Below, piece by piece: positions 1-64,000 of a stretch of 64,000 nt of DNA; the stretch's first letter is position 1, and each line of letters opens with the position of its first letter. Position numbers and translations under genes: made by a program. Under the pieces are notes generated by a model that worked only from the letters and a program-made list of their open reading frames with translations, had not been told where the DNA came from and ran no database searches. The DNA comes from an uncultured Parolsenella sp. (GTDB lineage Bacteria > Actinomycetota > Coriobacteriia > Coriobacteriales > Atopobiaceae), in assembly GCA_934668375.1 (NCBI GenBank), contig CAKUNF010000001.1:153691-217690 (forward strand). Direction: 5' to 3'.

Positions 1-1
1 G

Positions 2-274
2 CACTCCGTGGCGGTGGTCTGCAACGACATCACGTGGAAGAAGGACGGCCACGCCAGCGTGAGCGCCACGATCTACGTGGAGAGAGACGGCCAGAAGGGC
101 ATCATCGTGGGCAAGGGCGGCTCCATGATCAAGAAGATCGGCGTGGCCGCGCGCCCCGACATCGAGCGCCTACTTGGCGCGAAGGTCTTCCTTGAGCTCC
201 GCGTTCAGGTGCGCCCACAGTGGCGCCGTGACCAGAACGAGATCCGTCGCCTTGGCTACGAGGCGAGCGAGTAG
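2..274 (+). CDS. era: GTPase Era, C-terminal fragment (KH domain)
   Basis: This is the 3' end of Era, the ribosome-assembly GTPase that binds the 3' end of 16S rRNA; the G domain lies outside the window. The frame is open from base 2, reads HSVAVV before the first in-window GTG, and continues into a KH RNA-binding module. The GKGG loop (GxxG of the KH fold) is followed by the family tail around RVQVRPQWRRD. It stops at 272-274, two bases before recO, so the two are probably translationally coupled. The family assignment is secure for the part that can be seen. Confidence 0.93.
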   Translation, partial: HSVAVVCNDITWKKDGHASVSATIYVERDGQKGIIVGKGGSMIKKIGVAARPDIERLLGAKVFLELRVQVRPQWRRDQNEIRRLGYEASE

Positions 275-276
275 GC

Positions 277-1026
277 ATGCCCCGCGGACGCACGCGCCAT
301 ACCTCCGCGATCGTCATCGACCGCACGAAGCTGGGGGAGAGCGACCTCATCCTCACGCTCCTCGAGGCTGACGGCAGCCAGGGGCGTGCCGTGGCGAAGG
401 GCGCGAGAAAGCCCGGCGGCAAGCTCGCGGCGCGCGTGCAGCTCTTCTGCGAGCTCGACCTCCTGCTTGCGCTCGGGAGAAATCTCGACGTGGTGGCAGA
501 GGCCCAGCTCACGTGTCCGCATGCGGCGCTGAGGGGTGACCTCTCGCGTGTGAGCGCGGCGAGCGTCGTGTGCGAGGTCGCTCGCCTCACGAGCTTCGAG
601 GACGCGCCGGACGCGTTCCTGCGCCCCATCTGCTCTCGTGCCCTGCTTGCCTGCGAGCAGGCGACGGACCAGCCGCACCTCGACCTCGTCGTTGCCGCCT
701 ATGCGTTCAAGGTGCTGTCCCATGAGGGTTGGCGGCCCGTCACGGACTCGTGTGTGGCCTGTGGCGAGCCCTCCGTCTCGAGATTCTCCGCGCTTGCGGG
801 TGGCGCGCTGTGCGAGAGCTGCTCTCGCGAGGTCGAGGGCGCCGAGCCCGTCGACGCCTCGACGCTTGCCTGGGTGTCCGCGCTCGTGGCCCTGACGTTC
901 GACGAGCTTCTCTCCGTGACCGTTGAAGCGCCCACGGCGGGCCTGCTTCTGGCGATGGCCCACACCTGGGCGGCGACGCACCTCGACTCTCGCCTGAGGG
1001 CTTTCGAGTTCGCGCTGAGCGTGTAG
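277..1026 (+). CDS. recO: DNA repair protein RecO
   Basis: RecO acts with RecF and RecR to load RecA onto SSB-covered single-stranded gaps. The 249-residue product has the usual N-terminal OB-fold start (TSAIVIDRTKLGESDLILTL) and a basic segment AKGARKPGGK. A C-terminal four-cysteine zinc site (CVAC then CESC about 30 residues later) is typical of Gram-positive RecO. The ATG is two bases after the era stop; era-recO adjacency is common in Gram-positive bacteria. I see no anomalies. Confidence 0.95.
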   Translation: MPRGRTRHTSAIVIDRTKLGESDLILTLLEADGSQGRAVAKGARKPGGKLAARVQLFCELDLLLALGRNLDVVAEAQLTCPHAALRGDLSRVSAASVVCEVARLTSFEDAPDAFLRPICSRALLACEQATDQPHLDLVVAAYAFKVLSHEGWRPVTDSCVACGEPSVSRFSALAGGALCESCSREVEGAEPVDASTLAWVSALVALTFDELLSVTVEAPTAGLLLAMAHTWAATHLDSRLRAFEFALSV

Positions 1027-1177
1027 CGGCGATAGATGACCGCGGCACCATTGCCGCCCCTGCCGGGCCCGGACTGTGAAGGCGTCTTCACGGTGAGGAT
1101 GTGAGCAGTCATTCAGACGTCATGCTGGCTATCATCCCTACCCGTTGAACATACCGTATCGGTGGGAGATAGCTTTC

Positions 1178-2113
1178 ATGGAGTTTGTGCTCGACGTCGT
1201 CATCGACGCCCTCAAGGACACGGCGGAGCTCGTGCCCTTCCTGTTTGCGACGTATGTCGTGATCAGCCTGCTTGACCTGTTCGCCTCGGACAAGACGACG
1301 GGCGCCATCCAGAGGGCGGGCCATGCCGGCCCGCTCATCGGCGGCATTCTCGGGGTGGTTCCCCAGTGCGGCTTCTCTGCCATGGGGGCCTCGCTCTATG
1401 CCGACCGCATCGTCTCGCTGGGCACGCTCGTTGCCGTCATCCTCTCCACTTCGGACGAGATGCTTCCGCTGCTGCTTGCGGAGCGCGTGGACGTGAGCCT
1501 GCTTGCCCGCATCCTCGTGACGAAGGCCGTCCTCGGCGTGGTCCTGGGCTTTGGCGTTGACCTTGTCCTGCGAGCCCTTCTCGGTCGCACCTCGATTGCC
1601 GCCCCCGCGGAGCTTGGTGCGGATGCCGCCGATGGGCCCGAGGGCGACGAGCAGGACTTTGACCCGAGCGCCTACTCCTGCGATTGCGGGTGCGGCGAGC
1701 CTCTCACGCGCGCCCAGACCGCGTGGTGGGTCGTGGTCAACTCCGCCTACAGGACGCTGCAGGTCATCGTCTTCATCTTCGTGGTATCGCTCGTGCTGAA
1801 CGGTCTCATCGAGCTCGTGGGGGAGGATGCCCTCGCCGCGTTCCTCTCGGGCAACGCGGTGGCGGCCACCTTTGCCTCGGCGCTCGTGGGCCTTGTGCCC
1901 AACTGCGCGGCCTCCGTGGTCCTCACGCAGCTCTACATCGATGGTGTCCTTGGCTTTGCACCCATGATGGCCGGTACGCTCGTTGCCGGTGGCGCCGGCT
2001 ACCTCGTGCTGTTCCGCATGAACGGGGACGCGCGGGAGAATGCCGCTATCGTGGCCATCGTGTACGCCCTTGGCGTCTGCGCCGGCCTCGCCATGCTCGC
2101 GCTCGGTCTCTAG
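1178..2113 (+). CDS. Putative heavy-metal/manganese efflux permease (ArsP_2-like, ~10 TM)
   Basis: A polytopic membrane protein of 311 residues made of two related halves. Each half carries a signature: GVVPQCGFSAMGASLYA in the first, and VPNCAASVVLTQLYI in the second. These match the putative 10-TM heavy-metal exporter family (PF11449, often annotated as putative manganese or arsenic transporter). The loop between halves is acidic and contains a CDCGC cluster that could bind metal. The ATG at 1178 is preferred over an in-frame TTG at 1145 because GGTGGGAG sits just upstream of it. The substrate is not determined by the sequence. Its stop overlaps the convergent gene by four bases. Confidence 0.8.
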   Translation: MEFVLDVVIDALKDTAELVPFLFATYVVISLLDLFASDKTTGAIQRAGHAGPLIGGILGVVPQCGFSAMGASLYADRIVSLGTLVAVILSTSDEMLPLLLAERVDVSLLARILVTKAVLGVVLGFGVDLVLRALLGRTSIAAPAELGADAADGPEGDEQDFDPSAYSCDCGCGEPLTRAQTAWWVVVNSAYRTLQVIVFIFVVSLVLNGLIELVGEDALAAFLSGNAVAATFASALVGLVPNCAASVVLTQLYIDGVLGFAPMMAGTLVAGGAGYLVLFRMNGDARENAAIVAIVYALGVCAGLAMLALGL

Positions 2114-2673
2114 TGGCGAGACGGCCCCGCCGCGAGCCTATAGAGGACGCGTGGCCAAGGCGGTCGCACGTCGATGACGCCTGACTCGTTCGCGCATCGT
2201 AGAGCCAAGACAAGCTCGTCGATGGCCTCCGAGACGTTTCTGCGGGCGTGTCCCATGCGCGGGCCTCGCATGTGGCGCTCGAGCTCGTTGGCAAGAGGTA
2301 TCAGCGCGCAGCCCGCCAGCAGGGCGCCTTTGCGCTCAAGCTGCGCCCGAAGCTGCTCCATGGCGGCCTGGGCCTCGCTCGTCTCGGGCCCGTCGCATGC
2401 GATGAGCGCATAGACAAGCGCATCGGGAGAATAGGCGAGGAACTTGAGCTCGCTCGCGTCGCGCGCGTGGGTGGCGATGACGAGCGTGTCTGCGTTGCGG
2501 CTGCTCCTCGCGCGCCGAGGGGCGGGCACCCCTCCGAGGCGAGCATATGCCCCCAGCGCATCCTCGAAGTCATCGAGGAGCAGACCCGGCAGGGCACTCG
2601 CCCTGTCGCCGAACTCGACGTAGGCCACCGTCTTGGGAAGCTTTCGCTTGTCTCTCTCGTCTCTCATGCACAC
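2110..2673 (-). CDS. Hypothetical protein (187 aa)
   Basis: I do not recognise this protein. It is soluble, with no signal peptide or membrane segment. An alternating hydrophobic strand (ADTLVIATHARD, then DALVYALIACDG) is followed by a charged helix and a C-terminal helical region, a loosely flavodoxin-like or Rossmann-like rhythm that I cannot confirm. Start codons at 2673 and 2667 are both possible. It converges on the permease gene with a 4-bp overlap and diverges from rpsO. A long open frame also exists on the opposite strand, so coding status rests on composition only. Confidence 0.55.
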   Translation of the reverse strand: MCMRDERDKRKLPKTVAYVEFGDRASALPGLLLDDFEDALGAYARLGGVPAPRRARSSRNADTLVIATHARDASELKFLAYSPDALVYALIACDGPETSEAQAAMEQLRAQLERKGALLAGCALIPLANELERHMRGPRMGHARRNVSEAIDELVLALRCANESGVIDVRPPWPRVLYRLAAGPSRH

Positions 2674-2867
2674 TATTATCCACGACCTGGCCAGGGACGT
2701 GGTCGCTCGCGTTTCCGGTGCCCCTCTCGTGGCGGTCTTGTGTTGCCGGCTCCGGCTGGGAAACCTTGTGCTAATCTCTTACAGGTTTGTCAGTACCCCT
2801 CACTTGGAGGCACGCCCACACCAGCGGCCCTCCCAGTCTGGGGCGAACAGAGAAGAAAGGTGTCATC

Positions 2868-3146
2868 ATGACCATCACCAAGGAGCGCAAGGCCGAGCTC
2901 ATCAAGACCTACGGCAAGAACGAGCACGACTCCGGTTCCGCCCCCGTTCAGGTCGCCATCCTCACCGACCGCATCAAGGAGCTCACCGAGCACATGAAGT
3001 CCCACAAGAAGGACTTCCACACCCGTCGCGGCCTGCTCATGCTCGTCGGCAAGCGTCGTCGCCTGCTCTCCTACATCAAGAGCAACGACATCAACGAGTA
3101 CCGTGAGCTCATCGCCAAGCTCGGCATTCGCGACAACATCCAGTAA
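2868..3146 (+). CDS. rpsO: 30S ribosomal protein uS15
   Basis: uS15 is a primary binder of the central domain of 16S rRNA and forms bridge B4 with 23S rRNA. The 92-residue product carries the family hallmarks [28 protein letters not shown] and [10 protein letters not shown]. The start is the ATG at 2868, with AGAAAGG about seven bases upstream; the longer in-frame extension lacks family similarity. It is followed by a strong terminator and then pnp, the classic rpsO-pnp arrangement. Confidence 0.97.
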
Positions 3147-3156
3147 GTGGACCTAC

Positions 3157-3180
3157 GGGGCGCCTTCTGGCGCCCCTTTT
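3157..3180 (+). terminator. Rho-independent terminator after rpsO
   Basis: Perfect 8-bp inverted repeat GGGGCGCC / GGCGCCCC with a TTCT loop, followed by four T. It lies 10 bases after the rpsO stop and would limit read-through into pnp. Confidence 0.88.
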
Positions 3181-3188
3181 CATATTGC

Positions 3189-3304
3189 GTGCCCAAGGGT
3201 CTGGGCACAGCGGGCCTGCCCGGACTTTCGGGCCAGACCAAGCGGTCGCGGGGACTTCCGCGCATCGGGGCCCGCAGACGGCCCGCCTGCAATGGGGCAG
3301 GCGG
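3189..3304 (+). promoter_or_regulatory. Structured 5' leader of pnp with hairpins
   Basis: Two clear hairpins lie between the rpsO terminator and pnp. One is GTGCCCA / TGGGCAC at 3189-3208. The other is CCGCCTGC / GCAGGCGG at 3283-3304 with a 6-base loop, ending about 15 bases before the pnp ATG. In enterobacteria pnp is autoregulated through a leader stem cut by RNase III; a similar role here is inference from position and structure only. Confidence 0.45.
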
Positions 3305-3319
3305 AGATAAGGGAAAGAA

Positions 3320-5554
3320 ATGACAAAGGTTACACACGAGTTCGACCTCTACGGCAAGCACTACGTGCTCGAGACCGGCGAGCTGGCCAAGCAGGCCACC
3401 GGTGCCGTCCTCGTCAAGCAGGGCGACTCCACGGTGCTCGTCACCGCCGTGGTCTCCAAGGAGCGCAAGGACTACGACTTCTTCCCGCTGACGGTCGACT
3501 TCATCGAGAAGATGTACGCCGTGGGCCGCATCCCCGGCGGCTACCTCAAGCGTGAGGCCCGTCCGTCCGAGAAGGCCACGCTCACGGCCCGCATGATCGA
3601 CCGCCCGCTGCGCCCGAGCTTCCCGGCCGGCTTCCGCAACGAGGTTCAGGTCGTCGCCACCTCGCTCGTCGCCGACCAGGTCAACCCCGTGGACACGATG
3701 TGCGTCATGGCGGCATCGTCCGCCTTCACCGTGGGCGGCGTGCCCTTCGAGGGCCCGCTTGCCTGCGTGCGCATCGGCCGCGACCCCGAGACGGGCGAGT
3801 TCATCGTGAACCCGACCTACGAGGAGCGCGACGCCTCCGACCTCGACCTCGAGCTCGCCGGCTCCGACTCGTTCATCTCCATGCTCGAGGCCTCCGCTGA
3901 CGAGATCTCCGAGGAGGACATGCTTGCGGCCATGGCGTTCGGCCAGGAGGCCATCGCCGCCTTCTGCGAGGAGCAGAAGAAGTTCTTCGCGAAGTTCGAG
4001 CAGGTCAACGGCCCGATCCAGCAGCGCGAGTACGTCTACGACGAGCCCGTTCCCTACGTCCACGACAAGGTCTTCGCTCACTATGACGAGATGAGCGCCG
4101 CCCTCAAGGACGCCGACAAGCTCTCCCGCATCGGTAAGGTCGAGCTGCTCAAGGCCGCCATCAAGGCCGAGTTCAGCGAGGAGGAGCAGGCTCAGTACAG
4201 CCGCGAGATCCCCGTGGAGCTCAAGAGCCTCGAGAAGCACGCCATGCGCTGCATGGTCGTGGAGACCGGCGAGCGCGTTGACGGCCGTGCCGCCGACGAG
4301 ATCCGCCCGCTCATGGTCAAGCCCGACTACCTGCCGCTCGTCCACGGCTCTGGCCTGTTCCAGCGCGGCCAGACCCAGGTCCTGTCCGTCTGCACCCTCG
4401 GCATGCTCAACGAGTGGCAGCGCCTCGACACCATCGAGCCGGTCGACGGCAAGCGCTACATCCACCACTACAACTTCCCGCCGTACTGCACCGGCGAGAC
4501 GGGCCGCATGGGCTCGCCGAAGCGTCGAGAGATCGGCCACGGCAACCTCGCTGAGCGCGCGCTGCTCCCGGTGATTCCCTCCGAGGAGGAGTTCCCCTAC
4601 ACGATTCGCGTGGTCTCCGAGGTCATGGAGTCCAACGGCTCCTCCTCGATGGCCTCCACGTGCGGCTCCACGCTCGCTCTCATGGACGCCGGCGTGCCCC
4701 TGAAGCGCCCCGTCTCCGGCATCGCCATGGGCCTCATCCAGGAGGAGGGCAAGACCGTCGTCCTGTCCGACATCCAGGGCCTCGAGGACTTCCTCGGCGA
4801 CATGGACTTCAAGGTGACGGGTACCGAGCGCGGCATCACCGCCATGCAGATGGACAACAAGGCCACCGGCCTCACGCCCGAGATCCTCTCCCAGGCGCTG
4901 CACCAGGCGCACGAGGGTCGCGCGTTTATCCTCAAGACGATGCTTGACGCGATCCCTGCGCCTCGCGAGACGCCCAAGGACACCGCTCCGCAGATCATCA
5001 CGATCCAGATCCCCACGGACAAGATCCGCGACGTCATCGGCAGCGGCGGCAAGGTCATCCGCGGCATCCAGGACGACACGGGCGCCACGATTGACATCCA
5101 GGAGGACGGCAACGTCTTCATCGCCGGCACGGACGGCGCCGCCCAGGATGCGGCCGCCCGCATCAAGGCCATCGTCAAGGTTCCCGAGGTGGGCGAGGAG
5201 TACACCGGCCGCGTTGTGGGCATCCAGCCCTTCGGCGCCTTCGTCGAGCTGCTCCCCGGCAAGGACGGCCTGCTGCACATCAGCCGCGTCGCCCAGGGCC
5301 GCGTTGACAAGGTCGAGGACGTCCTGGCCATCGGCGACGAGGTCAAGGTCAAGGTCCTCGAGGTCGACGAGAAGGGCAAGATCAGCCTCGACCGTCTCGA
5401 CAAGCCCGAGGTTCCCGGCGGCTCCAAGGGTGGCCACGGCGACCACCACGAGCCGCGTGGCGAGCGTCGCGGCGAGCGCAAGCCGCGCCGTCACCCCGGT
5501 GACAACGGCAACGCCGGCTCCGGTCGTGCGCCGCGTCGCCACCACGAGGGCTAA
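3320..5554 (+). CDS. pnp: Polyribonucleotide nucleotidyltransferase (PNPase)
   Basis: PNPase is a trimeric 3'-to-5' phosphorolytic exoribonuclease. The 744-residue protein has two RNase PH domains separated by an alpha-helical domain, a KH domain near residue 571 (VIGSGGKVIRGI) and an S1 domain from about residue 626 (VGEEYTGRVVGIQPFGAFVEL). A tail rich in Gly, His, Arg and Lys follows and is probably disordered and RNA-contacting. The ATG at 3320 follows a purine-rich GGGAAAG. Immediate neighbours are rpsO and RNase J, so three RNA-metabolism genes are clustered. Confidence 0.97.
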   Translation: MTKVTHEFDLYGKHYVLETGELAKQATGAVLVKQGDSTVLVTAVVSKERKDYDFFPLTVDFIEKMYAVGRIPGGYLKREARPSEKATLTARMIDRPLRPSFPAGFRNEVQVVATSLVADQVNPVDTMCVMAASSAFTVGGVPFEGPLACVRIGRDPETGEFIVNPTYEERDASDLDLELAGSDSFISMLEASADEISEEDMLAAMAFGQEAIAAFCEEQKKFFAKFEQVNGPIQQREYVYDEPVPYVHDKVFAHYDEMSAALKDADKLSRIGKVELLKAAIKAEFSEEEQAQYSREIPVELKSLEKHAMRCMVVETGERVDGRAADEIRPLMVKPDYLPLVHGSGLFQRGQTQVLSVCTLGMLNEWQRLDTIEPVDGKRYIHHYNFPPYCTGETGRMGSPKRREIGHGNLAERALLPVIPSEEEFPYTIRVVSEVMESNGSSSMASTCGSTLALMDAGVPLKRPVSGIAMGLIQEEGKTVVLSDIQGLEDFLGDMDFKVTGTERGITAMQMDNKATGLTPEILSQALHQAHEGRAFILKTMLDAIPAPRETPKDTAPQIITIQIPTDKIRDVIGSGGKVIRGIQDDTGATIDIQEDGNVFIAGTDGAAQDAAARIKAIVKVPEVGEEYTGRVVGIQPFGAFVELLPGKDGLLHISRVAQGRVDKVEDVLAIGDEVKVKVLEVDEKGKISLDRLDKPEVPGGSKGGHGDHHEPRGERRGERKPRRHPGDNGNAGSGRAPRRHHEG

Positions 5555-5601
5555 GGCAGCGCACGCCTTGCACTAGGCATGGGATTTAGGTAGAACGCAT
5601 G

Positions 5602-5629
5602 GGGGAGGGCTCCACGGAGTCCTCCCCTT
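5602..5629 (+). terminator. Probable terminator after pnp
   Basis: An 11-bp stem (GGGGAGGGCTC / GAGTCCTCCCC, one G-U pair) with a CACG loop lies 47 bases after the pnp stop. The following T run is short (TT then GCTGC), so it may be a weak intrinsic terminator or an RNA-stabilising 3' hairpin. Confidence 0.65.
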
Positions 5630-5769
5630 GCTGCATAATGGAGTGTCGCGTGCTGTTGGCAAGATGCCCCTCAGCGCGCCTGAGCGTCTAAGGGCGCTCA
5701 CCCGACCCAAGTAGACGCGGGCTTGCCCGCTTGACCCATAGGCCACAACCAAGGAGGAATACCCCACAT

Positions 5770-7428
5770 ATGGCAAAGACCCCGACCCTCAGGATCATCC
5801 CGCTGGGTGGTCTCGACGGCATCGGTAAGAACATGACGGCCTTCGAGTGCGGCGACGACATGGTGCTCGTCGACGCCGGTCTCATGTTCCCCGATGACGA
5901 CCAGCCCGGCATCGACCTCGTGCTTCCCGACTACACCTATGTGCTCGAGAACGAGGAGAAGCTCCGTGGCATCGTGATCACCCACGGTCACGAGGACCAC
6001 ACCGGAGCCCTTCCGTACCTGCTCATGGACCTCACGCACAAGGTTCCCATCTTCTCGAGCAAGCTCACCCTCGGCATGATCGAGGGCAAGCTGGCCGAGC
6101 ACAACATCAAGAGCCCCAAGTTCCGTGAGGTCACGGATGGCTCGAGCGTCAACCTCGGCTGCTTCTCGCTGCAGTTCTTCTCCATGACGCACTCCATCCC
6201 CGGCGCGCTCGGCATCTTCCTCAAGACGCCGGCGGGCACGGTGCTCCACACGGGCGACTTCAAGCTCGATCAGACGCCCATCGACGGCGTGCGCCCCAAC
6301 TACAACGCCATCAACCGCTTTGGCAAGCAGGGCGTTGACCTCATGCTCTCCGACTCGACGAACGCCAACATTCCCGGCTTCACGCCGAGCGAGGCCACCG
6401 TGGGCGCATCGCTTCGCCACATCATCAAGAACGCCCCGGGTCGCGTGTTCGTGGCGAGCTTCTCGAGCCACATCCACCGTCTGCAGCAGGTCTGCGACGC
6501 TGCCACGGCGGTGGGCCGCAAGGTGGTCGTGACGGGTCGTTCCATGGTTACGAACACCAAGATTGCCCGCGAGCTCGGCTACCTCAAGATCGCCGACGAG
6601 GACATCGTCGACGCATTCGAGATCAACGACATCCCCGAGGACAAGATTGTCGTGCTGTGCACCGGCAGCCAGGGAGAGCCGCTCTCCGCACTCGCTCGCA
6701 TGGCAAATGGCGAGCACAAGAGCCTCTCCATCTGCGAGGGCGACACGGTCATCATCTCCGCGACGCCCGTTCCCGGCAACGAGAAGAGCGTCCAGGGCAT
6801 CATCAACTCGCTGTCCAAGATCGGCTGCGACGTGTATGACAAGTCCAACGCCACGGTTCACGTCTCGGGTCACGGTCGCCAGGAGGAGCTCAAGCTCATG
6901 CTCGCCATGGTGCACCCGAGGAACTTCATGCCCGTTCACGGCGAGGCAGTGCACCTGCGCGCGCACGCCAAGCTCGCCGAGAGCATGGGCATCCCCCGCG
7001 ACCGCATCTTCATCCTCGACAACGGCGACTCCCTCCAGATGCGCGACGGCAAGGTCTCGCTTGGCCCGAGCTATGACTCCGGCATCATCTACGTCGACGG
7101 CCTTCGCATCGGCGACACCGACCCGGTCGTCCTGCGCGACCGTCAGAAGCTGTCCCAGGACGGCATCGTCACGTGCGTCGTCACGCTCAGGAGCCGCTCG
7201 CACAAGGTGGCGGACGTCGACGTCTCAAGCCGTGGCGTCTCCTTCTCGAGCGATGACGAGCTGCTCGCCGGCATCGAGGACACGTGCCGCGCCGCCATCG
7301 ACAAGAACAACCAGGGATCGCCTTCCGTGGACGTCCTGCGCAAGGCCGTCCGCAACTCCCTGTCCAACTATCTGTGGTCCAAGACCCGCACGCGCCCGAT
7401 GATCATCCCGGTCGTCATGGAGGTCTAG
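5770..7428 (+). CDS. rnj: Ribonuclease J
   Basis: A metallo-beta-lactamase-fold RNase with endonuclease and 5'-to-3' exonuclease activity in mRNA turnover and rRNA maturation. The catalytic motif HGHEDH is at about residues 71-76 and the beta-CASP region carries VSGHGRQEELKLML with PVHGE. The C-terminal RNase J domain reaches residue 552. The start is the ATG at 5770, preceded by AAGGAGG; an upstream in-frame extension is not needed. One copy appears here. It sits directly upstream of ftsK with a 4-base gap. Confidence 0.95.
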   Translation: MAKTPTLRIIPLGGLDGIGKNMTAFECGDDMVLVDAGLMFPDDDQPGIDLVLPDYTYVLENEEKLRGIVITHGHEDHTGALPYLLMDLTHKVPIFSSKLTLGMIEGKLAEHNIKSPKFREVTDGSSVNLGCFSLQFFSMTHSIPGALGIFLKTPAGTVLHTGDFKLDQTPIDGVRPNYNAINRFGKQGVDLMLSDSTNANIPGFTPSEATVGASLRHIIKNAPGRVFVASFSSHIHRLQQVCDAATAVGRKVVVTGRSMVTNTKIARELGYLKIADEDIVDAFEINDIPEDKIVVLCTGSQGEPLSALARMANGEHKSLSICEGDTVIISATPVPGNEKSVQGIINSLSKIGCDVYDKSNATVHVSGHGRQEELKLMLAMVHPRNFMPVHGEAVHLRAHAKLAESMGIPRDRIFILDNGDSLQMRDGKVSLGPSYDSGIIYVDGLRIGDTDPVVLRDRQKLSQDGIVTCVVTLRSRSHKVADVDVSSRGVSFSSDDELLAGIEDTCRAAIDKNNQGSPSVDVLRKAVRNSLSNYLWSKTRTRPMIIPVVMEV

Positions 7429-7432
7429 CCTC

Positions 7433-10102
7433 GTGCCAGCCAAACGCAGCTCAAACGCACAACGTAAGAAGCCCGCAGCCTCCGCTGCGAGCTCGGGCAT
7501 CGCGCACGACCTCATCGGGGTCGGCATCATCGTCGTGGCCATGGCCATGATCGTCTCGCTTGTCTCGCCCTCATCGGCCATCGTGACCCACGCGATGGCC
7601 GAGGGGCTGAGGCTGGGCTTTGGCGAGGGGGCCATGCTCGTGCCCTTTGCGCTCATCTTGTTTGCCATCACGATGTTTCTGCCCACCGACTCCGCCCTCG
7701 TGGCCAGGGTCGCGGTTGGCCTTGCGCTCATCGTCCTCTCCGCGCTCTCGATGCTTTCCATCCTCGTGCCGGGTGCAGACGCCCAGCCCGCGCTCGTGCT
7801 TGAGGCCGACGCGGCCGCATCTTACGGCGGCTACGTGGGGTCCGGCGTGGCGTGGCTCCTGCTCACCTACGTCGGTCAGCTCGTGGGCATGGTGCTGCTC
7901 ATCGGCATGGCGGTGTGCGGCATCGTTGTGTGTGGCTTCTCCATCTCCAACCTCGTCCTGCGCATCAGGAACTCCCTGGGGCTGGCCGCCGAGCACATAG
8001 CTGCGGCCCACGAGACGCACAGCACGCGGCGTCGCGAGGCTCGCGCGGCCGCCGAGCCCGTTCCCTGGGACGAGCCGGAGACCACCGAGCCCGAGACCGC
8101 CGTCATGGATGAGCCCGAGACGAGCTTCATTGGGTCGAGAAAGACGAGCGTCTTGCGCCGTGGCTCCAACAAGACCACGCGCATGGACCACGCCACCGGC
8201 ACCCGCGAGCTCGACGGACTCGACGACGAGGCCGCCTCCGAGCCCAAGACGAAGCTGCTTGGCCGCAAGCGTCGCAAGAAGGACAAGGGCGCCGACGATC
8301 CTTCGCAGCCCTTTGATGCCGATGCGACCCTCGCCGCCGCCGACACGAACCCCTCCTTGTGGGACACGCCGTTCGAGCCCCGCGCGGCGCCCGCCGCCTC
8401 CAAGGCGGAAGGCACGCCCAAGAAGGCTGCGGATCCGGCACCTGCCACGCGGGAGCATGCCGCGCAGGGCGAGTCGCCCGCCGACCCAGCCGTCCCCGAC
8501 TTTCTCCTTGCGGCTGCCGCCAAGAACGGTGTCGCCGCGAAGGAACAATCCGACAAGCCCCGTCCTGGTCGCGGAAGCCGTGCCAAGCAGCAGGCCGCGC
8601 CAGGCGCGCCGGTTCGTCCCGGCGACGACTCGGACGACTTCACGCTGCCTCCGCTCAGCCTGCTCAGCAGCAACCCGAACTCGGCGAGCTCCGCGAGCAC
8701 GGATTCGGAGCTCGAGCGCACGGCCCAGCGCCTGCAGTCCACACTCGAGGAGTTTGGCCTCACGAGCCGCGTCTCCGGATGGACGGCGGGCCCTCTCGTC
8801 ACGACGTTCAAGATCGAGATGGGCGAGGGCGAGCGCGTCAACAAGATCACGAACCTGCAGGACGACATCCAGCTGTCGCTTGCCTCGGAGTCGGTCCGAA
8901 TCTTCGCGCCTATCCCGGGGACCTCGCTCGTTGGCATCGAGATTCCCAACAAGAAGCGCCAGAACGTCTGCCTGGGCGACGTTCTGCCCTATGCTCAGGG
9001 CGGACCGCTCGAGTTCGCCATCGGCCGAGACTCCGAGGGCACGCCTGTCGTGGCGGACCTCGCGCGCATGCCGCACATGCTCGTTGCCGGCACGACGGGC
9101 TCGGGCAAGTCGGTGCTCATCAACGCCATCATCATGTCGCTCATCATGCGCACGACGCCCGAGCAGGTGCGTCTCATCCTCGTTGACCCCAAGCGCGTCG
9201 AGTTCTCCTGCTATGCGGGGCTGCCGCACCTGTACGTGCCCGTCGTGACGGAGCCGCGCCAGGCCGCAAGCGCGCTGCAGTGGGCCGTCACCGAGATGGA
9301 CCGTCGACTCAAGGTCTTCGAGCGTGCGGGCGCTCGCGACGTCAAGGTCTACAACAAGATGGTGGAGGACGGCAAGTTCGCCGACATGGAGAACCCTCCC
9401 AAGCCTATGCCCTACCTCGTCATCGTCATCGACGAGCTCAGCGACCTCATGATGGTCGCCGGCAAGGACGTCGAGGCGTCGATCGTGCGCATCGCCCAGC
9501 TCGCGCGAGCGGCCGGCATCCACCTCGTGCTTGCCACCCAGCGCCCTTCCGCAGACGTCGTCACGGGCCTCATCAAGTCAAACGTCGACACGCGCGTTGC
9601 GCTCAAGGTCTCCTCGTCCATCGACTCGCGCGTCATTCTCGACCAGACCGGCGCCGAGCGCCTCATGGGCAGGGGAGACATGCTCTTCCGCAAGGCCGGC
9701 GGCGTATTGCGCCGCGTTCTCGGTGCCTATGCGAGCGACGATGAGATCGAGAGCGTCGTCTCGTTCATCCGCGACCAGCGCGAGCCCGACTACCACGACG
9801 AGATTCTCTCCGCCGTGGCTCCGGCCCAGCCTGGCAGTGCCGCCACGGCAGACGACATGGACGAGGACGACCCGCTCGTCTGGGAGGCCGCACAGGTGGT
9901 TGTGGACTCTCAGCTTGGTTCCACGTCCGGGCTCCAGCGTCGCCTCAAGGTGGGGTACGCTAGGGCTGGAAGGATCATGGACAACTTGGAGCGCAAGGGC
10001 GTCGTTGGACCGCCCGACGGCTCCAAGCCAAGAGAGGTGCTTCTCGACGCCGATGGGCTCGAGGAGCTTCGTGCGGCCGAGGCCGCGTTTAGGGAGGTGT
10101 AG
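7433..10102 (+). CDS. ftsK: DNA translocase FtsK/SpoIIIE
   Basis: A septum-associated DNA pump of 889 residues. The N-terminal ~180 residues hold four hydrophobic membrane segments. A long Ala/Pro/Glu/Lys-rich linker follows (about residues 190-420). The motor has a Walker A GTTGSGKS near residue 553, LVIVIDELSDLM as Walker B, and LATQRPSADVVTG. The C-terminal winged-helix gamma domain (TSGLQRRLKVGYARAGRIMDNLE) recognises orienting sequences. The start is GTG at 7433, four bases after the rnj stop. It is followed after five bases by the RodZ-like gene. Confidence 0.95.
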   Translation: MPAKRSSNAQRKKPAASAASSGIAHDLIGVGIIVVAMAMIVSLVSPSSAIVTHAMAEGLRLGFGEGAMLVPFALILFAITMFLPTDSALVARVAVGLALIVLSALSMLSILVPGADAQPALVLEADAAASYGGYVGSGVAWLLLTYVGQLVGMVLLIGMAVCGIVVCGFSISNLVLRIRNSLGLAAEHIAAAHETHSTRRREARAAAEPVPWDEPETTEPETAVMDEPETSFIGSRKTSVLRRGSNKTTRMDHATGTRELDGLDDEAASEPKTKLLGRKRRKKDKGADDPSQPFDADATLAAADTNPSLWDTPFEPRAAPAASKAEGTPKKAADPAPATREHAAQGESPADPAVPDFLLAAAAKNGVAAKEQSDKPRPGRGSRAKQQAAPGAPVRPGDDSDDFTLPPLSLLSSNPNSASSASTDSELERTAQRLQSTLEEFGLTSRVSGWTAGPLVTTFKIEMGEGERVNKITNLQDDIQLSLASESVRIFAPIPGTSLVGIEIPNKKRQNVCLGDVLPYAQGGPLEFAIGRDSEGTPVVADLARMPHMLVAGTTGSGKSVLINAIIMSLIMRTTPEQVRLILVDPKRVEFSCYAGLPHLYVPVVTEPRQAASALQWAVTEMDRRLKVFERAGARDVKVYNKMVEDGKFADMENPPKPMPYLVIVIDELSDLMMVAGKDVEASIVRIAQLARAAGIHLVLATQRPSADVVTGLIKSNVDTRVALKVSSSIDSRVILDQTGAERLMGRGDMLFRKAGGVLRRVLGAYASDDEIESVVSFIRDQREPDYHDEILSAVAPAQPGSAATADDMDEDDPLVWEAAQVVVDSQLGSTSGLQRRLKVGYARAGRIMDNLERKGVVGPPDGSKPREVLLDADGLEELRAAEAAFREV

Positions 10103-10107
10103 CCCAC

Positions 10108-11598
10108 ATGCAACGTCCGCAGTTCGCCGAGCTTCTCGCAGACAGGCGTCGTCAGCTGAGGCTCTCCATCCCTCAGGCGGCCCGCGTGCTCAGGATGCGC
10201 GAGAGCGTGCTTGAGGCCTTTGAGATCGGTGACTTCGACCACCTGCCGGCCCTGGGCTATGCGCAGGGCATGGTCGCGAGCTATGCCCGCTACCTCGGGC
10301 TCGACCCGCGCCGCATCACCGAGCTCTATGAGCGCGAGCACGCCGAGTACGTCGCTGGCGTCACCGGAAGGGCCCCCACGGGCCTCGCGCGCCTGTCCGA
10401 CGAGCCGGGCCACGACGGTCCCGCCTCCGCCACGAGCCAGGCTCGTTCCACGACGACGGGCCTCGCCCTGGCGCGCACGGGCGGCTCTGGCTACGGATCC
10501 TCGTCTGGCTACTCTGGCCAGGGTGCCTACAATCCGCGTGGCTCGTATGGCACGAGCTACTCGAGCTCCTATGGCTCCGCCTCCGACAGGCGCTACACCA
10601 CGAGAAACCCCAACGACTCCGACGACCGCGCGCGTCGCCAGCAGCAGGCGGGACGCGCCCGCCGTGCTCGCGACCCCTACGGGGACGAGTACGTGCGCGG
10701 ACGCGGGGATGGCCGAGGCTCGTCTCGTCAGGGCTCCTCTCGCGCAAGGTCCGGCCGTGAGGGCTCTCGCTATGGCGATGACATCCAGACGCGTCGCGTC
10801 GATTCCGGTCAGTACCGCGACGACCTGCGCTTTGGCTCGGACGCCCGACCGTACCGCCCCTCCTCCACGCGTGCCGGACGCGAGGGTAGCAGGAACATGT
10901 CCGCCCCGGTCCGCCCCAACGTGCGCAGGCAGTCCTCCGCGAGGGATCGCAACCGCGACCCGCGTAACCGCGGCCGTCGCAACGAGCCTCGCCGCACGGG
11001 CATCGCCGGCATTCTCGACGCCATCGCGTCTGACCCCAGGCGCGCCACCGTGCTCATATCGCTTCTGCTTGTCATCCTGCTCGTGGTCATATTGACGTTC
11101 TCGATCAGGTCCTGCGCGTCCTCCAAGGTGGACAATAGCAAGGTCAACGTCGTGACCGCCGTGACGAGCGAGGCCTCCTCCACGTCTGCAACCACGACGT
11201 CTGCCGCCGAGCAGCAGGCACTCTCCGAGGCAGCCGCCAAGAAGGCTGCGTCTGCAGCCGCCGCCGCGACGCAGGAGACGAAGGTCACCGTGAGCGTGGC
11301 GGACGGCGCCACCACGTGGGTTGAGATCACGTGTGACGGCGAGCAGCAGGTCGCCGAGTCCATCACGGGCGCGTGGTCCCAGGAGTACACGCCCAAGAAG
11401 TCCCTGGAGATCAGGGTGGGGGACCCGAGCGTCGTGACCGTCGAGAAGAACGGCGAGCGCCAGACGTTCTCCGGCAAGTCCGCCGGCACCTCCACGCTCA
11501 CCATCGAGGGGACCGACCCCGAGGCCGCAACTACCGCGTCCACGACGTCGGCCTCGAGCTCGAGTGACTCGTCTGATGAGGACGAGGACTCCGAGTAG
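10108..11598 (+). CDS. RodZ-like helix-turn-helix membrane protein
   Basis: An N-terminal cytoplasmic HTH_25 domain (about residues 1-80: LRLSIPQAARVLRMRESVLEAFE) resembles RodZ, which links the elongation machinery to the membrane. A ~230-residue Gly/Ser/Tyr/Arg-rich, strongly basic, low-complexity region follows. Then comes one membrane helix (ATVLISLLLVILLVVILTF, near residue 315), and an extracytoplasmic DUF4115-type beta domain (VTVSVADGATTWVEITCDG). A Ser/Asp/Glu tail ends it. At 496 residues it is longer than E. coli RodZ because of the spacer. It follows ftsK with a five-base gap, which suits a division or shape role. Confidence 0.82.
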   Translation: MQRPQFAELLADRRRQLRLSIPQAARVLRMRESVLEAFEIGDFDHLPALGYAQGMVASYARYLGLDPRRITELYEREHAEYVAGVTGRAPTGLARLSDEPGHDGPASATSQARSTTTGLALARTGGSGYGSSSGYSGQGAYNPRGSYGTSYSSSYGSASDRRYTTRNPNDSDDRARRQQQAGRARRARDPYGDEYVRGRGDGRGSSRQGSSRARSGREGSRYGDDIQTRRVDSGQYRDDLRFGSDARPYRPSSTRAGREGSRNMSAPVRPNVRRQSSARDRNRDPRNRGRRNEPRRTGIAGILDAIASDPRRATVLISLLLVILLVVILTFSIRSCASSKVDNSKVNVVTAVTSEASSTSATTTSAAEQQALSEAAAKKAASAAAAATQETKVTVSVADGATTWVEITCDGEQQVAESITGAWSQEYTPKKSLEIRVGDPSVVTVEKNGERQTFSGKSAGTSTLTIEGTDPEAATTASTTSASSSSDSSDEDEDSE

Positions 11599-11647
11599 GC
11601 AACTGCGAACGTTCTAGCTATCGGGCATTTCCCGGAAAGGATGAGAC

Positions 11648-12145
11648 ATGGCCAAGGACTCGAGCTTCGATGTCGTCTCCACGGTTGACATGCAGGAGGT
11701 CGACAACGCGGTCCAGCAGACGGCTCGCGAGCTCACGCAGCGCTATGACCTCAAGGGGTCTGGCTCGAGCATCGAGCTCGCAAAGGCCGAGGCAACGATC
11801 ACGGTCTGCGCCCCTGCCGAGTTCGTTGCCAACCAGGTCATCGACATCCTGAACGGCAGGCTCGTCAAGCGCCAGGTCGACCTCAAGAGCGTGCGCTGGG
11901 ACAAGCCCGTCGCCGCCTCGGGTGACTCCGTGCGCGTCATCGGGCATGTTGTCCAGGGCATCGACAAGGAGTGCGCCAAGAAGATCTCCAAGGACATCCG
12001 CGACCTCAAGCTCAAGGTCAAGGCCCAGATCGACGATGACAAGCTGCGCGTCACAAGCGCTTCCAAGGACGCGCTGCAGCAGGTCATAACGCACCTCCGT
12101 TCCCAGGACTACGGCATTCCGCTGCAGTTCAACAACTACCGCTAG
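11648..12145 (+). CDS. yajQ: YajQ family nucleotide-binding protein
   Basis: A 165-residue member of the YajQ/UPF0234 family: MAKDSSFDVVSTVDMQEVDNA at the start, RYDLKGS and DIRDLKLKVKAQIDDDKLRV later. The family has two RRM-like folds, and some members bind cyclic di-GMP. No transcription-factor partner is visible nearby, so the role here is unknown. GGAAAGG precedes the ATG by seven bases. Confidence 0.93.
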   Translation: MAKDSSFDVVSTVDMQEVDNAVQQTARELTQRYDLKGSGSSIELAKAEATITVCAPAEFVANQVIDILNGRLVKRQVDLKSVRWDKPVAASGDSVRVIGHVVQGIDKECAKKISKDIRDLKLKVKAQIDDDKLRVTSASKDALQQVITHLRSQDYGIPLQFNNYR

Positions 12146-12150
12146 CCTCG

Positions 12151-12182
12151 AGCCCCGGACAACCCGCGACGGGCCCGGGGCT
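12151..12182 (+). terminator. Hairpin after yajQ
   Basis: AGCCCCGG / CCGGGGCT with a 16-base loop lies just after the yajQ stop. It has no T run, so it may be a transcript-end stabiliser or a Rho-type site rather than a true intrinsic terminator. Confidence 0.35.
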
Positions 12183-12219
12183 TGCCATGTACGTCTCACC
12201 TTTTTGAGAAAGGTTGTCA

Positions 12220-13605
12220 ATGTCACTCGAGCAAGAGAGAGTCGCCGAGTCCCCGTCGGTCCTGTTTGTCACGCTTGGCTGCGCCAAGAACGAGGTCGAC
12301 ACCGACCGCATGCGCAGCCTGCTGCTTCGTGCGGGGTACGCCGAGGCCTCCGAGGCCGACGAGGCCGACGCCGTCATCGTGAACACGTGCTCGTTCCTCG
12401 CGAGCGCCACCTCCGAGAGCATCGAGCGCACGCTTGAGCTCGCCGAGGCCAACGCCGAGGGCGTTCGAAGCCGTCCCATCGTCATGTGCGGCTGCGTGCC
12501 CTCGCGCTACGGCGACGACCTGCCCGCCGAGCTTCCCGAGGTGGCGGCATTCGTGCGCACCGACGCCGAGGACGGCATCGTGTCGGTCATGGACGGCGTT
12601 CTCGGTCGCGAGTCCGTGGTGCCGAGTGCCGAGGGCTCCTCTGCGGGACCTCTCGTGGAGCCCCTCCGAACGGTCGAGGGTGCGAGCGCCTACGTCAAGA
12701 TCTCTGACGGCTGCGATCGCTTCTGCTCGTTCTGCGCGATTCCCTACATCCGCGGTCGCTATGCCTCGCGCCCCTATGCCGAGATCGAGTCCGAGGTTCT
12801 CGCTCTTGCCAAGCAGGGTGTGCGCGAGTTCGTGCTCATCGGTCAGGACACGGGCATCTGGGGCAAGGACCTGGGCGAGGGTGACACGCTCGCGAGCCTG
12901 CTTGTGCGCCTCGCCGAGGTCGTTCGACCCTATGGCGCGTGGCTGCGCGTGCTCTACCTTCAGCCCGAGGGCATGACCGACGAGCTCGTTGCCGCTATCC
13001 GCGACACGCCCGAGGTGCTTCCCTATATCGACATTCCCATCCAGCACTGCAACGCCCGCGTGCTCAAGAGCATGAACCGCTCCGGCAGTGCCGAGGAGTT
13101 CTCAGAGCTGTTTGCGCGCCTGCGCTCCGAGATCCCCGGCATGGTGCTGCGCACCACGGGTCTCGTGGGCTTTCCGGGCGAGACCGAAGAGGAGTACGAG
13201 GAGCTCCTCGACTTTATTCAGGGCGAGGAGTTCGACTACACGAGCGTCTTCTCCTACTCGCGCGAGGAGGGTACGCGCGGCGCCGAGATGGACGGTCAGA
13301 TCGACGAGGACGTGAAGCTCGAGCGCGCCCAGGGACTCATCGACATCGCCGAGGAGCTTGGCTTCTCCGCCACGGCAAAGCACGTCGGCGAGGTCGTTGA
13401 CGTCATCATCGACGGCATCGACACCGACGGCGACACCCCCGAGCTCATTGGCCACGCCTGGTTCCAGGCGCCCGACTGCGACGGTGCCGTCCACATCCCC
13501 GAGGGTGAGGCGTCCGTGGGCGACGTCGTTCGCGTGAGGCTCACGGAGTCGTTCTGCTATGAGCTTGAGGGAGAGATCGTTGGCCCCGAGGACGAGGAGG
13601 TATAG
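12220..13605 (+). CDS. rimO: Ribosomal protein uS12 methylthiotransferase RimO
   Basis: A radical-SAM methylthiotransferase that modifies an aspartate of ribosomal protein uS12. The N-terminal UPF0004 domain has its cysteines at TLGCAKNEVD, NTCSFL and CGCVPSR. The radical-SAM cluster CDRFCSFC is near residues 165-172, and a TRAM domain is at the C terminus. Its closest in-window relative is miaB, but the GCAKNEVDTDRM and FCAIPYIRGRYASR signatures fit RimO. ATG 12220 is chosen, with GAAAGG seven bases upstream, over an in-frame TTG at 12214. Confidence 0.94.
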   Translation: MSLEQERVAESPSVLFVTLGCAKNEVDTDRMRSLLLRAGYAEASEADEADAVIVNTCSFLASATSESIERTLELAEANAEGVRSRPIVMCGCVPSRYGDDLPAELPEVAAFVRTDAEDGIVSVMDGVLGRESVVPSAEGSSAGPLVEPLRTVEGASAYVKISDGCDRFCSFCAIPYIRGRYASRPYAEIESEVLALAKQGVREFVLIGQDTGIWGKDLGEGDTLASLLVRLAEVVRPYGAWLRVLYLQPEGMTDELVAAIRDTPEVLPYIDIPIQHCNARVLKSMNRSGSAEEFSELFARLRSEIPGMVLRTTGLVGFPGETEEEYEELLDFIQGEEFDYTSVFSYSREEGTRGAEMDGQIDEDVKLERAQGLIDIAEELGFSATAKHVGEVVDVIIDGIDTDGDTPELIGHAWFQAPDCDGAVHIPEGEASVGDVVRVRLTESFCYELEGEIVGPEDEEV

Positions 13606-13608
13606 GTC

Positions 13609-14718
13609 GTGAGCGAGAAGAAGTCATCTTCCGGCATGTGGACGCCGGCAAACATCGTCACGTGCATCCGCGTCGTGTTCGTGCCCGTGTGGCTGCTCAT
13701 GGCGCAGCTCCTCGGCGGCATCGGCGTGGGCGGCATGGTGGTATTCGTCGCGTTCTGCCTGCTTTCGCTTACCGACAAGCTCGACGGCTATCTTGCGCGC
13801 AGCCGTAACGAGGTGACCACGTTCGGCAAGTTCCTCGACCCGATCGCCGACAAGCTCGTCGTCATCGTGGCGCTGTGCTACCTGCTTGAGACCGGCGCAC
13901 CCGTGACGTGGGCTCTGCTCGTCATCGTGTCGCGCGAGTTTCTCGTGAGCGGGCTGCGCATGGTGGTGGCCACGAAGGGCGTCGTCATCGCGGCGGGCAA
14001 CCTCGGCAAGTGGAAGACGGCCACGACGATGGTCTCCATCTGCGGCGCGCTTCTAGCCATGGCGTGTGACAGCTATCTTCTCATGTCCGTCTCCTACGCC
14101 CTGCTCGCCGTTGCCGTGCTGCTCACGATCTGGAGCGGCGTCGACTACTTCGTGAAGTCCTGGGGAGCGCTCTTGGACGAGGAGCCCGCAGGCGCGAAGC
14201 GCGGCGACGCGGTGCCTACGTGGGAGGATGCCGTCACGCTTGCCGCGCAGGTCCTGGATGACGCCCGGAAGAGCGGCCTGAGCGTGGGTACGGCCGAGAG
14301 CTGCACGGGTGGCCTCGTCGAGGCGTCGCTCACGGCCGTTCCGGGTTCTTCTGACGTCGTGATGGGCGCCGTTGGCTCCTATGCGTGCTCAGTGAAGGAG
14401 GCGCTGCTTGGCGTCGAACACGCCACGCTTGAGAGCGTGGGCGCGGTCTCTTCCGAGTGCGCAAGCGAGATGGCGCGTGGCGCGCGTGGCGCCCTTGGCT
14501 GCGATGTCGCCGTGAGCGTCACGGGCATCGCGGGCCCCGGCGGCGCCGTTCCGGGCAAGCCCGTCGGCCTCGTCTGGTTTGGCGTGAGCAACGGCTCCGA
14601 GACGCGCACCGAGTCTGTGGTGTTTCCCGGCGACCGCGCCGAGGTCAGGCTCCGGTCCGTCATGCACGCCCTTGGAATGCTTAAGGACATGTGCGACGAG
14701 TCAGCCGCTCACGGCTAG
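13609..14718 (+). CDS. pgsA-cinA: Fusion: phosphatidylglycerophosphate synthase + CinA C-terminal (PncC) domain
   Basis: Residues 1 to ~195 are a polytopic CDP-alcohol phosphatidyltransferase with the full D-x2-D-G-x2-A-R-x8-G-x3-D-x3-D motif, beginning DKLDGYLAR at about residue 56. This is a PgsA that makes phosphatidylglycerophosphate. Residues ~204-369 are a complete CinA C-terminal domain (VGTAESCTGGL, SVTGIAGPGG, GLVWFGV), the nicotinamide-nucleotide amidase fold. The N-terminal MoCF-like domain of full CinA is absent. The frame is continuous with no stop at the junction. The GTG start has AGGAGG eight bases upstream. In Bacillus pgsA, cinA and recA are separate genes in this same order. 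Confidence 0.92.
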   Translation: MSEKKSSSGMWTPANIVTCIRVVFVPVWLLMAQLLGGIGVGGMVVFVAFCLLSLTDKLDGYLARSRNEVTTFGKFLDPIADKLVVIVALCYLLETGAPVTWALLVIVSREFLVSGLRMVVATKGVVIAAGNLGKWKTATTMVSICGALLAMACDSYLLMSVSYALLAVAVLLTIWSGVDYFVKSWGALLDEEPAGAKRGDAVPTWEDAVTLAAQVLDDARKSGLSVGTAESCTGGLVEASLTAVPGSSDVVMGAVGSYACSVKEALLGVEHATLESVGAVSSECASEMARGARGALGCDVAVSVTGIAGPGGAVPGKPVGLVWFGVSNGSETRTESVVFPGDRAEVRLRSVMHALGMLKDMCDESAAHG

Positions 14719-14766
14719 ACACGCGTCGCTCGGCAGTTTCGCTCAATATTACCTTTTGGCGTTTTT

Positions 14767-14817
14767 CGGGCATCTAGCTGCGGTGTTAGACCTCAGTTAG
14801 ATGCCCGTCAGGTTTTT
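14767..14817 (+). terminator. Strong terminator after pgsA-cinA
   Basis: A 14-bp stem with one G-U pair, CGGGCATCTAGCTG / CAGTTAGATGCCCG, with a 13-base loop, then GTCAGGTTTTTG. It separates the rimO/pgsA-cinA transcript from the SOS-regulated recA promoter. Confidence 0.85.
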
Positions 14818-14851
14818 GTCAGGTCCTGTGTCCTAAGCTCCTCTCAAGTGT

Positions 14852-14880
14852 TTGACCACGAACGATTGTTCGCGTATCAT
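14852..14880 (+). promoter_or_regulatory. recA promoter with LexA (SOS) box in the spacer
   Basis: TTGACC (14852-14857), a 17-base spacer, then TATCAT (14875-14880). The spacer contains the perfect palindrome CGAACGATTGTTCG at 14859-14872, matching the Gram-positive SOS box CGAAC-N4-GTTCG. LexA bound here would block RNA polymerase directly. The predicted start point falls about 8 bases before the recA ATG. Confidence 0.9.
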
Positions 14881-14894
14881 GTCGGGAGGAAGCA

Positions 14895-16001
14895 ATGGAA
14901 GGGAACGAGATGGCTAAGTCCAACGCGGTTTCGCGAGAGATTCACGCGCCCACCACGGGCGAAGAGCGCACGAAGATGATCGAGTCCACGACGGCCGAGA
15001 TTGAGAAGAAGTTCGGCAAGGGCGCGATCATGAAGTACGGCGAGGGCGGTCCGGACCTTCACGTCGAGGCCATTCCCACTGGCTCGCTTGCGCTTGACGT
15101 CGCGCTCGGCATTGGCGGCGTTCCCAGGGGCCGCATAGTGGAGATCTATGGCCCCGAGTCCTCGGGCAAGACCACGCTCTCGCTTGAGATCCTCGCGGAG
15201 GCCCAGGCCATGGGCGGCGTCGTTGCCTTCATCGATGCGGAACATGCGCTCGACCCCGGCTATGCCGCTCGTATCGGTGTCGATATCGACGAGGTCCTCA
15301 TCTCGCAGCCGGACACGGGCGAGCAGGCGCTCGAGATTTGCGACATGCTCGTTCGCTCCGGCGCCATCGACGTTGTGGTCATCGACTCTGTTGCCGCCCT
15401 CGTCCCTCGCGCCGAGATTGAGGGAGAGATTGGCGACACCACGGTGGGCCTTCAGGCCCGCCTCATGAGCCAGGCGCTCCGCAAGCTTGCGGGCTCCCTC
15501 TCCAAGTCGAACACCACCTGCATCTTCATCAACCAGCTTCGCGAGAAGATTGGCATCATGTTCGGCAACCCGGAGACCACCCCCGGCGGCCGTGCGCTCA
15601 AGTTCTTCTCTTCCGTTCGCATGGACATTCGCCGCATCGACACGATCAAGCAGAGCGGTGACATCGTGGGCAGCCGCGTTCGCGTCAAGGTCGTCAAGAA
15701 CAAGGTGGCGCCTCCCTTCAAGACGGCCGAGTTCGACATCATGTATGGGACGGGTATCTCCAAGGAGGGCTCGATCCTCGACCTCGGCGTCGAGAACGAG
15801 GTCGTCAACAAGTCCGGTGCCTGGTACACCTACGAGGGCGAGCGCCTCGGACAGGGCAGGGAGGCGGCCAAGGAGTTCCTGCGCTCCAACCCGGACCTCA
15901 GGGATGAGATAGAGTCTCGCGTCCGCGAGGTCGTGGGGCTCGAGCCGCTCGATGGCGTTGAGCCCGTCTCTGAGGCCGGCGCAGAGAACGATGGCGAGTA
16001 G
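14895..16001 (+). CDS. recA: Recombinase RecA
   Basis: The strand-exchange ATPase that also triggers LexA self-cleavage. The 368-residue protein has the Walker A motif GPESSGKTT near residue 85, loop L2 region [22 protein letters not shown] and an acidic C-terminal tail. ATG 14895 is supported by GGGAGGA five bases upstream. An SOS box lies in its promoter and recX follows after a hairpin. Confidence 0.98.
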
Positions 16002-16031
16002 GGGCTCAGGAGCCTCCTGTCGCAAGTCCTC

Positions 16032-16061
16032 GAGGGGCCCTCGCGTGCACGAGGGCCCCTC
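16032..16061 (+). terminator. Hairpin between recA and recX
   Basis: A perfect 12-bp stem, GAGGGGCCCTCG / CGAGGGCCCCTC, with a 6-base loop and only a weak T stretch (CTGGCTTTA). In other bacteria a leaky terminator here makes RecX much less abundant than RecA. That fits, but is inference. Confidence 0.7.
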
Positions 16062-16107
16062 TGGCTTTACGTGGACGCTCCATTTTCCTGAACGTTCTAC
16101 CGCTCCC

Positions 16108-16722
16108 ATGGGTGCGAGAAAGCCACGGTGCCTCATAGAGGTTCCCGGGACCGATCCCATCCACGTTCCGGTTTGCGTCGCCAGAAGGCTCGATGCCGCG
16201 GACGCCTACGATCCCGGCAGCCGCGCCGAGCTCCTGTATGACATCCGGGCGCTCTCGGACGAATGCGCGTGGGCCAAGCTCGTGGAGCTCGTCTCTCGTA
16301 GGGATTACTCAAAACAGGAGTCCGTTGAGCGGCTTGTTCGCGAGGGTTTCTCGAGGGATTGCTCGGAACGCGCCGTTGAGAGGGGCGTTGCGGCCCGCAT
16401 CGTGAACGACGCCCGCTTTGCCGAGTACTTCGTGCGCGCCAAGGTCTCCGCGGGCTGGGGCCCGCTGCGCATCGAGCGTGAGCTTTCTCGCAGGGGCATT
16501 TCCGTAGAGGATGTATGTGGCTGGCCGGACGACTTCTTCGGAGACGAGGGGCCCGCGCAGAGGGCTCGCGAGCTGCTCGAGCGCAAGCCCATTCCTCGAA
16601 CTAATGCCTATGCAAGACTCGTGAGGTTCCTCGCGTCACGGGGCTTCTCGCTCACGGTTGCCAAGGATGCCGTTCGAGAACGGCTGTCTTTGGCAGACGA
16701 GGATTCCGGTGGCCCCTCGTGA
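16108..16722 (+). CDS. recX: RecA regulator RecX
   Basis: A small helical modulator that caps or destabilises RecA filaments. The 204-residue product contains the tandem three-helix RecX repeats: LLYDIRALSDECAWAKLVELVSRR, SVERLVREGFS, VNDARFAEYFVRAK, GPLRIERELSRRGIS and a final RLVRFLASRGFSLTVAKDAV. The ATG at 16108 lacks an obvious ribosome-binding site, so the start is uncertain; the frame is open upstream into recA. Expression probably comes by read-through of the recA hairpin. Confidence 0.85.
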   Translation: MGARKPRCLIEVPGTDPIHVPVCVARRLDAADAYDPGSRAELLYDIRALSDECAWAKLVELVSRRDYSKQESVERLVREGFSRDCSERAVERGVAARIVNDARFAEYFVRAKVSAGWGPLRIERELSRRGISVEDVCGWPDDFFGDEGPAQRARELLERKPIPRTNAYARLVRFLASRGFSLTVAKDAVRERLSLADEDSGGPS

Positions 16723-16754
16723 TGTGCTTCATTTTTGTCCAGCCGTTCGTTACG

Positions 16755-16783
16755 TTGACGCAAGGTGTGGCTACACATAAAAT
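16755..16783 (+). promoter_or_regulatory. Promoter for the rny operon
   Basis: TTGACG (16755-16760), exactly 17 bases, then TAAAAT (16778-16783), in a 236-base AT-richer intergenic region after recX. It would give a leader of about 170 bases before the rny ATG; I see no known riboswitch in that leader. Confidence 0.75.
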
Positions 16784-16958
16784 GGGATAACCATTTGGGT
16801 ATCTCTCGTCCGCCGTGTTGACCATGGCGAACGTCCTTTTTGTTCGTTTAGCTGCGATCAGACGCACATAGACGCCGGGAGCCACTCGGATGGTGGGTTC
16901 TGCCCTTGTTGGCAGTCTCCTGAACATCTCTTGCAGATTAGTGATCCTAGGAGTCAGC

Positions 16959-18515
16959 ATGTTGCCAGTCATCATTGCGGCGCTTATTGCGCTTGCGGCG
17001 GGATTTGCCTTCTCGCACTTTGTCGTGAACGGTCAGAACTCGGCCAAGGTCCAGGAGGCCAACCGCCAGGTGAGCGAGGCCCAGCAGAGGGCTGAGCAGA
17101 TCTGCTCGGACGCCGAGCGCCAGGCGGAGACCACCAAGAAGGAGGCGGTGCTGGCCGCCAAGGAGGACATCCTCAAGCAGCGTCAGGCCGCTGAGGCCGA
17201 GGAGAAGCAGCGCAAGAACGAGCTTCGTTCCCTTGAGAGCCGCATCATGCAGCGCGAGGAGTCCCTCGACCGTCGCAACGACGCCCTCGATCGCCGCGAG
17301 CACCAGCTCTCCAGCCAGGCTGGTCAGCTGGACCGTCGCCAGAGCGACCTCGAGGGCCTCGTCAAGAAGCAGACGAGCGAGCTTGAGCGCATCGCCTCTC
17401 TTTCCCAGGACGAGGCCCACAAGGAGCTTCTCGACCGCGTCCGCAAGGATACGGTCCGCGAGGAGGCCCAGATTCTGCGTGAGAGCGAGCAGCGTACGCG
17501 CGCCCAGGCCGACAAGACGGCGCGCGAGATCGTGACGACGGCCATCCAGCGTTGTGCTGCGGACCAGGCCGGCGAGGTCACGGTTACGTCCGTGCACATT
17601 CCGTCCGATGACCTCAAGGGACGCATCATCGGTCGCGAGGGCCGCAACATTCGTACGTTCGAGCAGGTCTCCGGTGTCTCCCTCGTCATTGACGACACGC
17701 CCGAGACGGTGCTTCTTTCGAGTTTCGAGCCCGTTCGTCGCGAGACTGCCCGTGTTGCGCTCGAGAACCTCATTGCGGACGGTCGAATTCATCCCGCGCG
17801 CATCGAGGAGATGTACAAGAAGGCCGAGACGCTCGTTAACCAGCGCGTTCAGGAGGCTGGCGAGCAGGCCGCCTTCGATGCGGGCATTCACGACCTGCAC
17901 CCGGAGATCGTCAAGACGCTTGGCGCCCTTCGCTATCGCACGTCTTTTGGACAGAACGTCCTTCAGCACTCCAAGCAGGTCTCCGAGCTCTGCGGCGTGA
18001 TGGCCTCCGAGCTTGGACTTGATCCCACGGCAGCCAAGCGTGCCGGCCTTCTCCACGACCTTGGCAAGGCCATTGACCACACGGTCGAGGGCCCCCACGC
18101 GGTCATCGGCGCCGATCTCGCGCGTCGTTATGGCGAGCGTCCGGAAATCGTTCATGCCATCGAGGCGCACCACGCCGACGTTGAGCCCAACACGATTCTC
18201 GACCAGCTCGTCATGGCTGCCGACGCCATCTCTGCGGCGCGCCCCGGTGCTCGTCGCGAGAGTGCCGAGACCTACATCAAGCGACTTCAGAAGCTCGAGG
18301 AGATCTCCAACGCCCACGAGGGTGTGGAGCGCACCTACGCCATGCAGGCGGGTCGCGAACTTCACGTCATGGTCCAGCCCGAGAAGATCTCCGATGCCGA
18401 GGCCACGGTCCTGGCCCACGACATCGCCAAGCAGATTGAGGACGAGATGGAGTATCCGGGCCAGGTGCGCGTCGTGGTCATCCGCGAGTCCCGTGCCGTT
18501 GACGTTGCCAAGTAG
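16959..18515 (+). CDS. rny: Ribonuclease Y
   Basis: A membrane-anchored endoribonuclease that initiates mRNA decay. The 518 residues match the family: N-terminal membrane helix (MLPVIIAALIALAAGFAF), long coiled coil to about residue 200, KH domain (DDLKGRIIGREGRNIRTFE) and HD domain with HDLGKAIDH and EAHHADVEP. ATG 16959 is preceded by TAGGAG; the upstream open frame is leader. With rnj and pnp nearby, the window encodes most of a Gram-positive-type RNA degradation set. Confidence 0.96.
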   Translation: MLPVIIAALIALAAGFAFSHFVVNGQNSAKVQEANRQVSEAQQRAEQICSDAERQAETTKKEAVLAAKEDILKQRQAAEAEEKQRKNELRSLESRIMQREESLDRRNDALDRREHQLSSQAGQLDRRQSDLEGLVKKQTSELERIASLSQDEAHKELLDRVRKDTVREEAQILRESEQRTRAQADKTAREIVTTAIQRCAADQAGEVTVTSVHIPSDDLKGRIIGREGRNIRTFEQVSGVSLVIDDTPETVLLSSFEPVRRETARVALENLIADGRIHPARIEEMYKKAETLVNQRVQEAGEQAAFDAGIHDLHPEIVKTLGALRYRTSFGQNVLQHSKQVSELCGVMASELGLDPTAAKRAGLLHDLGKAIDHTVEGPHAVIGADLARRYGERPEIVHAIEAHHADVEPNTILDQLVMAADAISAARPGARRESAETYIKRLQKLEEISNAHEGVERTYAMQAGRELHVMVQPEKISDAEATVLAHDIAKQIEDEMEYPGQVRVVVIRESRAVDVAK

Positions 18516-18536
18516 CCTTCGGGCCTACGTCTGACG

Positions 18537-19652
18537 ATGAACGATTCATCTCACACTCCAACTGGCGAGGGCACGGCTTCTGCCATGCCCTCGCTTGTCG
18601 ACTTTGTCGCCGCGGTTTCTGGCGACACGGCCGTGCGCGTCGAGGAGTCCCTCGGTGACGGCTTCGTTCGCCTTCGGGTGGGCGAGGCCGAGAGGCGCCA
18701 GGCCAAGCATGACATCCGTTGCATCGAGGACGTCGTCATCGAGATGCTTCGCAACTCGAGAGATGCCGGTGCCCATCGCATCCTCGTTGCCACCTCTCGT
18801 GAGGGTGATGCTCGTTCCCTCGTCATGCTCGATGATGGCTCTGGTGTTCCCGACTCGATGCGCGAGCGCATCTTTGACGCACGCGTCACCTCCAAGCTTG
18901 ACACGGTCCACATGGATCGCTGGGGCGTTCACGGTCGTGGCATGGCGCTCTTCTCGATTCGCGAGAACACGCGCTCGGCTCAGGTCATGGCCTCCGGCAA
19001 GGGGCTCGGTTCGTCCATTCGAATCGAGGCCGATGCCGCGGAGCTTCCCGAGCGCAAGGACCAGAGCACATGGCCGACGGTTGGCAAGGGCGACGAGGGA
19101 CAGAGTCAGCTCAAGGGTCCCCACAACATCATTCGCACGTGCTGCGAGTTTGCACTCGAGGAGCGGCCGAACTGCGACGTCTACCTTGGGTCTGCGGCAG
19201 ATGTCCTCGCCACGGCTCGTGCGCTCGTGGATCAGAGCCCGGATCGCTCGCGCCTGCTCTTCGTCGACGATCCCTCCGAGGTTGCTGTCATCGAGCGGCC
19301 CGCCGTCGCTGGAGATGCCCATGAGCTTGCGGCTATCGCGCAGGACTTGGGGCTTCCCATCTCCGAGCGAACGGCTCATCGAATCCTCGCTGGGCAGATC
19401 AAGCCCCTTCGACCCGTTGCGGCTCGGCTGCTCCACCATGCCGGCACGCCGGGGCCTCAGCAGGTTGACCTCTCGAGGGACCGTCGCGGGCTCAAGATCG
19501 CCCAGGATGACATCGACGAGTTCTCTCGCACGATGGAGCGGGCCTTTGATCTCATCGCTGAGCGCTACTATGTGGGGCTTTCCGGCGAGCCGAGGGTGAG
19601 CGTGACGCGCGACAAGATAACCGTTACATTTGACCTTGAGAAGGAAGACTAG
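18537..19652 (+). CDS. Orphan GHKL (histidine-kinase-like) ATPase
   Basis: A 371-residue soluble protein. Residues ~60-150 form a GHKL ATP-binding fold: N box EMLRNSRDAGA near residue 68, G1 box DDGSGVP near 99, and G2 box GVHGRGMALFSI near 130. There is no DHp/phosphoacceptor histidine domain, no membrane segment and no recognisable MutL or gyrase transducer. The C-terminal ~200 residues (a possible helix-turn-helix-like stretch around ISERTAHRILAGQIKPL) are unassigned. It lies 21 bases after rny and 84 before spoVS, where Bacillus has ymdB. Function is unknown; regulation of RNase Y or SpoVS is speculation from position. Confidence 0.8.
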   Translation: MNDSSHTPTGEGTASAMPSLVDFVAAVSGDTAVRVEESLGDGFVRLRVGEAERRQAKHDIRCIEDVVIEMLRNSRDAGAHRILVATSREGDARSLVMLDDGSGVPDSMRERIFDARVTSKLDTVHMDRWGVHGRGMALFSIRENTRSAQVMASGKGLGSSIRIEADAAELPERKDQSTWPTVGKGDEGQSQLKGPHNIIRTCCEFALEERPNCDVYLGSAADVLATARALVDQSPDRSRLLFVDDPSEVAVIERPAVAGDAHELAAIAQDLGLPISERTAHRILAGQIKPLRPVAARLLHHAGTPGPQQVDLSRDRRGLKIAQDDIDEFSRTMERAFDLIAERYYVGLSGEPRVSVTRDKITVTFDLEKED

Positions 19653-19736
19653 GGCCTGGGTGCCAGCGACCGGCCCATACTCACATACTAAAACGCAGCA
19701 GCTTTTGTACCAGAAATGCAGCTAGGAGCAACATAC

Positions 19737-20054
19737 ATGGACTACCTGAAGGTCTCGAGCAAGTCCTCGCCTGCTTCTGTGGCCGGTGCCATCGCCGGCA
19801 TGGTCAAGGACGGGGTTCCCGTCAACATTCAATCGGTGGGCGCCGGGGCCGTCAACCAGGCCATCAAGGCGGTGGCCATTGCTCGCGGCTTCCTCATTCC
19901 CACAGGGGTCGACATCTCGTGCGCCCCCACGTTCTCGGACATCGACATTGACGGCCAGAGCCGCACGGCCATCCGCATCGCGGTGTATGTGCATAGGCTG
20001 GCGCCGTCCGACGCTACTACCCTTGAGCAGGGTGCCGGAAAGGTGGCAATCTAA
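19737..20054 (+). CDS. spoVS: Stage V sporulation protein S family protein
   Basis: A small Alba-like protein of 105 residues (LKVSSKSSPASVAGAIAGMV, VGAGAVNQAIKAVAIARG, PTFSDIDIDGQSRTAIRI). SpoVS affects sporulation and septation in Bacillus, but homologues are widespread in non-sporulating bacteria, so the role here is not sporulation as far as the window shows. ATG 19737 is supported by AGGAG eight bases upstream; an earlier in-frame ATG at 19716 precedes that site. The stop codon abuts the miaB GTG. Confidence 0.95.
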   Translation: MDYLKVSSKSSPASVAGAIAGMVKDGVPVNIQSVGAGAVNQAIKAVAIARGFLIPTGVDISCAPTFSDIDIDGQSRTAIRIAVYVHRLAPSDATTLEQGAGKVAI

Positions 20055-21422
20055 GTGAGCAACGTCTCGTCTCTCGCCGGCCTCACGTATCACGTGAAGA
20101 CATTCGGCTGCCAGATGAATCTTCATGACTCTGAGCGCGTCTCGGGTCTTCTCGGCTCTTGTGGCTGCCTTGAGGTTGCCACTCCCGAGGAGGCCGACAT
20201 AGTCGTCTTCATGACGTGCTGCGTGCGAGAGAAGGCCGACACTCACCTCTACGGCCAGGTCTCTGCCATGGTCAGCGCCCCGGAGCCTCCACATGGTCGC
20301 AGGGTCGTCTGCATTGGCGGCTGCATAGCCCAGCGTGACGGCTCTGGCATCCGAGAGCACATGCGCAACGTCGACGTCGTCTTTGGCACGCGGGCCATCG
20401 CAAGCCTGCCCGAGCTCATCGTCGATGCCCTCAACGGCTCCAAGAAGAATGTCTTTGCGGACACGAGCGAGGATGACCCCGGTTTTTCCTCCGACCTTCC
20501 CAGCAGGCGCGAGGACACCTGGCATGCCTGGGTGCCCATCATGACGGGCTGCAACAACTTCTGCAGCTACTGCATCGTGCCCTACGTTCGCGGTCGCGAG
20601 CGTGACCGTGCCTTCGAGAGCGTCGTCGACGAGGTGCGGAAGCTTCACGAGGACGGCGTTCGCGAGGTGTGCCTACTCGGCCAGAACGTGAACTCGTTCG
20701 GTCGCCAGCGCTATGGCTCTCCGCGCTTCGCCGAGCTTCTGCGTGCGGTGGGCGAGACGGGTATCGAGCGGATTCGTTTCACGAGCTCTCACCCCAAGGA
20801 CCTCTCTGACGAGACGATTGCCGCCATGGCCGAGACCCCTGCCGTGATGCCGCAGCTTCACTTGGCCGTCCAGAGTGGCTCCACGCGCGTTCTCAAGGCT
20901 ATGAACAGACACTATTCGCGAGAGGACTACCTCTCGCTTGCTGAGCGCATCAAGAGGGCCAACCCGGGAATCGCCCTCTCGACCGACATCATTGTGGGCT
21001 TCCCGGGCGAGACCGAGGAGGACTTCGAGCAGACCCTGAGCCTTGTGCGCGAGGTTGGGTTCTCCTCGGCGTTCACGTTCATCTATTCCAAGCGCCCCGG
21101 TACGCCCGCCGCAAAGATTGTTGACCCCACGCCGCGTGAGGTCATCCAGGAGCGCTTTGACAGACTTGCCGCTCTCGTTGCCGACCTTGCGCACGAGGCC
21201 AACCAGGCTGAGCTTGGTCATACGGTCGAGGCGCTCGTCGAGGGCCCGTCCAAGAGGGATGGCGGCATCCTCGTGGGCCACAGCCCCAAGAACAAGACGG
21301 TCCACTTTGAGCTTCCCGACGGTCGGGAGGCAAGCGAGTTCGTTGGCAAGTTCGTGGACGTGCGCGTCGAGGAGGCTCGTACCTGGTATCTCCGAGGCCC
21401 CATGGTTGGCGACCCAAGGTGA
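20055..21422 (+). CDS. miaB: tRNA-2-methylthio-N6-dimethylallyladenosine synthase MiaB
   Basis: A radical-SAM methylthiotransferase that converts i6A37 to ms2i6A37 in tRNAs reading UNN codons. The N-terminal domain has TFGCQMNLHDSERV. The cluster motif CNNFCSYCIVPYVRG is at residues ~166-180, and a C-terminal TRAM domain follows. The GTG start directly follows the spoVS stop. It overlaps miaA by four bases (GTGA), so the two enzymes acting on the same base, A37, are translationally coupled. Confidence 0.96.
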   Translation: MSNVSSLAGLTYHVKTFGCQMNLHDSERVSGLLGSCGCLEVATPEEADIVVFMTCCVREKADTHLYGQVSAMVSAPEPPHGRRVVCIGGCIAQRDGSGIREHMRNVDVVFGTRAIASLPELIVDALNGSKKNVFADTSEDDPGFSSDLPSRREDTWHAWVPIMTGCNNFCSYCIVPYVRGRERDRAFESVVDEVRKLHEDGVREVCLLGQNVNSFGRQRYGSPRFAELLRAVGETGIERIRFTSSHPKDLSDETIAAMAETPAVMPQLHLAVQSGSTRVLKAMNRHYSREDYLSLAERIKRANPGIALSTDIIVGFPGETEEDFEQTLSLVREVGFSSAFTFIYSKRPGTPAAKIVDPTPREVIQERFDRLAALVADLAHEANQAELGHTVEALVEGPSKRDGGILVGHSPKNKTVHFELPDGREASEFVGKFVDVRVEEARTWYLRGPMVGDPR

Positions 21423-22378
21423 TCGAGTCTCGCGAGGCTCCGGTTCGTCCTGGCGCACCCGTCATCTGCATCGTGGGGCCTACGGCATCGGGCAAGAGCG
21501 CCCTTGCCGATGAGGTGGCCGTCCGTCTCGGAACTGACGTCATCTCCGTGGACTCCATGCAGGTATACCGTGGTATGGACATCGGCACGGCCAAGACGCC
21601 GGTGGGGGAGCGCCGCGTACCCCTGCAAATGGTGGATGTCGCAGACATCACACAGGATTATTCCGTGGCGATGTTCCAGGCCGAGGCTCGGTGCCTCGTC
21701 GACGCGCGCAGGGAAGAGGGACGGCCTGCGATCCTCTGTGGCGGCACGGGCCTCTACCTTGATGGTGTCATCGACGTGATGGAGTTTCCCTCGGGCGAGA
21801 CTCACGGCGAGTCGCGGTCGCAGTATGAGGACTATCTCGAGGCACACGGCGTGGACGCCCTCTGGGCGCTGCTTGACGCTCGCGACCATGACAGCGCGGC
21901 CGCCATTCATCCAAACAACTCGCGTCGTGTCATCAGAGCTCTTGAGATGCATGACGAGGGAAAGAGCTATGCCGAGCAACTCTTAGGGCTCAAGTCGCGC
22001 CAGCCGTACTATCCCATCCAGATGTGGGGCATCACGATGGACCGGAAGCGCCTGTACAGCCGCATCGATTCTCGCGTTGACGCCATGATGCGAGAAGGCC
22101 TTGTCGATGAGGTGAGGCGGCTCGTCGCGAATGGATTTGGCGAGGACCTCACGGCGCGCCAGGCCATTGGCTACAAGGAGGTCCTGGCGTATCTTGCCGA
22201 TGAATGCGAGCTCGACGAGTGCGTCGAGCTCATCAAGCGCAGGTCTCGCCGGTATGCGAAGCGGCAACTATCCTGGCTTCGAAGGGACGGGCGCGTGCGC
22301 TGGCTGGATATGGATGTCCTTGACACCATGGGCGCCGCCGAAGGTATCGTCGAGGCGTACGAGGCAGCAGCGCGCTAG
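21419..22378 (+). CDS. miaA: tRNA dimethylallyltransferase MiaA
   Basis: MiaA transfers a dimethylallyl group to A37 of tRNA, making the substrate for MiaB. The 319-residue protein has the P-loop GPTASGKSALADEVA near residue 20, DSMQVYRGMDIGTAK and the C-terminal RQAIGYKEVL and RRYAKRQLSWLRR motifs. The GTG start overlaps the miaB stop by four bases. Confidence 0.96.
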   Translation: MIESREAPVRPGAPVICIVGPTASGKSALADEVAVRLGTDVISVDSMQVYRGMDIGTAKTPVGERRVPLQMVDVADITQDYSVAMFQAEARCLVDARREEGRPAILCGGTGLYLDGVIDVMEFPSGETHGESRSQYEDYLEAHGVDALWALLDARDHDSAAAIHPNNSRRVIRALEMHDEGKSYAEQLLGLKSRQPYYPIQMWGITMDRKRLYSRIDSRVDAMMREGLVDEVRRLVANGFGEDLTARQAIGYKEVLAYLADECELDECVELIKRRSRRYAKRQLSWLRRDGRVRWLDMDVLDTMGAAEGIVEAYEAAAR

Positions 22379-22422
22379 CGCATGAGACCGAGGAGGAGAG
22401 AGCCACGGGTCGCTTTAAGCAA

Positions 22423-23697
22423 ATGTCCACAGCCCCCGTTCCGGAGCGTACGCTCGTCGTGGGCGTGGACACGGGCAGGACTGATTGGCCAATGAAGGAG
22501 TCCCTCGACGAGCTCGAGCGCCTTGTCGAGACGGCTGGCGGCATCGTCGTGGCTCGCGAGACCCAGAGGCTTGACTCGCCCATCCCCAAGACGTTTGTTG
22601 GCTCTGGCAAGGCCAAGGAGCTTGCGGAGCTCGTGAAGCGCATGGACGTGGACGTCGTGGCCTTCGACGACCAGCTGTCCCCCTCCCAGCAGGCCAACCT
22701 CGAGAGGATCTTTGGCGACCCCGTCAAGGTGATAGACAGGACCGCCCTCATCCTTGACATCTTTGGGCGGCATGCCACGACGCGCGAGGGCGCCCTCCAG
22801 GTGCAGCTCGCCCAGCTCCAGTACGTCTTGCCGCGCCTGCGTGGCATGTGGAGCCACCTTATGGGCGAGCAGACCCGTGGTGGCATCGGCAGTCGATTTG
22901 GCCAAGGCGAGAGCCAGCTCGAGGTTGACCGCAGGCTCGTGCGCGATCGCATCGCCTCGCTCAGGCGCGAGCTTGCCCGTCTTGAGACGCGCCGCAATAC
23001 TCAAAGCAAGGCGCGCTGGGATTCCGGCATCTATCGCGTGGCCCTTGCCGGTTATACGAACGCAGGCAAGTCGACCCTGCTCAATGCCCTTACGGACTCT
23101 AAGGTGTATGCAAGAGACGAGCTGTTTGCCACGCTCGATCCCACAACGCGCTCCATTGACCTTGCAGAGGGCCGAAAGATCACGCTTACGGATACGGTCG
23201 GCTTCATCCAGAAGCTTCCGACGACACTCGTCGAGAGCTTCAAGTCGACGCTCTCGGAGGTTCGTGCTGCAGACCTCGTTCTTGAGGTTGTTGATGCCCA
23301 CGATGCCAATTGGGAGCAGAAGGTCAAGGCTGTTAACGAGATCCTCGGCCAGATTGATGCCGGGGGAATTCGTCGCGTTGTCGTCTTCAACAAGTGCGAC
23401 CTGCTTGAGCCTGCGGTGCTTGACGAGCTCCGTGCTCAAAACCCCTCTGCGGAGTTCGTTTCCGCAGGGCGCCAGACCGGTCTTGTTGGTCTGATGCACA
23501 GAGTGGCGTCTGAGGCCAGTGCTGGCGATGTGACGCTCACGGCTCTTGTTCCCTATGAGAAGGGGATGCTCGTCAAGATGGTCCACGAGCGCTGCCAGGT
23601 CATACGCGAGCAGTATCAGGACAACGGTCTCCTCGTGACGCTTAAGGCCGGTGAGCGTATGGCGGCAACATTGAGACCATATGAGGTCGAGGAGTAG
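22423..23697 (+). CDS. hflX: GTPase HflX
   Basis: A ribosome-associated GTPase of the Obg-HflX group that splits stalled 70S ribosomes. It has the HflX domain (GSGKAKELAELVK, FDDQLSPSQQANLE), a helical linker with RGGIGSRFGQGE, a G domain with GYTNAGKST and DTVGF, and a C-terminal extension. ATG 22423 is assigned. An in-frame ACG at 22405 is better spaced from the strong AGGAGG at 22391 (8 bases), and the intervening residues GRFKQ would be encoded, so a rare non-AUG start is conceivable. miaA-hflX adjacency is common in bacteria. Confidence 0.94.
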   Translation: MSTAPVPERTLVVGVDTGRTDWPMKESLDELERLVETAGGIVVARETQRLDSPIPKTFVGSGKAKELAELVKRMDVDVVAFDDQLSPSQQANLERIFGDPVKVIDRTALILDIFGRHATTREGALQVQLAQLQYVLPRLRGMWSHLMGEQTRGGIGSRFGQGESQLEVDRRLVRDRIASLRRELARLETRRNTQSKARWDSGIYRVALAGYTNAGKSTLLNALTDSKVYARDELFATLDPTTRSIDLAEGRKITLTDTVGFIQKLPTTLVESFKSTLSEVRAADLVLEVVDAHDANWEQKVKAVNEILGQIDAGGIRRVVVFNKCDLLEPAVLDELRAQNPSAEFVSAGRQTGLVGLMHRVASEASAGDVTLTALVPYEKGMLVKMVHERCQVIREQYQDNGLLVTLKAGERMAATLRPYEVEE

Positions 23698-23699
23698 CT

Positions 23700-24482
23700 T
23701 CAGCGGCCCATGACGACCATGAGGGTCACGAGCACCAAGGGTTGGTGGACCACGTAGAGCTCTAGCGCGTGTCTCCCCACGAACTCAAGGGGCTTGCACC
23801 TGAGCCTTCTTAACGCATCGGTTATGCGTGCGCTGCTTCTTATGGGTCCTCCAAGGGCAAAACCGACAAGGTAGAGCAGCGTGAAGGGGAGAGGCGTGTA
23901 GTAGTCTCCCGACGCGAAGTTTGGCCCGGGAAACCCGAGCCAGCTCAGCAATCCGCTTTCGTAGGGAGCGGATGGAATTCTGAGATATGGACCGCCAAGA
24001 GCCTTGAGCCCAAATGTTCCCGTGGGAATGCCAAGACAAAGCAGGAACAGGATCAACAGCGCTATGGCGAGGGCAACGGAGGCTCTGGCCGAGATGTCCT
24101 CGCGGAGCTGTCGCCGGATGGCTGCGGCAACAAGCGTGCTTACGCCCATGCAGTAGATGATCCCGAAGCTAATGGGGGTGTCAACGGCGACGACCGTCGT
24201 GGCAACCCATATCGCGGCAGCCACGGCCAGGTACTTGCATCCTCTCTTTAGATTGCTTCGCGAATAGGTCGCCATAATTCCGGCTAGCAGGAGAAAGACC
24301 CATGATATGGAGGCGCGCCAGACATCCTGGAGGGGAGAGGCGAACCAATCCAGCCTCACTCCATAGATAGAGGAGAGGTCATAGCAAAGGTGGAACCCGA
24401 TCATCGAGATGACCGAGAAGCCTCGTATTGCGTCGTATCCATGGACCCTGGCTTTGGGCTGGCATTCCTGCTTTGACTTCAT
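23700..24482 (-). CDS. DUF1624 (heparan-alpha-glucosaminide N-acetyltransferase-like) membrane protein
   Basis: A 260-residue polytopic membrane protein. It opens with RVHGYDAIRGFSVISMIGFHLCYDL, the R-x2-x2-RG...H..(Y)D signature of DUF1624 (PF07786), and has about seven further hydrophobic segments. The family resembles transmembrane acyltransferases that move acyl groups onto surface carbohydrates; the substrate here is unknown. It begins one base after the lexA stop, so it is likely co-transcribed with lexA. It converges with hflX. Confidence 0.8.
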   Translation of the reverse strand: MKSKQECQPKARVHGYDAIRGFSVISMIGFHLCYDLSSIYGVRLDWFASPLQDVWRASISWVFLLLAGIMATYSRSNLKRGCKYLAVAAAIWVATTVVAVDTPISFGIIYCMGVSTLVAAAIRRQLREDISARASVALAIALLILFLLCLGIPTGTFGLKALGGPYLRIPSAPYESGLLSWLGFPGPNFASGDYYTPLPFTLLYLVGFALGGPIRSSARITDALRRLRCKPLEFVGRHALELYVVHQPLVLVTLMVVMGR

Positions 24483-24483
24483 G

Positions 24484-25137
24484 CTAAAGGGACCTAAGAA
24501 GGCCGGTCACCCTTCCAAGAATGGTCGGGTTATCCGCATAGATTGGCTCCATCGTGTCATTCTCAGGCTGAAGACGAATGCGGTTCTTCTCTCGGTAGAA
24601 CGTCTTCACCGTGGCGGAGTCGTCGATGAGGGCAACGACAATCTCTCCGTTGTGCGCGTCCTGCTGCTCCTTGACAACGATGTAGTCGCCGTCAAAGATG
24701 CCGGCGTTGATCATTGACTCGCCGCGCACGCGGAGTATGAACGAGCTTGAGTCGCCGATGAGCGAGGTGGGGAGCGTCATGACCTCTTCGACGTTCTGCT
24801 CGGCGAGGATGGGGGTTCCAGCTGCCACCCTGCCCACGACGGGCAGGGTGACCGTCCCGTCATCAACGTTTTGGGAGACGTCTGCTAGTTTTCCGCTCTG
24901 CTGGAATTGCTCGCTACCAGGGCCGGTGATCTCAATCGTTCGAGGCTTGTTGGGATCCCTGCGGATGTAGCCGGCCTTCTCGAGCTTGTGAAGGTGGGAG
25001 TGGACCGTCGAGGGGGACGAGAGTCCAATGGCCGCCCCAATCTCGCGAACTGAGGGCGGATAGCCGTGCGTTGCCGTGAAGCTGCAAATGTAGTCATAGG
25101 CTTGCTGCTGACGTGCGGAAATCTTTACCTCAGACAT
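24484..25137 (-). CDS. lexA: SOS repressor LexA
   Basis: A self-cleaving repressor of 217 residues. The N-terminal winged helix-turn-helix carries GYPPSVREIGAAIGLSSPSTVHSHL. The cleavage site is Ala106-Gly107 (VAAGTP), with catalytic Ser141 (GESM) and Lys178 (TVKTF). ATG 25137 is preceded by AAGGAGGA; an in-frame extension to 25191 runs through the promoter and is rejected. It is divergent from a small membrane-protein gene across three SOS-like boxes. Confidence 0.97.
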   Translation of the reverse strand: MSEVKISARQQQAYDYICSFTATHGYPPSVREIGAAIGLSSPSTVHSHLHKLEKAGYIRRDPNKPRTIEITGPGSEQFQQSGKLADVSQNVDDGTVTLPVVGRVAAGTPILAEQNVEEVMTLPTSLIGDSSSFILRVRGESMINAGIFDGDYIVVKEQQDAHNGEIVVALIDDSATVKTFYREKNRIRLQPENDTMEPIYADNPTILGRVTGLLRSL

Positions 25138-25162
25138 GGCTCCTCCTTTTTGCCTTGAACGT

Positions 25163-25191
25163 ATCATACACGCGTTCGCCCCAAGATTCAA
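25163..25191 (-). promoter_or_regulatory. lexA promoter
   Basis: Read on the minus strand: TTGAAT (25191-25186), 17 bases, TATGAT (25168-25163), giving a ~20-base leader before the lexA ATG. The -35 edge overlaps an SOS-like box at 25190-25201, consistent with autorepression. Confidence 0.8.
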
Positions 25192-25258
25192 ACATTTGTT
25201 CTATTTCTACTTGACACGAACAACTGTACGTAGATACTAGATAGAGAACAACTGTTTG
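25190..25258. promoter_or_regulatory. Three LexA-box-like operators in the lexA divergent region
   Basis: AAACATTTGTTC at 25190-25201, CGAACAACTGTACG at 25217-25230 and AGAACAACTGTTTG at 25245-25258. All fit the GAAC-N4-GTTC pattern with one or two deviations, matching the perfect copy in the recA promoter. The first overlaps the lexA -35; the second and third overlie the rightward promoter. Confidence 0.85.
25211..25238 (+). promoter_or_regulatory. Rightward SOS-type promoter
   Basis: A consensus TTGACA at 25211-25216, 16 bases, then GATACT at 25233-25238 (TACTAG one register further is an alternative). An SOS box fills the spacer. It points to the small gene at 25339 with a leader near 95 bases. 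Confidence 0.65.
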
Positions 25259-25338
25259 CCTGATGAATGCAGATAATTATTGTCCGTTAGCCTTTATATA
25301 ACAGTAGCTGTAGTTATTGCGAGAGAGAGGATGAGTCT

Positions 25339-25635
25339 ATGAGGAATTGTGACATGACCTTTGACGTTGTTGGATCTTCCGCACTTCAGCCCACCTATTC
25401 CAATCCGCGCCTTCATGTCATAGATGGTCGTAGGCCGTCTTCAGATTGCGATCGTGCTACCGCTCGCAACCAGCTCGTCTCTCATGCCATTTCCGAGGCC
25501 GTTCGTTGGAACAGGGAGACGAACCCTTCCACCTGCGTCGCCGCCGCAATTTGCGATCACCAGCAGCTTGCGGGCGAGCTCGGATTTCTTCTCGTCACCG
25601 CCATTGTCGTTATCGGATGGATTCTTCTGTCGTGA
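25339..25635 (+). CDS. Small tail-anchored membrane protein, LexA-controlled (candidate SOS division inhibitor)
   Basis: I do not recognise this 98-residue protein. It has a polar N-terminal ~80 residues with four cysteines (4, 37, 66, 72) and a single C-terminal hydrophobic helix (LGFLLVTAIVVIGWILLS, residues 81-98), so it looks tail-anchored. It is divergent from lexA behind a TTGACA promoter covered by SOS-like boxes. In Bacillus the gene divergent from lexA is yneA, and in Corynebacterium divS sits near lexA; both are SOS cell-division inhibitors. Sequence similarity to either is not evident and no LysM domain is present. ATG 25339 has GAGAGAGG upstream; ATG 25354 is an alternative. Confidence 0.65.
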   Translation: MRNCDMTFDVVGSSALQPTYSNPRLHVIDGRRPSSDCDRATARNQLVSHAISEAVRWNRETNPSTCVAAAICDHQQLAGELGFLLVTAIVVIGWILLS

Positions 25636-25693
25636 CGTAATTTGGGCGTTTTGGCTGCTATCTGGACGAATCCATAGCTGCAGCGTATGGTAT

Positions 25694-25717
25694 GTATCGC
25701 CAGTGTTTCAGCGATAC
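25694..25717 (+). promoter_or_regulatory. Inverted repeat at the nrdR ribosome-binding site
   Basis: Perfect 7-base arms GTATCGC / GCGATAC separated by 10 bases, ending directly at the GGAGGA of nrdR. It could be an operator or an RNA hairpin limiting translation. It does not look like the usual NrdR box, which comes in tandem pairs upstream of nrd operons. Confidence 0.4.
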
Positions 25718-25727
25718 GGAGGAAGCC

Positions 25728-26180
25728 ATGCGCTGTCCCAAATGTGGGTGCGAGGAGTCCAAGGTCGTGGATTCAAGACCCGCCGAGAACAATGACTCGA
25801 TCAGGCGCCGCCGCGAGTGCGTTGCCTGTGGCTTTAGATTTACCACGTACGAGCGTAGGGAGGAGCTTCCCCTTGTCGTGCTCAAACACGACGGGTCAAA
25901 GGAGCCTTTTGACCGCGAGAAGCTCATGCGTGGCCTTGTCCGTGCAACCGTCAAGCGCGACATACCCATCGATGTGCTCGACAAGCTCATCGGAGACATC
26001 GAGAGCGAACTCAGGGATCACGGAACGACCGAGGTTGATTCGAGCGCGTTGGGCGAGATGGTCCTTCACCGTCTCGCGGATATCGATAAGGTTGCCTACG
26101 TCCGCTTTGCCTCGGTGTATCGAGACTTCAAGGACATCGAGGAGTTCTCTGCCGAGCTGAGGAGGCTCTCTGGTGAATAG
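25728..26180 (+). CDS. nrdR: Transcriptional repressor NrdR
   Basis: An ATP/dATP-sensing repressor of ribonucleotide reductase genes. The 150 residues have a zinc ribbon (CPKC at 3-6, CVAC at 31-34) followed by FRFTTYERRE and an ATP-cone (VVLKHDGSKEPFDREKL). ATG 25728 follows CGGAGGA; the longer open frame is leader. It overlaps dut by eight bases, linking dNTP-pool control with dUTP removal, directly beside lexA. Confidence 0.96.
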   Translation: MRCPKCGCEESKVVDSRPAENNDSIRRRRECVACGFRFTTYERREELPLVVLKHDGSKEPFDREKLMRGLVRATVKRDIPIDVLDKLIGDIESELRDHGTTEVDSSALGEMVLHRLADIDKVAYVRFASVYRDFKDIEEFSAELRRLSGE

Positions 26181-26622
26181 CGACATCGTCAATCTTCCCA
26201 TCAAGCGCCTCGATTCCGAGGTAGAGCTCCCCGCATACGCCTATGAGGGCGATGCTGGTCTCGATCTTCGCTCGAACGAGGACGTTGTGTTGGCTCCGCT
26301 CGAGAGGCGTCTCATCTCAACTGGCCTCGCCATTGCGATTCCCGATGGATACGCTGGCTTTGTTCAGCCGAGAAGTGGGCTCGCCCTTCGCGAGGGATTG
26401 TCCATGGCCAATACGCCCGGCTTGATCGACGCTCATTATCGTGGCGAGCTTAAGGTCTGTGCCGTCAACCTTGACCCCAAGCATTCCATTCACGTGGAGC
26501 GTGGCGAGAGAATCGCACAGCTTGTCATTCAGAGGGTGCCGACCGTTCATCTCTGCGAGGTTGATGAGCTGGACAAGACCGACAGGGGCAGCGGTGGCTT
26601 TGGCTCGAGCGGCGTCAATTAG
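26173..26622 (+). CDS. dut: dUTP diphosphatase
   Basis: A trimeric dUTPase of 149 residues that hydrolyses dUTP to dUMP and keeps uracil out of DNA. Motifs in order: AYEGDAGLDL (1), PRSGLALREG (2), NTPGLIDAHYRGEL (3), RIAQLVI (4) and the C-terminal P-loop-like RGSGGFGSSG (5). The GTG start lies inside the end of nrdR, with an 8-base overlap. Confidence 0.95.
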   Translation: MNSDIVNLPIKRLDSEVELPAYAYEGDAGLDLRSNEDVVLAPLERRLISTGLAIAIPDGYAGFVQPRSGLALREGLSMANTPGLIDAHYRGELKVCAVNLDPKHSIHVERGERIAQLVIQRVPTVHLCEVDELDKTDRGSGGFGSSGVN

Positions 26623-26653
26623 AACATAAGGCTCTTCGAAAGACGGAGGTCCC

Positions 26654-27622
26654 ATGACTCGGAGACAAGCTCACGAACCCCTGATTGTGGGAGGGGGACC
26701 AGCCGGCCTCACCGCCGCCATCTATGCCACTCGCGCGGGCCTGTCTCCGCTTGTCATCGAGCCGGCCTCCTTCGGAGGCCAGATTTCTTCCACAGACATC
26801 GTTGACAACTACCCTGGCATCGATGCTGTCGGGGGCATGGAGCTTGGCGAACGCATGCGCGCGCAGGCAGAGCGGCTGGGGACCGATTTCTCCTATGACT
26901 CCATCGAGTCGATTGGGTACGACCCTGTTAGCAAGACTTTTCATTTGCATGGCGATGAGGACTACGAGGCGTCATCGGTCATCTATGCGGCAGGGGCTTC
27001 TCCAAGGAAGGCTGGCTTTGTTGGGGAAGATGAGTTCCTTGGCAGGGGCGTTTCCTATTGCGCCACGTGTGACGGGATGTTCTATCGTGGCAAGAGGGTG
27101 TTCGTTGTCGGCGGAGGCAACACGGCCTGCGAGGAGGCGCTCTATCTGGCGGGGTTGGCCGAGGAGGTTACGCTTGTCGTTCGCAAGGACCGTCTGAGGG
27201 CGATGTCTTCGCTCGTCGATTCGGTCATGACGAATTCGAGAATTGTAATTAGGTACCTAACTACAATTCTCGAGCTAAGGGGAGACCAAGACGCGGGAAT
27301 TGCGCTTCCGACCTCTCTCGTACTGTCGATTGCAGACGGCGAAAACCCTCGGACGGAGGAGCTTGAGTTTGATCCGGGCTCCTTTGGCGTGTTTGTCGCC
27401 GTTGGGCGCGAACCCCGCTCCACGCTCGTTGACGGTCTCGTCGATCTTGACTCTGCTGGCTACGTGCTCACCAACGAGTTGATGGAGACCTCTACGCCTG
27501 GCCTGTACTGCGCTGGTGACGTCAGGTCAAAGCCGCTGCGCCAGGTCGTCACCGCGGCATCTGATGGCGCGATTGCGGGTGTGAGCGCGTCTGGATTTCT
27601 TGCTCGACGCCAACCTGCTTGA
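26654..27622 (+). CDS. trxB: Thioredoxin reductase (FAD/NAD(P)H)
   Basis: A 322-residue flavoenzyme with an FAD site (GGGPAGLTAAIYATRAG), redox-active CATC at residues ~136-139, an NAD(P)H site VVGGGNTACEEA, and the C-terminal FAD motif GLYCAGDVRSKPLRQV. It reduces thioredoxin, which in turn supports ribonucleotide reductase, fitting its place after nrdR and dut. ATG 26654 is preceded by GGAGG. The coding sequence carries an unusual near-perfect palindrome at 27236-27273. Confidence 0.93.
   Translation: MTRRQAHEPLIVGGGPAGLTAAIYATRAGLSPLVIEPASFGGQISSTDIVDNYPGIDAVGGMELGERMRAQAERLGTDFSYDSIESIGYDPVSKTFHLHGDEDYEASSVIYAAGASPRKAGFVGEDEFLGRGVSYCATCDGMFYRGKRVFVVGGGNTACEEALYLAGLAEEVTLVVRKDRLRAMSSLVDSVMTNSRIVIRYLTTILELRGDQDAGIALPTSLVLSIADGENPRTEELEFDPGSFGVFVAVGREPRSTLVDGLVDLDSAGYVLTNELMETSTPGLYCAGDVRSKPLRQVVTAASDGAIAGVSASGFLARRQPA
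27236..27273. repeat. 38-bp near-perfect palindrome inside trxB
   Basis: Nineteen-base arms centred on GGTACC between 27254 and 27255; 18 of 19 pairs are complementary (only A27248/C27261 fails). The tract is AT-rich and uses codons such as AGA, GTA, ATT, CTA and ACA that its GC-biased surroundings avoid, yet the encoded residues align with ordinary TrxB. Confidence 0.85.
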
Positions 27623-27845
27623 GCGACTTTATCCTCGCGCTACGAGGGCTAAGGCTGTCGTCTCGGCCTCTCTCCTATCAACCGACTCGAATTAACTGCG
27701 ATAATATATCTTATGTAAAGTAGAGCAATAAACGGAAATGCGGGCATTGATCGTGCGTTGAGTACGCGCCGTCAACGCCCCCACTTTCCCATTGGATGTT
27801 CCTGTCGGATGGAATTGAGCCGGCGCTAAGTGCGGCTCGTGAATC

Positions 27846-29444
27846 CTACTCAGCCGTCTGCTCAGGCGGCGCAAACGTTCCGTGGCAGATTCGTCTGACG
27901 GTTCGTTCGTTGTCATCGTCTTCGTGCTCGTCAAGAAGCACAAGGATCCTGTCACCCTCGAGGAGCTTCGTGGCGCCACTCGGAACGAGCTCCCTTCCGC
28001 AACGGCGAACCGAGACCACAAGCATTCTTTCGGGCCAGTCGATTTGCGATATGAGCTTGTCCGCGGCGTTGCATCCTGCCTCGATCACATAAGAGTGGAG
28101 CTGTCGCCCATGGCTTCCCCAGTGCTCGTGTGCCTCGTCCGCAGACGTGCCAAGTTGGCGTGCCAGCAGGTGCTCGTAGTAGGCGTCAACCTGCATAAGG
28201 TTGGCCGTCACATAGGAGATGACGCTGACGATGGCAAGCGAGAGGAGCTGCTCGAGGCTGCCCGTGAGCTCGAAAGCGAGCACCACCGCCGTGACAGGGG
28301 CCCTTATGGCTCCGGCGAACATGCCCGCGATGCCCAGCACCATGAAGTTCATGATGAAGTCTGGGCTCATCCCGAGAACTCGCGTGACAGTCGTGCCAAA
28401 TATCGCACCTGCCAGCGCACCCATGATGACGAGCGGAAAGAGCGTTCCTCCCGGCGTGCCAGCGCCAAAGCAGACGCCGGTAAACAGGTACTTTCCCAAC
28501 AGGATGATGGCGAGGGCCGTCAGGCCGATTCCCTGCGGGCGCATGAGCATCTCTAGAATCGCGTCACCACCGCACATGAGCTCCGGTGCGAGGAGCGCCA
28601 CAACGCCCGCGAGTGCAAACGGAATCAGGTAGCGAAGATAGGGCGACCTGTATCTGATCTTGGAAAGGAGATTCTGAAGCCCAAACATTCCCACGTTATG
28701 CAGGGCACCGATCACTCCCATAACGATGCCAAAGACGATGAGCAGGGCATATGCCTCGTGAGGGATGACCTCCGTGAGCTTGAAGCTGATGACGGGTTTG
28801 AGCCCAAGCACCTGGCTCGTGACGTAGTCGCTCATGACAGCGCTCATCATGACCGAGATGATGAGCGGCGCGTTGAACGTCTTATGAATCTCCTCGAGGG
28901 CGAACATCACGCCTGTGAGCGGCGCATGGAAAGCAGCTGCCATGCCGGCGCCCGCGCCGCAGGTGACGAGAAGCCGCTCCTCTCCCCTTCCGCGCTTGAG
29001 GAGCCGCGAGACTCCCTTGCCGGCCATGCCACCCAGCTGCACAGACGGGCCCTCTCGTCCCAGCGAGAGGCCGCCGAGCGCCCCGAGCGTGCCCTCTGCG
29101 AACTTTGCTGCGATGACACGGTGCCAGGGGGCCTCCATGGCACCCATGACCTCGGCATCCACCTGCGGTATTCCAGATCCAGACGTGGCGGGCTCCCAGC
29201 GGACGAGCGCGGCCACGACAACAGCCATTGCCAGCAGTGCCACGAACCAAAGCAACACGCGCATAGGGGACGCCGAGAAGCCAGAGACGACCTCTCTCAG
29301 CGTATGCTCGCCCCAGGTGAGGGCGAGGCGGTAGAGCGTCACGAGCGCACCGGCGAACAGACCGACCAACGCCCCCTCCCAGACGAGGCTCACCTGAAAC
29401 CTTCGCGAGAGGCGCCTGCGTATTGGATTATTGGTATGCCGCAC
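27846..29444 (-). CDS. ClC-family chloride transporter with C-terminal RCK_C/TrkA-C domain
   Basis: A 532-residue ClC protein. The selectivity and gating motifs are GSGIP (~89-93), GREGP with gating Glu131, and LEE with Glu184/185 at the position of the internal proton glutamate, so an H+/Cl- antiporter is more likely than a channel. GTLFP serves as the third chloride motif. About 450-520 form a TrkA-C-like cytosolic domain (LHSYVIEAGCNAADKLISQI, LLEGDRILVLLDEHE). The GTG at 29444 with AGAGGGG upstream is chosen; the longer frame has shadow-type sequence. It is convergent with trxB across 223 bases that I cannot assign. Confidence 0.9.
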   Translation of the reverse strand: MRHTNNPIRRRLSRRFQVSLVWEGALVGLFAGALVTLYRLALTWGEHTLREVVSGFSASPMRVLLWFVALLAMAVVVAALVRWEPATSGSGIPQVDAEVMGAMEAPWHRVIAAKFAEGTLGALGGLSLGREGPSVQLGGMAGKGVSRLLKRGRGEERLLVTCGAGAGMAAAFHAPLTGVMFALEEIHKTFNAPLIISVMMSAVMSDYVTSQVLGLKPVISFKLTEVIPHEAYALLIVFGIVMGVIGALHNVGMFGLQNLLSKIRYRSPYLRYLIPFALAGVVALLAPELMCGGDAILEMLMRPQGIGLTALAIILLGKYLFTGVCFGAGTPGGTLFPLVIMGALAGAIFGTTVTRVLGMSPDFIMNFMVLGIAGMFAGAIRAPVTAVVLAFELTGSLEQLLSLAIVSVISYVTANLMQVDAYYEHLLARQLGTSADEAHEHWGSHGRQLHSYVIEAGCNAADKLISQIDWPERMLVVSVRRCGRELVPSGATKLLEGDRILVLLDEHEDDDNERTVRRICHGTFAPPEQTAE

Positions 29445-29547
29445 GTCAATCCCCTCTTGCCTCACATGTACGGAAAAGCCGGCCGCAGCATATGGCCACG
29501 ACCGGCTGTGATTGTACGCCTCTGCCCGACAATGCCGAAAAACAGGG

Positions 29548-30096
29548 CTAGTCGACCTTGATGAGCGAGTAGATCTCCTGCGAGTACTCCTTGGCGATGG
29601 CCTCGCGCGGCTTGAGAAATGCGAGCTCGAGAATGAACGAGAAGCCAAGGATCTTTGCGCCAGACTGCTCCACGAGCTTTGCGGTGGCTAGGGCCGTGCC
29701 TGCCGTGGCCACGAGGTCGTCCACAATGATCACGCGATCGTCCGGCGTGAGTGCGTCCTTGTGAATCTGGAGCTCGTCGGTTCCGTACTCGAGGGCGTAG
29801 CTCTGCGAGTAGACCTCGCGGGGAAGCTTGCCGGGCTTTCGCGCCGGGACAAAGCCGGCTCCCAGGCGGTAGGCAACGGGAGCGCCAATGAGGAAGCCGC
29901 GGGCCTCGGACCCCACGACCTTCGTGACGCCCTTGCCGAGAAAGTGCTGCGTCATGGCGTCGACGCAGGCAGAAAAGCCCTGCTCGTCGGCAATGAGCGG
30001 CGTGATGTCCTTGAAGACCACGCCGGGCTCGGGATAGTCCGGGATGTCAACCACGAGGTTCTCGTACGGGAATGGCTTCTCGTTTGCGCCGTCCAT
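29548..30096 (-). CDS. apt: Adenine phosphoribosyltransferase
   Basis: Salvages adenine to AMP using PRPP. The 182-residue protein starts near YENLVVDIPDYPEPGVVFKDITPL. It has the substrate loop GSEARGFLIGAPVAYRLG, RKPGKLPREV, and the PRPP-binding motif VIIVDDLVATAGT. All are standard for the family. An AGGGGGC precedes the ATG. Confidence 0.95.
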   Translation of the reverse strand: MDGANEKPFPYENLVVDIPDYPEPGVVFKDITPLIADEQGFSACVDAMTQHFLGKGVTKVVGSEARGFLIGAPVAYRLGAGFVPARKPGKLPREVYSQSYALEYGTDELQIHKDALTPDDRVIIVDDLVATAGTALATAKLVEQSGAKILGFSFILELAFLKPREAIAKEYSQEIYSLIKVD

Positions 30097-30189
30097 GTGA
30101 TGCCCCCTGTTTCATCGCTATGCCGCCAGGATTGCGGCGTTACTTTGCTTGTTCCCCGTCAGTGCGCTGCTGAATCAGCTGCGTGGCCA

Positions 30190-30897
30190 CTAGTCTTCGA
30201 GCAGCTCTCTTCTGATAAGGGATCGCCTTACCGTGCTCGTGAGCTCGAGCATGCGGTCGAGCGTCATCTCGCGCCTGAGCGCTCGCTCGCCCTCGCTCTC
30301 TCCCTGGTGCCGGGAGATGGACGCGAGCGCCTGCTCGAACATCGGTATCTCTCGATTTGCCGCGGCTACGTACTGGCGCAGGTTCTTGGGCTCGATTCCA
30401 AAGTGCGTGAGCTCGGAGCAGGTGACGATGAGCTCGAGGTCTTGGCCACGGACGAGGTCCCTGCCTGCAGGCGAGCGAACGAGCCTGATGAGGCCGCAGT
30501 CTGCCATCTTGCGGACGACGGACATGCTCACGCCCAGAAGCTCGGGGATGCGGTCGATGGGATGCATCTCCGCCTCAAGCTCGGGGCTCACGCGCGAGAC
30601 GTGCTCACGCGCCTCCTCAAACCCGTTCTCGAGCTTCGTCTCCCCCGCCGTCGTCTTGCCGTCAAGCTCGTCTTTTATGACGCTCAGCGGAAGGAACTTC
30701 GTCTTTTGCAGGTACAGGATCGTCTCGAGCCGCTGGATGTCTCTCGATGAGTACAGGCGATAGCCACCGGGAGTGCGCGAGGGCGTGAGAAGACCCTCGT
30801 CCTCAAGGTAGCGCACCTTGGAGATGGAGAGGTCCGGATACTGGTCCTGGAGCTTGCGAACGACCTTGCCTATGGTGAGGTAGCCGGCGTCGGCCAT
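30190..30897 (-). CDS. MerR-type regulator, FtsR (Rv1828)-like
   Basis: A 235-residue regulator with an N-terminal winged helix (YLTIGKVVRKLQDQYP, then SISKVRYLEDEGLL, TPSRTPGGYRLYSSRDIQRL). This matches the actinobacterial Rv1828/FtsR subgroup, including the YLPL-type segment here read as FLPLSVIKDEL. A second MerR-like segment lies at about 115-160. FtsR activates ftsZ in Corynebacterium. It starts five bases after the FHA gene, and the same FHA-MerR order occurs in mycobacteria (garA-Rv1828). The longer upstream frame overlaps the FHA gene and is rejected. Confidence 0.85.
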   Translation of the reverse strand: MADAGYLTIGKVVRKLQDQYPDLSISKVRYLEDEGLLTPSRTPGGYRLYSSRDIQRLETILYLQKTKFLPLSVIKDELDGKTTAGETKLENGFEEAREHVSRVSPELEAEMHPIDRIPELLGVSMSVVRKMADCGLIRLVRSPAGRDLVRGQDLELIVTCSELTHFGIEPKNLRQYVAAANREIPMFEQALASISRHQGESEGERALRREMTLDRMLELTSTVRRSLIRRELLED

Positions 30898-30902
30898 GTG
30901 CG

Positions 30903-31322
30903 CTACTCGCCCGTGGCGATGCGCTGGGGGCGCGTCGTGTGGTAGACCATGCGGAACGTGCCCACCTGAATCGTCGAGCCGTCCACGATCGGGGCGCTCT
31001 TGACGATGGCGCCGTCCACCCACGTGCCATTGAGCGAGCCGAGGTCCTCGATGCGTGCGGAGCTGCCGTCGATGCGCAGCACGGCATGACGACGCGAGAC
31101 CGTCATGTCATTGAGGAAGACGGATGACGAGGGGTCGCGGCCAATCGTGATCTCCGGGGCATCGAGGACAAACGACGCTCCCGTCTGGGGGCCCTTGAGA
31201 ATGGAGAGGGTGGGATACCCGGGACGCGTCGAACCCATGAGGTCGGGCACGGTGGCATCCGCTGAAGGCATGCAGAAAATGGCCGTGGCATCCGCGGCGT
31301 TCTTGATGTTCTCGTCGGGCAT
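30903..31322 (-). CDS. FHA-domain protein, GarA/OdhI-like
   Basis: A 139-residue protein with a C-terminal FHA phosphothreonine-binding domain: GRDPSS at 61-66, SRRHA at 76-80, and SLNGT at 96-100. The ~40-residue N-terminal tail contains DATAIF with Thr13, positioned like the phosphorylated ETT motif of GarA/OdhI, which on phosphorylation is bound by its own FHA domain. GarA/OdhI control 2-oxoglutarate metabolism in other actinobacteria; targets here are unknown. ATG 31322 has GAGAGGGA upstream. Confidence 0.85.
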   Translation of the reverse strand: MPDENIKNAADATAIFCMPSADATVPDLMGSTRPGYPTLSILKGPQTGASFVLDAPEITIGRDPSSSVFLNDMTVSRRHAVLRIDGSSARIEDLGSLNGTWVDGAIVKSAPIVDGSTIQVGTFRMVYHTTRPQRIATGE

Positions 31323-31374
31323 AGGATCCCTCTCTAGATGGCTCGTTCGAAGTTCAATTGTAGCGCTCTTGGGC

Positions 31375-31749
31375 CTATCGGCAGGCGATGGCCTCGATGG
31401 CGATGGGCGCGCCACCTGGAAGCGACGTCACCTGCATGCGCGAGCATGCAGGCATTGGCCTGGGAAAGCGCTCCTCGCATGCGGCGTCAGCCGCGGCGAA
31501 GTCGTCCGTGCCGGCGAGCAGCACCGTCACCTTCGTGACCTCTGCGAGCGTGAGGTCAAGCTCGCAGAGCACGGCCTCGACGTTGGAGATGCATTGCGAG
31601 GCCATATCCTGCAGGGACCCACCGACGACGGCTCCCGTCGTGGGGTCTACCGGCGGCTGTGCGGAGACGAACACGTAACGGCCTGCGCTCGTCCCTTCCG
31701 AGAAGGGGGCCGAGGTACGAGGCGCCTTGCTTGCGGAGATGGCATACAT
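31375..31749 (-). CDS. ridA: RidA/YjgF family enamine/imine deaminase
   Basis: A 124-residue trimeric deaminase that removes reactive 2-aminoacrylate-type intermediates. The family segment GRYVFVSAQPPVDPTTGAVV, the active-site Arg104 (ACSRMQVTSLPG) and IAIEAIA at the C terminus are present. It lies 17 bases after dacA's... transcriptional predecessor order is dacA then ridA, both on the minus strand, so they may be co-transcribed. Confidence 0.9.
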   Translation of the reverse strand: MYAISASKAPRTSAPFSEGTSAGRYVFVSAQPPVDPTTGAVVGGSLQDMASQCISNVEAVLCELDLTLAEVTKVTVLLAGTDDFAAADAACEERFPRPMPACSRMQVTSLPGGAPIAIEAIACR

Positions 31750-31766
31750 GACAAACCTACCGTTCC

Positions 31767-32933
31767 TTAAGCAGCTGATGCATCCATGAGGTCTGGGCTT
31801 AGCTCGTCAACAAGCCCAAAGCCGCTCCTAGCATAGGAGAGCCTGTCGGTGGCGATGTAGGTGCATGCCCCCACGGTGCGGCCGTCTTGCTTCCACGTGC
31901 AGATGCCGGCCGCGTCTCCCGGCTCGAGGAGCTGCCCGGCAAACGACATGGTTCTCGTGTAGGTCGTGGGGCCTCCGTCGGGCCACACGAGCCCCGTCGT
32001 GGTCGCTTGGGCGCGGACCTGGCAGCGAAGCGCGAGGTTGTAGGCAAACGGCCGCTCCCCCATGCTTGCCTTGGAGCTTGCCAGGGTGTAGCTGTCGTAG
32101 GTGCCAAACGCCCAGTCGAGCAGCGCCTCGGTGTCCGTAAAGCGGCCCTCGCGCGTCTGGCAGCCAAGAACGACGGTGTAGAGCGTGGTGCCGTGGCGCC
32201 TCGCACAGCCCATGAACGCGGTGACGTTGTTGCCGGCACCCGTCTTGATGCCAATGAGGCCGTCGTAGTTCCCAAGCAGGTGATCCACCGTGGGGAAGGT
32301 CGTCTCCACGCCGTTGACGTTGACGGTCGTGGACTGCATGCGCACCGTGTCTGCGATGAACGGTTGCGTCGTCATCGCATAGCGCGCGAGAATCGCAAGG
32401 TCATGGACGGTCGAGTGATGCCCGTCCGCATCGAGGCCATGGGGGTTCTCGAAATGGGTGTCGTCCATGCCGAGCTCGGCGGCCTTGTCGTTCATCATCT
32501 GGACGAAGGCGTCCTCGGAGCCTGCGACGGCAACGGCCACCTCGTAGGCGGCGTCGTTTGCCGAGTAGACGAGCATGACGTGAAGCAGATCCTCGAACGT
32601 GGAGGTGCTTCCCATCTCGTAGCCGGCGACCATCGCGTTCTCGGCAAGCTCGGGCTTCGAGAGGGTGCAGACCTTGTCGAGCGGCGTACCGCTCTCGAGC
32701 GCCACGACCGCCGTCATGACTTTGGTGACGGAGGCCATGTTGATTTGGTCGTCCGGGTTCTTCTCGTACAGGACGTTGCCGGTGGAGTCGACGACGATGG
32801 CGGCCTGAGCCTCGCTGAGCTGGGGCTCGGAGGCCGCGGCGTGGGCCTGGCAGGGTGCGAGCGCGAGGACGGCAAGGACGGCGTACACAAAAGCGCACAC
32901 CCGGATGATTGCTCGTGAATTCCTCGTTCTCAT
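31767..32933 (-). CDS. dacA: D-alanyl-D-alanine carboxypeptidase (PBP5-type)
   Basis: A penicillin-binding protein that trims the terminal D-Ala from peptidoglycan stem peptides. It has a signal peptide (residues ~1-33 ending AHA-A), the S-x-x-K motif SVTK at 68-71, SAN at 124-126 and KTG at 230-232. A C-terminal beta domain follows, but no obvious terminal amphipathic anchor; the 388 residues are otherwise normal. The start lies one base after the stop of the upstream phosphatidyltransferase, so the two are one transcript. Confidence 0.93.
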   Translation of the reverse strand: MRTRNSRAIIRVCAFVYAVLAVLALAPCQAHAAASEPQLSEAQAAIVVDSTGNVLYEKNPDDQINMASVTKVMTAVVALESGTPLDKVCTLSKPELAENAMVAGYEMGSTSTFEDLLHVMLVYSANDAAYEVAVAVAGSEDAFVQMMNDKAAELGMDDTHFENPHGLDADGHHSTVHDLAILARYAMTTQPFIADTVRMQSTTVNVNGVETTFPTVDHLLGNYDGLIGIKTGAGNNVTAFMGCARRHGTTLYTVVLGCQTREGRFTDTEALLDWAFGTYDSYTLASSKASMGERPFAYNLALRCQVRAQATTTGLVWPDGGPTTYTRTMSFAGQLLEPGDAAGICTWKQDGRTVGACTYIATDRLSYARSGFGLVDELSPDLMDASAA

Positions 32934-32934
32934 G

Positions 32935-33633
32935 CTAGTTGCAGCGTCCCCTTCTGATGGACTCCTTGACGATCGCGGCGCCTTCCGCCGTGTAGACGAT
33001 CGCCGTGATGACGGACGTCACGCATCCCGCGTAGACGAACAGCAGACCTACCGGCCCGCCCACGGCATTGAGACCCGGAAGCCATGAGGCCTTGCAGATG
33101 CCAAGACCGTCGATGACGGGCAGGCCCAGGAGCAGGTCGCAGAAGCCGAACATGAGGAGTGCCGTCGTGATCTTGCCGATGTAGACCACGTCCACCGGGC
33201 GCTCCCGATACCTCCTCACGATGAGGGCACCTAGCGCTAGGTAGCAGTCCCTTGCGATGACGAGGACCGCCACCCAAGCGGGTAGCTCGCCTACGATGAC
33301 GAGGCCAAGCACGCCCGTGAACAGCAGGAATCGGTCGCAGACGGGATCGAGCAGCTTTCCGAACCAGCTGACGGTCTGCGTGCGTCGGGCAATCTGGCCG
33401 TCCGCCCAGTCCGTGCACGCGGCGATCGCGTAGGTGGCGATGGCGAGGGGGCGGCAGATGCCCTGGATGAAGAGCACGAGGAACAGGCAGGTGAGGAGCA
33501 TGCGCATGACGGTGAAGGCGTTCGCGAGCGTGAGGATCTTGCTCGATGGGTTGTCAGAGCTGCCCACGGGGGCGCTCATGTCGGGCTCGAAACCCTGGCT
33601 TACCTTCTTCTCTAGCCAATCCTTGAACGTCAA
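32935..33633 (-). CDS. CDP-alcohol phosphatidyltransferase family protein
   Basis: A 232-residue membrane protein with the complete catalytic motif (DWADGQIARR, then G and DPVCD) near residues 75-100 and about six hydrophobic segments. It is related to PgsA and cardiolipin synthase; the window already has a PgsA in the CinA fusion, so this may be a different transferase (for example cardiolipin- or phosphatidylinositol-phosphate-type). The sequence does not settle the acceptor. Confidence 0.85.
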   Translation of the reverse strand: MTFKDWLEKKVSQGFEPDMSAPVGSSDNPSSKILTLANAFTVMRMLLTCLFLVLFIQGICRPLAIATYAIAACTDWADGQIARRTQTVSWFGKLLDPVCDRFLLFTGVLGLVIVGELPAWVAVLVIARDCYLALGALIVRRYRERPVDVVYIGKITTALLMFGFCDLLLGLPVIDGLGICKASWLPGLNAVGGPVGLLFVYAGCVTSVITAIVYTAEGAAIVKESIRRGRCN

Positions 33634-33774
33634 AGCTGCTCCTTGTTTGCGTGCGGCGGCTTTGCCGATGCAAAGCGCTTAAGGGATGATACCCCATCGC
33701 CCGCGTTTCCCGTCGCTTGTGGGGCGCTCCGCAGACGAGTGACAAAACCGTTCGAATGACGGGCGGTGACGGGC

Positions 33775-35532
33775 CTAGCTGAACTGACTCTCGTAGAGCG
33801 AGGCGTAGAAGCCGCCGCGAGCGAGCAGCTCGGCGTGCGTGCCCGTCTCGACGATCTTGCCGTCCCTCATGGCGACGATGACGTCTGCGCCCACGATGGT
33901 CGACAGACGGTGCGCCACGATGAAGGACGTGCGCCCCTCCATGAGCCTCTCGAACGCCGCCTGCACCTTGGCCTCGGTGCGGGTGTCGATGTTGCTCGTG
34001 GCCTCGTCGAGGATGAGCATCGGGGCGTCTGCGAGCATGGCGCGGGCGATGCAGAGCAGCTGCCTCTGGCCTGCGGAGATGGAGGCCTCCTCGCCGTTGA
34101 GCAGCGTGTCGTAGCCGTGCGGGAGCCGCTCGATGAACTCGTCTGCGAACGCCGCGCGCGCGGCCTGCCTCACCTCGGCGTCGGTCGCCTCCGGGCGTCC
34201 CAGCCTGAGGTTCTCCCCCACCGTTGCGCTCTTGACCCAGGTCTCCTGGAGCACCATGCCGAAGCTCGCCCTCAGGCTCGCTCTCGTGACGTCGCGGATG
34301 TCGTGGCCGTCCACGGTGATGGAGCCGCAGTCCACGTCGTAGAAGCGCATGAGCAGGTTGATCATCGTCGTCTTGCCGCAGCCGGTGGGGCCAACGATGG
34401 CCGCGCGCATGCCCGGCCTCACATCGAGCGTGAAGTTGCGGATGAGCGGGCGGTCGGCAGCGTAGGAGAAGCAGACGTCATCGAGTCTCACCGCTCCGCT
34501 GACTCGGGAAAGCTCGAGCGCATCGGGCCTGTCGGGCTGCTGCTCCGGCTCGTCAAGCAGCTCGAACAGGCGCGATGCGCAGGCAAAGGAGTTCTGGAGC
34601 TCCGTCACCACCTCTGAGATGTCGTTGAAGGGCTTCGTGTACTGGTTGGCGTAGCTGAGAAACGCGGTGAGGCCGCCCACGGTGAGCGAGCCCGAAATGG
34701 CCGCCAGGGCGCCAAAGATGCCGACGCCCGCGTAGACGAGCGAGTTCACGAACCTCGTTGTGGGGTTCACGAGCGACGAGTAGAACACGGCCTTGAAGCT
34801 TGACTCGCCGAGGCGCGCGTCGACGTCACGGAATCGCTCGCATGCCTCCCTCTGCCCATCGAACGTCTCGATGACTCCCCTGCCGCCCACGAGCTCCTCG
34901 ACGACGCCCGTGAGCTCGCCGCGTCGCACGGACTGGTCGTGGAAGTAGGCAAATCCTCGCTGCGCGATGAACTTTGCCATAAAGATGGAGACGGGTGTCA
35001 CGCAGACGACGACGAGCGTCACGCCCGCGTTGAGCCTGAACATGAACGCGAGCGTGAGGACGATGGTGAGCACGCCGCTGAACAGTTGCTGGAACGTCAT
35101 GGTGAGGCCGTTGGAGAACTGCTCGACGTCCGTCACGACGCGGTTCACGATGTCTCCATGGCGATGCGAGTCGATGTAGGAGATGGGGAGCACCTGAAGC
35201 TTCGCGAAGGCCTTCTGGCGCATCTCCCTCACGATCGAGATGGCGATGCGGTTTGTGAGCGCCGTGAGCAGCCATTGCGAGGCGACCGTCGCGAGAACGG
35301 CCGCGGCGAGCACCCTGAGGTTTGCGACGAGTGCGGTGATGTCCGCGTCTCCCGCCGACACGACGCAGTCGACGGCGCGCCCCGAGTAGACGGGGACAAG
35401 CAGCGTCGAGACGACGACGATGCCGGCGAGCACGAGCGAGCCGATGATCCCCGGGATATGGGTGCCGAGTTGCTTGACGGTCCTTGCGACGGTGCCGCGG
35501 GGCACGGACGTGTTGGCTGACTCCCTACTCAT
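33775..35532 (-). CDS. ABC exporter half-transporter, canonical-ATPase subunit
   Basis: A 585-residue fused TMD-NBD protein. Six membrane helices are followed by a nucleotide-binding domain with Walker A GPTGCGKTT, Walker B ILDEATSN with the catalytic Glu, and H-loop IVAHRLS. Its signature is ISAGQ instead of LSGGQ. This combination is that of the TM288/BmrD-like partner in heterodimeric exporters. The start ATG at 35532 lies inside the end of the upstream subunit (8-base overlap) after AGGAGG. Substrate is probably a drug, lipid or peptide; unknown. Confidence 0.9.
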   Translation of the reverse strand: MSRESANTSVPRGTVARTVKQLGTHIPGIIGSLVLAGIVVVSTLLVPVYSGRAVDCVVSAGDADITALVANLRVLAAAVLATVASQWLLTALTNRIAISIVREMRQKAFAKLQVLPISYIDSHRHGDIVNRVVTDVEQFSNGLTMTFQQLFSGVLTIVLTLAFMFRLNAGVTLVVVCVTPVSIFMAKFIAQRGFAYFHDQSVRRGELTGVVEELVGGRGVIETFDGQREACERFRDVDARLGESSFKAVFYSSLVNPTTRFVNSLVYAGVGIFGALAAISGSLTVGGLTAFLSYANQYTKPFNDISEVVTELQNSFACASRLFELLDEPEQQPDRPDALELSRVSGAVRLDDVCFSYAADRPLIRNFTLDVRPGMRAAIVGPTGCGKTTMINLLMRFYDVDCGSITVDGHDIRDVTRASLRASFGMVLQETWVKSATVGENLRLGRPEATDAEVRQAARAAFADEFIERLPHGYDTLLNGEEASISAGQRQLLCIARAMLADAPMLILDEATSNIDTRTEAKVQAAFERLMEGRTSFIVAHRLSTIVGADVIVAMRDGKIVETGTHAELLARGGFYASLYESQFS

Positions 35533-37249
35533 GGCCCACCTCCTGACCCTCGAGCTGTGACGCGCAAATCTCCTCGTAGACGCCGCAGGTCCTCCTGAGC
35601 TCGTCGTGGGTTCCCTGGCCCACGACGCGGCCGGCATCGAGCACGAGTATGAGGTCCGCATGGCGTATGGCCGAGATGCGCTGCGAGATGACGACCTGGG
35701 TGACGCCGGGGAACTCCGAGGCGAGCGCGTGGCGCAGGTGCGCGTCCGTCGCGAGGTCGAGCGCGGAGCTTGCGTCATCGAGCACGAGGATGCGCGGATC
35801 TCTCGCGAGCGTCCGCGCGATGGAGATGCGCTGGCGCTGGCCGCCCGAGAGGTTCCTGCCCAGCTGCTCGACCGTGCCAGACAGCCCTTCCTTTGCCTTG
35901 ACCACGTCTGAGGCTTGGGCGGCGTCGATGGCGTGCTCGAGCTGCTCCTGCGTGGCATCTGCCGCGGCGAGCCTCATGTTGCTCTCGATGGTGCCCGAGA
36001 ACAGCCTCGGGCGCTGATCGACAAGGCTCACGAGCCTGTGTAGGCTCTCGATCGTGAGCGTGCGGACGTCGCGTCCGCCCACGAGCACGGTGCCGTCCGT
36101 GGCGTCGTAGAAGCGCATGAGAAGGCTCGCGAGCGTGGACTTTCCCGAGCCCGTGCCGCCGATGATGCCCACGACCTGCCCTGGCCCGGCGGCAAAGCTC
36201 ACGTGGGAGAGCGAGGGCGCCGCGCTTCCCGGGTAGCTGAACGTGACGTCCCTGAACTCGATCGAGCCGGGCAGCCCGTCGGCGCCCGTCGTGCCGTCCG
36301 CCATGGTTGGCTTGCGGTCGAAGACCTCGTTCACGCGGCGGGCGCACGCCTCGGCCTTCGAGAGGGTGTTCACGAGGTTCGCGAGCTTGAGCAGCTCCAC
36401 GAGCATCTGGCTCATGTAGTTGACGAGGGCCACGAGCGCGCCTTGCGTGAGCGCGCCCGCCTGGATGCTCACGCCGCCGACGTAGAGCACCACGACGAGC
36501 CCCAGGTTCACGGCGGCGTAGGTGAGCGGGTTCATGAGGCCGGAGACGTCGCCCACGCGTACCTGGCGCCGCCAGAGGTCGTCGAGACGCTCGTCGAACT
36601 CCTCGCATTCGGCCTTCTCGCGTCCAAAGGCGCGAAGCACGCGGACGCCCTCGAGCTGCTCGGTCGTGGAGAGCAGGACGCCGTCGAGGCCCCGTTGGAC
36701 CTCTCGATAACCGCGGATGGCCACGCGCATGACGAGCCACACGAGCAGGAACACGAGGGCGGACGCGATGACGAACAGCGCGCCCTCCGCTCCGTCCACG
36801 AGGTAGGCGGCGCCGATGGAGCCGAGAATGGCGATGGGGCAGCGAAGGACGAGACGGAAGAACAGGTTCACGCCGTCTTGGACCTGGTTCGTGTCGTTCG
36901 TGAGACGCGTGATGAGCGTCGAGGCACCCAGCACGTCGACGTCTGCGCGCGAGAGGGCCATGACGTGCGAGAAGAGGTCGTCTCGCAGTGCCGTGCCAAA
37001 CCCGGCGCCGAGCTTTGCGGAGAAGTACTGCGCCGCGACCGCGCAGACCCATCCCACGACTCCCATGCCAATGAGCAGGGCCGCGCAGAGCATGACGTGG
37101 TGCGTGTCGCCGTTTGCTATGCCCTCGTCGACGACGCTTGCCATGACGAGTGGCACGAGTATCTGGAACGCGGCCTCGAGGCACTTGAACAGGGGCGCAA
37201 GCGCGCACTCCTTGCCGTACCCCCTGAGGTATCTGACGAGCTTGAGCAT
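35525..37249 (-). CDS. ABC exporter half-transporter, degenerate-ATPase subunit
   Basis: A 574-residue TMD-NBD partner of the gene that follows it. Walker A GGTGSGKS is near residue 362 and the signature is canonical LSGGQ. The Walker B reads LVLDDASSALD, with Asp replacing the catalytic Glu, and the H-loop is ISQRIS, with Gln replacing His near residue 518. These are the known marks of the non-catalytic site in asymmetric exporters such as TM287/288 or BmrCD. It starts 33 bases after the tRNA-Pro terminator, leaving little room for its own promoter. Confidence 0.9.
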   Translation of the reverse strand: MLKLVRYLRGYGKECALAPLFKCLEAAFQILVPLVMASVVDEGIANGDTHHVMLCAALLIGMGVVGWVCAVAAQYFSAKLGAGFGTALRDDLFSHVMALSRADVDVLGASTLITRLTNDTNQVQDGVNLFFRLVLRCPIAILGSIGAAYLVDGAEGALFVIASALVFLLVWLVMRVAIRGYREVQRGLDGVLLSTTEQLEGVRVLRAFGREKAECEEFDERLDDLWRRQVRVGDVSGLMNPLTYAAVNLGLVVVLYVGGVSIQAGALTQGALVALVNYMSQMLVELLKLANLVNTLSKAEACARRVNEVFDRKPTMADGTTGADGLPGSIEFRDVTFSYPGSAAPSLSHVSFAAGPGQVVGIIGGTGSGKSTLASLLMRFYDATDGTVLVGGRDVRTLTIESLHRLVSLVDQRPRLFSGTIESNMRLAAADATQEQLEHAIDAAQASDVVKAKEGLSGTVEQLGRNLSGGQRQRISIARTLARDPRILVLDDASSALDLATDAHLRHALASEFPGVTQVVISQRISAIRHADLILVLDAGRVVGQGTHDELRRTCGVYEEICASQLEGQEVGHE

Positions 37250-37281
37250 TACGGATGACCTTCCGATGATGCTTTGATAGC

Positions 37282-37310
37282 AAAAAAGCCTGGGACTTTC
37301 GCCCCAGGCT
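37282..37310 (-). terminator. Terminator after tRNA-Pro
   Basis: On the minus strand: AGCCTGGG, 7-base loop with one bulge, TCCCAGGCT, then six T. It ends the tRNA-Pro transcript. Confidence 0.88.
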
Positions 37311-37320
37311 CATCAAATTC

Positions 37321-37397
<77 letters not shown>

Positions 37398-37422
37398 CTG
37401 CCGCTCACTCGCAGCAGAAAAG

Positions 37423-37451
37423 AGAATAACAGCTACCTGGAATCCATGCAA
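37423..37451 (-). promoter_or_regulatory. tRNA-Pro promoter
   Basis: Minus strand: TTGCAT (37451-37446), 17 bases, TATTCT (37428-37423), about 26 bases before the mature tRNA 5' end. Confidence 0.7.
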
Positions 37452-37482
37452 GGACAAATTTCAATCAATTTGGAATTTGTCC
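37452..37482 (-). terminator. Hairpin after degV
   Basis: Perfect 9-bp arms GGACAAATT / AATTTGTCC with a 13-base loop, 20 bases past the degV stop and directly abutting the tRNA-Pro -35. It could end the degV transcript; the T run is weak (TTGC). Confidence 0.5.
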
Positions 37483-37502
37483 CATACTGCTGCGTTGAGC
37501 AG

Positions 37503-38447
37503 CTACTTTGTAGTGCGAACTCCCTTGACCTTCGTGATCTGCTTGTCGTGGCGACGGTCCTTGCCCCAGAAGCAGCAGGAGACCATGCCGGGCCCCACGT
37601 GAGAGCCGATGGTCGGACCAATCGTGGGCCTTGTCACGACGAGCTCCGGGTCGAACTCGTGGAGCTCGGAGGCGATGGCGTAGCCGTCATCGGGGGCGTC
37701 CGCGTCTCCAACGCAGCACACGTGGCCATAGGGCTCGAGCTCGCGCGTCTTCTCGAAGAAGTCAACGATCTTGCGAAGGCCCTTCTTGCGTCCGCGCGCC
37801 ACGCCGCGAATCCCGAGCGTGCCGTCGAGGTTGAAGTGAAGCAGGGCCTTGACGTCGAGCGCGTCGCCAAGGACAGCCACCCCCTTGGGAAGACGTCCGC
37901 CGCGATGGAGCGCATCGAGGTTGTCCACCATGAAGATGGTGTGCAGGTTGTAGCGCGCCTCCTCGGCCCAGCTCACGATCTGCTCGGCGTTGAGTCCGGC
38001 GTCCCTCTTTCTGCACGCCTCCTGGACGAGCAACGTGAGCGGCGTCGAGGCTACGAGCGTGTCGACGACGTAGATGCGCACCTCCTCGTCCGGGTGCTGC
38101 TCGCGCAGGCGCTCGAGTGACATCCGCGCGCCCTCGTAACCGCCCGACAGGCCGCTTGAGATGCAGAACATCACCGTGGGCACGCCGCTCTCGTAGGCCG
38201 CCTGGAAGGCCTCGTCGTACTCGAGCTGGGAGGGCTGGGAGGTCATGGGCATGGCACCATGGCGGATGGCGTCGTAGAACTCGTGGGCGCTCCTCGTCTG
38301 GAACAGGTCGTCGTCTCCGGAGAGTCCGCCGTCAGGCTTGCCAGCCTCCACGTAGTGAAACGGCAGGATGGTCACGTCGAGCTTTCGCGCCATCTCCGCG
38401 GTGAAGTCGCACGTGGAGTCGGCCATGATCTTGCAGATGGAACCCAA
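37503..38447 (-). CDS. degV: DegV family fatty-acid-binding protein
   Basis: A 314-residue two-domain DegV (FakB-like) protein. It opens with KIMADSTCDF, then TSQPSQLEYDEAF, CISSGLSGGYEGAR and DNLDALHRGGRLPKG. DegV/FakB proteins hold a fatty acid for phosphorylation by FakA. No fakA is in the window. It is the last gene of the DUF969-DUF979-pcp-degV run. Confidence 0.92.
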   Translation of the reverse strand: MGSICKIMADSTCDFTAEMARKLDVTILPFHYVEAGKPDGGLSGDDDLFQTRSAHEFYDAIRHGAMPMTSQPSQLEYDEAFQAAYESGVPTVMFCISSGLSGGYEGARMSLERLREQHPDEEVRIYVVDTLVASTPLTLLVQEACRKRDAGLNAEQIVSWAEEARYNLHTIFMVDNLDALHRGGRLPKGVAVLGDALDVKALLHFNLDGTLGIRGVARGRKKGLRKIVDFFEKTRELEPYGHVCCVGDADAPDDGYAIASELHEFDPELVVTRPTIGPTIGSHVGPGMVSCCFWGKDRRHDKQITKVKGVRTTK

Positions 38448-38493
38448 GGTTGTCTCCCCTCTCTCCGGTCTTTGCTGGCGGCCGGGTCGTTCG

Positions 38494-39141
38494 CTAGTGC
38501 GTGGTGCCGAGGTTGCCCGTGATGTCCTCGTCGTGGGTCACGATGGCGCCAATGGCGGCCTCGAGGGCCTTGGCCATGGTGGCAAGCGGCATCGTGGGCG
38601 TGTCGGCGGGCTTGCCCACGCCCTGCTCGCACGCGTACGGTACGTGGACGAAGCCGCCGCGGACGCCGGGGAACTTGCGGTCGAGCAGGTAGAGCACGTT
38701 GTACATGATGGAGTTGCACACGTAGGTGCCTGCCGTGTAGCTCATGTTGGCCGGGATGCCAGCCTCGCGGATGGCGGCCACCATGGCCTTCACGGGCAGC
38801 GTGGCAAAGTAGGCTGTCTCGCCATCGGCGCGCAGCGGCTCGTCAAAGGGCTGCTCGCCGTCGTTGTCGGGGATGCGGGCCTCCGCGAGGTTGATGGCGA
38901 CCTTTTCCACCGTCACGGACGCACGGCCGCCGGCCTGACCCACGCACAGCACGTAGTCGGGCCTCTCGCGCTCGATGGCCTGCTCGACCACCTTTGCGCT
39001 CCTCGTGAAGACCGTGGGGATCTCGAGCTTGACAACCTCGGTGCCGCAGATTTGCTCGGGCAGCAGCTTCACGGCCTCGAAGGCGGGGTTGACGGGCTCT
39101 CCGCCGAACGGGTCGAACCCAGTGACGAGAATCTTTGACAT
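38494..39141 (-). CDS. pcp: Pyroglutamyl-peptidase I
   Basis: A cysteine peptidase (C15) that removes N-terminal 5-oxoproline from peptides. The 215 residues keep the triad Glu79 (VTVEK), Cys142 (YVCNSIMY) and His166 (FVHVPY), with [11 protein letters not shown] at the N terminus. It follows two permease-like genes (DUF969, DUF979), suggesting uptake or export of 5-oxoproline or pyroglutamyl compounds. AAGGAG precedes the ATG. Confidence 0.95.
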
Positions 39142-39180
39142 GGCAGACTCCTTCTCACGTGCGTGCGTACGGGCACGCCT

Positions 39181-40134
39181 TTAGCAAAGAACAAGCAGGT
39201 AGATGATCTGGAACACGATCATGACAAGTGCGGGAAGCACCTGGTTCTTGATGACGCCCATGCGGTCTCTCATCTCGAGCATCGCCACGGGGACGATGTT
39301 GAAGTTGGCGGCCATGGGCGTGAGCAGCGTGCCACAGTAGCCACAGGTGAGAGCCACGATGCCCACGAGGTTGGGGTCGGCCCCCAGCGAGAGGACGAAC
39401 GGCGCGCCGATGCCGACGGTCATGACGGTGATGGCCGCGAACGCGTTGCCCATGACCATCGTGAACAGCATCATTCCCACGCAGAAGACGATGATTCCGA
39501 TCGTCATGTTGCCCGACGGGATCACGCCGCCCACGATCTGCGCGATGACGTCGCCCATGCCCACGGCCGTGAAGATGGCGCCGAGGCTCGCGAGCAGCAT
39601 GGGTAGCATGCACAGGGCTCCCATGGACGAGAGCATGCGCTCGGAGTCGTTGAGGAACACGAGGGGCTTGTTCTTGCGCGAGAAGCACGCGAGGATCGCG
39701 CAGGCCACCATGACGCCCACGCAGCAGCCCGTCAGTGCGCCGATCTCCTTCACAAGCGCGCCGATGATGGCGAAGACGCCGAGGCAGAGGGCGGGCACGA
39801 AGATCTTCATGCCGATGCCACGGTAGTTGGCCTCGACCTCCTCGGCGCTCGGGGCGTCGGCGTCGGAAGCCTTGCCCTTCTGCACCTGCTTGAGGAGGGC
39901 CGGGATGACCATGACGATGACGAGGACGCCGTCGATGGCCGCGGGAATCCAGCGGCCGAACGCGATGACCACGCCGAGGGCGCACCAGAACACGAAGGTG
40001 CCCACACGGGCGGGGTTGGTCTTGTCGCGCAGGTTGCGAACGCCCGCGTAGATGGACATGAGGCCCATGAGCACGTAGAAGACCTCGAGGAGCTTCGTGC
40101 CAAAGGTGATGGTGGGGTCGAGGAAGAACTCCAT
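39181..40134 (-). CDS. DUF979 membrane protein (putative 5-oxoproline transporter component)
   Basis: A 317-residue protein with about nine to ten membrane helices, including GNAFAAITVMTVGIGAPFVL and LVGIVALTCGYCGTLLTPMAANFN, which resemble H+/citrate-type permease motifs. DUF969 and DUF979 genes occur as pairs next to pcp or 5-oxoprolinase genes in many bacteria and have been proposed to transport 5-oxoproline; that role is inferred. ATG 40134 is two bases after the DUF969 stop. Confidence 0.85.
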   Translation of the reverse strand: MEFFLDPTITFGTKLLEVFYVLMGLMSIYAGVRNLRDKTNPARVGTFVFWCALGVVIAFGRWIPAAIDGVLVIVMVIPALLKQVQKGKASDADAPSAEEVEANYRGIGMKIFVPALCLGVFAIIGALVKEIGALTGCCVGVMVACAILACFSRKNKPLVFLNDSERMLSSMGALCMLPMLLASLGAIFTAVGMGDVIAQIVGGVIPSGNMTIGIIVFCVGMMLFTMVMGNAFAAITVMTVGIGAPFVLSLGADPNLVGIVALTCGYCGTLLTPMAANFNIVPVAMLEMRDRMGVIKNQVLPALVMIVFQIIYLLVLC

Positions 40135-40136
40135 GG

Positions 40137-40832
40137 CTAGGCCTCCTTCTTGGCGAACGCGCCCGGATAGTACGCGGCGCGCAGGCGCCTGTCCTTGACG
40201 ATGTAGTACACGGCGGCGACGCCGACGGCGACGATGGCGACGGGCACCTCGACGAGGGCCATGCGCAGGAGGTCGACCTCGTAGCCGAGCGTGTCCATCG
40301 TGGACTGGACGAGAAGCGCGCCCGAGGTGCCCACGAACAGCACCTGGCCGAAGAACCACGCGACGTTCTCCATGCCCGAGGCCATGCCCTTGAGCTCCTC
40401 GACGTAGTCGTCGTTGGGCTCGAGGCCTGCGGCCTCGATGGCGCCGATCGTCATCGGCATGATGACGGGGCGCACGAAGCCGGCGACGCCGCCAAAGCTC
40501 ACGTTGAACGCGGCGAACACGACGCGCATGAGGCCGTACAGGGCGATGATGAGGCCGGGCGTTGCGTTCTTGACCTTGCCGATGAGCTCGGCCGCTGCGG
40601 TCTTGAGGCCGTTGCGCTCGAGCGTGCCGGTCACGAGCACGACGATGATGAAGATGGCCATGCTGCGGTTCGAGACGAATGACGTCCCGAGCGTGGAGAG
40701 AAAGTCCACGGGCGAGATGCCGCCGATGAGGGCCGTGGCGACCGAGGCCACGGCGATGATGAGAATCGAGTCGAGCTTGAGGGCAAAGCCCACGATCACG
40801 ATCGCGATGCCCAGAAGTACGAGGTAGTTCAT
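40137..40832 (-). CDS. DUF969 membrane protein
   Basis: A 231-residue protein with about six membrane helices (MNYLVLLGIAIVIVGFALKL, SMAIFIIVVLVTG and others) and the conserved TLERNGLK and FNVSFGGVAGFVRPVI segments. It is paired with DUF979 and the two likely form one permease. First gene of the four-gene run ending in degV. AAAGGGA lies about 11 bases before the ATG. Confidence 0.85.
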   Translation of the reverse strand: MNYLVLLGIAIVIVGFALKLDSILIIAVASVATALIGGISPVDFLSTLGTSFVSNRSMAIFIIVVLVTGTLERNGLKTAAAELIGKVKNATPGLIIALYGLMRVVFAAFNVSFGGVAGFVRPVIMPMTIGAIEAAGLEPNDDYVEELKGMASGMENVAWFFGQVLFVGTSGALLVQSTMDTLGYEVDLLRMALVEVPVAIVAVGVAAVYYIVKDRRLRAAYYPGAFAKKEA

Positions 40833-40857
40833 GCTGGTTTGGTTCCCTTTCTGTTCG

Positions 40858-42702
40858 TTACCCTTCGAGGGTCTCCTCGAGCTCGAGCCACTCGGACTCG
40901 AGCCCGTCCAATGACTCCTTGGCGGCGTCCACGTCTGCCTGTGCCCTCTCGAGCGCCACGTAGTCCGTGGGGTCAACCTCCCCCATCGCCCGCTCGAGCT
41001 GCTCTATGCGGCCGCGCTGGGTCTCCATCTTGCGCTCGAGGCTCGCGACCTGCTTCTTGAGGCGCCACTCCTCGGAGCTCGAGAGGCCCGAGCCCGCGGC
41101 TTGCCCCTGGCCGGTTGCGGGCGCCTGGGCGCGCGCGGCGGATGCCGAGACGGGTGCCTTGGGTGCGGGGCCCTTGCCGGAGACGTTGCCGTCCCCATGG
41201 CGGTTGCCGATGAGCCCCAGGTACTCGTCGACGCCGCCGGGCACGTGGCGCAGCCTCCCGTCGATGAGCGCGTACTGGTCGTCCGTCACACGCTCCATGA
41301 GGTAGCGGTCGTGCGAGACGAGCAGAAGCGTTCCCGGCCAGGTGTCGAGCAGGTCCTCCATGACGGCGAGCATGTCGGTATCAAGGTCGTTGCCTGGCTC
41401 GTCGAGGATGAGCACGTTGGGCTCGTCGAGCAGCACGCACATGAGCGCGAGGCGCCTTGACTGGCCGCCGGAGAGGTCGGCGATAGGCGTGTCGAGCTCG
41501 CGCTTGTCGAACCCGAGGCTCTCGAGGAGCTTCGTGGGCGTGTACTCCTTGCCGCCGATGACGTAGCTCTTCTTGTAGGTGCCGAGAAGCTCGCGGACGC
41601 GCCAGTCGAGCTTGTCGGCGAGCAGGTCGATGTGCTGGGAGAGGATCCCGAGCCTCACGGACTTGCCGATCTTCACGCGGCCGCTCGTGGGTGCGAGCTT
41701 GCCGTCGAGCAGGCGCAGCAGCGTCGTCTTGCCCGCCCCGTTCTCGCCGAGGATGCCGTAGCGGTCTCCGGGACCGATGAGCCAGTCGAGGTGGTCGAGG
41801 ACCGTCCGGCCGTCATAGGAGACCGTGGCGCCCTTGAGCTCGAAGACCTGCTTGCCGAGCCTGCTCACGGCCAGGCGCTTGAGCTCGAGCGGGTTTCTCA
41901 TGGGCGGCACGTCTGCCACGAGCGCGCGGGCCGCCTCGATGCGGAACTTCGGCTTGCTCGAGCGCGCCTGGGCCCCGCGTGAGAGCCAGGCGAGCTCCTT
42001 GCGCAGGATGTTCTGTCGGCGCTCCTCGCTGGCCTGCGCCATGCGCTCGCGCTCGGCGCGCTGCTGGATGTAGGCGGAGTAGCCGCCCTCGAAGGGCTCG
42101 ACCACGCGGTCGTGGACCTCCCACATGCTCTCGCACGTCTCGTCCAAAAACCAGCGGTCGTGCGTGATGACGAGCATGGCGCCGCTCCCGCGCTGCCAGC
42201 GGTGGCGGAGGTGCCCCGCCAGCCAGGTGATGGCGCCCATGTCGAGGTGGTTCGTGGGCTCGTCGAGAAGCAGCACATCGTAGGTGCCGATGAGCAGCCT
42301 CGTGAGGTCAACGCGGCGGCGCTGCCCTCCGGAGAGCGTGCCCACCTTGGCGTTCCAGTCCACGTCGCCGATGAGCTCGGCGATGATGCGGCGCGTCTCG
42401 GGGTTCGAGGCCCACTCGTACTCGGGGATGTCGCCCACGACCTCGTGTCCCACGCTCTGCTCGTCATCGAGAGCGTCGGACTGGCCGAGCATGCCCACCG
42501 TGATGCCGCCCTTCCAGGTGATGGAGCCGCGGTCGGGCTCGAGCGTGTGCGCGACGAGCTGCAACAGCGTGGATTTGCCGTCGCCGTTCTTGCCCACGAT
42601 GCCGATGCGGTCACCCTCGTTCACGCCGATGGTGACGTCGTCCAAAACGGGCTTTCCCGGCCATTCGTGGCCGACATGCTCGCATCCTATGAGAATACCC
42701 AC
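40858..42702 (-). CDS. ABC-F family ATPase (duplicated ABC domains)
   Basis: A 614-residue soluble protein with two ATPase domains and no membrane segment: GKNGDGKST with LSGGQ, then GENGAGKTT with LSGGQ, joined by a charged linker. A C-terminal coiled coil (about 540-614) resembles Uup. ABC-F proteins act on the ribosome; Uup-like ones also influence DNA transactions. The GTG at 42702 with AAGGA five bases upstream is assigned. It follows nfo by 17 bases. Confidence 0.92.
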   Translation of the reverse strand: MGILIGCEHVGHEWPGKPVLDDVTIGVNEGDRIGIVGKNGDGKSTLLQLVAHTLEPDRGSITWKGGITVGMLGQSDALDDEQSVGHEVVGDIPEYEWASNPETRRIIAELIGDVDWNAKVGTLSGGQRRRVDLTRLLIGTYDVLLLDEPTNHLDMGAITWLAGHLRHRWQRGSGAMLVITHDRWFLDETCESMWEVHDRVVEPFEGGYSAYIQQRAERERMAQASEERRQNILRKELAWLSRGAQARSSKPKFRIEAARALVADVPPMRNPLELKRLAVSRLGKQVFELKGATVSYDGRTVLDHLDWLIGPGDRYGILGENGAGKTTLLRLLDGKLAPTSGRVKIGKSVRLGILSQHIDLLADKLDWRVRELLGTYKKSYVIGGKEYTPTKLLESLGFDKRELDTPIADLSGGQSRRLALMCVLLDEPNVLILDEPGNDLDTDMLAVMEDLLDTWPGTLLLVSHDRYLMERVTDDQYALIDGRLRHVPGGVDEYLGLIGNRHGDGNVSGKGPAPKAPVSASAARAQAPATGQGQAAGSGLSSSEEWRLKKQVASLERKMETQRGRIEQLERAMGEVDPTDYVALERAQADVDAAKESLDGLESEWLELEETLEG

Positions 42703-42719
42703 GTGATTCCTTGCCTTGT

Positions 42720-43601
42720 CTACTCGTCTCGCTCGTGCGCGAGGCGAGCCATCGTCTCTTTCGTGTCCGCCCCGTCTGCCAGTGCCCGCAGCGCGGAAAT
42801 CTCCGCCGCGTAGCCGGAAGCCTCGTTGGGCGTCTCCAGGATCATCGGAAGCTTCCTCGTGCGCTCGTCTCGCACGATGGCCGAGAAACACCCCAGGCCG
42901 AGATGTCCGAGGCCCAGCCGCTCGTGGCGGTCCTTGTGGGCACCCACGGGGTTCTTGGAGTCGTTGAGGTGAAGCGCCTTGAGCCGGGGAAGGCCAATGA
43001 CCTGGTCGAACTGGGCCAGCACCTCGTCGAGGCTTGCGGAGACGTCGTAGCCAGCGTCGCTCACGTGGCACGTGTCGAGGCATACGCCGAGGAGCTCGTC
43101 GTGGTCGACGAGCTCGATGATTCGTGCGAGCTCCTCGAACGAGCGCCCCACCTCGGTGCCCTTGCCTGCCATGGTCTCGAGCAGCACGCAGGTGGACTGG
43201 CCGGGCTCGAGCGCCTCGTTGAGCCCCTCCGCGATGAGCCTGATGCCCTCATCGGCTCCCTGGCCCACGTGAGAACCGGGGTGGAAGTTGTAGTAGTTGC
43301 CGGGCACGAGCTCCATGGTCTCAAGGTCCTCGGCCATGGCCCTGCGCGCGAACTGGCGGACGTCCGGCTTTGCCGAGCAGAGGTTGAGCGTGTAGGGGGC
43401 GTGCGCTACCAGGCGGCCAAAGCCGTGCTCGGCCATGAGCTCGCGAAGCCTGGCGACGTCGGCAGGGTCAGCCGCCTTGGCGGCGCCTCCCCGGGGGTTT
43501 CTCGTGAAGTAGGCAAACGTCGTGGCCCCAAGCGCCAGAGCCCGCTTGCCCATGGCCTCGAACCCGCCTGAGCTGGAGATGTGACATCCGATGGCTAGCA
43601 C
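42720..43601 (-). CDS. nfo: Endonuclease IV (AP endonuclease)
   Basis: A zinc-dependent TIM-barrel AP endonuclease of 293 residues acting at abasic sites in base excision repair. Signature segments: GCHISSSGGFEA, HAPYTLNL, FHPGSH, LLETMAGKGTE, CLDTCHVSDAGYD and HLNDSKNPVGAHKDRHERLG. Its start overlaps the end of coaBC by seven bases. Confidence 0.95.
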   Translation of the reverse strand: MLAIGCHISSSGGFEAMGKRALALGATTFAYFTRNPRGGAAKAADPADVARLRELMAEHGFGRLVAHAPYTLNLCSAKPDVRQFARRAMAEDLETMELVPGNYYNFHPGSHVGQGADEGIRLIAEGLNEALEPGQSTCVLLETMAGKGTEVGRSFEELARIIELVDHDELLGVCLDTCHVSDAGYDVSASLDEVLAQFDQVIGLPRLKALHLNDSKNPVGAHKDRHERLGLGHLGLGCFSAIVRDERTRKLPMILETPNEASGYAAEISALRALADGADTKETMARLAHERDE

Positions 43602-44875
43602 GTGGCGTCCGTCCTCGGCATGAGCAGCGTCTGGTCCGCCGCGGCCACGTCCAGGCCGGCCTCGCCGGGCTCGAGCATGTCGTGCAGGCGGTCGATGATG
43701 GCCTCGGCGACCTGCTCCTTGGGCATGCAGTCGAGCTCGAGCTCGTCATGCGGGCCCACGAGCGTCACGCGGTTGGTGTCGGAGCCAAACGTGGAGTCCT
43801 CGCGCGAGACGTCGTTTGCCACGATGAGGTCGCAGCCCTTGCTCGCCAGCTTCTTGCGCGCGTTCTCGAGCACGTTGTCCGTCTCGGCGGCGAAGCCGAT
43901 GACGATGCGGTCGCCGCGGCTCTCCGAGAGCGTGGCGAGGATGTCGGGATTCTCGGCAAGCGTGATGTTCTCGAGCGGCTCGGCTGCCTTCTTGAGCTTG
44001 TGGTCGGCCGCCTGCTCGGGTCGGTAGTCGGAGACGGCGGCGGCGAGTATCGCGGCGTCGGCCGTGGCGAACGCGTCCTGTGTGGCCTCGAGCATCTGCG
44101 CGGCCGTGGTCACGTGGATGACGCCGACGCCGGCGGGCTCGGGCAGCGAGACGGGACCGGAGACGAGCGTGACGTGCGCGCCGTGGGCCGCGGCTGCCGC
44201 GGCGATGGCGTAGCCCATCTTGCCCGAGGAGGCGTTGGAGAGGTAGCGCACGGGGTCAACCGGCTCGTGCGTGGGTCCGGCCGTTATGACGACGCGGCGC
44301 CCGGCGAGGTCTCCGCGGGCGCGGAGGCGGTAGAGCGTGGCCGAGACGATCTGCTCCACGGACGCGAGCTTGCCGGCGCCGGTCTCCCCACAGGCTAGCC
44401 TGCCGCTCTCGGGGCCCACGATGAGGTAGTTGCGGCTCTTGAGGGTCTCCACGTTGGCGACCGTGGCGAGGTTCTGCCACATGTGGACGTTCATGGCGGG
44501 CGCCACGACGACCGGGCACGGGCACGCGAGCAGCGTGGTGCTCACGGCGTCGTCTGCGATGCCGTGAGCCATCTTTGCGATGACGTTTGCGGTGGCGGGG
44601 CATACGAGCGCGAGGTCTGCCCACTCGGCGAGCTCGATGTGCGGGATCGGCGAGGTTTCGTCGTCAAAGAGGTCGAGCGTGACGTGGTGGCCCGAGAGCG
44701 CCTCGAACGTCTTGGGCCCCACGAGCTCGCACGCGTGCGATGTCATGGCCACGCGGACCTCACAGCCCTGCTTCTGCAGTCCGCGAAGAACCTCGCAGGC
44801 CTTGTACGCGGCAATGCCGCCGGTCACGAACAGCGCGACGCGAGCGGCGTGACCGTCAACGAGCGTCTCTGCCAT
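43595..44875 (-). CDS. coaBC: Bifunctional phosphopantothenoylcysteine decarboxylase / phosphopantothenate-cysteine ligase
   Basis: Two consecutive steps of coenzyme A synthesis in one 426-residue protein. The N-terminal flavoprotein decarboxylase (VTGGIAAYKACEVLR, PAMNVHMW, ACGETGAGKL) spans about residues 1-185. The C-terminal ligase (ITAGPTHEPVDPVRYLSNASSGKMGYA, FAAETDN) follows. Standard architecture and length. It overlaps nfo and sits five bases after the zinc-ribbon gene. Confidence 0.96.
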   Translation of the reverse strand: MAETLVDGHAARVALFVTGGIAAYKACEVLRGLQKQGCEVRVAMTSHACELVGPKTFEALSGHHVTLDLFDDETSPIPHIELAEWADLALVCPATANVIAKMAHGIADDAVSTTLLACPCPVVVAPAMNVHMWQNLATVANVETLKSRNYLIVGPESGRLACGETGAGKLASVEQIVSATLYRLRARGDLAGRRVVITAGPTHEPVDPVRYLSNASSGKMGYAIAAAAAAHGAHVTLVSGPVSLPEPAGVGVIHVTTAAQMLEATQDAFATADAAILAAAVSDYRPEQAADHKLKKAAEPLENITLAENPDILATLSESRGDRIVIGFAAETDNVLENARKKLASKGCDLIVANDVSREDSTFGSDTNRVTLVGPHDELELDCMPKEQVAEAIIDRLHDMLEPGEAGLDVAAADQTLLMPRTDATC

Positions 44876-44880
44876 GCGCC

Positions 44881-45597
44881 TTACGCCTCCTCATTCGAAA
44901 CGACGAGGATTCGCTTGCAGTAGGGGCACGTCGTGACCTCGGAGCCGCTGCGACGGATGTCGGTGAACGAGCTGGGCTGCAGGGCCACACGGCATGCGGA
45001 GGGGCGGTTGCCCACGAGCGTCTCAACGGCAACGCCGCCAAAGCGCTTGCGCGCGGCCTCGTAGCTCGCAACGAGCGAGCCCGGAAGGCTCGCCACGATG
45101 CGCTCGCGCTCGGCGGCAAGCGACTTCACCTGCGCAGTGATCTCATCCATGGCCTGCTTGAACGAAGCCAGCTGGGCGGCCTCCTCGCGCTCGAGCTTGT
45201 CGGCGAGGGCGCGGGCGTTCTTCTCGGCGCGCTCGACGGTCTCGAGCCTGGGAAGGAGGTGCTCGGTGTCGTAGTCGCACTTCTCGAGCTTCTTGGCGAG
45301 CGTGGCCAGGTTGAACTCCATGTCCTGCGCGGAGCGGAAGTCCTGGTCATAGGAGCCGCTCTGAATCTCGGTGACCTTCTCGGAGAAGAACTTCTTGGAA
45401 TCCTCGAGGTCTGCGAGCTCGATCTCCAGGTCCTTGCGCTGGCCCACGATCTTGGTGAGCTCGCCGGCGACCTTCTTGGCAGCTGCCCTTGCGGCGGCCA
45501 CCTTCTGACGCTGCGGCAGGGCCTCGGCGTTCTTCTTGGCCCTCATGAGCTCTAGGTCGATTTCCTGCAGTCTCAGCAGTGCGGATGCCTCAGACAT
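44881..45597 (-). CDS. Coiled-coil protein with (degenerate) C4-type zinc ribbon
   Basis: A 238-residue protein: a long charged coiled coil (about 1-180) followed by a C-terminal zinc ribbon of the zf-RING_7 type. The ribbon's second knuckle CPYC is intact, but the first reads PSAC, Pro replacing the expected first Cys, leaving three ligands. Such proteins are usually encoded next to NIF3 genes in actinobacteria, as here. Function unknown. ATG 45597 has AAGGAG eight bases upstream. Confidence 0.85.
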   Translation of the reverse strand: MSEASALLRLQEIDLELMRAKKNAEALPQRQKVAAARAAAKKVAGELTKIVGQRKDLEIELADLEDSKKFFSEKVTEIQSGSYDQDFRSAQDMEFNLATLAKKLEKCDYDTEHLLPRLETVERAEKNARALADKLEREEAAQLASFKQAMDEITAQVKSLAAERERIVASLPGSLVASYEAARKRFGGVAVETLVGNRPSACRVALQPSSFTDIRRSGSEVTTCPYCKRILVVSNEEA

Positions 45598-45601
45598 GTG
45601 A

Positions 45602-46384
45602 TCACTCCTTCGTGACGTGCGCGTGCCAGCGCAGGCCCTCGTCCAAGATGTGTATGCGCGTATCAGGACAGGCGTCTCGAACCACCCGGGCAAGAAGGCC
45701 CGCGTAGGGCAGCTCCGACGCGTCGTGCCCTACGAGTATAACGGCAACGCCGCATTCGGTAAGCTCCAACGCCCGGTGATATCCCGCCTCCCCAGCAATC
45801 ACGCAATCTGCGCCGCGCTCCCGCGCGACCGTGCCCAGCGATCCGAGGGAGCCCGAGCAGAACGCCACTCGGCTGACGCTGCGACCCTCGTCTCCCCAGA
45901 CGGTCGGCGCGGAGCCGAACGCATGCCGGGCGCGGGAGGCAAGGTCGCCGAGCGTCAGCTCGTTGGCCTCGAGCAGGGCGCCGTAGCCGTCTGGCTCGAC
46001 AAGCCTGCCGATCCTCTTGAGGCCCAGCAGCTCGGCTGCGAGATCAAGCGCCTCCTCCGACCTGTCGAGGTTCGTGTGCATGGCAACGAGAGAGACGCCG
46101 AGGCGGGCTGCCTCAAAGACGGCCGCACCTCCCTGGGAGCTTGTGGAGGCCTGCGGCGTGAGAACGGCGGGCGGCTCGAGGAAGACCGGGTGGTGCGTGA
46201 CGAGGACGTTGGCCCCCAGATCCGCGGCGGCCCGGACGTTGGTGGGCGTCGGGTCTAGCGCGCAGGCCACGGTCCCCACCTGGGCCAGGGGGTCTCCCAC
46301 GGAAAGGCCGGGCCTGTCCCACTGCTCGGCATGCTCCCTTGGGAAGCGGGCGAACAGAGCGTCCTGCAGTTCTTCTACGAGCAT
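45602..46384 (-). CDS. NIF3/YbgI family (DUF34) dinuclear-metal protein
   Basis: A 260-residue protein often labelled GTP cyclohydrolase I type 2, though its biochemical role is unsettled. Metal-binding segments: ALDPTPTNVRAA, THHPVF, HTNLDRSEEALD and GEAGYHRALE. ATG 46384 is chosen (AGAGGG six bases upstream) over an in-frame one at 46399. It is followed by the zinc-ribbon gene after four bases. Confidence 0.9.
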   Translation of the reverse strand: MLVEELQDALFARFPREHAEQWDRPGLSVGDPLAQVGTVACALDPTPTNVRAAADLGANVLVTHHPVFLEPPAVLTPQASTSSQGGAAVFEAARLGVSLVAMHTNLDRSEEALDLAAELLGLKRIGRLVEPDGYGALLEANELTLGDLASRARHAFGSAPTVWGDEGRSVSRVAFCSGSLGSLGTVARERGADCVIAGEAGYHRALELTECGVAVILVGHDASELPYAGLLARVVRDACPDTRIHILDEGLRWHAHVTKE

Positions 46385-46454
46385 TAACGTCCCTCTCATG
46401 CGAAGCGGCGGGCCAGACGTCTTGTCTGCGCCCGCCGCGTGGTGTGGCGTAGGT

Positions 46455-47624
46455 CTAGCGACCTGAGACGATCGCGATCAGGCAATCGCAGAACGCGTCG
46501 AGCTCGTCTGGCGTGACGCGCTCGTCGAAGCTCACGCGCAGCGACCCCAGCGCCTCGTTGCGTGCAATCCCCATGGCAGAGAGCACGTGGCTCGGGTCGA
46601 GCGAGCCCGACGAGCAGGCCGAGCCCGCCGAGACCTCGAAGCCCGCGTCATCAAGTTTGAGCACGAGCGACTCGGAGTCCATGCTCGGTACCATGACGCT
46701 CACCATGCCGGGCAGTCGCGTCTGGTCGACGTGGGCCACCGTGGTTGGGATGATGCCGGTGCCGGGGGCGCAGATGCGCTCGTAGACGTGGTTGGCAAGC
46801 GCCTCGACCCGTGGCCTCACGGAGGGCAGCTCGCGGCAGACCTGCTCGGCCGCCGCCGCGAAGGCGACGGCCCCGGCAACGTCTTGCGTGCCGGGCCTTC
46901 TGCCCATCTCCTGTCCCCCGCCAAGGGACTGGGCCTCGAAGGGGCAGCGGGTGCGCACGGCCAGGGCACCCACGCCAAGCGGGCCGCCGATCTTGTGGGC
47001 GGCCACCGAGATGGCGTCGGCGCGCGCGCAGTCGAGGTCGATGCGGCCGAACGCCTGGACGGCATCCACGTGCGCGAGGGCGCCCGCGGCATGAGCCGCC
47101 TTGATGATGGCCTCGGTGGGCTGAATGACGCCCGTCTCGTTGTTCGCAGCCATGACGCTCACGAGGGCCGTGGACTCGTCCGCGAGCCTGGCCACCTCAT
47201 CTGCGCTCACAACGCCGTCTCGCGCGGGCTTGGCCAGCGCGACCTCGAAGCCCCTGGAGCGCAGGATGGACGCGACGTCGAGAACGGAGTCGTGCTCGAT
47301 GGCCGAGAGCACGACGCGCGTTCGCTTGTTTGAGCTCTTGCGGCGCGCGCCCTCGGCCATGCCAAGAACGGCAAGGTTGTTCGACTCGGTGCCGCCGCTC
47401 GTGAGAACGATCTCGTTGGGGCGAAAGCCGCAGCCGATGCAGCGTGCCAACGTCCGGTGTGCTGCCTCGAGATCGCGTGCCGCCGTGCGCCCGAGCGTGT
47501 GGAGCGAGTTGGCGTTTGCCACGGAATGGGGCTTCTCGTGATAGTCGACCCAGGCGTTCAGCGCACAGGGACGCAGCGGCGCCGAGGCTGCGTAGTCGAG
47601 GTAGACGTAGCTCTTCTCGGCCAT
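46455..47624 (-). CDS. Cysteine desulfurase (NifS/IscS type)
   Basis: A PLP-dependent enzyme of 389 residues that mobilises sulfur from cysteine for Fe-S clusters and thio-modified tRNA. It starts VYLDYAASAPLRP, has TSGGTESNN, the PLP Lys211 (SVAAHKIGG) and the persulfide Cys337 (SAGSACSSGS). No iscU/sufU or mnmA is adjacent. The likely clients in this window are RimO, MiaB and IspH. Starts four bases after rpe. Confidence 0.94.
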   Translation of the reverse strand: MAEKSYVYLDYAASAPLRPCALNAWVDYHEKPHSVANANSLHTLGRTAARDLEAAHRTLARCIGCGFRPNEIVLTSGGTESNNLAVLGMAEGARRKSSNKRTRVVLSAIEHDSVLDVASILRSRGFEVALAKPARDGVVSADEVARLADESTALVSVMAANNETGVIQPTEAIIKAAHAAGALAHVDAVQAFGRIDLDCARADAISVAAHKIGGPLGVGALAVRTRCPFEAQSLGGGQEMGRRPGTQDVAGAVAFAAAAEQVCRELPSVRPRVEALANHVYERICAPGTGIIPTTVAHVDQTRLPGMVSVMVPSMDSESLVLKLDDAGFEVSAGSACSSGSLDPSHVLSAMGIARNEALGSLRVSFDERVTPDELDAFCDCLIAIVSGR

Positions 47625-47628
47625 CTAC

Positions 47629-48306
47629 CTACGCCCTCTTAGCGATGCCGGCGCGACCGGCCTCGCGAATCTCGGAGATGGCGGCGGCGCGGTCGGCCTT
47701 GCCATACACGGCGCTGCCGGCGACGAGCATCGTGGCGCCGGCCTCGACGAGCTCGGCTGCGTTGGCAGCGGAGCAGCCGCCGTCGACCTCGATGATGGGG
47801 CTCACGCCGTGCTCCTTGGCGAGGGCGCGCACCTGGGCGACCTTGCGCAGGGAGTTCGGGATGAACTTCTGGCCGCCAAAGCCGGGGTTCACCGACATGA
47901 CGAGCACGAGGTCGAGGTCGTCGATGATGGCCTCGAGCGAGCTCACCGGCGTGGCGGGGTTGATGACGATGCCGGCCTTGGCGCCCGCCTCGTGAATGGC
48001 CGAGACGATGCGGTGCGCATGCGTGGCGGCCTCGATGTGGAAGCTCACGATGTCGGCGCCGGCCTTCGCGTACTCGACGGCCATCTCGTCGGGGTTGGAG
48101 ATCATGAGGTGGACGTCGGCCGGAACGGTCGTGTTGGCCTTTACGGCCTTGACGACGTTCACGCCGAACGTGAGGTTGGGCACGAAGTGGCCGTCCATGA
48201 CGTCGACGTGCACGTAGTCTGCCGTGGAGATGGCATCGAGGTCGGCGGCGAGGTTGGCGATGTCCGCCGAGAGGATGGACGGGGCGATCATGACGTCTTC
48301 GAGCAT
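47629..48306 (-). CDS. rpe: Ribulose-phosphate 3-epimerase
   Basis: A TIM-barrel epimerase of 225 residues in the pentose phosphate pathway. Signatures: APSILSADIANL, HVDVMDGHFVPNLTFG, HLMISNPDE, VMSVNPGFGGQKFI and EVDGGCSAANA. The ATG at 48306 is preceded by AGAAAGG. The longer open frame upstream is a shadow of gpsA. Confidence 0.95.
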   Translation of the reverse strand: MLEDVMIAPSILSADIANLAADLDAISTADYVHVDVMDGHFVPNLTFGVNVVKAVKANTTVPADVHLMISNPDEMAVEYAKAGADIVSFHIEAATHAHRIVSAIHEAGAKAGIVINPATPVSSLEAIIDDLDLVLVMSVNPGFGGQKFIPNSLRKVAQVRALAKEHGVSPIIEVDGGCSAANAAELVEAGATMLVAGSAVYGKADRAAAISEIREAGRAGIAKRA

Positions 48307-48343
48307 GGTGTGCCTTTCTGTCTGGCTTTTGCTGATTGATGGC

Positions 48344-49369
48344 TTATATGTCGGCCGGGCCCTCGCCCATGCCGTAGAACTCGATGTTTGGGGCTCGCCC
48401 GCTGAGGGACGAGATGACCTCCTCGATGGAGACGCCCCCGTGGATGAGACTCCAGACGCCCTCGACGAGCGGCACCTCGACCCCCTTGGCGCGCGCGAGC
48501 TCGCGCACGCTCGTGGCGGCGCGCGCCCCCTCCACGACCATGTGCGTCTCGCGCTCGAACTGCTCGAGCGCGGTGCCGCGCACGAAGGCCTCGCCAAAGC
48601 GACGGTTGCGCGAGTGTTCGGAGGTGCAGGTGGCCACGAGGTCTCCCATGCCGGCAAGGCCCATGCAGGTCATGGGCTGGCCTCCCGTTGCGGCAACGAC
48701 GCGTCCGATCTCCGCGATGCCCCGCGTCATGACGGCCGCGAGCGTGTTGTCGCCAAGCCCGAGGCCCGCACATACCCCGCAGGCAATCGCGATCACGTTC
48801 TTCACGGCGCCGCAGGTCTCCACGCCGCGGATGTCGTCGGAGACGTAGACGCGGAAGGCCGGCGTTGCAACGAGCGTGCGGGCGCGCTCGGCGAGCGCCT
48901 TGTCTGGCGAGGCGAGCACGGCGCAGGAGAACATGCCACGGCTGACCTCCTCGGCGTGGTTGGGGCCACTGAGGGCAAGCACGCGGCTCTCGCCGCCAAG
49001 CTCGCTTGCCACGACCTCGCTCATGAGCAGGCCGCTTCCCGCCTCGATGCCCTTCGTGAGCACGATGACGGGAACGTCGGCTCCCACGAGACCCGCGAGC
49101 TCGTGGCTCACGGAGCGCAGGTGGGTCGAGGGCGTGCCGAGAATGACGGCCTCGGCATCGGTGGCCGCGCGCGAAAGCTCGGACGTGGCCACGACGTTTG
49201 CTGGCAGCTCGACGTCGGGGAGATAGCGGGGATTGTGGTGCGTCTTGTTGATGGCCTCGGCGCTTCCCCCTCCGTGGCTCCATAGCGAGACCTCGTCGGC
49301 ATTGCTTGCCACGAGCGCGCTCACGGCCGTGCCCCAGGAGCCGGCCCCTATGACAGATACGCGCGTCAC
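48344..49369 (-). CDS. gpsA: Glycerol-3-phosphate dehydrogenase [NAD(P)+]
   Basis: Makes sn-glycerol-3-phosphate for phospholipid synthesis. The 341-residue protein begins RVSVIGAGSWGTA (Rossmann fold) and has the catalytic-lysine region AVKNVIAIACGVCAGLGLGDN and SRNRRFGE. The GTG start overlaps the plsY stop by four bases, coupling synthesis of glycerol-3-phosphate to its acylation. Confidence 0.95.
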   Translation of the reverse strand: MTRVSVIGAGSWGTAVSALVASNADEVSLWSHGGGSAEAINKTHHNPRYLPDVELPANVVATSELSRAATDAEAVILGTPSTHLRSVSHELAGLVGADVPVIVLTKGIEAGSGLLMSEVVASELGGESRVLALSGPNHAEEVSRGMFSCAVLASPDKALAERARTLVATPAFRVYVSDDIRGVETCGAVKNVIAIACGVCAGLGLGDNTLAAVMTRGIAEIGRVVAATGGQPMTCMGLAGMGDLVATCTSEHSRNRRFGEAFVRGTALEQFERETHMVVEGARAATSVRELARAKGVEVPLVEGVWSLIHGGVSIEEVISSLSGRAPNIEFYGMGEGPADI

Positions 49370-50061
49370 TTGGCGCCGCCCACGGTGGCGTCGTCGGGGG
49401 TGGGCGCCTCCCCCTTCTTGTGGAACGAGAAGGGCTTCTCCTGGCCGTGGACGAGCTTCTTGATGTTGGTGCGGTGCGCCCACACCACGACGAGGCCGGC
49501 CGCCTCCACGATGAGGTCCTGCCCCAGGTTGGGGCCATAGAAGAGCGCCAGCACGAGACCCACGATGCCGGCCACCGTCACCGAACCGGCGGAGACGCGC
49601 TTGGTGGCATAGGCGATGACGAAGAAGATGCCGAGCTCGATGAGGCCCACCGGCCAGGCGAATCCCAGCAGCGACCCCACGCCCACGGCTATGCCCTTGC
49701 CGCCATGGAAGCCCAGGAACGGTGAGAAGATGTGGCCGCAGACCGCCGCGAGCATGACGAGCCCCACGAGCCCGGCCGCGGGAGACAGCGGGTCGACCGG
49801 GGCGCCTCCGGTTACGCACAGGGGGAACACGACGCCTGCCAGACCCGTGGCGAGCGCACCCTTGCCGGCATCGAACAGAAGCGTGAGAGCTGCGGCTCCC
49901 TTACCGATCTCTCGCGCCACGTTTGTGGTGCCGATGTTGCCCGAGCCAACATGCTGGATGTCGACGCCCTTGGCACGGGCGATGATCTTGCCAAACGGGA
50001 TGCCGCAGACGAGAAACGTCGCGGCAAGGTAGGCGACGAGCGCAACTAGGTTGATGTTCAT
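49366..50061 (-). CDS. plsY: Glycerol-3-phosphate acyltransferase PlsY
   Basis: An integral membrane enzyme of 231 residues that acylates glycerol-3-phosphate from acyl-phosphate. Motifs: GSGNIGTTNVAR, FDAGKG, and GFHGGKGIAVGVG, with about five to six membrane helices. It is directly coupled to gpsA; plsC further upstream in the same gene run performs the next acylation. Confidence 0.95.
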   Translation of the reverse strand: MNINLVALVAYLAATFLVCGIPFGKIIARAKGVDIQHVGSGNIGTTNVAREIGKGAAALTLLFDAGKGALATGLAGVVFPLCVTGGAPVDPLSPAAGLVGLVMLAAVCGHIFSPFLGFHGGKGIAVGVGSLLGFAWPVGLIELGIFFVIAYATKRVSAGSVTVAGIVGLVLALFYGPNLGQDLIVEAAGLVVVWAHRTNIKKLVHGQEKPFSFHKKGEAPTPDDATVGGAK

Positions 50062-50092
50062 GCAGAGAATGCCCTCCGGTACCTGGCCGTCC

Positions 50093-51415
50093 CTAGGCCT
50101 GCTGCTTCTTGCGGAAGCGCAGGCGGACGGGCGTCCCCTCGAGGTTGAAGTTCTCGCGCAGGCGGTTCTCGAGGAAGCGCTTGAAGTTGTCGTCGATGAG
50201 CTCGGGGAAGTTGCAGAAGAACGTCAGGGCCGGCGGACAGTTGCCCGTCTGGTTGGCGTACTGGATGCGCAGGCGCTTGGCGCCCTTCGTGACCGTGTGA
50301 CCGCTCTCGCGCATAGAGGCGAGCAGGTTGTTGAGGGCGTTCGTGGGGATCTTGCCCGCGTGAGCCGCGCCCACGCGGTCGACGACGGCCCAGACCTTGT
50401 CCAGAGAGCGGCCCGTGAGGGCGGACACCCGCATGACTGGCGCCCAGGGAGCAAACGTCATACGGCGCGCGACGCTCATCATGACGTCCTCGCGCTGCTC
50501 GTCGGTCTTCACGAGGTCCCACTTGTTGAGCAGGATGACGAGCGCGCAGCCGCGCTCGATGGCGAGGCCAGCGACCTTCTGGTCCTGCTCGGTGACGCCC
50601 TCGGAGGCGTCGACCACGAGCAGGCAGACGTCCGCCTCGTCGATGGCGCGCAGGCCGCGGACGAGGCTGTAGTACTCGACGTCCTCGTGGACAAGGTTGC
50701 GCTTGCGCATGCCGGCCGTGTCGACGAGGCGGTAGCGCTTGCCGTCCCTCTCGACAACGACGTCAAGGGCGTCTCGCGTGGTGCCGGCGACGTCGCTCAC
50801 GATCGAGCGGTTCTTGCCGGCGAATCGGTTGGTGATGGACGACTTGCCCACGTTCGGGCGCCCGATGATGGCGACGCGCAGGGCGTCCTCGGGATACTCG
50901 GGTTCCTCGGGCTGCTCGGGCAGGGCGGCGACGACCTCGTCGAGCAGGTCTCCCGTTCCGTGGCCATGTGCCGCGGAGATGGGCCTGGGCTCGCCGAGGC
51001 CTAGGGAGTAGAAGTCCCAGAGGGTCTTCTCGTCAGAGGGGTTGTCGAGCTTGTTCGCCACGAGAAAGACCGGCTTGCCTGCGCGGCGCAGGATGCGGGC
51101 GACCGTCTCGTCCTCGTCCGTGACGCCGGTGGTGGCGTCAACGACGAACACGATGACGTCGGCCTCGACGCAGGCGGCCTCGGCCTGCTCGCGGATGCGC
51201 CCGGAGAAGGCGTCGTCCGAGCGGCCCGTCTCGATGCCGCCAGTGTCTACGAGCGTGAAGTCCACGCCGTTCCAGTCCGCATCGTGGTAGCTGCGATCTC
51301 GCGTGACTCCGCGGCTCTCGTGGACGATGGCTTCCTTCTTCTGTGCTATGCGGTTCACCAGGGTCGACTTGCCCACGTTTGGGCGTCCGACGATGGCGAC
51401 GATGGGCTTGGACAT
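50093..51415 (-). CDS. der: Ribosome biogenesis GTPase Der (EngA)
   Basis: A 440-residue protein with two tandem G domains (GRPNVGKSTLVNRI at the N terminus, GRPNVGKSSITNRFAG near residue 185) and a C-terminal KH-like domain. It is required for 50S subunit assembly. AAGGAG precedes the ATG. It lies between ispH and plsY, a common arrangement in Coriobacteriia and Clostridia by my recollection. Confidence 0.96.
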   Translation of the reverse strand: MSKPIVAIVGRPNVGKSTLVNRIAQKKEAIVHESRGVTRDRSYHDADWNGVDFTLVDTGGIETGRSDDAFSGRIREQAEAACVEADVIVFVVDATTGVTDEDETVARILRRAGKPVFLVANKLDNPSDEKTLWDFYSLGLGEPRPISAAHGHGTGDLLDEVVAALPEQPEEPEYPEDALRVAIIGRPNVGKSSITNRFAGKNRSIVSDVAGTTRDALDVVVERDGKRYRLVDTAGMRKRNLVHEDVEYYSLVRGLRAIDEADVCLLVVDASEGVTEQDQKVAGLAIERGCALVILLNKWDLVKTDEQREDVMMSVARRMTFAPWAPVMRVSALTGRSLDKVWAVVDRVGAAHAGKIPTNALNNLLASMRESGHTVTKGAKRLRIQYANQTGNCPPALTFFCNFPELIDDNFKRFLENRLRENFNLEGTPVRLRFRKKQQA

Positions 51416-51490
51416 ACATGCTCCTTGCTCGGTTGTACCTAAACGCAGAATCTTAGCATGCGCGTTGCAATTGTTTGGGGGCGGCGCGTG

Positions 51491-52339
51491 CTAAGACCGG
51501 GAAGCACAGAGGCTCTCTATGCGTCCGACGAGCTCGTCTATCTGTGCGGTGGGCGTGCTGGCTCCCGCGGTGACGCCTATCCTGGAGGCGCCGGAGAACC
51601 AGCTCTCCTCGAGCTCGTCGCACGTCTCGATGTGGTGGGTCTTTGCGCAGCACGCCTGGCAGATCGTGGCGAGGCGCGTCGTGTTTGCCGAGTTTCGGCC
51701 GCCTATCACCACCATGACGTCCGAGTCCGAGGCGAGCTCGCGCGCCGCCTGCTGGCGCTCGCTCGTGGCCGCGCAGATGGTGTTCACCACGCAGACCTCC
51801 GAGGCACGCGCCGTGAGCTCGCTCACGACCGCGTCGAGCGTGGTCTTTGCCTGGGTGGTCTGGACGACCACCCCTACGCGCTTGGCGAGCTCAAGGCTCT
51901 CGAGCTCGCTCACGCCGGCGACCGCCACGGCACCGGGGGCGTGGCCGAGAATCGCCTCCACCTCGGGGTGCCCTGCCTCGCCCACGACGATCACCTGGTA
52001 GCCCCGCTCCTGCAGCCGCTCGGCTGCGTGGTGGACGCGCTTGACGTAGGGGCACGTGGCGTCCACCACGGTAAGGCCGCGCTCGCGCGCGCAGGCCTCC
52101 ACCTGGGGCACGACGCCATGGGTGCGCAGCACGAGCGTGGACCCCGCGCGCTCGGGAACGTCCTCGACAACGGTGACACCCTCCCGAGCCAGCCCCTCGA
52201 CGACCTGCGGGTTGTGGATGAGCGGCCCCAGCGTGTGGACGGGCCCGGAAGCCTTGCGGGCGACCTTCTGCACAAGGTCGAGCGCGCGCTGGACGCCGTA
52301 GCAGGCGCCCGCGTGGTCGGCGACGGTGATCGTTGGCAT
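51491..52339 (-). CDS. ispH: 4-hydroxy-3-methylbut-2-enyl diphosphate reductase
   Basis: The last enzyme of the MEP isoprenoid pathway, with a 4Fe-4S cluster. The 282-residue protein keeps the three cluster cysteines: Cys13 (GACYGV), Cys96 (DATCPYVKRVH) and Cys189 (NTICAAT). Other marks are THGVVPQ and TAGASTP. The ATG at 52339 follows AGGAGG. Presence of IspH implies the MEP route. Confidence 0.95.
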   Translation of the reverse strand: MPTITVADHAGACYGVQRALDLVQKVARKASGPVHTLGPLIHNPQVVEGLAREGVTVVEDVPERAGSTLVLRTHGVVPQVEACARERGLTVVDATCPYVKRVHHAAERLQERGYQVIVVGEAGHPEVEAILGHAPGAVAVAGVSELESLELAKRVGVVVQTTQAKTTLDAVVSELTARASEVCVVNTICAATSERQQAARELASDSDVMVVIGGRNSANTTRLATICQACCAKTHHIETCDELEESWFSGASRIGVTAGASTPTAQIDELVGRIESLCASRS

Positions 52340-52379
52340 CTGTCGTAAACCTCCTATGGGGGTGCGTCTGAAAGCAGTC

Positions 52380-53141
52380 CTACCAAAGCCCCGGGTTCTC
52401 GGCACGCAGCCCGTCTCTCAGGGCGTAGACGCGCTCCATGGCAACACGCTCCATCTCGGCGAGCTTCTCCTTGCGAGACGTCCCCGCAAGCTCGTCAAAC
52501 GAGATGGCCTTGCCACAGCGCACGCGCGGCTTGCGGCGACGCGTGGGGCGGGTCTTGTAGGGGTCTGCTGCTCCCACGACGGCCGTAGGCGTGACGTCGC
52601 TCTTCCCCATCTGCGCGATCATGGCAAATCCGCCGTGGATCTCTATGGGCTGCTCGTCGTTTTTGATGCGGGTGCCCTCGGGGTAGATGAGGACGCACTC
52701 GCCGCGGCCGAGGGCGTCGCGCGCGGCCTTGAGGGCCTTGAGGTCTGCCGAGCCCCTGTCCACCGGAATGCCGCCCATGCGTCGGAACAGCCACTTGGCG
52801 GGTCCGATCTTCTCGAACTCGGCCTTGTAGATGGGGCGCACGCGCACGTGGCGGCGCCACAGTCCCACGATGAACACGACGGGCTCCACCATCGACGTGT
52901 GGTTCATGACGATGACCGAGCCGCGCTTGCCCGCGTGCTCGACGAGCTCATCGAGCCCCTCGAACTTCGTGGGCCACACGATGCTCGAGAAGATCCACAG
53001 AACGACAGCCACGAAGTTGTAGACGAAGCGGGTGGGCAGCGGGTAGTCGTCGATTCCGTTGCGGACGAAGTCAAAGCCGCGTCCATCGCGCTCCTTGCGC
53101 GCCTTGTCCCCTGCGCTCCTCGGCTGCTTCTTCTCCGTCAT
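52380..53141 (-). CDS. plsC: 1-acyl-sn-glycerol-3-phosphate acyltransferase (PlsC-like)
   Basis: A 253-residue membrane-associated acyltransferase with one hydrophobic segment near residues 40-55. The EGTR motif (155-158) and GGIPVDRG are normal. The catalytic block reads NHTSMVE: His81 is present but the HX4D aspartate is Glu86. It overlaps cmk by four bases (ATGA), the usual cmk-plsC pairing. It probably makes phosphatidic acid. Confidence 0.88.
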   Translation of the reverse strand: MTEKKQPRSAGDKARKERDGRGFDFVRNGIDDYPLPTRFVYNFVAVVLWIFSSIVWPTKFEGLDELVEHAGKRGSVIVMNHTSMVEPVVFIVGLWRRHVRVRPIYKAEFEKIGPAKWLFRRMGGIPVDRGSADLKALKAARDALGRGECVLIYPEGTRIKNDEQPIEIHGGFAMIAQMGKSDVTPTAVVGAADPYKTRPTRRRKPRVRCGKAISFDELAGTSRKEKLAEMERVAMERVYALRDGLRAENPGLW

Positions 53142-53827
53142 GCGCGCGCCTTGGCGATGAGCTCGCTGATGGCGTCGCAGACCTCGTCGACCGTGAGGTC
53201 GGTGGAGTCGATGCGGACGGCGTCTTCCGCGGGCTTGAGCGGAGCGGTCTTGCGGGTGGAGTCGGCCTTGTCGCGGGCGATGAGCTCGGCTTCGATCTTT
53301 GCCTGCTCCTCGGCGTTGGCTTGGGCGTTGACGTCCTTTGCGGTGTCGCCGCCATGGCGCTGGACGGCGCGGCGACGGGCGCGCGCCGCGGGGTCTGCGG
53401 AGAGGAACACCTTGACCTCGGCCGCGGGGAACACGACGGTTCCGATGTCGCGGCCCTCTGCGACGACGTCCGCGCACTCGGCGGCCTTGCGCTGGAGCGC
53501 CACCATGGCCTCGCGCACGGCAGGCACGGCCGCCACGGCGGAGACGTTCGCGTCCACCTCGGGCGTGCGGATGGCGGCCGTGCGATCCAGGCCGTCGACG
53601 GTGACGGTGGGGCCTGTCTCGCCGTTGTCCAGGACGATGTCGAGAGCCCGCGCGAGAGCGGCGACCGCATTGGCGTCTGCGACGTCGACGCCACGCGTGA
53701 GGGCGGCGTCAGTCACGGCGCGATACATCGCCCCGGTGTCGAGGTACGTGAGCCCCTCTCGGGCGGCCATGGCCCTGGCGACGGTTGACTTGCCGGACCC
53801 GGCGGGTCCGTCGATGGCGACGATCAT
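53138..53827 (-). CDS. cmk: Cytidylate kinase
   Basis: Phosphorylates CMP and dCMP. The 229 residues open with the P-loop GPAGSGKSTV at residue 7 and contain YLDTGAMYRA, GRDIGTVVFP and DPAARARRR. AGGAAG lies six bases before the ATG. It overlaps plsC at its 3' end. Confidence 0.96.
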   Translation of the reverse strand: MIVAIDGPAGSGKSTVARAMAAREGLTYLDTGAMYRAVTDAALTRGVDVADANAVAALARALDIVLDNGETGPTVTVDGLDRTAAIRTPEVDANVSAVAAVPAVREAMVALQRKAAECADVVAEGRDIGTVVFPAAEVKVFLSADPAARARRRAVQRHGGDTAKDVNAQANAEEQAKIEAELIARDKADSTRKTAPLKPAEDAVRIDSTDLTVDEVCDAISELIAKARA

Positions 53828-53863
53828 GTGCGCTTCCTTTCCGTGAGACCGCATCCTGCGGCG

Positions 53864-54553
53864 TTAGTTTCTCGAGAGGTCATCCGTGGGCTCCGAGAAG
53901 GCGGAGCTCACGGAGTCGTGCGGGACAAAGTTGGCATCTGCCCTGCGGTGGAGCTCCTCGGGCGTAAGGCCGGCGGTCTGCAACGCGAGCCTCGTACCGT
54001 TCGAGACGAACACCTGCGAGGACACGTTGGGGACAACTCGGTCCCAGAACAGCTCGACAGGCTCGTGGTAGACGGCGGCGAAGACGGCGCGAGAGAAGCC
54101 TCCGTGCGTGATGCAGGCGGTTTTTCCGGGAAGCGTGGCCACGTAGTCCACGAAGCCGCCGGCGCGCTCGATGAGGCGCTCGAACGTCTCGGCGCCATCC
54201 GGCGCCACCGAGCGGCCGTCGACGATGTCCCAGGGAAACGAGTAGCCCTGCCGCTCCAGCTCGGCCTTCGCGATGCCCTCGAGCGGGCCAAAGTCGAGCT
54301 CGATGAGCCTCTCGTCCACGATGACGTCCTGGCCCAGGGCCTCGGCCGCCTCGTCCGCGATGGCGCGACAGCGCTTGAGCGGCGAGCACAGGATGCGATC
54401 TGGCCTCCACGCGGCAACGGCAGCGGCGGCACGACGCGCCTGCGAGACGCCCGCCTCGGAGAGCCCCACGTCGATGTGGCCGGACAGCAGGCCCGTGTCG
54501 TTGAACACCGTCCTGGGGTGGCGCATGAAAAGCACGCGGCCAAACTCCGCCAT
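53864..54553 (-). CDS. Histidine phosphatase family protein
   Basis: A 229-residue member of the phosphoglycerate-mutase-like superfamily. The catalytic RHG motif is RHP here (LFMRHPRT, His12), with the second histidine in THGGFSRAV and LLSGHIDVGLSEAG, SPLKRCRAIADE between. The substrate cannot be assigned from sequence. It lies between rluB and cmk with short gaps. Confidence 0.88.
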   Translation of the reverse strand: MAEFGRVLFMRHPRTVFNDTGLLSGHIDVGLSEAGVSQARRAAAAVAAWRPDRILCSPLKRCRAIADEAAEALGQDVIVDERLIELDFGPLEGIAKAELERQGYSFPWDIVDGRSVAPDGAETFERLIERAGGFVDYVATLPGKTACITHGGFSRAVFAAVYHEPVELFWDRVVPNVSSQVFVSNGTRLALQTAGLTPEELHRRADANFVPHDSVSSAFSEPTDDLSRN

Positions 54554-54556
54554 AAG

Positions 54557-55360
54557 CTACCTCTCCCCTCTCGTGGCGCCCAGCAGCGCCCGTCTCTCGC
54601 TCTCTGTGAGCATACGCCACCGTCCGGGTCTCACGCCGCTGAGCACAAGCGGGCCGAACGTGTCCCTGTGGAGGGCGATGACCTCGTGCCCCACGGCAGA
54701 GAGCATGCGCTTGACTTGGTGCTTTCGCCCCTCGTGGATCGTGAGTCCCACGATGGACGCGCCGGCGCGCCCGCCTCTCGCCACATCGCACGCGCGCGGG
54801 TCATCAGTGCTGATGAGCTCGACTTTTGCCGGAGCGCACGGACCATCGTCAAGCGTGATGCCGTGCTCGAGCGTCCGTATCTCGTCAAGGCTCAACGTGC
54901 CCTCGACGAGCGCCACGTAGTGCTTGTCCTTCTCGAACGAGGGGTGCAGGAGCCTCTGAGCCGCCTCGCCGTCCGTCGTGAACAGCAGAAGGCCCGTCGT
55001 GTCGCGGTCGAGCCTGCCCACGGGAAAGAGGCCGGGGTATTTGGCCGTGGGTACGAGCTCGGCCACGCAAGGGCGGCCGCCGGGGTCCCTCATCGTGGTG
55101 ACGTAGCCGGCGGGCTTGTTGAGCATGAGGTAGACGGAACCGTCCGCGAGGCGCACCTCGCGGCCGTCCACCGTGACGGTGTCCACGCGGGGGTCTACCT
55201 TGCTGCCAAGCTCGGTCACGACGACGCCGTTGACGCGCACGCGCCCGGCCGTCATGAGGTTCTCCGAGCCGCGCCTGCTGGCCACGCCGGCGCGCGCGAG
55301 GAACTTCTGCACGCGCATGGGGACGATGCGCTCCTGGCTCTCTGTGTCGCCGCTACTCAT
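54557..55360 (-). CDS. rluB: 23S rRNA pseudouridine synthase (RluB/RsuA family)
   Basis: A 267-residue pseudouridine synthase with an N-terminal S4 RNA-binding domain (MRVQKFLARAGVASRRGSE) and the catalytic motif GRLDRDTTGLLL. The start ATG at 55360 overlaps the scpB stop by eight bases; a second ATG at the start of the S4 domain is an alternative. scpA-scpB-rluB is a conserved Gram-positive order. Confidence 0.93.
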   Translation of the reverse strand: MSSGDTESQERIVPMRVQKFLARAGVASRRGSENLMTAGRVRVNGVVVTELGSKVDPRVDTVTVDGREVRLADGSVYLMLNKPAGYVTTMRDPGGRPCVAELVPTAKYPGLFPVGRLDRDTTGLLLFTTDGEAAQRLLHPSFEKDKHYVALVEGTLSLDEIRTLEHGITLDDGPCAPAKVELISTDDPRACDVARGGRAGASIVGLTIHEGRKHQVKRMLSAVGHEVIALHRDTFGPLVLSGVRPGRWRMLTESERRALLGATRGER

Positions 55361-56030
55361 CGGTGGTCCCGGACGTCTCGGTGGTGTCATCGAGCAGCTC
55401 GCGCTCCTCGTCCACGTCTGCCGCGGCCTCCTCGAGCGTGGACTCGATGGAGCGGCCCGAGAGACGCTCGCGGATGAACTCGCGGGATTGCTCGTCTGGG
55501 GCAAACTGCTCGAGGTCGGGCAGCTCGCGCAGGCTCTTGAGGCCAAAGCGCTCGAGAAATGCCTGCGTGGTGGCATAGCGGATGGCCTGGGCGCGCTGCG
55601 GGTCTCTGCCGGCCTCGCGCACGAGCCCCTTGTCAACGAGAGAGGAGATGACGCCGTCCGAGTTGACGCCGCGGATTGCCTTGACGCCCTCTCTCGTCAC
55701 GGGCTGGTGGTAGGCGATGACGGCGAGGGTCTCCAGGGCCGCCTGGGAGAGGCGCCGCGTGTCCCAGCTCATGACGAGCGCCTCCACCTGGTCATGGAAG
55801 GCCGGGTGAGTGAACATTCGCCATCCCCCCGCCACCTCGCGAAGTTGGAATCCGCGGTTGGCGTCAGAGTACTCGGCGGCGAGGTCTGCGAGCGCCGAGG
55901 AGGCCTCGCCCGGGGCCACGCCGAGGATGCCGGCGAGGTCCGTGGCGCTCACCGGGTCCGAGGAGGCAAGCAGCATGGCCTCGAGCGCCCCCTTGATGGA
56001 TGCGGCGTCGAGCTTGTCGAGCTCCTGCAT
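55353..56030 (-). CDS. scpB: Segregation and condensation protein B
   Basis: A winged-helix subunit of the SMC-ScpAB condensin, 225 residues. Typical segments: IKGALEAMLLASSDPVSATDLAGIL, MSWDTRRLSQAALETLAVIAYHQPVTR and VNSDGVISSLVDKGLVRE. It overlaps scpA by one base (TGATG) and rluB by eight. Confidence 0.95.
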   Translation of the reverse strand: MQELDKLDAASIKGALEAMLLASSDPVSATDLAGILGVAPGEASSALADLAAEYSDANRGFQLREVAGGWRMFTHPAFHDQVEALVMSWDTRRLSQAALETLAVIAYHQPVTREGVKAIRGVNSDGVISSLVDKGLVREAGRDPQRAQAIRYATTQAFLERFGLKSLRELPDLEQFAPDEQSREFIRERLSGRSIESTLEEAAADVDEERELLDDTTETSGTTDE

Positions 56031-56839
56031 CAGTACTCTCCTTCCAGCTCGGCCAGCGCCGTGGCGTCCACCTCGTAGGCGGGTGCCCCCTCCACGCGGT
56101 CGATCTCGATCGTCTCGAAGTTCTCGTGCTGCGTGAGCCTCACGCTTCCGAGCTTGTAGAGCTGAAGTATCGCCAGAAACGTCACGACGACCTGTTCGGG
56201 CGTAGAGTCTCCGTCGAGCAGCTCGTCAAACGTCATGTGAGGCCTGGACATCGTCACGCGGTCCACGGAGGCCACGGTGAGCGCCACGGGCAGGCGCTTG
56301 GGTGCGATGTGCTCGGCCTCGAGCAGGAAGCCCTCGCGCCTGCTGTCGAGGTCCGCGCAGATGACGGCAAGCCCTCGCAGCGTGATGCCCTCGAGGTAGT
56401 CGGGCATCGTGCCCAGGAACTCCGGGTCTGGCCCTGCGGTCCTTGGGTGCATCCGTGCCTGGGCCTCCATGCGGCTGCCCAGGGCTGCGGCGGCGTTCCT
56501 GAACTGCTTGTAGGCGATGAGCCTGGCGATGAGCACCTCGCGCGCCTCGTCTGCGGAGAGGTCCGCGAGCTCGTCTTCCTCGTCCTGGTCGTCATGGCGC
56601 ACGGGCTCGTCGTCTGGCACGAGTGAGGCCGCCTTGATGTCGAGCAGGGTGGAGGCCACGAGCACGAAGTCGCTCGCGACGTCCAGGTCGAGTTCGCCCA
56701 TGCGCTCGACCTCGGCGAGGTACTGGTCCGCGACTTCGGAGATGGAGATGGCGCCGATGTCGACGCGCTGGCGGCTCACGAGCTGCAGCAGCAGGTCGAA
56801 CGGCCCCGAGTATGCCTGCGTCTGTACGCGGTAGCTCAC
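56030..56839 (-). CDS. scpA: Segregation and condensation protein A
   Basis: The kleisin subunit that bridges the SMC dimer, 269 residues. The N-terminal signature SGPFDLLLQLVSRQRVDI is followed by ISEVADQYLAEVE and an acidic middle. The C-terminal winged helix (VVVTFLAILQLYKLGSVRLTQ) ends it. The GTG start at 56839 is four bases after the protease stop. Confidence 0.94.
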   Translation of the reverse strand: MSYRVQTQAYSGPFDLLLQLVSRQRVDIGAISISEVADQYLAEVERMGELDLDVASDFVLVASTLLDIKAASLVPDDEPVRHDDQDEEDELADLSADEAREVLIARLIAYKQFRNAAAALGSRMEAQARMHPRTAGPDPEFLGTMPDYLEGITLRGLAVICADLDSRREGFLLEAEHIAPKRLPVALTVASVDRVTMSRPHMTFDELLDGDSTPEQVVVTFLAILQLYKLGSVRLTQHENFETIEIDRVEGAPAYEVDATALAELEGEY

Positions 56840-56843
56840 ACGA

Positions 56844-57542
56844 TCACATCCCCAGGAGCAGGTCGTAGAGGTTGCCCGCAAAGAAGTCGAGGTAGGCGCC
56901 GAGCGGGTCGAGGCCCAGGCGCGGAAGCAGGTAGAGCACGGCGATGAGGATGGGCATGGCGTAGTGCTGCACTTGGTAGTAGCGCTGGAGCGCCTCGCCC
57001 TCGAGGAAGTAGCAGACAACCTTGGAGCCGTCGAGCGGCGGCAGCGGGATGAGGTTGAAGAACGCAAGCATGAGGTTCACCCACACGTAGGTGGACAGTG
57101 CCGTGAGCAGCCACTGCATGCCCGACATGCCCAGGAGCATCGGCCCGGCAAAGTAGAGCTCGTTGTTGGCCTCGACGAGCGCCCAGGCGCCGTTGAAGCA
57201 CAGTGCGCAAACGACGGCCTGCAGCAGGTTCGACGCCGGGCCTGCAAGTGCCACGAGTACCTCGTCACGCTTGCGGTGCTTGAGCCGGTAGGGGTTGTAG
57301 GGCACGGGCTTTGCATAGGAGAACACGAACCCACCCGCGACGGCCATGATGAGCGGCAGCACCACCGAGCCAAACGGGTCGAGGTGTTTGGCGGGGTTCA
57401 GCGTGAGCCTGCCTGCCTCCCTGGCCGTGTCGTCCCCGCACAGGTGTGCCACGTAGCCGTGGGCCACCTCGTGGACGATGGCGGCAACGAGCAGCAGTGC
57501 CACGGTGAGCACGATGCGAGCGATGTTGTCGAGCGAGTACAC
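56844..57542 (-). CDS. Site-2-protease-like M50 metallopeptidase
   Basis: A 232-residue membrane protease of the short M50B type. The zinc site HEVAHG lies in the first helix and NLIPLPPLDG supplies the third ligand. About five to six helices and no PDZ domain. Short members of this type are widespread next to scpA and their substrates are mostly unknown. The GTG at 57542 follows GGGAGG closely (four bases); a TTG at 57593 would overlap the preceding small gene. Confidence 0.88.
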   Translation of the reverse strand: MYSLDNIARIVLTVALLLVAAIVHEVAHGYVAHLCGDDTAREAGRLTLNPAKHLDPFGSVVLPLIMAVAGGFVFSYAKPVPYNPYRLKHRKRDEVLVALAGPASNLLQAVVCALCFNGAWALVEANNELYFAGPMLLGMSGMQWLLTALSTYVWVNLMLAFFNLIPLPPLDGSKVVCYFLEGEALQRYYQVQHYAMPILIAVLYLLPRLGLDPLGAYLDFFAGNLYDLLLGM

Positions 57543-57558
57543 GTCGCCTCCCGGCAGG

Positions 57559-57855
57559 TCAGAGCCCCCGCGTTGTGCGAGAGGCGCGTCCAACTACCCA
57601 GTCTAGGAGAAGCAGGGCCACCGCGCAGAGCAGAAAGTCTCCCCTCACGACGCACCCCGCGTTCGTGCCTATGACGAGAAGACCCCTGAGGGAGCTGGGC
57701 TCAACGGCCTGGATGGCCAGCGTGAGGTCGATCTGGGCGGCACGTAGCTCGGGGATGGGTACAAGCAAAAACGCCGCCGAGGCAACGAGCAGAGCGGCGC
57801 CCGCGCGCAGGCAAATGCCAAGGACACGCAGGGCGGTGCCGGGGCCGCTAGGCAT
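57559..57855 (-). CDS. Small hypothetical membrane protein (98 aa)
   Basis: An unrecognised 98-residue protein with two hydrophobic helices (about residues 14-36, and 77-92). Its ATG overlaps the end of the ABC-F gene by eight bases, and it stops 16 bases before the M50 protease start, so it fits the operon perfectly. A translation-coupled small membrane protein next to a membrane protease could be a partner or substrate; that is speculation. Confidence 0.6.
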
Positions 57856-59848
57856 TCTGCTTGGCCTCCTCGAGCTTCTCGGACAGCTCGAGCCACTCCT
57901 CCTCGAGGGCCGGGATTTTCTTCTTGAGCGCGTTGTACTCCGCGAGCGCCGCATCGAACTTCTTGGCATCCGCGTAGAGCTCCTCGGAGGCCATGAGCTC
58001 CATGAGCTCGTCATAGCGCTTGCGTGCCGGCTCCAGGGCGTCCTCGACTTCCTTAAGGCGCTTCTTTGTGGAGCGCAGCGCCTTGTTGAGGGCGTTTCTC
58101 GCCTCGGCCTCGGCGCGGCGCTGCTCCTTGGTCTTGACGTTGCGGCCGGCGGGCTCGGGCGCGGCGGCGGGCTTTGCCCCCTGCCCCTTCGAGGACTGGG
58201 AGACGTCGGCGCCCTGCTGCTCCTGGGCGGCCGCCTCGAGCTCGGCGCGCTTGTAGAGGTAGTAGTCGTAGTCGCCGTCGTAGATGGTCACGCGGCCGCC
58301 GCGAACGTCCACGACCTTGTTTGCCACCGCGCGCACGAGGTGCTCGTCGTGGCTGATGAGCATGATGGTTCCCTTGAAGTCCACGAGGGCGCGCTCGAGC
58401 ACGTCGACGGAGTCGATGTCGAGGTGGTTCGTGGGCTCGTCCAGGCACAGCAGCGGATCTGGGGCCACGAGCATCTTCGCAAGTGCGAGACGCGCGCGCT
58501 CGCCTCCGGAGAGCACGCCCACGTGCTTGTCCACGTCGTCTCCGGAGAAGAGGAAGGCGCCGAGCAGACGGCGCTCCTCGGAGCTCGTCCAGCCGGGGGC
58601 CGCCTTGTCCATCTCGCCCATGACCGTGTTTGACTCGTTGAGGGTCTCGAGCTGGTGCTGCGCGTAGTAGGCGCTCGTGACGTTCTGGCCAAGCTCGACG
58701 GTGCCTGCGTCTGGCTTCTCGAAGCCGAGAGCGAGCTTCATGAGCGTGGACTTGCCGGCGCCGTTGGGGCCCACGAGGGCCACGTGGTCGCCGCGGTAGA
58801 ACGTGGCGTTGGCATCTGCGTAGACGAGGTTGTCGCCGAACGCCTTGCGGATGTGCTCGAGCGAGACCACCATGTCGCCGGTGCGCGGCGGCTCGGGGAA
58901 CTGGAAGCTCACCTTGCGGGAGGACTCGGGAAGCACGACGAGCTCGCTCTTGATCTGCTCGATGCGCTTCATGCGCTCCTGGGCCTGGGCGGCCTTCGTG
59001 GGCTTGTAGCGGAACTTGTCCACGAACACCTGCATGTGGGCGATCTCACGTTCCTGCGCGGCACGCTTGGCGCGCAGCTGCTCGAGGTTATCCTCGCGCT
59101 GGCGCAGATAGGCGGAGTAGTTGCCGGTGTAGGTGGTGAGACGACGGTTCTCGAGCGCCGCCACGTGGGAGACGCACGCGTCCATGAAGGCGCGGTCGTG
59201 GCTCACGAGAAGGACGGCGCCGTCGTAGCCGGAGAGGAACTGCTCGAGCCACTGAACGCTCTCGAGGTCGAGGTGGTTCGTGGGCTCGTCGAGCAGCAGC
59301 AGGTCCGGGTGGCGCAAGAGCAGCTTGGACAGGGCGATGCGCATCTGCCAGCCGCCCGAGAAGTCCTCTGCGGGCTTGTCGAGGTCATCGACGGGAAAGC
59401 CGAGGCCGCATAGGATGGCGCGGGCGCGACTGTCCAGCTCGTAGCCGCCGAGTCGCTCGAAGCGGTCCTGGGCATGACCGTACTCCTCGAGCAAGGTGTT
59501 GAGCTCGTCTCCCTCCGGGGTGTTGGCGATTGCGGCCTCGAGCTCGGAGATCCGCTCTCCGAGCCGGCGAATCTCGGTTGCGGATGACTTGACCTCCTCC
59601 AGCGCGCTTGCGTGGCCGGCGAGCTTGGCCTCCTGTTCGAGGTAGCCCACCGTGGTGCCCTTCTGGAAGCTGACGGTGCCCTCGTCGGGGGACTCGACGC
59701 CCATGATGATCTTGAGCAGCGTCGTCTTGCCGGCGCCGTTGGGGCCCACGAGGGCCCAGCGCTGGCCGGCGTTGAGCTGCAGCGTGGCGCCCTCATAGAG
59801 TGTGCGGCCGCCGAAGGACTTGGAAACCTTGTCTGCGAGAAGAATCAA
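57848..59848 (-). CDS. ABC-F family ATPase (ribosome-associated type)
   Basis: A 666-residue duplicated ATPase without membrane segments. First domain GPNGAGKTT with FSGGWQMR; second GPNGAGKST with LSGGERAR; between them the ABC-F linker/P-site region ([20 protein letters not shown]). A Lys-rich coiled coil ends it ([14 protein letters not shown]). It differs clearly from the Uup-like paralogue at 40.9 kb. The TTG at 59848 is chosen because AGGAG lies five bases upstream; a GTG at 59896 would extend it by 16 residues through a dyad. Confidence 0.9.
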
Positions 59849-59890
59849 GGGAGCTCCTGGAATGGTGGGTTGAAGAGGCGTTTGTTGGGG

Positions 59891-59907
59891 GGACACAGGC
59901 TGTGTCC
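59891..59907. promoter_or_regulatory. 17-bp dyad upstream of the ABC-F gene
   Basis: GGACACAG-G-CTGTGTCC, perfect 8-base arms, 43 bases before the ABC-F start and 33 after the VOC gene stop. It is a good candidate operator for the ABC-F run, but no regulator is identified. Confidence 0.5.
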
Positions 59908-59939
59908 GTGGGACATTGGCTTATGACTCGGCTTGTGTC

Positions 59940-60314
59940 CTAGTCCTGGCAGAGGTGGATGGCAAAGCCGGCGATCTGGCGCTTGAAGTAGACGAGCTTG
60001 GTCGAGCCGTCCGGGTTGAGCGCGCGGGACTCCTCGTTGATCTCGAAGCCACGGTCCGAGAACCACTTCTCGGCGGCGACGATGTCGTTCACGCCAAAGC
60101 CGATGTGGCCCTTCTCTCCCCTGCCGTGACCGCTCATGACCTCGACGAGCGTGTCGGCAAAGACCGAGACGGGCGTGACGTTGGGCTCGAGGCCCATGAG
60201 GGCCTGGAAGAGCTCGGCGACCTGCTGGGCCTCCTCGGGGCTTGCGGCGTTGATACCCACGTGGGCAACGTGCAGGCCAAATGCCTTGACGGGGTTCTCG
60301 ATCTGCTCGCTCAT
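59940..60314 (-). CDS. VOC (glyoxalase-like) family protein
   Basis: A 124-residue single-domain protein with two beta-alpha-beta-beta-beta modules: FGLHVAHVGINAASPEEAQQVAELF at the N terminus and GHIGFGVNDIVAAEKWFSDRGFEI in the second half. The VOC fold covers many metal enzymes and the reaction cannot be assigned. AAGGAGAG precedes the ATG at 60314; the longer upstream frame runs through tRNA genes and is rejected. Confidence 0.85.
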   Translation of the reverse strand: MSEQIENPVKAFGLHVAHVGINAASPEEAQQVAELFQALMGLEPNVTPVSVFADTLVEVMSGHGRGEKGHIGFGVNDIVAAEKWFSDRGFEINEESRALNPDGSTKLVYFKRQIAGFAIHLCQD

Positions 60315-60345
60315 GGCTCTCTCCTTGGTTGAGGCCGCTACGTAA

Positions 60346-60375
60346 CAAAAAAGGCCGGAACCAATGTCCCGGCCT
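60346..60375 (-). terminator. Terminator after tRNA-Val/tRNA-Ala
   Basis: Minus strand: AGGCCGGGA, 6-base loop, TCCGGCC(T) and a run of six T. It ends the two-tRNA transcript just before the VOC gene start. Confidence 0.85.
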
Positions 60376-60382
60376 CCTCGAT

Positions 60383-60461
60383 TATGGTGGAGATAAGGGG
60401 GTTCGAACCCCTGACCTCGTGACTGCCAGTCACGCGCTCTCCCAACTGAGCTATATCCCCG
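60383..60461. repeat. 79-bp direct repeat containing tRNA-Ala (second copy 63922-64000)
   Basis: The identity between the two loci covers the whole tRNA gene plus two bases on the 3' side and one on the 5' side; the second copy runs to the window edge, so it may continue. The repeats are about 3.5 kb apart in the same orientation. Confidence 0.9.
60385..60460 (-). tRNA. tRNA-Ala (GGC), copy 1
   Basis: 76 bases with encoded CCA. Acceptor GGGGATA / TATCTCC (one G-U pair), anticodon stem CGTGA / TCACG with loop CTGGCAG (anticodon GGC). Identical to the copy at 63924-63999. Confidence 0.96.
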
Positions 60462-60464
60462 AAG

Positions 60465-60539
60465 TGGTGGGCGATGCTGGATTCGAACCAGCGACCCCAT
60501 CCGTGTGAAGGATGTGCTCTACCCCTGAGCCAATCGCCC
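60465..60539 (-). tRNA. tRNA-Val (CAC)
   Basis: 75 bases with encoded CCA. Acceptor GGGCGAT / ATCGCCC, anticodon stem CATCC / GGATG with loop TTCACAC (anticodon CAC), T arm GCTGG-TTCGAAT-CCAGC. Four bases upstream of tRNA-Ala in the same transcript. Confidence 0.95.
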
Positions 60540-60571
60540 ACTTCGAGCTGCCGTCGTGCGCAGCGAGGAGT

Positions 60572-60601
60572 AATTTACCACAGCAATTTAAACTGACGCA
60601 A
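60572..60601 (-). promoter_or_regulatory. Promoter for tRNA-Val/tRNA-Ala
   Basis: Minus strand: TTGCGT (60601-60596), 18 bases, TAAATT (60577-60572), about 33 bases before the tRNA-Val 5' end. Confidence 0.55.
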
Positions 60602-61032
60602 GAAGAAATTTGGAAGAAATTGGGATTAGTATGTCTAGCTGCGGCTTTATAAACGCTGTTTGACAACTGAATCAACTATTCGCGAGTAAGGATGTCGATA
60701 TGAAACGCTGGTGATTGCAGAATCTTGGCACCCTGTCCAATTCGCGATCCCTCGTAATTGGCTGGCAGCTATGAAATTGCGAGTCAGTTGGGCGCACGCC
60801 CGGCGTACGTTTTGGCGGTGGGCGGTTTGTGTCATTGGCTTATCAGGACAACGGGACAGTATAAGAAATCAGTTTAGTTTTTCGCGACGTTTCGCTCGTA
60901 TCAGGCCAATACGAGCCATGCAGCAAATGCAAAAGGGCTCTAATTTGAAGGTTTAGACCTTCGAGGAGCCAAGCTCATCCCCCCAAATATTTTACGTCTA
61001 TCAAGATGCTCTTGCCATGCCCACACTTCGGC
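60602..61032. other. AT-richer intergenic region without a supported gene
   Basis: About 430 bases that are visibly less GC-rich than the rest of the window. The longest frame (60711-60956, +) would start at a GTG without ribosome-binding site and encodes a Trp/Arg-rich sequence I cannot place. A short hairpin GAAGGT-TTAG-ACCTTC lies at 60947-60962, without a T run. I see no tRNA-like or known ncRNA pattern. Confidence 0.5.
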
Positions 61033-61060
61033 TTGACTAAGTCTTTCGGGGGGTCATGAT
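61033..61060 (+). promoter_or_regulatory. Possible promoter of the zinc-finger surface protein gene
   Basis: TTGACT (61033-61038), 16 bases, CATGAT (61055-61060), about 40 bases before the ATG. Four of six -10 positions match consensus. Confidence 0.4.
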
Positions 61061-61107
61061 GATCTTCGAGGATAGGATCACTCACGGTCCCTGTGGAAGG
61101 ACAAGCT

Positions 61108-62256
61108 ATGGAAGAAGAGAAGACCCCTAAAACCGCAAAGAATAAGAGCGGTCGCAACCACGTGATCGCGGGCTGCGTGGCCGCCGTGCTGGCGGCCGGG
61201 CTGGGCGCGGGCCTCGCGCTCTCCCACGGCGCGCCGGCGCAGGAGGCCCCCGCGGCCGCGAGCACGCAGGCCGCGACGACCGAGGCGGCCCCGGGCGCCC
61301 TCACGGCGTCCGACGTGGCGGCCATGCTCCCCAGCCTCTCCTTCGACGGCCAGGACGTCTCGATCTCGCCCGACCTCGTGACCGTGGGCGTCTCAGACAC
61401 CGGCAACGTGGTCGTCACCAACGCCAGCACCGACGACGCGGCGACCGTGGTGAGCTCGACGGCCATGCGCTCGGCCGCGCTCGCGGGCGAGCTGAGGGAC
61501 GCAAGCGTCTCGGGTCCCTCCGGCGACGTGGCGGTCTCGGAGGTCACGTGGGTCACGACCGACCCCGACGGCAGCGTCACGTGCGGCGTCTCCAACGATC
61601 CCTCGAAGGCCCCCGCCAGCGGTGACACATCGACGGTCATCTCCGGCTCCAAGGGCTGGACCATGTCCGACGCCGCGCACGACGCGGCGGGCCTTCCCGC
61701 CGAGCTTCCCGCCACGGGCGGCGAGCCGGTGACGGACGCCGGCGGCAACACGGTCGCGCCGTCGCGGGGCGTCACGGACGCGGCCGGGGCGGCCGGCGAG
61801 AGCGGCAGCCAGGCGGGCAGCGCCACCAGCTCCGGGCAGCAGCACCAGGCCGCGGCGTCGTCGGGCGGCCAGTCGTCCGGGTCTGGCTCGGGCGGCGCGC
61901 AGCAGGCGCACCAGCACACGTGGGTAGACGTGACCCGCGAGGAGCCGGTGTACGAGGATCAGCCCGTCTACGAGCAGAAGTGGGTGTCGAACGTCGTATA
62001 TACGGATCACGAAAGGTGGCAGTGCTCAGCATGTGGGGCCACTTTTGGTTCAAAGGGGGAAATGTCCTCTCACATTCATTCAACATACGGAGATGCTTCA
62101 CATCCAAATGGTGCTTCAGCAATTAACACTAGCTATAGCACCTCCGAAGATCAGGGCCACTACGAGACCGTCCAGACCGGGACCAAGCGGGTCCAGACCG
62201 GCACCAAGACCGTCGTGACGGGGCAGCGCTGCACCGGCTGCGGCGCGACCCGGTAG
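61108..62256 (+). CDS. Membrane-anchored exported protein with C2H2-like zinc finger (mosaic gene)
   Basis: A 382-residue protein. A short Lys-rich cytoplasmic N terminus and one membrane helix (HVIAGCVAAVLAAGLGAGLAL, ~20-40) are followed by an Ala/Thr-rich stretch. A folded region (~66-185) and a Ser/Gly/Gln-rich linker (~215-275) come next. The C-terminal module starts HTWVDVTREEPVYEDQPVYEQKW, then CSACGATF...HIH (a C2H2-type finger), tandem VQTGTK units and a final CTGC. Similar finger-bearing exported proteins are common in gut actinobacteria and Firmicutes; function unknown. Codons across the finger (~61996-62155) are AT-rich (ATT, AAC, ACT, TAT) while both flanks are strongly GC-rich. 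ATG 61108 has GGAAGG seven bases upstream. Confidence 0.8.
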   Translation: MEEEKTPKTAKNKSGRNHVIAGCVAAVLAAGLGAGLALSHGAPAQEAPAAASTQAATTEAAPGALTASDVAAMLPSLSFDGQDVSISPDLVTVGVSDTGNVVVTNASTDDAATVVSSTAMRSAALAGELRDASVSGPSGDVAVSEVTWVTTDPDGSVTCGVSNDPSKAPASGDTSTVISGSKGWTMSDAAHDAAGLPAELPATGGEPVTDAGGNTVAPSRGVTDAAGAAGESGSQAGSATSSGQQHQAAASSGGQSSGSGSGGAQQAHQHTWVDVTREEPVYEDQPVYEQKWVSNVVYTDHERWQCSACGATFGSKGEMSSHIHSTYGDASHPNGASAINTSYSTSEDQGHYETVQTGTKRVQTGTKTVVTGQRCTGCGATR

Positions 62257-62668
62257 GGGAGCTGGCCCGGGGATCCACCCGCTCGCCTGACCGTCGGTTT
62301 CCGCCGCGCCCCCCATGGCCGGGGCGGCGGCGCCCGTGGCCCCGCCGAGCCCCCATGGCCACGGGGCCTTTGCGATGGGCCTGCCCTCGGCGGCAGCCCG
62401 CCGCGATGCGCCGCCCCCGCGATGCCGCCTGCCGCCTGCGGCGCGCGCCCTCCCCGCATGGCCATGTCCGGCGGGGGTGCGGGGGAGAGGCTCTCTCGGG
62501 CGCGTGACCTCGAGCGACTGGTGGTCGCCTGCGATCGCGCCCGGGCCATGGGGGCCGGGGGCAACGGGGCGCTTGCCGACGACGGCGCGATCCCCTACGA
62601 CGCGGCCGGCTACTCGATCCATGAGGTGGAGTCCACGGTAACGGCTACGCGTCCCTAGGATCGCGCGA
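62257..62668. other. Extremely GC-rich stretch, possible gene remnant
   Basis: About 410 bases between two oppositely oriented genes. The motif CCCCCATGGCC occurs twice (near 62311 and 62351) and an inverted GGCCATGGGGGCC near 62544. An open frame at 62422-62658 (+) ends in a peptide of ordinary composition (LERLVVACDRARAMG...YDAAGYSIHEVES) but lacks a convincing start, so it may be the tail of a decayed gene. I see no RNA gene or terminator. Confidence 0.4.
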
Positions 62669-63622
62669 TTACGAGATGGCGGCCTGAAGCCTTCCGCCGT
62701 TGATGAGGCCGGCTCCACACAGGGCAAGGTCAACGACGGCGCAGAATATCTCGCCCGAGGTGGGAGCAAAGCCTCCAAGGAGCAGGATGACGAAGAGCAC
62801 GAGTGCCGCGCACGCAACGATGACGCCGAACTTGCAGAGGCCGAGGAACGTCGCGAGCTTTCCGGACCCGCTCAGGGCCGTCTTCCCAAAGCGCCCCGTC
62901 GATATAAGGTAGATGCCGATTCCCACGATTACGAGGGACGTAACGAGGCCGTACGCGACGAATCGGGCGCCCGAGGCCACAGGAAGAGACAGGAGCGTTG
63001 CCAAGCCATAGAGAACGCGCAGAACGCCCCAGGTGAGCATGATGGTGGCATAGCCTGACGTTACCTTGAAGCTCGCGCGGGCCTCGTCTGAGAGCTTCTC
63101 GAGCCTCAATGGCTCCTCATCGATGGACTCGGCAACGAACGATCTCTTGGGCGCAGCTTGGCCAAGATCCTTGCTCGCCTTGCGCACCTCAAGTGCGAGG
63201 GAGGCCGTGAGGCCACATGAGATGACGCTCGAGACGAGTGAGACGGCATCTCCCTGGACAACGCTGATCAAGAGCTCGATGACGCAGAGGCCGAACATGA
63301 CGCGACCAAGGACGATGGCGCTGCCGAGCCTCACCTGCTCACGACGAAACGTCAGCGCGCAGACGGCAAACGAGATGCCTGCGATGAGCACCAAGGCGAG
63401 GATGACCCAAGAGGCGGCGATGTAAATCCAGGCGGAGAACTCAAATCCCATGAGCGAGACCTGCTGAGGCAGGTTGCCTTGGACGGAGTAGATGCCTGCA
63501 TAGGCGAGCGTCGTGAACAACAGTATTACGAGAATGGCGAGGTTGGAAACGCAATGCCAAACGAGATAGCCAATGCCAAGCGGCTTGAGGCTGCGTGACG
63601 CACCTATCTGCTCGTCTGCCAT
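62669..63622 (-). CDS. Hypothetical multi-pass membrane protein (317 aa)
   Basis: I do not recognise this protein. It has about eight hydrophobic helices in two groups of four, separated by a charged cytoplasmic-looking segment (about residues 145-185, RKASKDLGQAAPKRSFVAES). The two groups have similar spacing, hinting at an internal duplication. It stands alone between the GC-rich debris and the tRNA-Ile/Ala genes. Confidence 0.75.
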   Translation of the reverse strand: MADEQIGASRSLKPLGIGYLVWHCVSNLAILVILLFTTLAYAGIYSVQGNLPQQVSLMGFEFSAWIYIAASWVILALVLIAGISFAVCALTFRREQVRLGSAIVLGRVMFGLCVIELLISVVQGDAVSLVSSVISCGLTASLALEVRKASKDLGQAAPKRSFVAESIDEEPLRLEKLSDEARASFKVTSGYATIMLTWGVLRVLYGLATLLSLPVASGARFVAYGLVTSLVIVGIGIYLISTGRFGKTALSGSGKLATFLGLCKFGVIVACAALVLFVILLLGGFAPTSGEIFCAVVDLALCGAGLINGGRLQAAIS

Positions 63623-63748
63623 GACACTCCCCCATCGCTCCTATCTCGTACAGCTATGGTTCCCATTGTATCGAACGATATCCCTGACGCATGGCTCTGG
63701 TCTGGAGAGGCGTTACGCGTCCCCGTGTGATTCAAAGCGTCATTGATT

Positions 63749-63793
63749 CAAAAAAAGAAGCAGGTCAAAGAGCACACATGCCCTCTGACCTGC
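63749..63793 (-). terminator. Terminator after the CAT-anticodon tRNA
   Basis: Minus strand: GCAGGTCA, 18-base loop with a smaller inner stem, TGACCTGC, TTC and a run of seven T. Confidence 0.8.
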
Positions 63794-63801
63794 GTAAACG
63801 T

Positions 63802-63877
63802 TGGTGGGCCCAGTAGGATTCGAACCTACAACCCAGGGATTATGAGTCCCCTGCGCTGACCGTTGCGCCATAGGCCC
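63802..63877 (-). tRNA. tRNA with CAT anticodon (probably tRNA-Ile2, possibly Met)
   Basis: 76 bases with encoded CCA. Acceptor GGGCCTA / TGGGCCC, anticodon stem GGGGA / TCCCT with loop CTCATAA (anticodon CAT), T arm GTAGG-TTCGAAT-CCTAC. It is not the initiator: the 1-72 pair is G-C. The GGGCCTA acceptor and CTCATAA loop resemble isoleucine tRNA whose C34 is changed to lysidine by TilS, more than elongator Met. Confidence 0.85.
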
Positions 63878-63886
63878 TAAGATATG

Positions 63887-63914
63887 AAAAAAGGCGGAGG
63901 CATCGCCCCCGCCT
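63887..63914 (-). terminator. Terminator after tRNA-Ala copy 2
   Basis: Minus strand: AAGGCGGGGG, short loop, CCTCCGCC and six T. It separates tRNA-Ala copy 2 from the CAT-anticodon tRNA, so the latter likely has its own promoter or depends on read-through. Confidence 0.75.
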
Positions 63915-63923
63915 TGTCATATA

Positions 63924-63999
63924 TGGTGGAGATAAGGGGGTTCGAACCCCTGACCTCGTGACTGCCAGTCACGCGCTCTCCCAACTGAGCTATATCCCC
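63924..63999 (-). tRNA. tRNA-Ala (GGC), copy 2
   Basis: 76 bases with encoded CCA, base-for-base identical to the copy at 60385-60460. Its upstream region lies beyond the window. Confidence 0.96.
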
Positions 64000-64000
64000 G

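Follow-up and report, generated by a model that had tools for sequence, protein, structure and literature searches.

Beside lexA in an uncultured Parolsenella sp. lies a small divergent gene whose 98-residue, tail-anchored product is almost certainly, as profile comparisons indicate, an orthologue of the LysM-bearing protein that occupies the same slot in other Atopobiaceae, and one that has lost its LysM domain. The kind is known, that of SOS inhibitors encoded at the side of lexA; what is new is an orthologue with neither a C-terminus outside the cell nor the LysM, which is the domain to which the activity is ascribed. The LexA boxes, the slot between lexA and nrdR, the common ancestry and the inherited loss of LysM all emerge from computation on a stretch of 64,000 nucleotides (hereafter the window) and on related genomes. 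We hypothesize, and consider it somewhat probable, that the product is an SOS-controlled division-checkpoint protein of the YneA/ChiZ type that acts without LysM, through its helix and cytoplasmic side alone, which would make it a candidate inhibitor of division.

The lexA–nrdR slot and its LexA boxes

The features of the slot are listed in Table 1. The 98-codon gene is followed after 92 bases by nrdR, and then by a dut-like open reading frame (ORF) recognised by eye from its translation. In this region (25635-26622) nrdR lies on the same strand as the 98-codon gene, and the dut-like ORF overlaps the nrdR end. Given this spacing, the shared strand and the overlap with dut, the SOS promoter might read into genes of nucleotide supply. 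Elsewhere in the window, a 371-aa ORF at 18537-19652 lies between rny-like and miaB-like genes, and its N-terminal half looks by eye like a GHKL-type ATPase.

Table 1. Coordinates of the features discussed, in positions of the window.
Feature	Position	Strand	Evidence
lexA, SOS repressor, 217 aa	24484..25137	-	NCBIfam TIGR00498, 229.8 bits; Pfam LexA_DNA_bind and Peptidase_S24
Putative LysM-less YneA/ChiZ-type protein, 98 aa, tail-anchored	25339..25635	+	Profile comparison, slot, two-way genome searches
nrdR, downstream boundary of the slot	25728..26180	+	NCBIfam TIGR00244, 196.7 bits
LexA box 1	25189..25202		8/10 matches to CGAAC-N4-GTTCG; matrix 21.2, window rank 1
LexA box 2, in spacer of the small gene's promoter-like site	25217..25230		9/10; matrix 20.9, rank 2
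LexA box 3, just 3' of the small gene's -10-like hexamer	25245..25258		8/10; matrix 17.6, rank 4
Weak fourth LexA-box-like site, between box 1 and lexA	25165..25178		8/10; matrix 11.0
Perfect LexA box upstream of recA ORF (14895-16001)	14859..14872		10/10; matrix rank 3; internal control
Promoter-like hexamers toward the small gene, TTGACA-16-GATACT	25211..25238	+	Consensus scan 10/12
Promoter-like hexamers toward lexA, TTGAAT-17-TATGAT	25163..25191	-	Consensus scan 9/12; box 1 over -35
N-terminal motif GSSALxPxxxxxRLxVIDGRR, codons 12-32	25372..25434	+	hhalign alignments; common to LysM-bearing relatives
Juxtamembrane segment, codons 50-78	25486..25572	+	S52, WNR 57-59, C66, QQL 75-77 invariant in 12/12
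Predicted single membrane helix, codons 79-97, then one residue and stop	25573..25629	+	Best 19-residue hydropathy window 2.28

Sites resembling LexA boxes were scored with a symmetrised matrix derived from the lexA upstream regions of other genomes (336 box-like sites, the lineage of the window excluded). The three boxes beside lexA, of 14 bases each and spaced 28 bases, stand clear of the rest: the lowest-scoring of them has 17.6 and the fifth-best matrix site in the window 11.0, and none of ten Markov-simulated 64-kb sequences attained 17.6. The recA box is placed 22 bases 5' of the first possible start of recA, which was recognised by eye from its translation. A plain count of 8 matches in 10 gives 34 sites within the 64-kb window, so it is the matrix and the clustering that carry the case for the boxes. 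Across the 133 lexA upstream stretches (of at most 210 bases) taken from the family, sites with at least 8 of 10 matches number 352, against 12.4 expected from two-base-block shuffles; three of these stretches (L226, L228 and L231) have no such site. In G068 and G069, two genomes that also carry the short form, all four sites keep the window's offset from lexA within one base.

A sequence-only reading of the same DNA had placed three SOS-like boxes in the roughly 200 bases across which lexA and the small gene diverge, and the ORFs and the box matrix agree with it: its boxes at 25217-25230 and 25245-25258 are recovered exactly, and its third, at 25190-25201, is the core of box 1. It had also noted one box over the lexA -35 and another in the spacer of a TTGACA promoter; the consensus scan sees the same arrangement, in hexamer pairs whose number (2 observed versus 0.7 ± 0.8 in shuffles) is not significant alone. 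To judge from these sites, LexA very probably controls the small gene that diverges from its own.

Slot occupants in the Atopobiaceae

Among 140 genomes of the family that were searched, lexA was found at E ≤ 1e-40 in 132, which together with the window gives 133 upstream regions. The nrdR gene is on the expected strand in 126 of them, and a protein with a transmembrane segment and LysM (TM+LysM) fills the slot in 120. The remaining 13 comprise three short forms without LysM (the window, G069 at L100 and G068 at L101), five empty slots in which nrdR is 225-327 bases from lexA (L222, L223, L224, L227 and L228), four regions at contig ends (L176, L181, L214 and L231), and one, L155, with neither nrdR nor the slot gene found within 1.5 kb. 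The genomes of L222, L223, L224, L227, L228 and L155 (G041, G042, G034, G043, G053 and G062, respectively) were searched with the full-length profile, and none contains a relative at E ≤ 0.01. The five empty slots, together with the absence of the gene from G062, indicate that the checkpoint is dispensable in the family.

The NCBIfam model NF010723, 'cell division suppressor protein YneA', matches all 120 TM+LysM proteins at E ≤ 0.01, with a best E of 1.4e-17. The next NCBIfam model matches 64, and Pfam LysM is found at E ≤ 0.01 in 116. The family LysM model used for the slot count drew on 93 of these proteins, and in its control 5 of 120 shuffled proteins gave E < 1, while the weakest accepted real protein has an E of 4.8e-9. 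One LysM-bearing member, taken in full, scores 57.4 bits with the YneA model, just under the curated 60, and in the relative L102 the model spans residues 99-174, which include the LysM at 126-173; the designation 'YneA-type' thus depends on the combination of LysM, slot and boxes. Ancestrally, the slot was occupied by a YneA/ChiZ-type protein. The sequence-only reading had held that the position of the gene, divergent from lexA, and its regulation through LexA boxes match those of known inhibitors, and it had proposed looking for homologues beside lexA with the boxes kept in related genomes; the match in position and regulation stands computationally, and both slot and boxes are conserved in the relatives.

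Orthology with the LysM-bearing slot proteins

A search with the 98-aa protein as a single sequence retrieves, apart from the protein itself, just one cluster, of 86% identity. None of the Pfam or NCBIfam models scores above its cut-off, no NCBIfam family appears even at E ≤ 1, and there is no direct match to NF010723; PHROGs gives one weak match (E 0.037), and solved structures give none. Single-sequence searches in the genomes of 18 relatives produced matches at E ≤ 1 in nine, the best at 0.005, which we read as noise. An unrelated new family, the candidate suggested by such searches, was overturned by profiles.

By hhalign, four short sequences align with the LysM-trimmed N-termini of 118 relatives at a score of 52 (E 3.1e-10), compared with a maximum of 20.8 in 60 column shuffles in which the first 78 columns were kept apart from the rest; with 12 short sequences against 120 full-length ones the E is 9.5e-11. 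The four-sequence short profile was also run against 396 genomes of the class, up to 12 candidates per genome being scored. It has strong matches in G068 and G069 and, elsewhere, matches in three places (G045, G044 and G012, E about 1e-4), all inside the lexA slot and within residues 3–41, 3–45 and 5–47, respectively; other family genomes in the draw gave no match, which marks the sensitivity of this search, at 12 candidates per genome, as limited. In the opposite direction, the full-length profile, searched genome-wide in G068 and G069, has the short gene as its best match (E 3.9e-4 and 1.2e-5), aligning over model positions 7–87 and 5–82 of 157, that is, the N-terminus and the helix; in G068 the match extends past the stop codon. 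This profile has a second, weaker match elsewhere in each genome (E 0.007 in G068, 1.7e-4 in G069), and in the LysM-bearing control G048 there is likewise a second, probably spurious match (E 0.008).

The profile comparison, the genome searches in both directions, the same slot and the same boxes are the grounds on which we regard the short protein as an orthologue. The sequence-only reading had called it unrecognised and new, with a sequence that does not match the known inhibitors, and this part of it gives way to the hhalign and two-way results.

Loss of the LysM domain

The proteins of the window, G068 and G069 end 0–2 residues beyond the helix. A profile search of 5.8 billion proteins, limited to candidates of about 54–171 aa, a range into which many LysM forms would have fallen, yielded ten clusters (93–98 aa), of which the 93-aa one is the window's protein trimmed. 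With G068 and G069 added and the trimmed copy left out, the set numbers 12 sequences, each of 97–98 aa; their alignment needs a single end gap, and they reach down to 36% identity to the window protein. Three of them (the window, G068 and G069) have a known genomic context, in each case beside lexA. In a tree of 125 rows built from LexA and NrdR these three form one clade (support 1.0), the branching order inside the clade having a support of 0.09. Six-frame searches of the whole G068 and G069 genomes found no match to Pfam LysM, and the same search applied to four LysM-bearing relatives found exactly one in each, in the slot; in the window's 64 kb there is no credible LysM, the best E in an unfiltered search being 0.034. 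From 12 sequences with the same end, one clade and two LysM-free genomes, it follows that the truncation is inherited.

Pfam LysM at E ≤ 0.01 is missing from 48 of 149 genomes of the class, so that its absence genome-wide is not rare and the argument rests on loss within a conserved slot. In the same set of Coriobacteriia genomes, 95 of the 101 with Pfam LysM have exactly one, which in the four genomes checked is the lexA-slot protein. Relocation of a LysM protein to another part of the genome was rejected by the whole-genome LysM and full-length-profile searches of G068 and G069. Since it lacks LysM, the window protein is classed here as an orthologue from which the domain has been lost, and not as a standard YneA/ChiZ-type member.

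Conservation and selection in the short form

AlphaFold2, run with the 12 sequences, predicts a helix at residues 64-97, with a mean pLDDT of 94 for residues 81-90 and 93 for residues 91-98; the overall mean is 55.6, residues 1-49 are of low confidence, and a helix at 40-61 is poorly supported. Invariant in all 12 sequences are R2-N3, G12, S14-A15-L16, P18, V27-I28, G30, S52 and W57-N58-R59 in the first half, and C66, Q75-Q76-L77, G79-E80-L81-G82-F83, L85-V86, A88 and V90 in the second, so that the conserved segment next to the membrane can be written WNR…C…QQLxGELGF. None of the 120 LysM-bearing relatives has the string QQLxGE, or WNR ahead of the helix. The four cysteines and single C-terminal hydrophobic helix described in the sequence-only reading are right for the window protein, and of these cysteines only C66 is kept in 12 of 12. 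From motif to helix the short form has 47-50 residues; a greater length as a trait unique to it was rejected, as at least 45 residues are present in 9 of the 81 relatives that the motif pattern matched (39 of the 120 were unmatched).

Among the window, G068 and G069, identity is 27-36% in residues 1-11, 48-62% in the motif (12-32), 0-6% in residues 33-49, 41-62% in the juxtamembrane segment (50-78) and 58-68% in the helix (79-97). By the NG86 method, dN/dS in the same three genomes is 0.35-0.45 for the small gene, 0.02-0.05 for lexA and about 0.01 for nrdR, values that are rough at a dS of 0.8 to 1.7. The small gene, with a dN/dS about ten times that of lexA, is thus constrained but fast-evolving, in rough terms. 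In neutral, substitution-only simulations at 60% identity the frame stays open in 6.6%, which makes the open frame alone weak evidence of selection; the uneven conservation along the protein is more telling.

Comparison with known SOS division inhibitors

The closest comparison is with the LysM-bearing Atopobiaceae proteins of the same slot, which share the divergence from lexA, the LexA boxes, the N-terminal motif (consensus GxxAL...LIEGG) and the single helix. They differ in having at least 67 residues beyond the helix, with LysM, whereas the short form has 0-2, and the WNR...C...QQLxGELGF segment is found in the short form alone.

YneA has almost no cytoplasmic part; SidA, which is far shorter, is not known to carry a LysM or to be related. 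Like the window protein, YneA of Bacillus subtilis is a lexA neighbour with a single helix, and it is the YneA model that all 120 relatives match. It differs in a reported need for LysM, by which it binds the wall and in whose absence division is not blocked; the YneA helix by itself is reported to reach the division site and to bind FtsW TM7 (PMC13396833). SidA of Caulobacter crescentus, from a different bacterial phylum, is likewise an SOS-induced membrane inhibitor, with a predicted contact with FtsW TM7 (PMC13396833). ChiZ (Rv2719c) of Mycobacterium tuberculosis, by its description, shares with the window protein a disordered cytoplasmic N-terminus, one helix and induction by DNA damage, and differs in a periplasmic linker and a 53-residue LysM; its disordered N-terminus and helix are reported to be enough for filamentation and Z-ring mislocalisation (PMC7355643), and a review states that its LysM does not appear necessary (PMC3989709). 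The architecture of that truncation is the natural state of the window protein.

SOS inhibitors without LysM are already known in SosA and DivS, both described with an outside C-terminus. SosA of Staphylococcus aureus is described as small, adjacent to lexA, with a single helix and no LysM, like the window protein, but its helix lies in the N-terminal half, whereas that of the short form is at the end, and major truncations of its outside C-terminus abolish activity (PMC6851548). Such an outside segment amounts to 0-2 residues in the window, G068 and G069, with the topology taken from the LysM-bearing relatives. DivS of Corynebacterium glutamicum is, by description, an SOS-induced division suppressor near lexA without LysM, and differs in its predicted outside C-terminus. 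The sequence-only reading had treated YneA, DivS and ChiZ as non-homologous; this holds for DivS, which is stated to have no significant homology to YneA (PMC3989709), and fails for ChiZ, which is said to resemble YneA. Among the literature matches listed, none describes a natural LysM-less YneA/ChiZ-type orthologue. The accessible text of a study on the SOS regulon of gut metagenomes (PMC3998124) contains neither LysM nor Coriobacteri-, and YneA and DivS appear there in the references only.

Proposed mechanism and alternatives

The LysM of the relatives must be outside the cell, so the N-terminus would be inside and the short form would end at the outer face of the membrane. In the mechanism that we propose, RecA would trigger cleavage of LexA, upon which the small protein would be made and inserted as a tail-anchored protein, of which the N-terminal ~75 residues would lie in the cytoplasm. 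The helix would join the divisome in the membrane, where its most likely contact would be FtsW, as reported for YneA, an assignment by analogy that we hold tentatively; the FtsW/RodA family has three matches each in G068 and G069. The cytoplasmic juxtamembrane segment, and not a wall-binding domain, would then hold back septal wall synthesis or placement of the Z-ring. This juxtamembrane action is modelled on the reported activity of the ChiZ N-terminus and helix, a truncation result that reportedly originates in Vadrevu 2011. A more specific proposal, which we regard as speculative, is that the braking step has shifted from the exterior of the cell to its interior, with WNR…C…QQLxGELGF acting on the cytoplasmic face of the divisome and wall binding no longer needed. 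The protease CtpA degrades YneA and SosA. Peptidase_S41, the kind to which CtpA belongs, was found in none of 14 Atopobiaceae genomes, LysM-bearing ones included, so any turnover must take another route than it does for YneA and SosA; co-loss of CtpA as a trait of the short-form lineage was dropped, as this absence is uninformative on that lineage.

By analogy with the ChiZ truncation reported to be sufficient, whose architecture it shares, the short form is favoured as a working inhibitor, and we lean toward division inhibition having been retained. Against it are the loss of both the LysM of YneA and the outside C-terminus of SosA, each needed in its own system, the fast evolution of the gene and its dispensability in the family. 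Some of these points feed the main rival, which we consider unlikely though it deserves serious weight: that the loss of LysM, essential for YneA (PMC13396833), ended division inhibition and left a decaying remnant, persisting since the loss is recent, since the remnant is harmless or since it helps transcription or translation reach nrdR. The fast evolution of the small gene and its complete loss from several other family genomes would fit such decay; however, 12 sequences down to 36% identity keep their length, C66, WNR and QQLxGELGF, identity contrasts steeply between residues 33-49 (0-6%) and the juxtamembrane segment and helix (41-68%), and the LexA boxes keep their offsets.

The retained checkpoint function that we prefer must also be set against a different SOS function, that of an induced membrane adaptor away from the divisome, tethering a repair, nucleoid or protease factor. 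The lack of WNR and QQLxGE in all 120 relatives could mean that the partner is new, but slot, boxes, N-terminal motif and helix are those of the YneA-type family, and with no independent evidence for another partner we find this improbable. The reading with which the analysis began, of a new and unrelated SOS division inhibitor that came to lie at lexA by chance, draws on the lack of any family over cut-off and on a single-sequence search that ends at an 86%-identical cluster; profile-profile homology far above the shuffles, and genome matches in the orthologous slot in both directions, make it very improbable, and the gene keeps its status as a candidate division inhibitor by position, boxes and orthology. 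That a LysM tail is concealed by a frameshift or an assembly error might be suspected because the window gene looks shortened next to its relatives, but merely 92 bases separate it from nrdR, the same end recurs in 12 sequences, and the six-frame searches give no LysM in G068 and G069 and a best E of 0.034 in the window, which leaves such an error a negligible chance.

Implications for the family

Published work is split on which part of these proteins is active, LysM in the case of YneA versus N-terminus and helix in that of ChiZ. A lineage that is naturally without LysM, and that keeps the slot, the boxes and the membrane-proximal core, offers a direct way to test this. Should the short form inhibit division, the minimal inhibitor would be about 50 residues, a juxtamembrane segment and a helix, and a brake acting from inside the cell would, if true, be a new mechanism of inhibition that arose within a LysM-type family.
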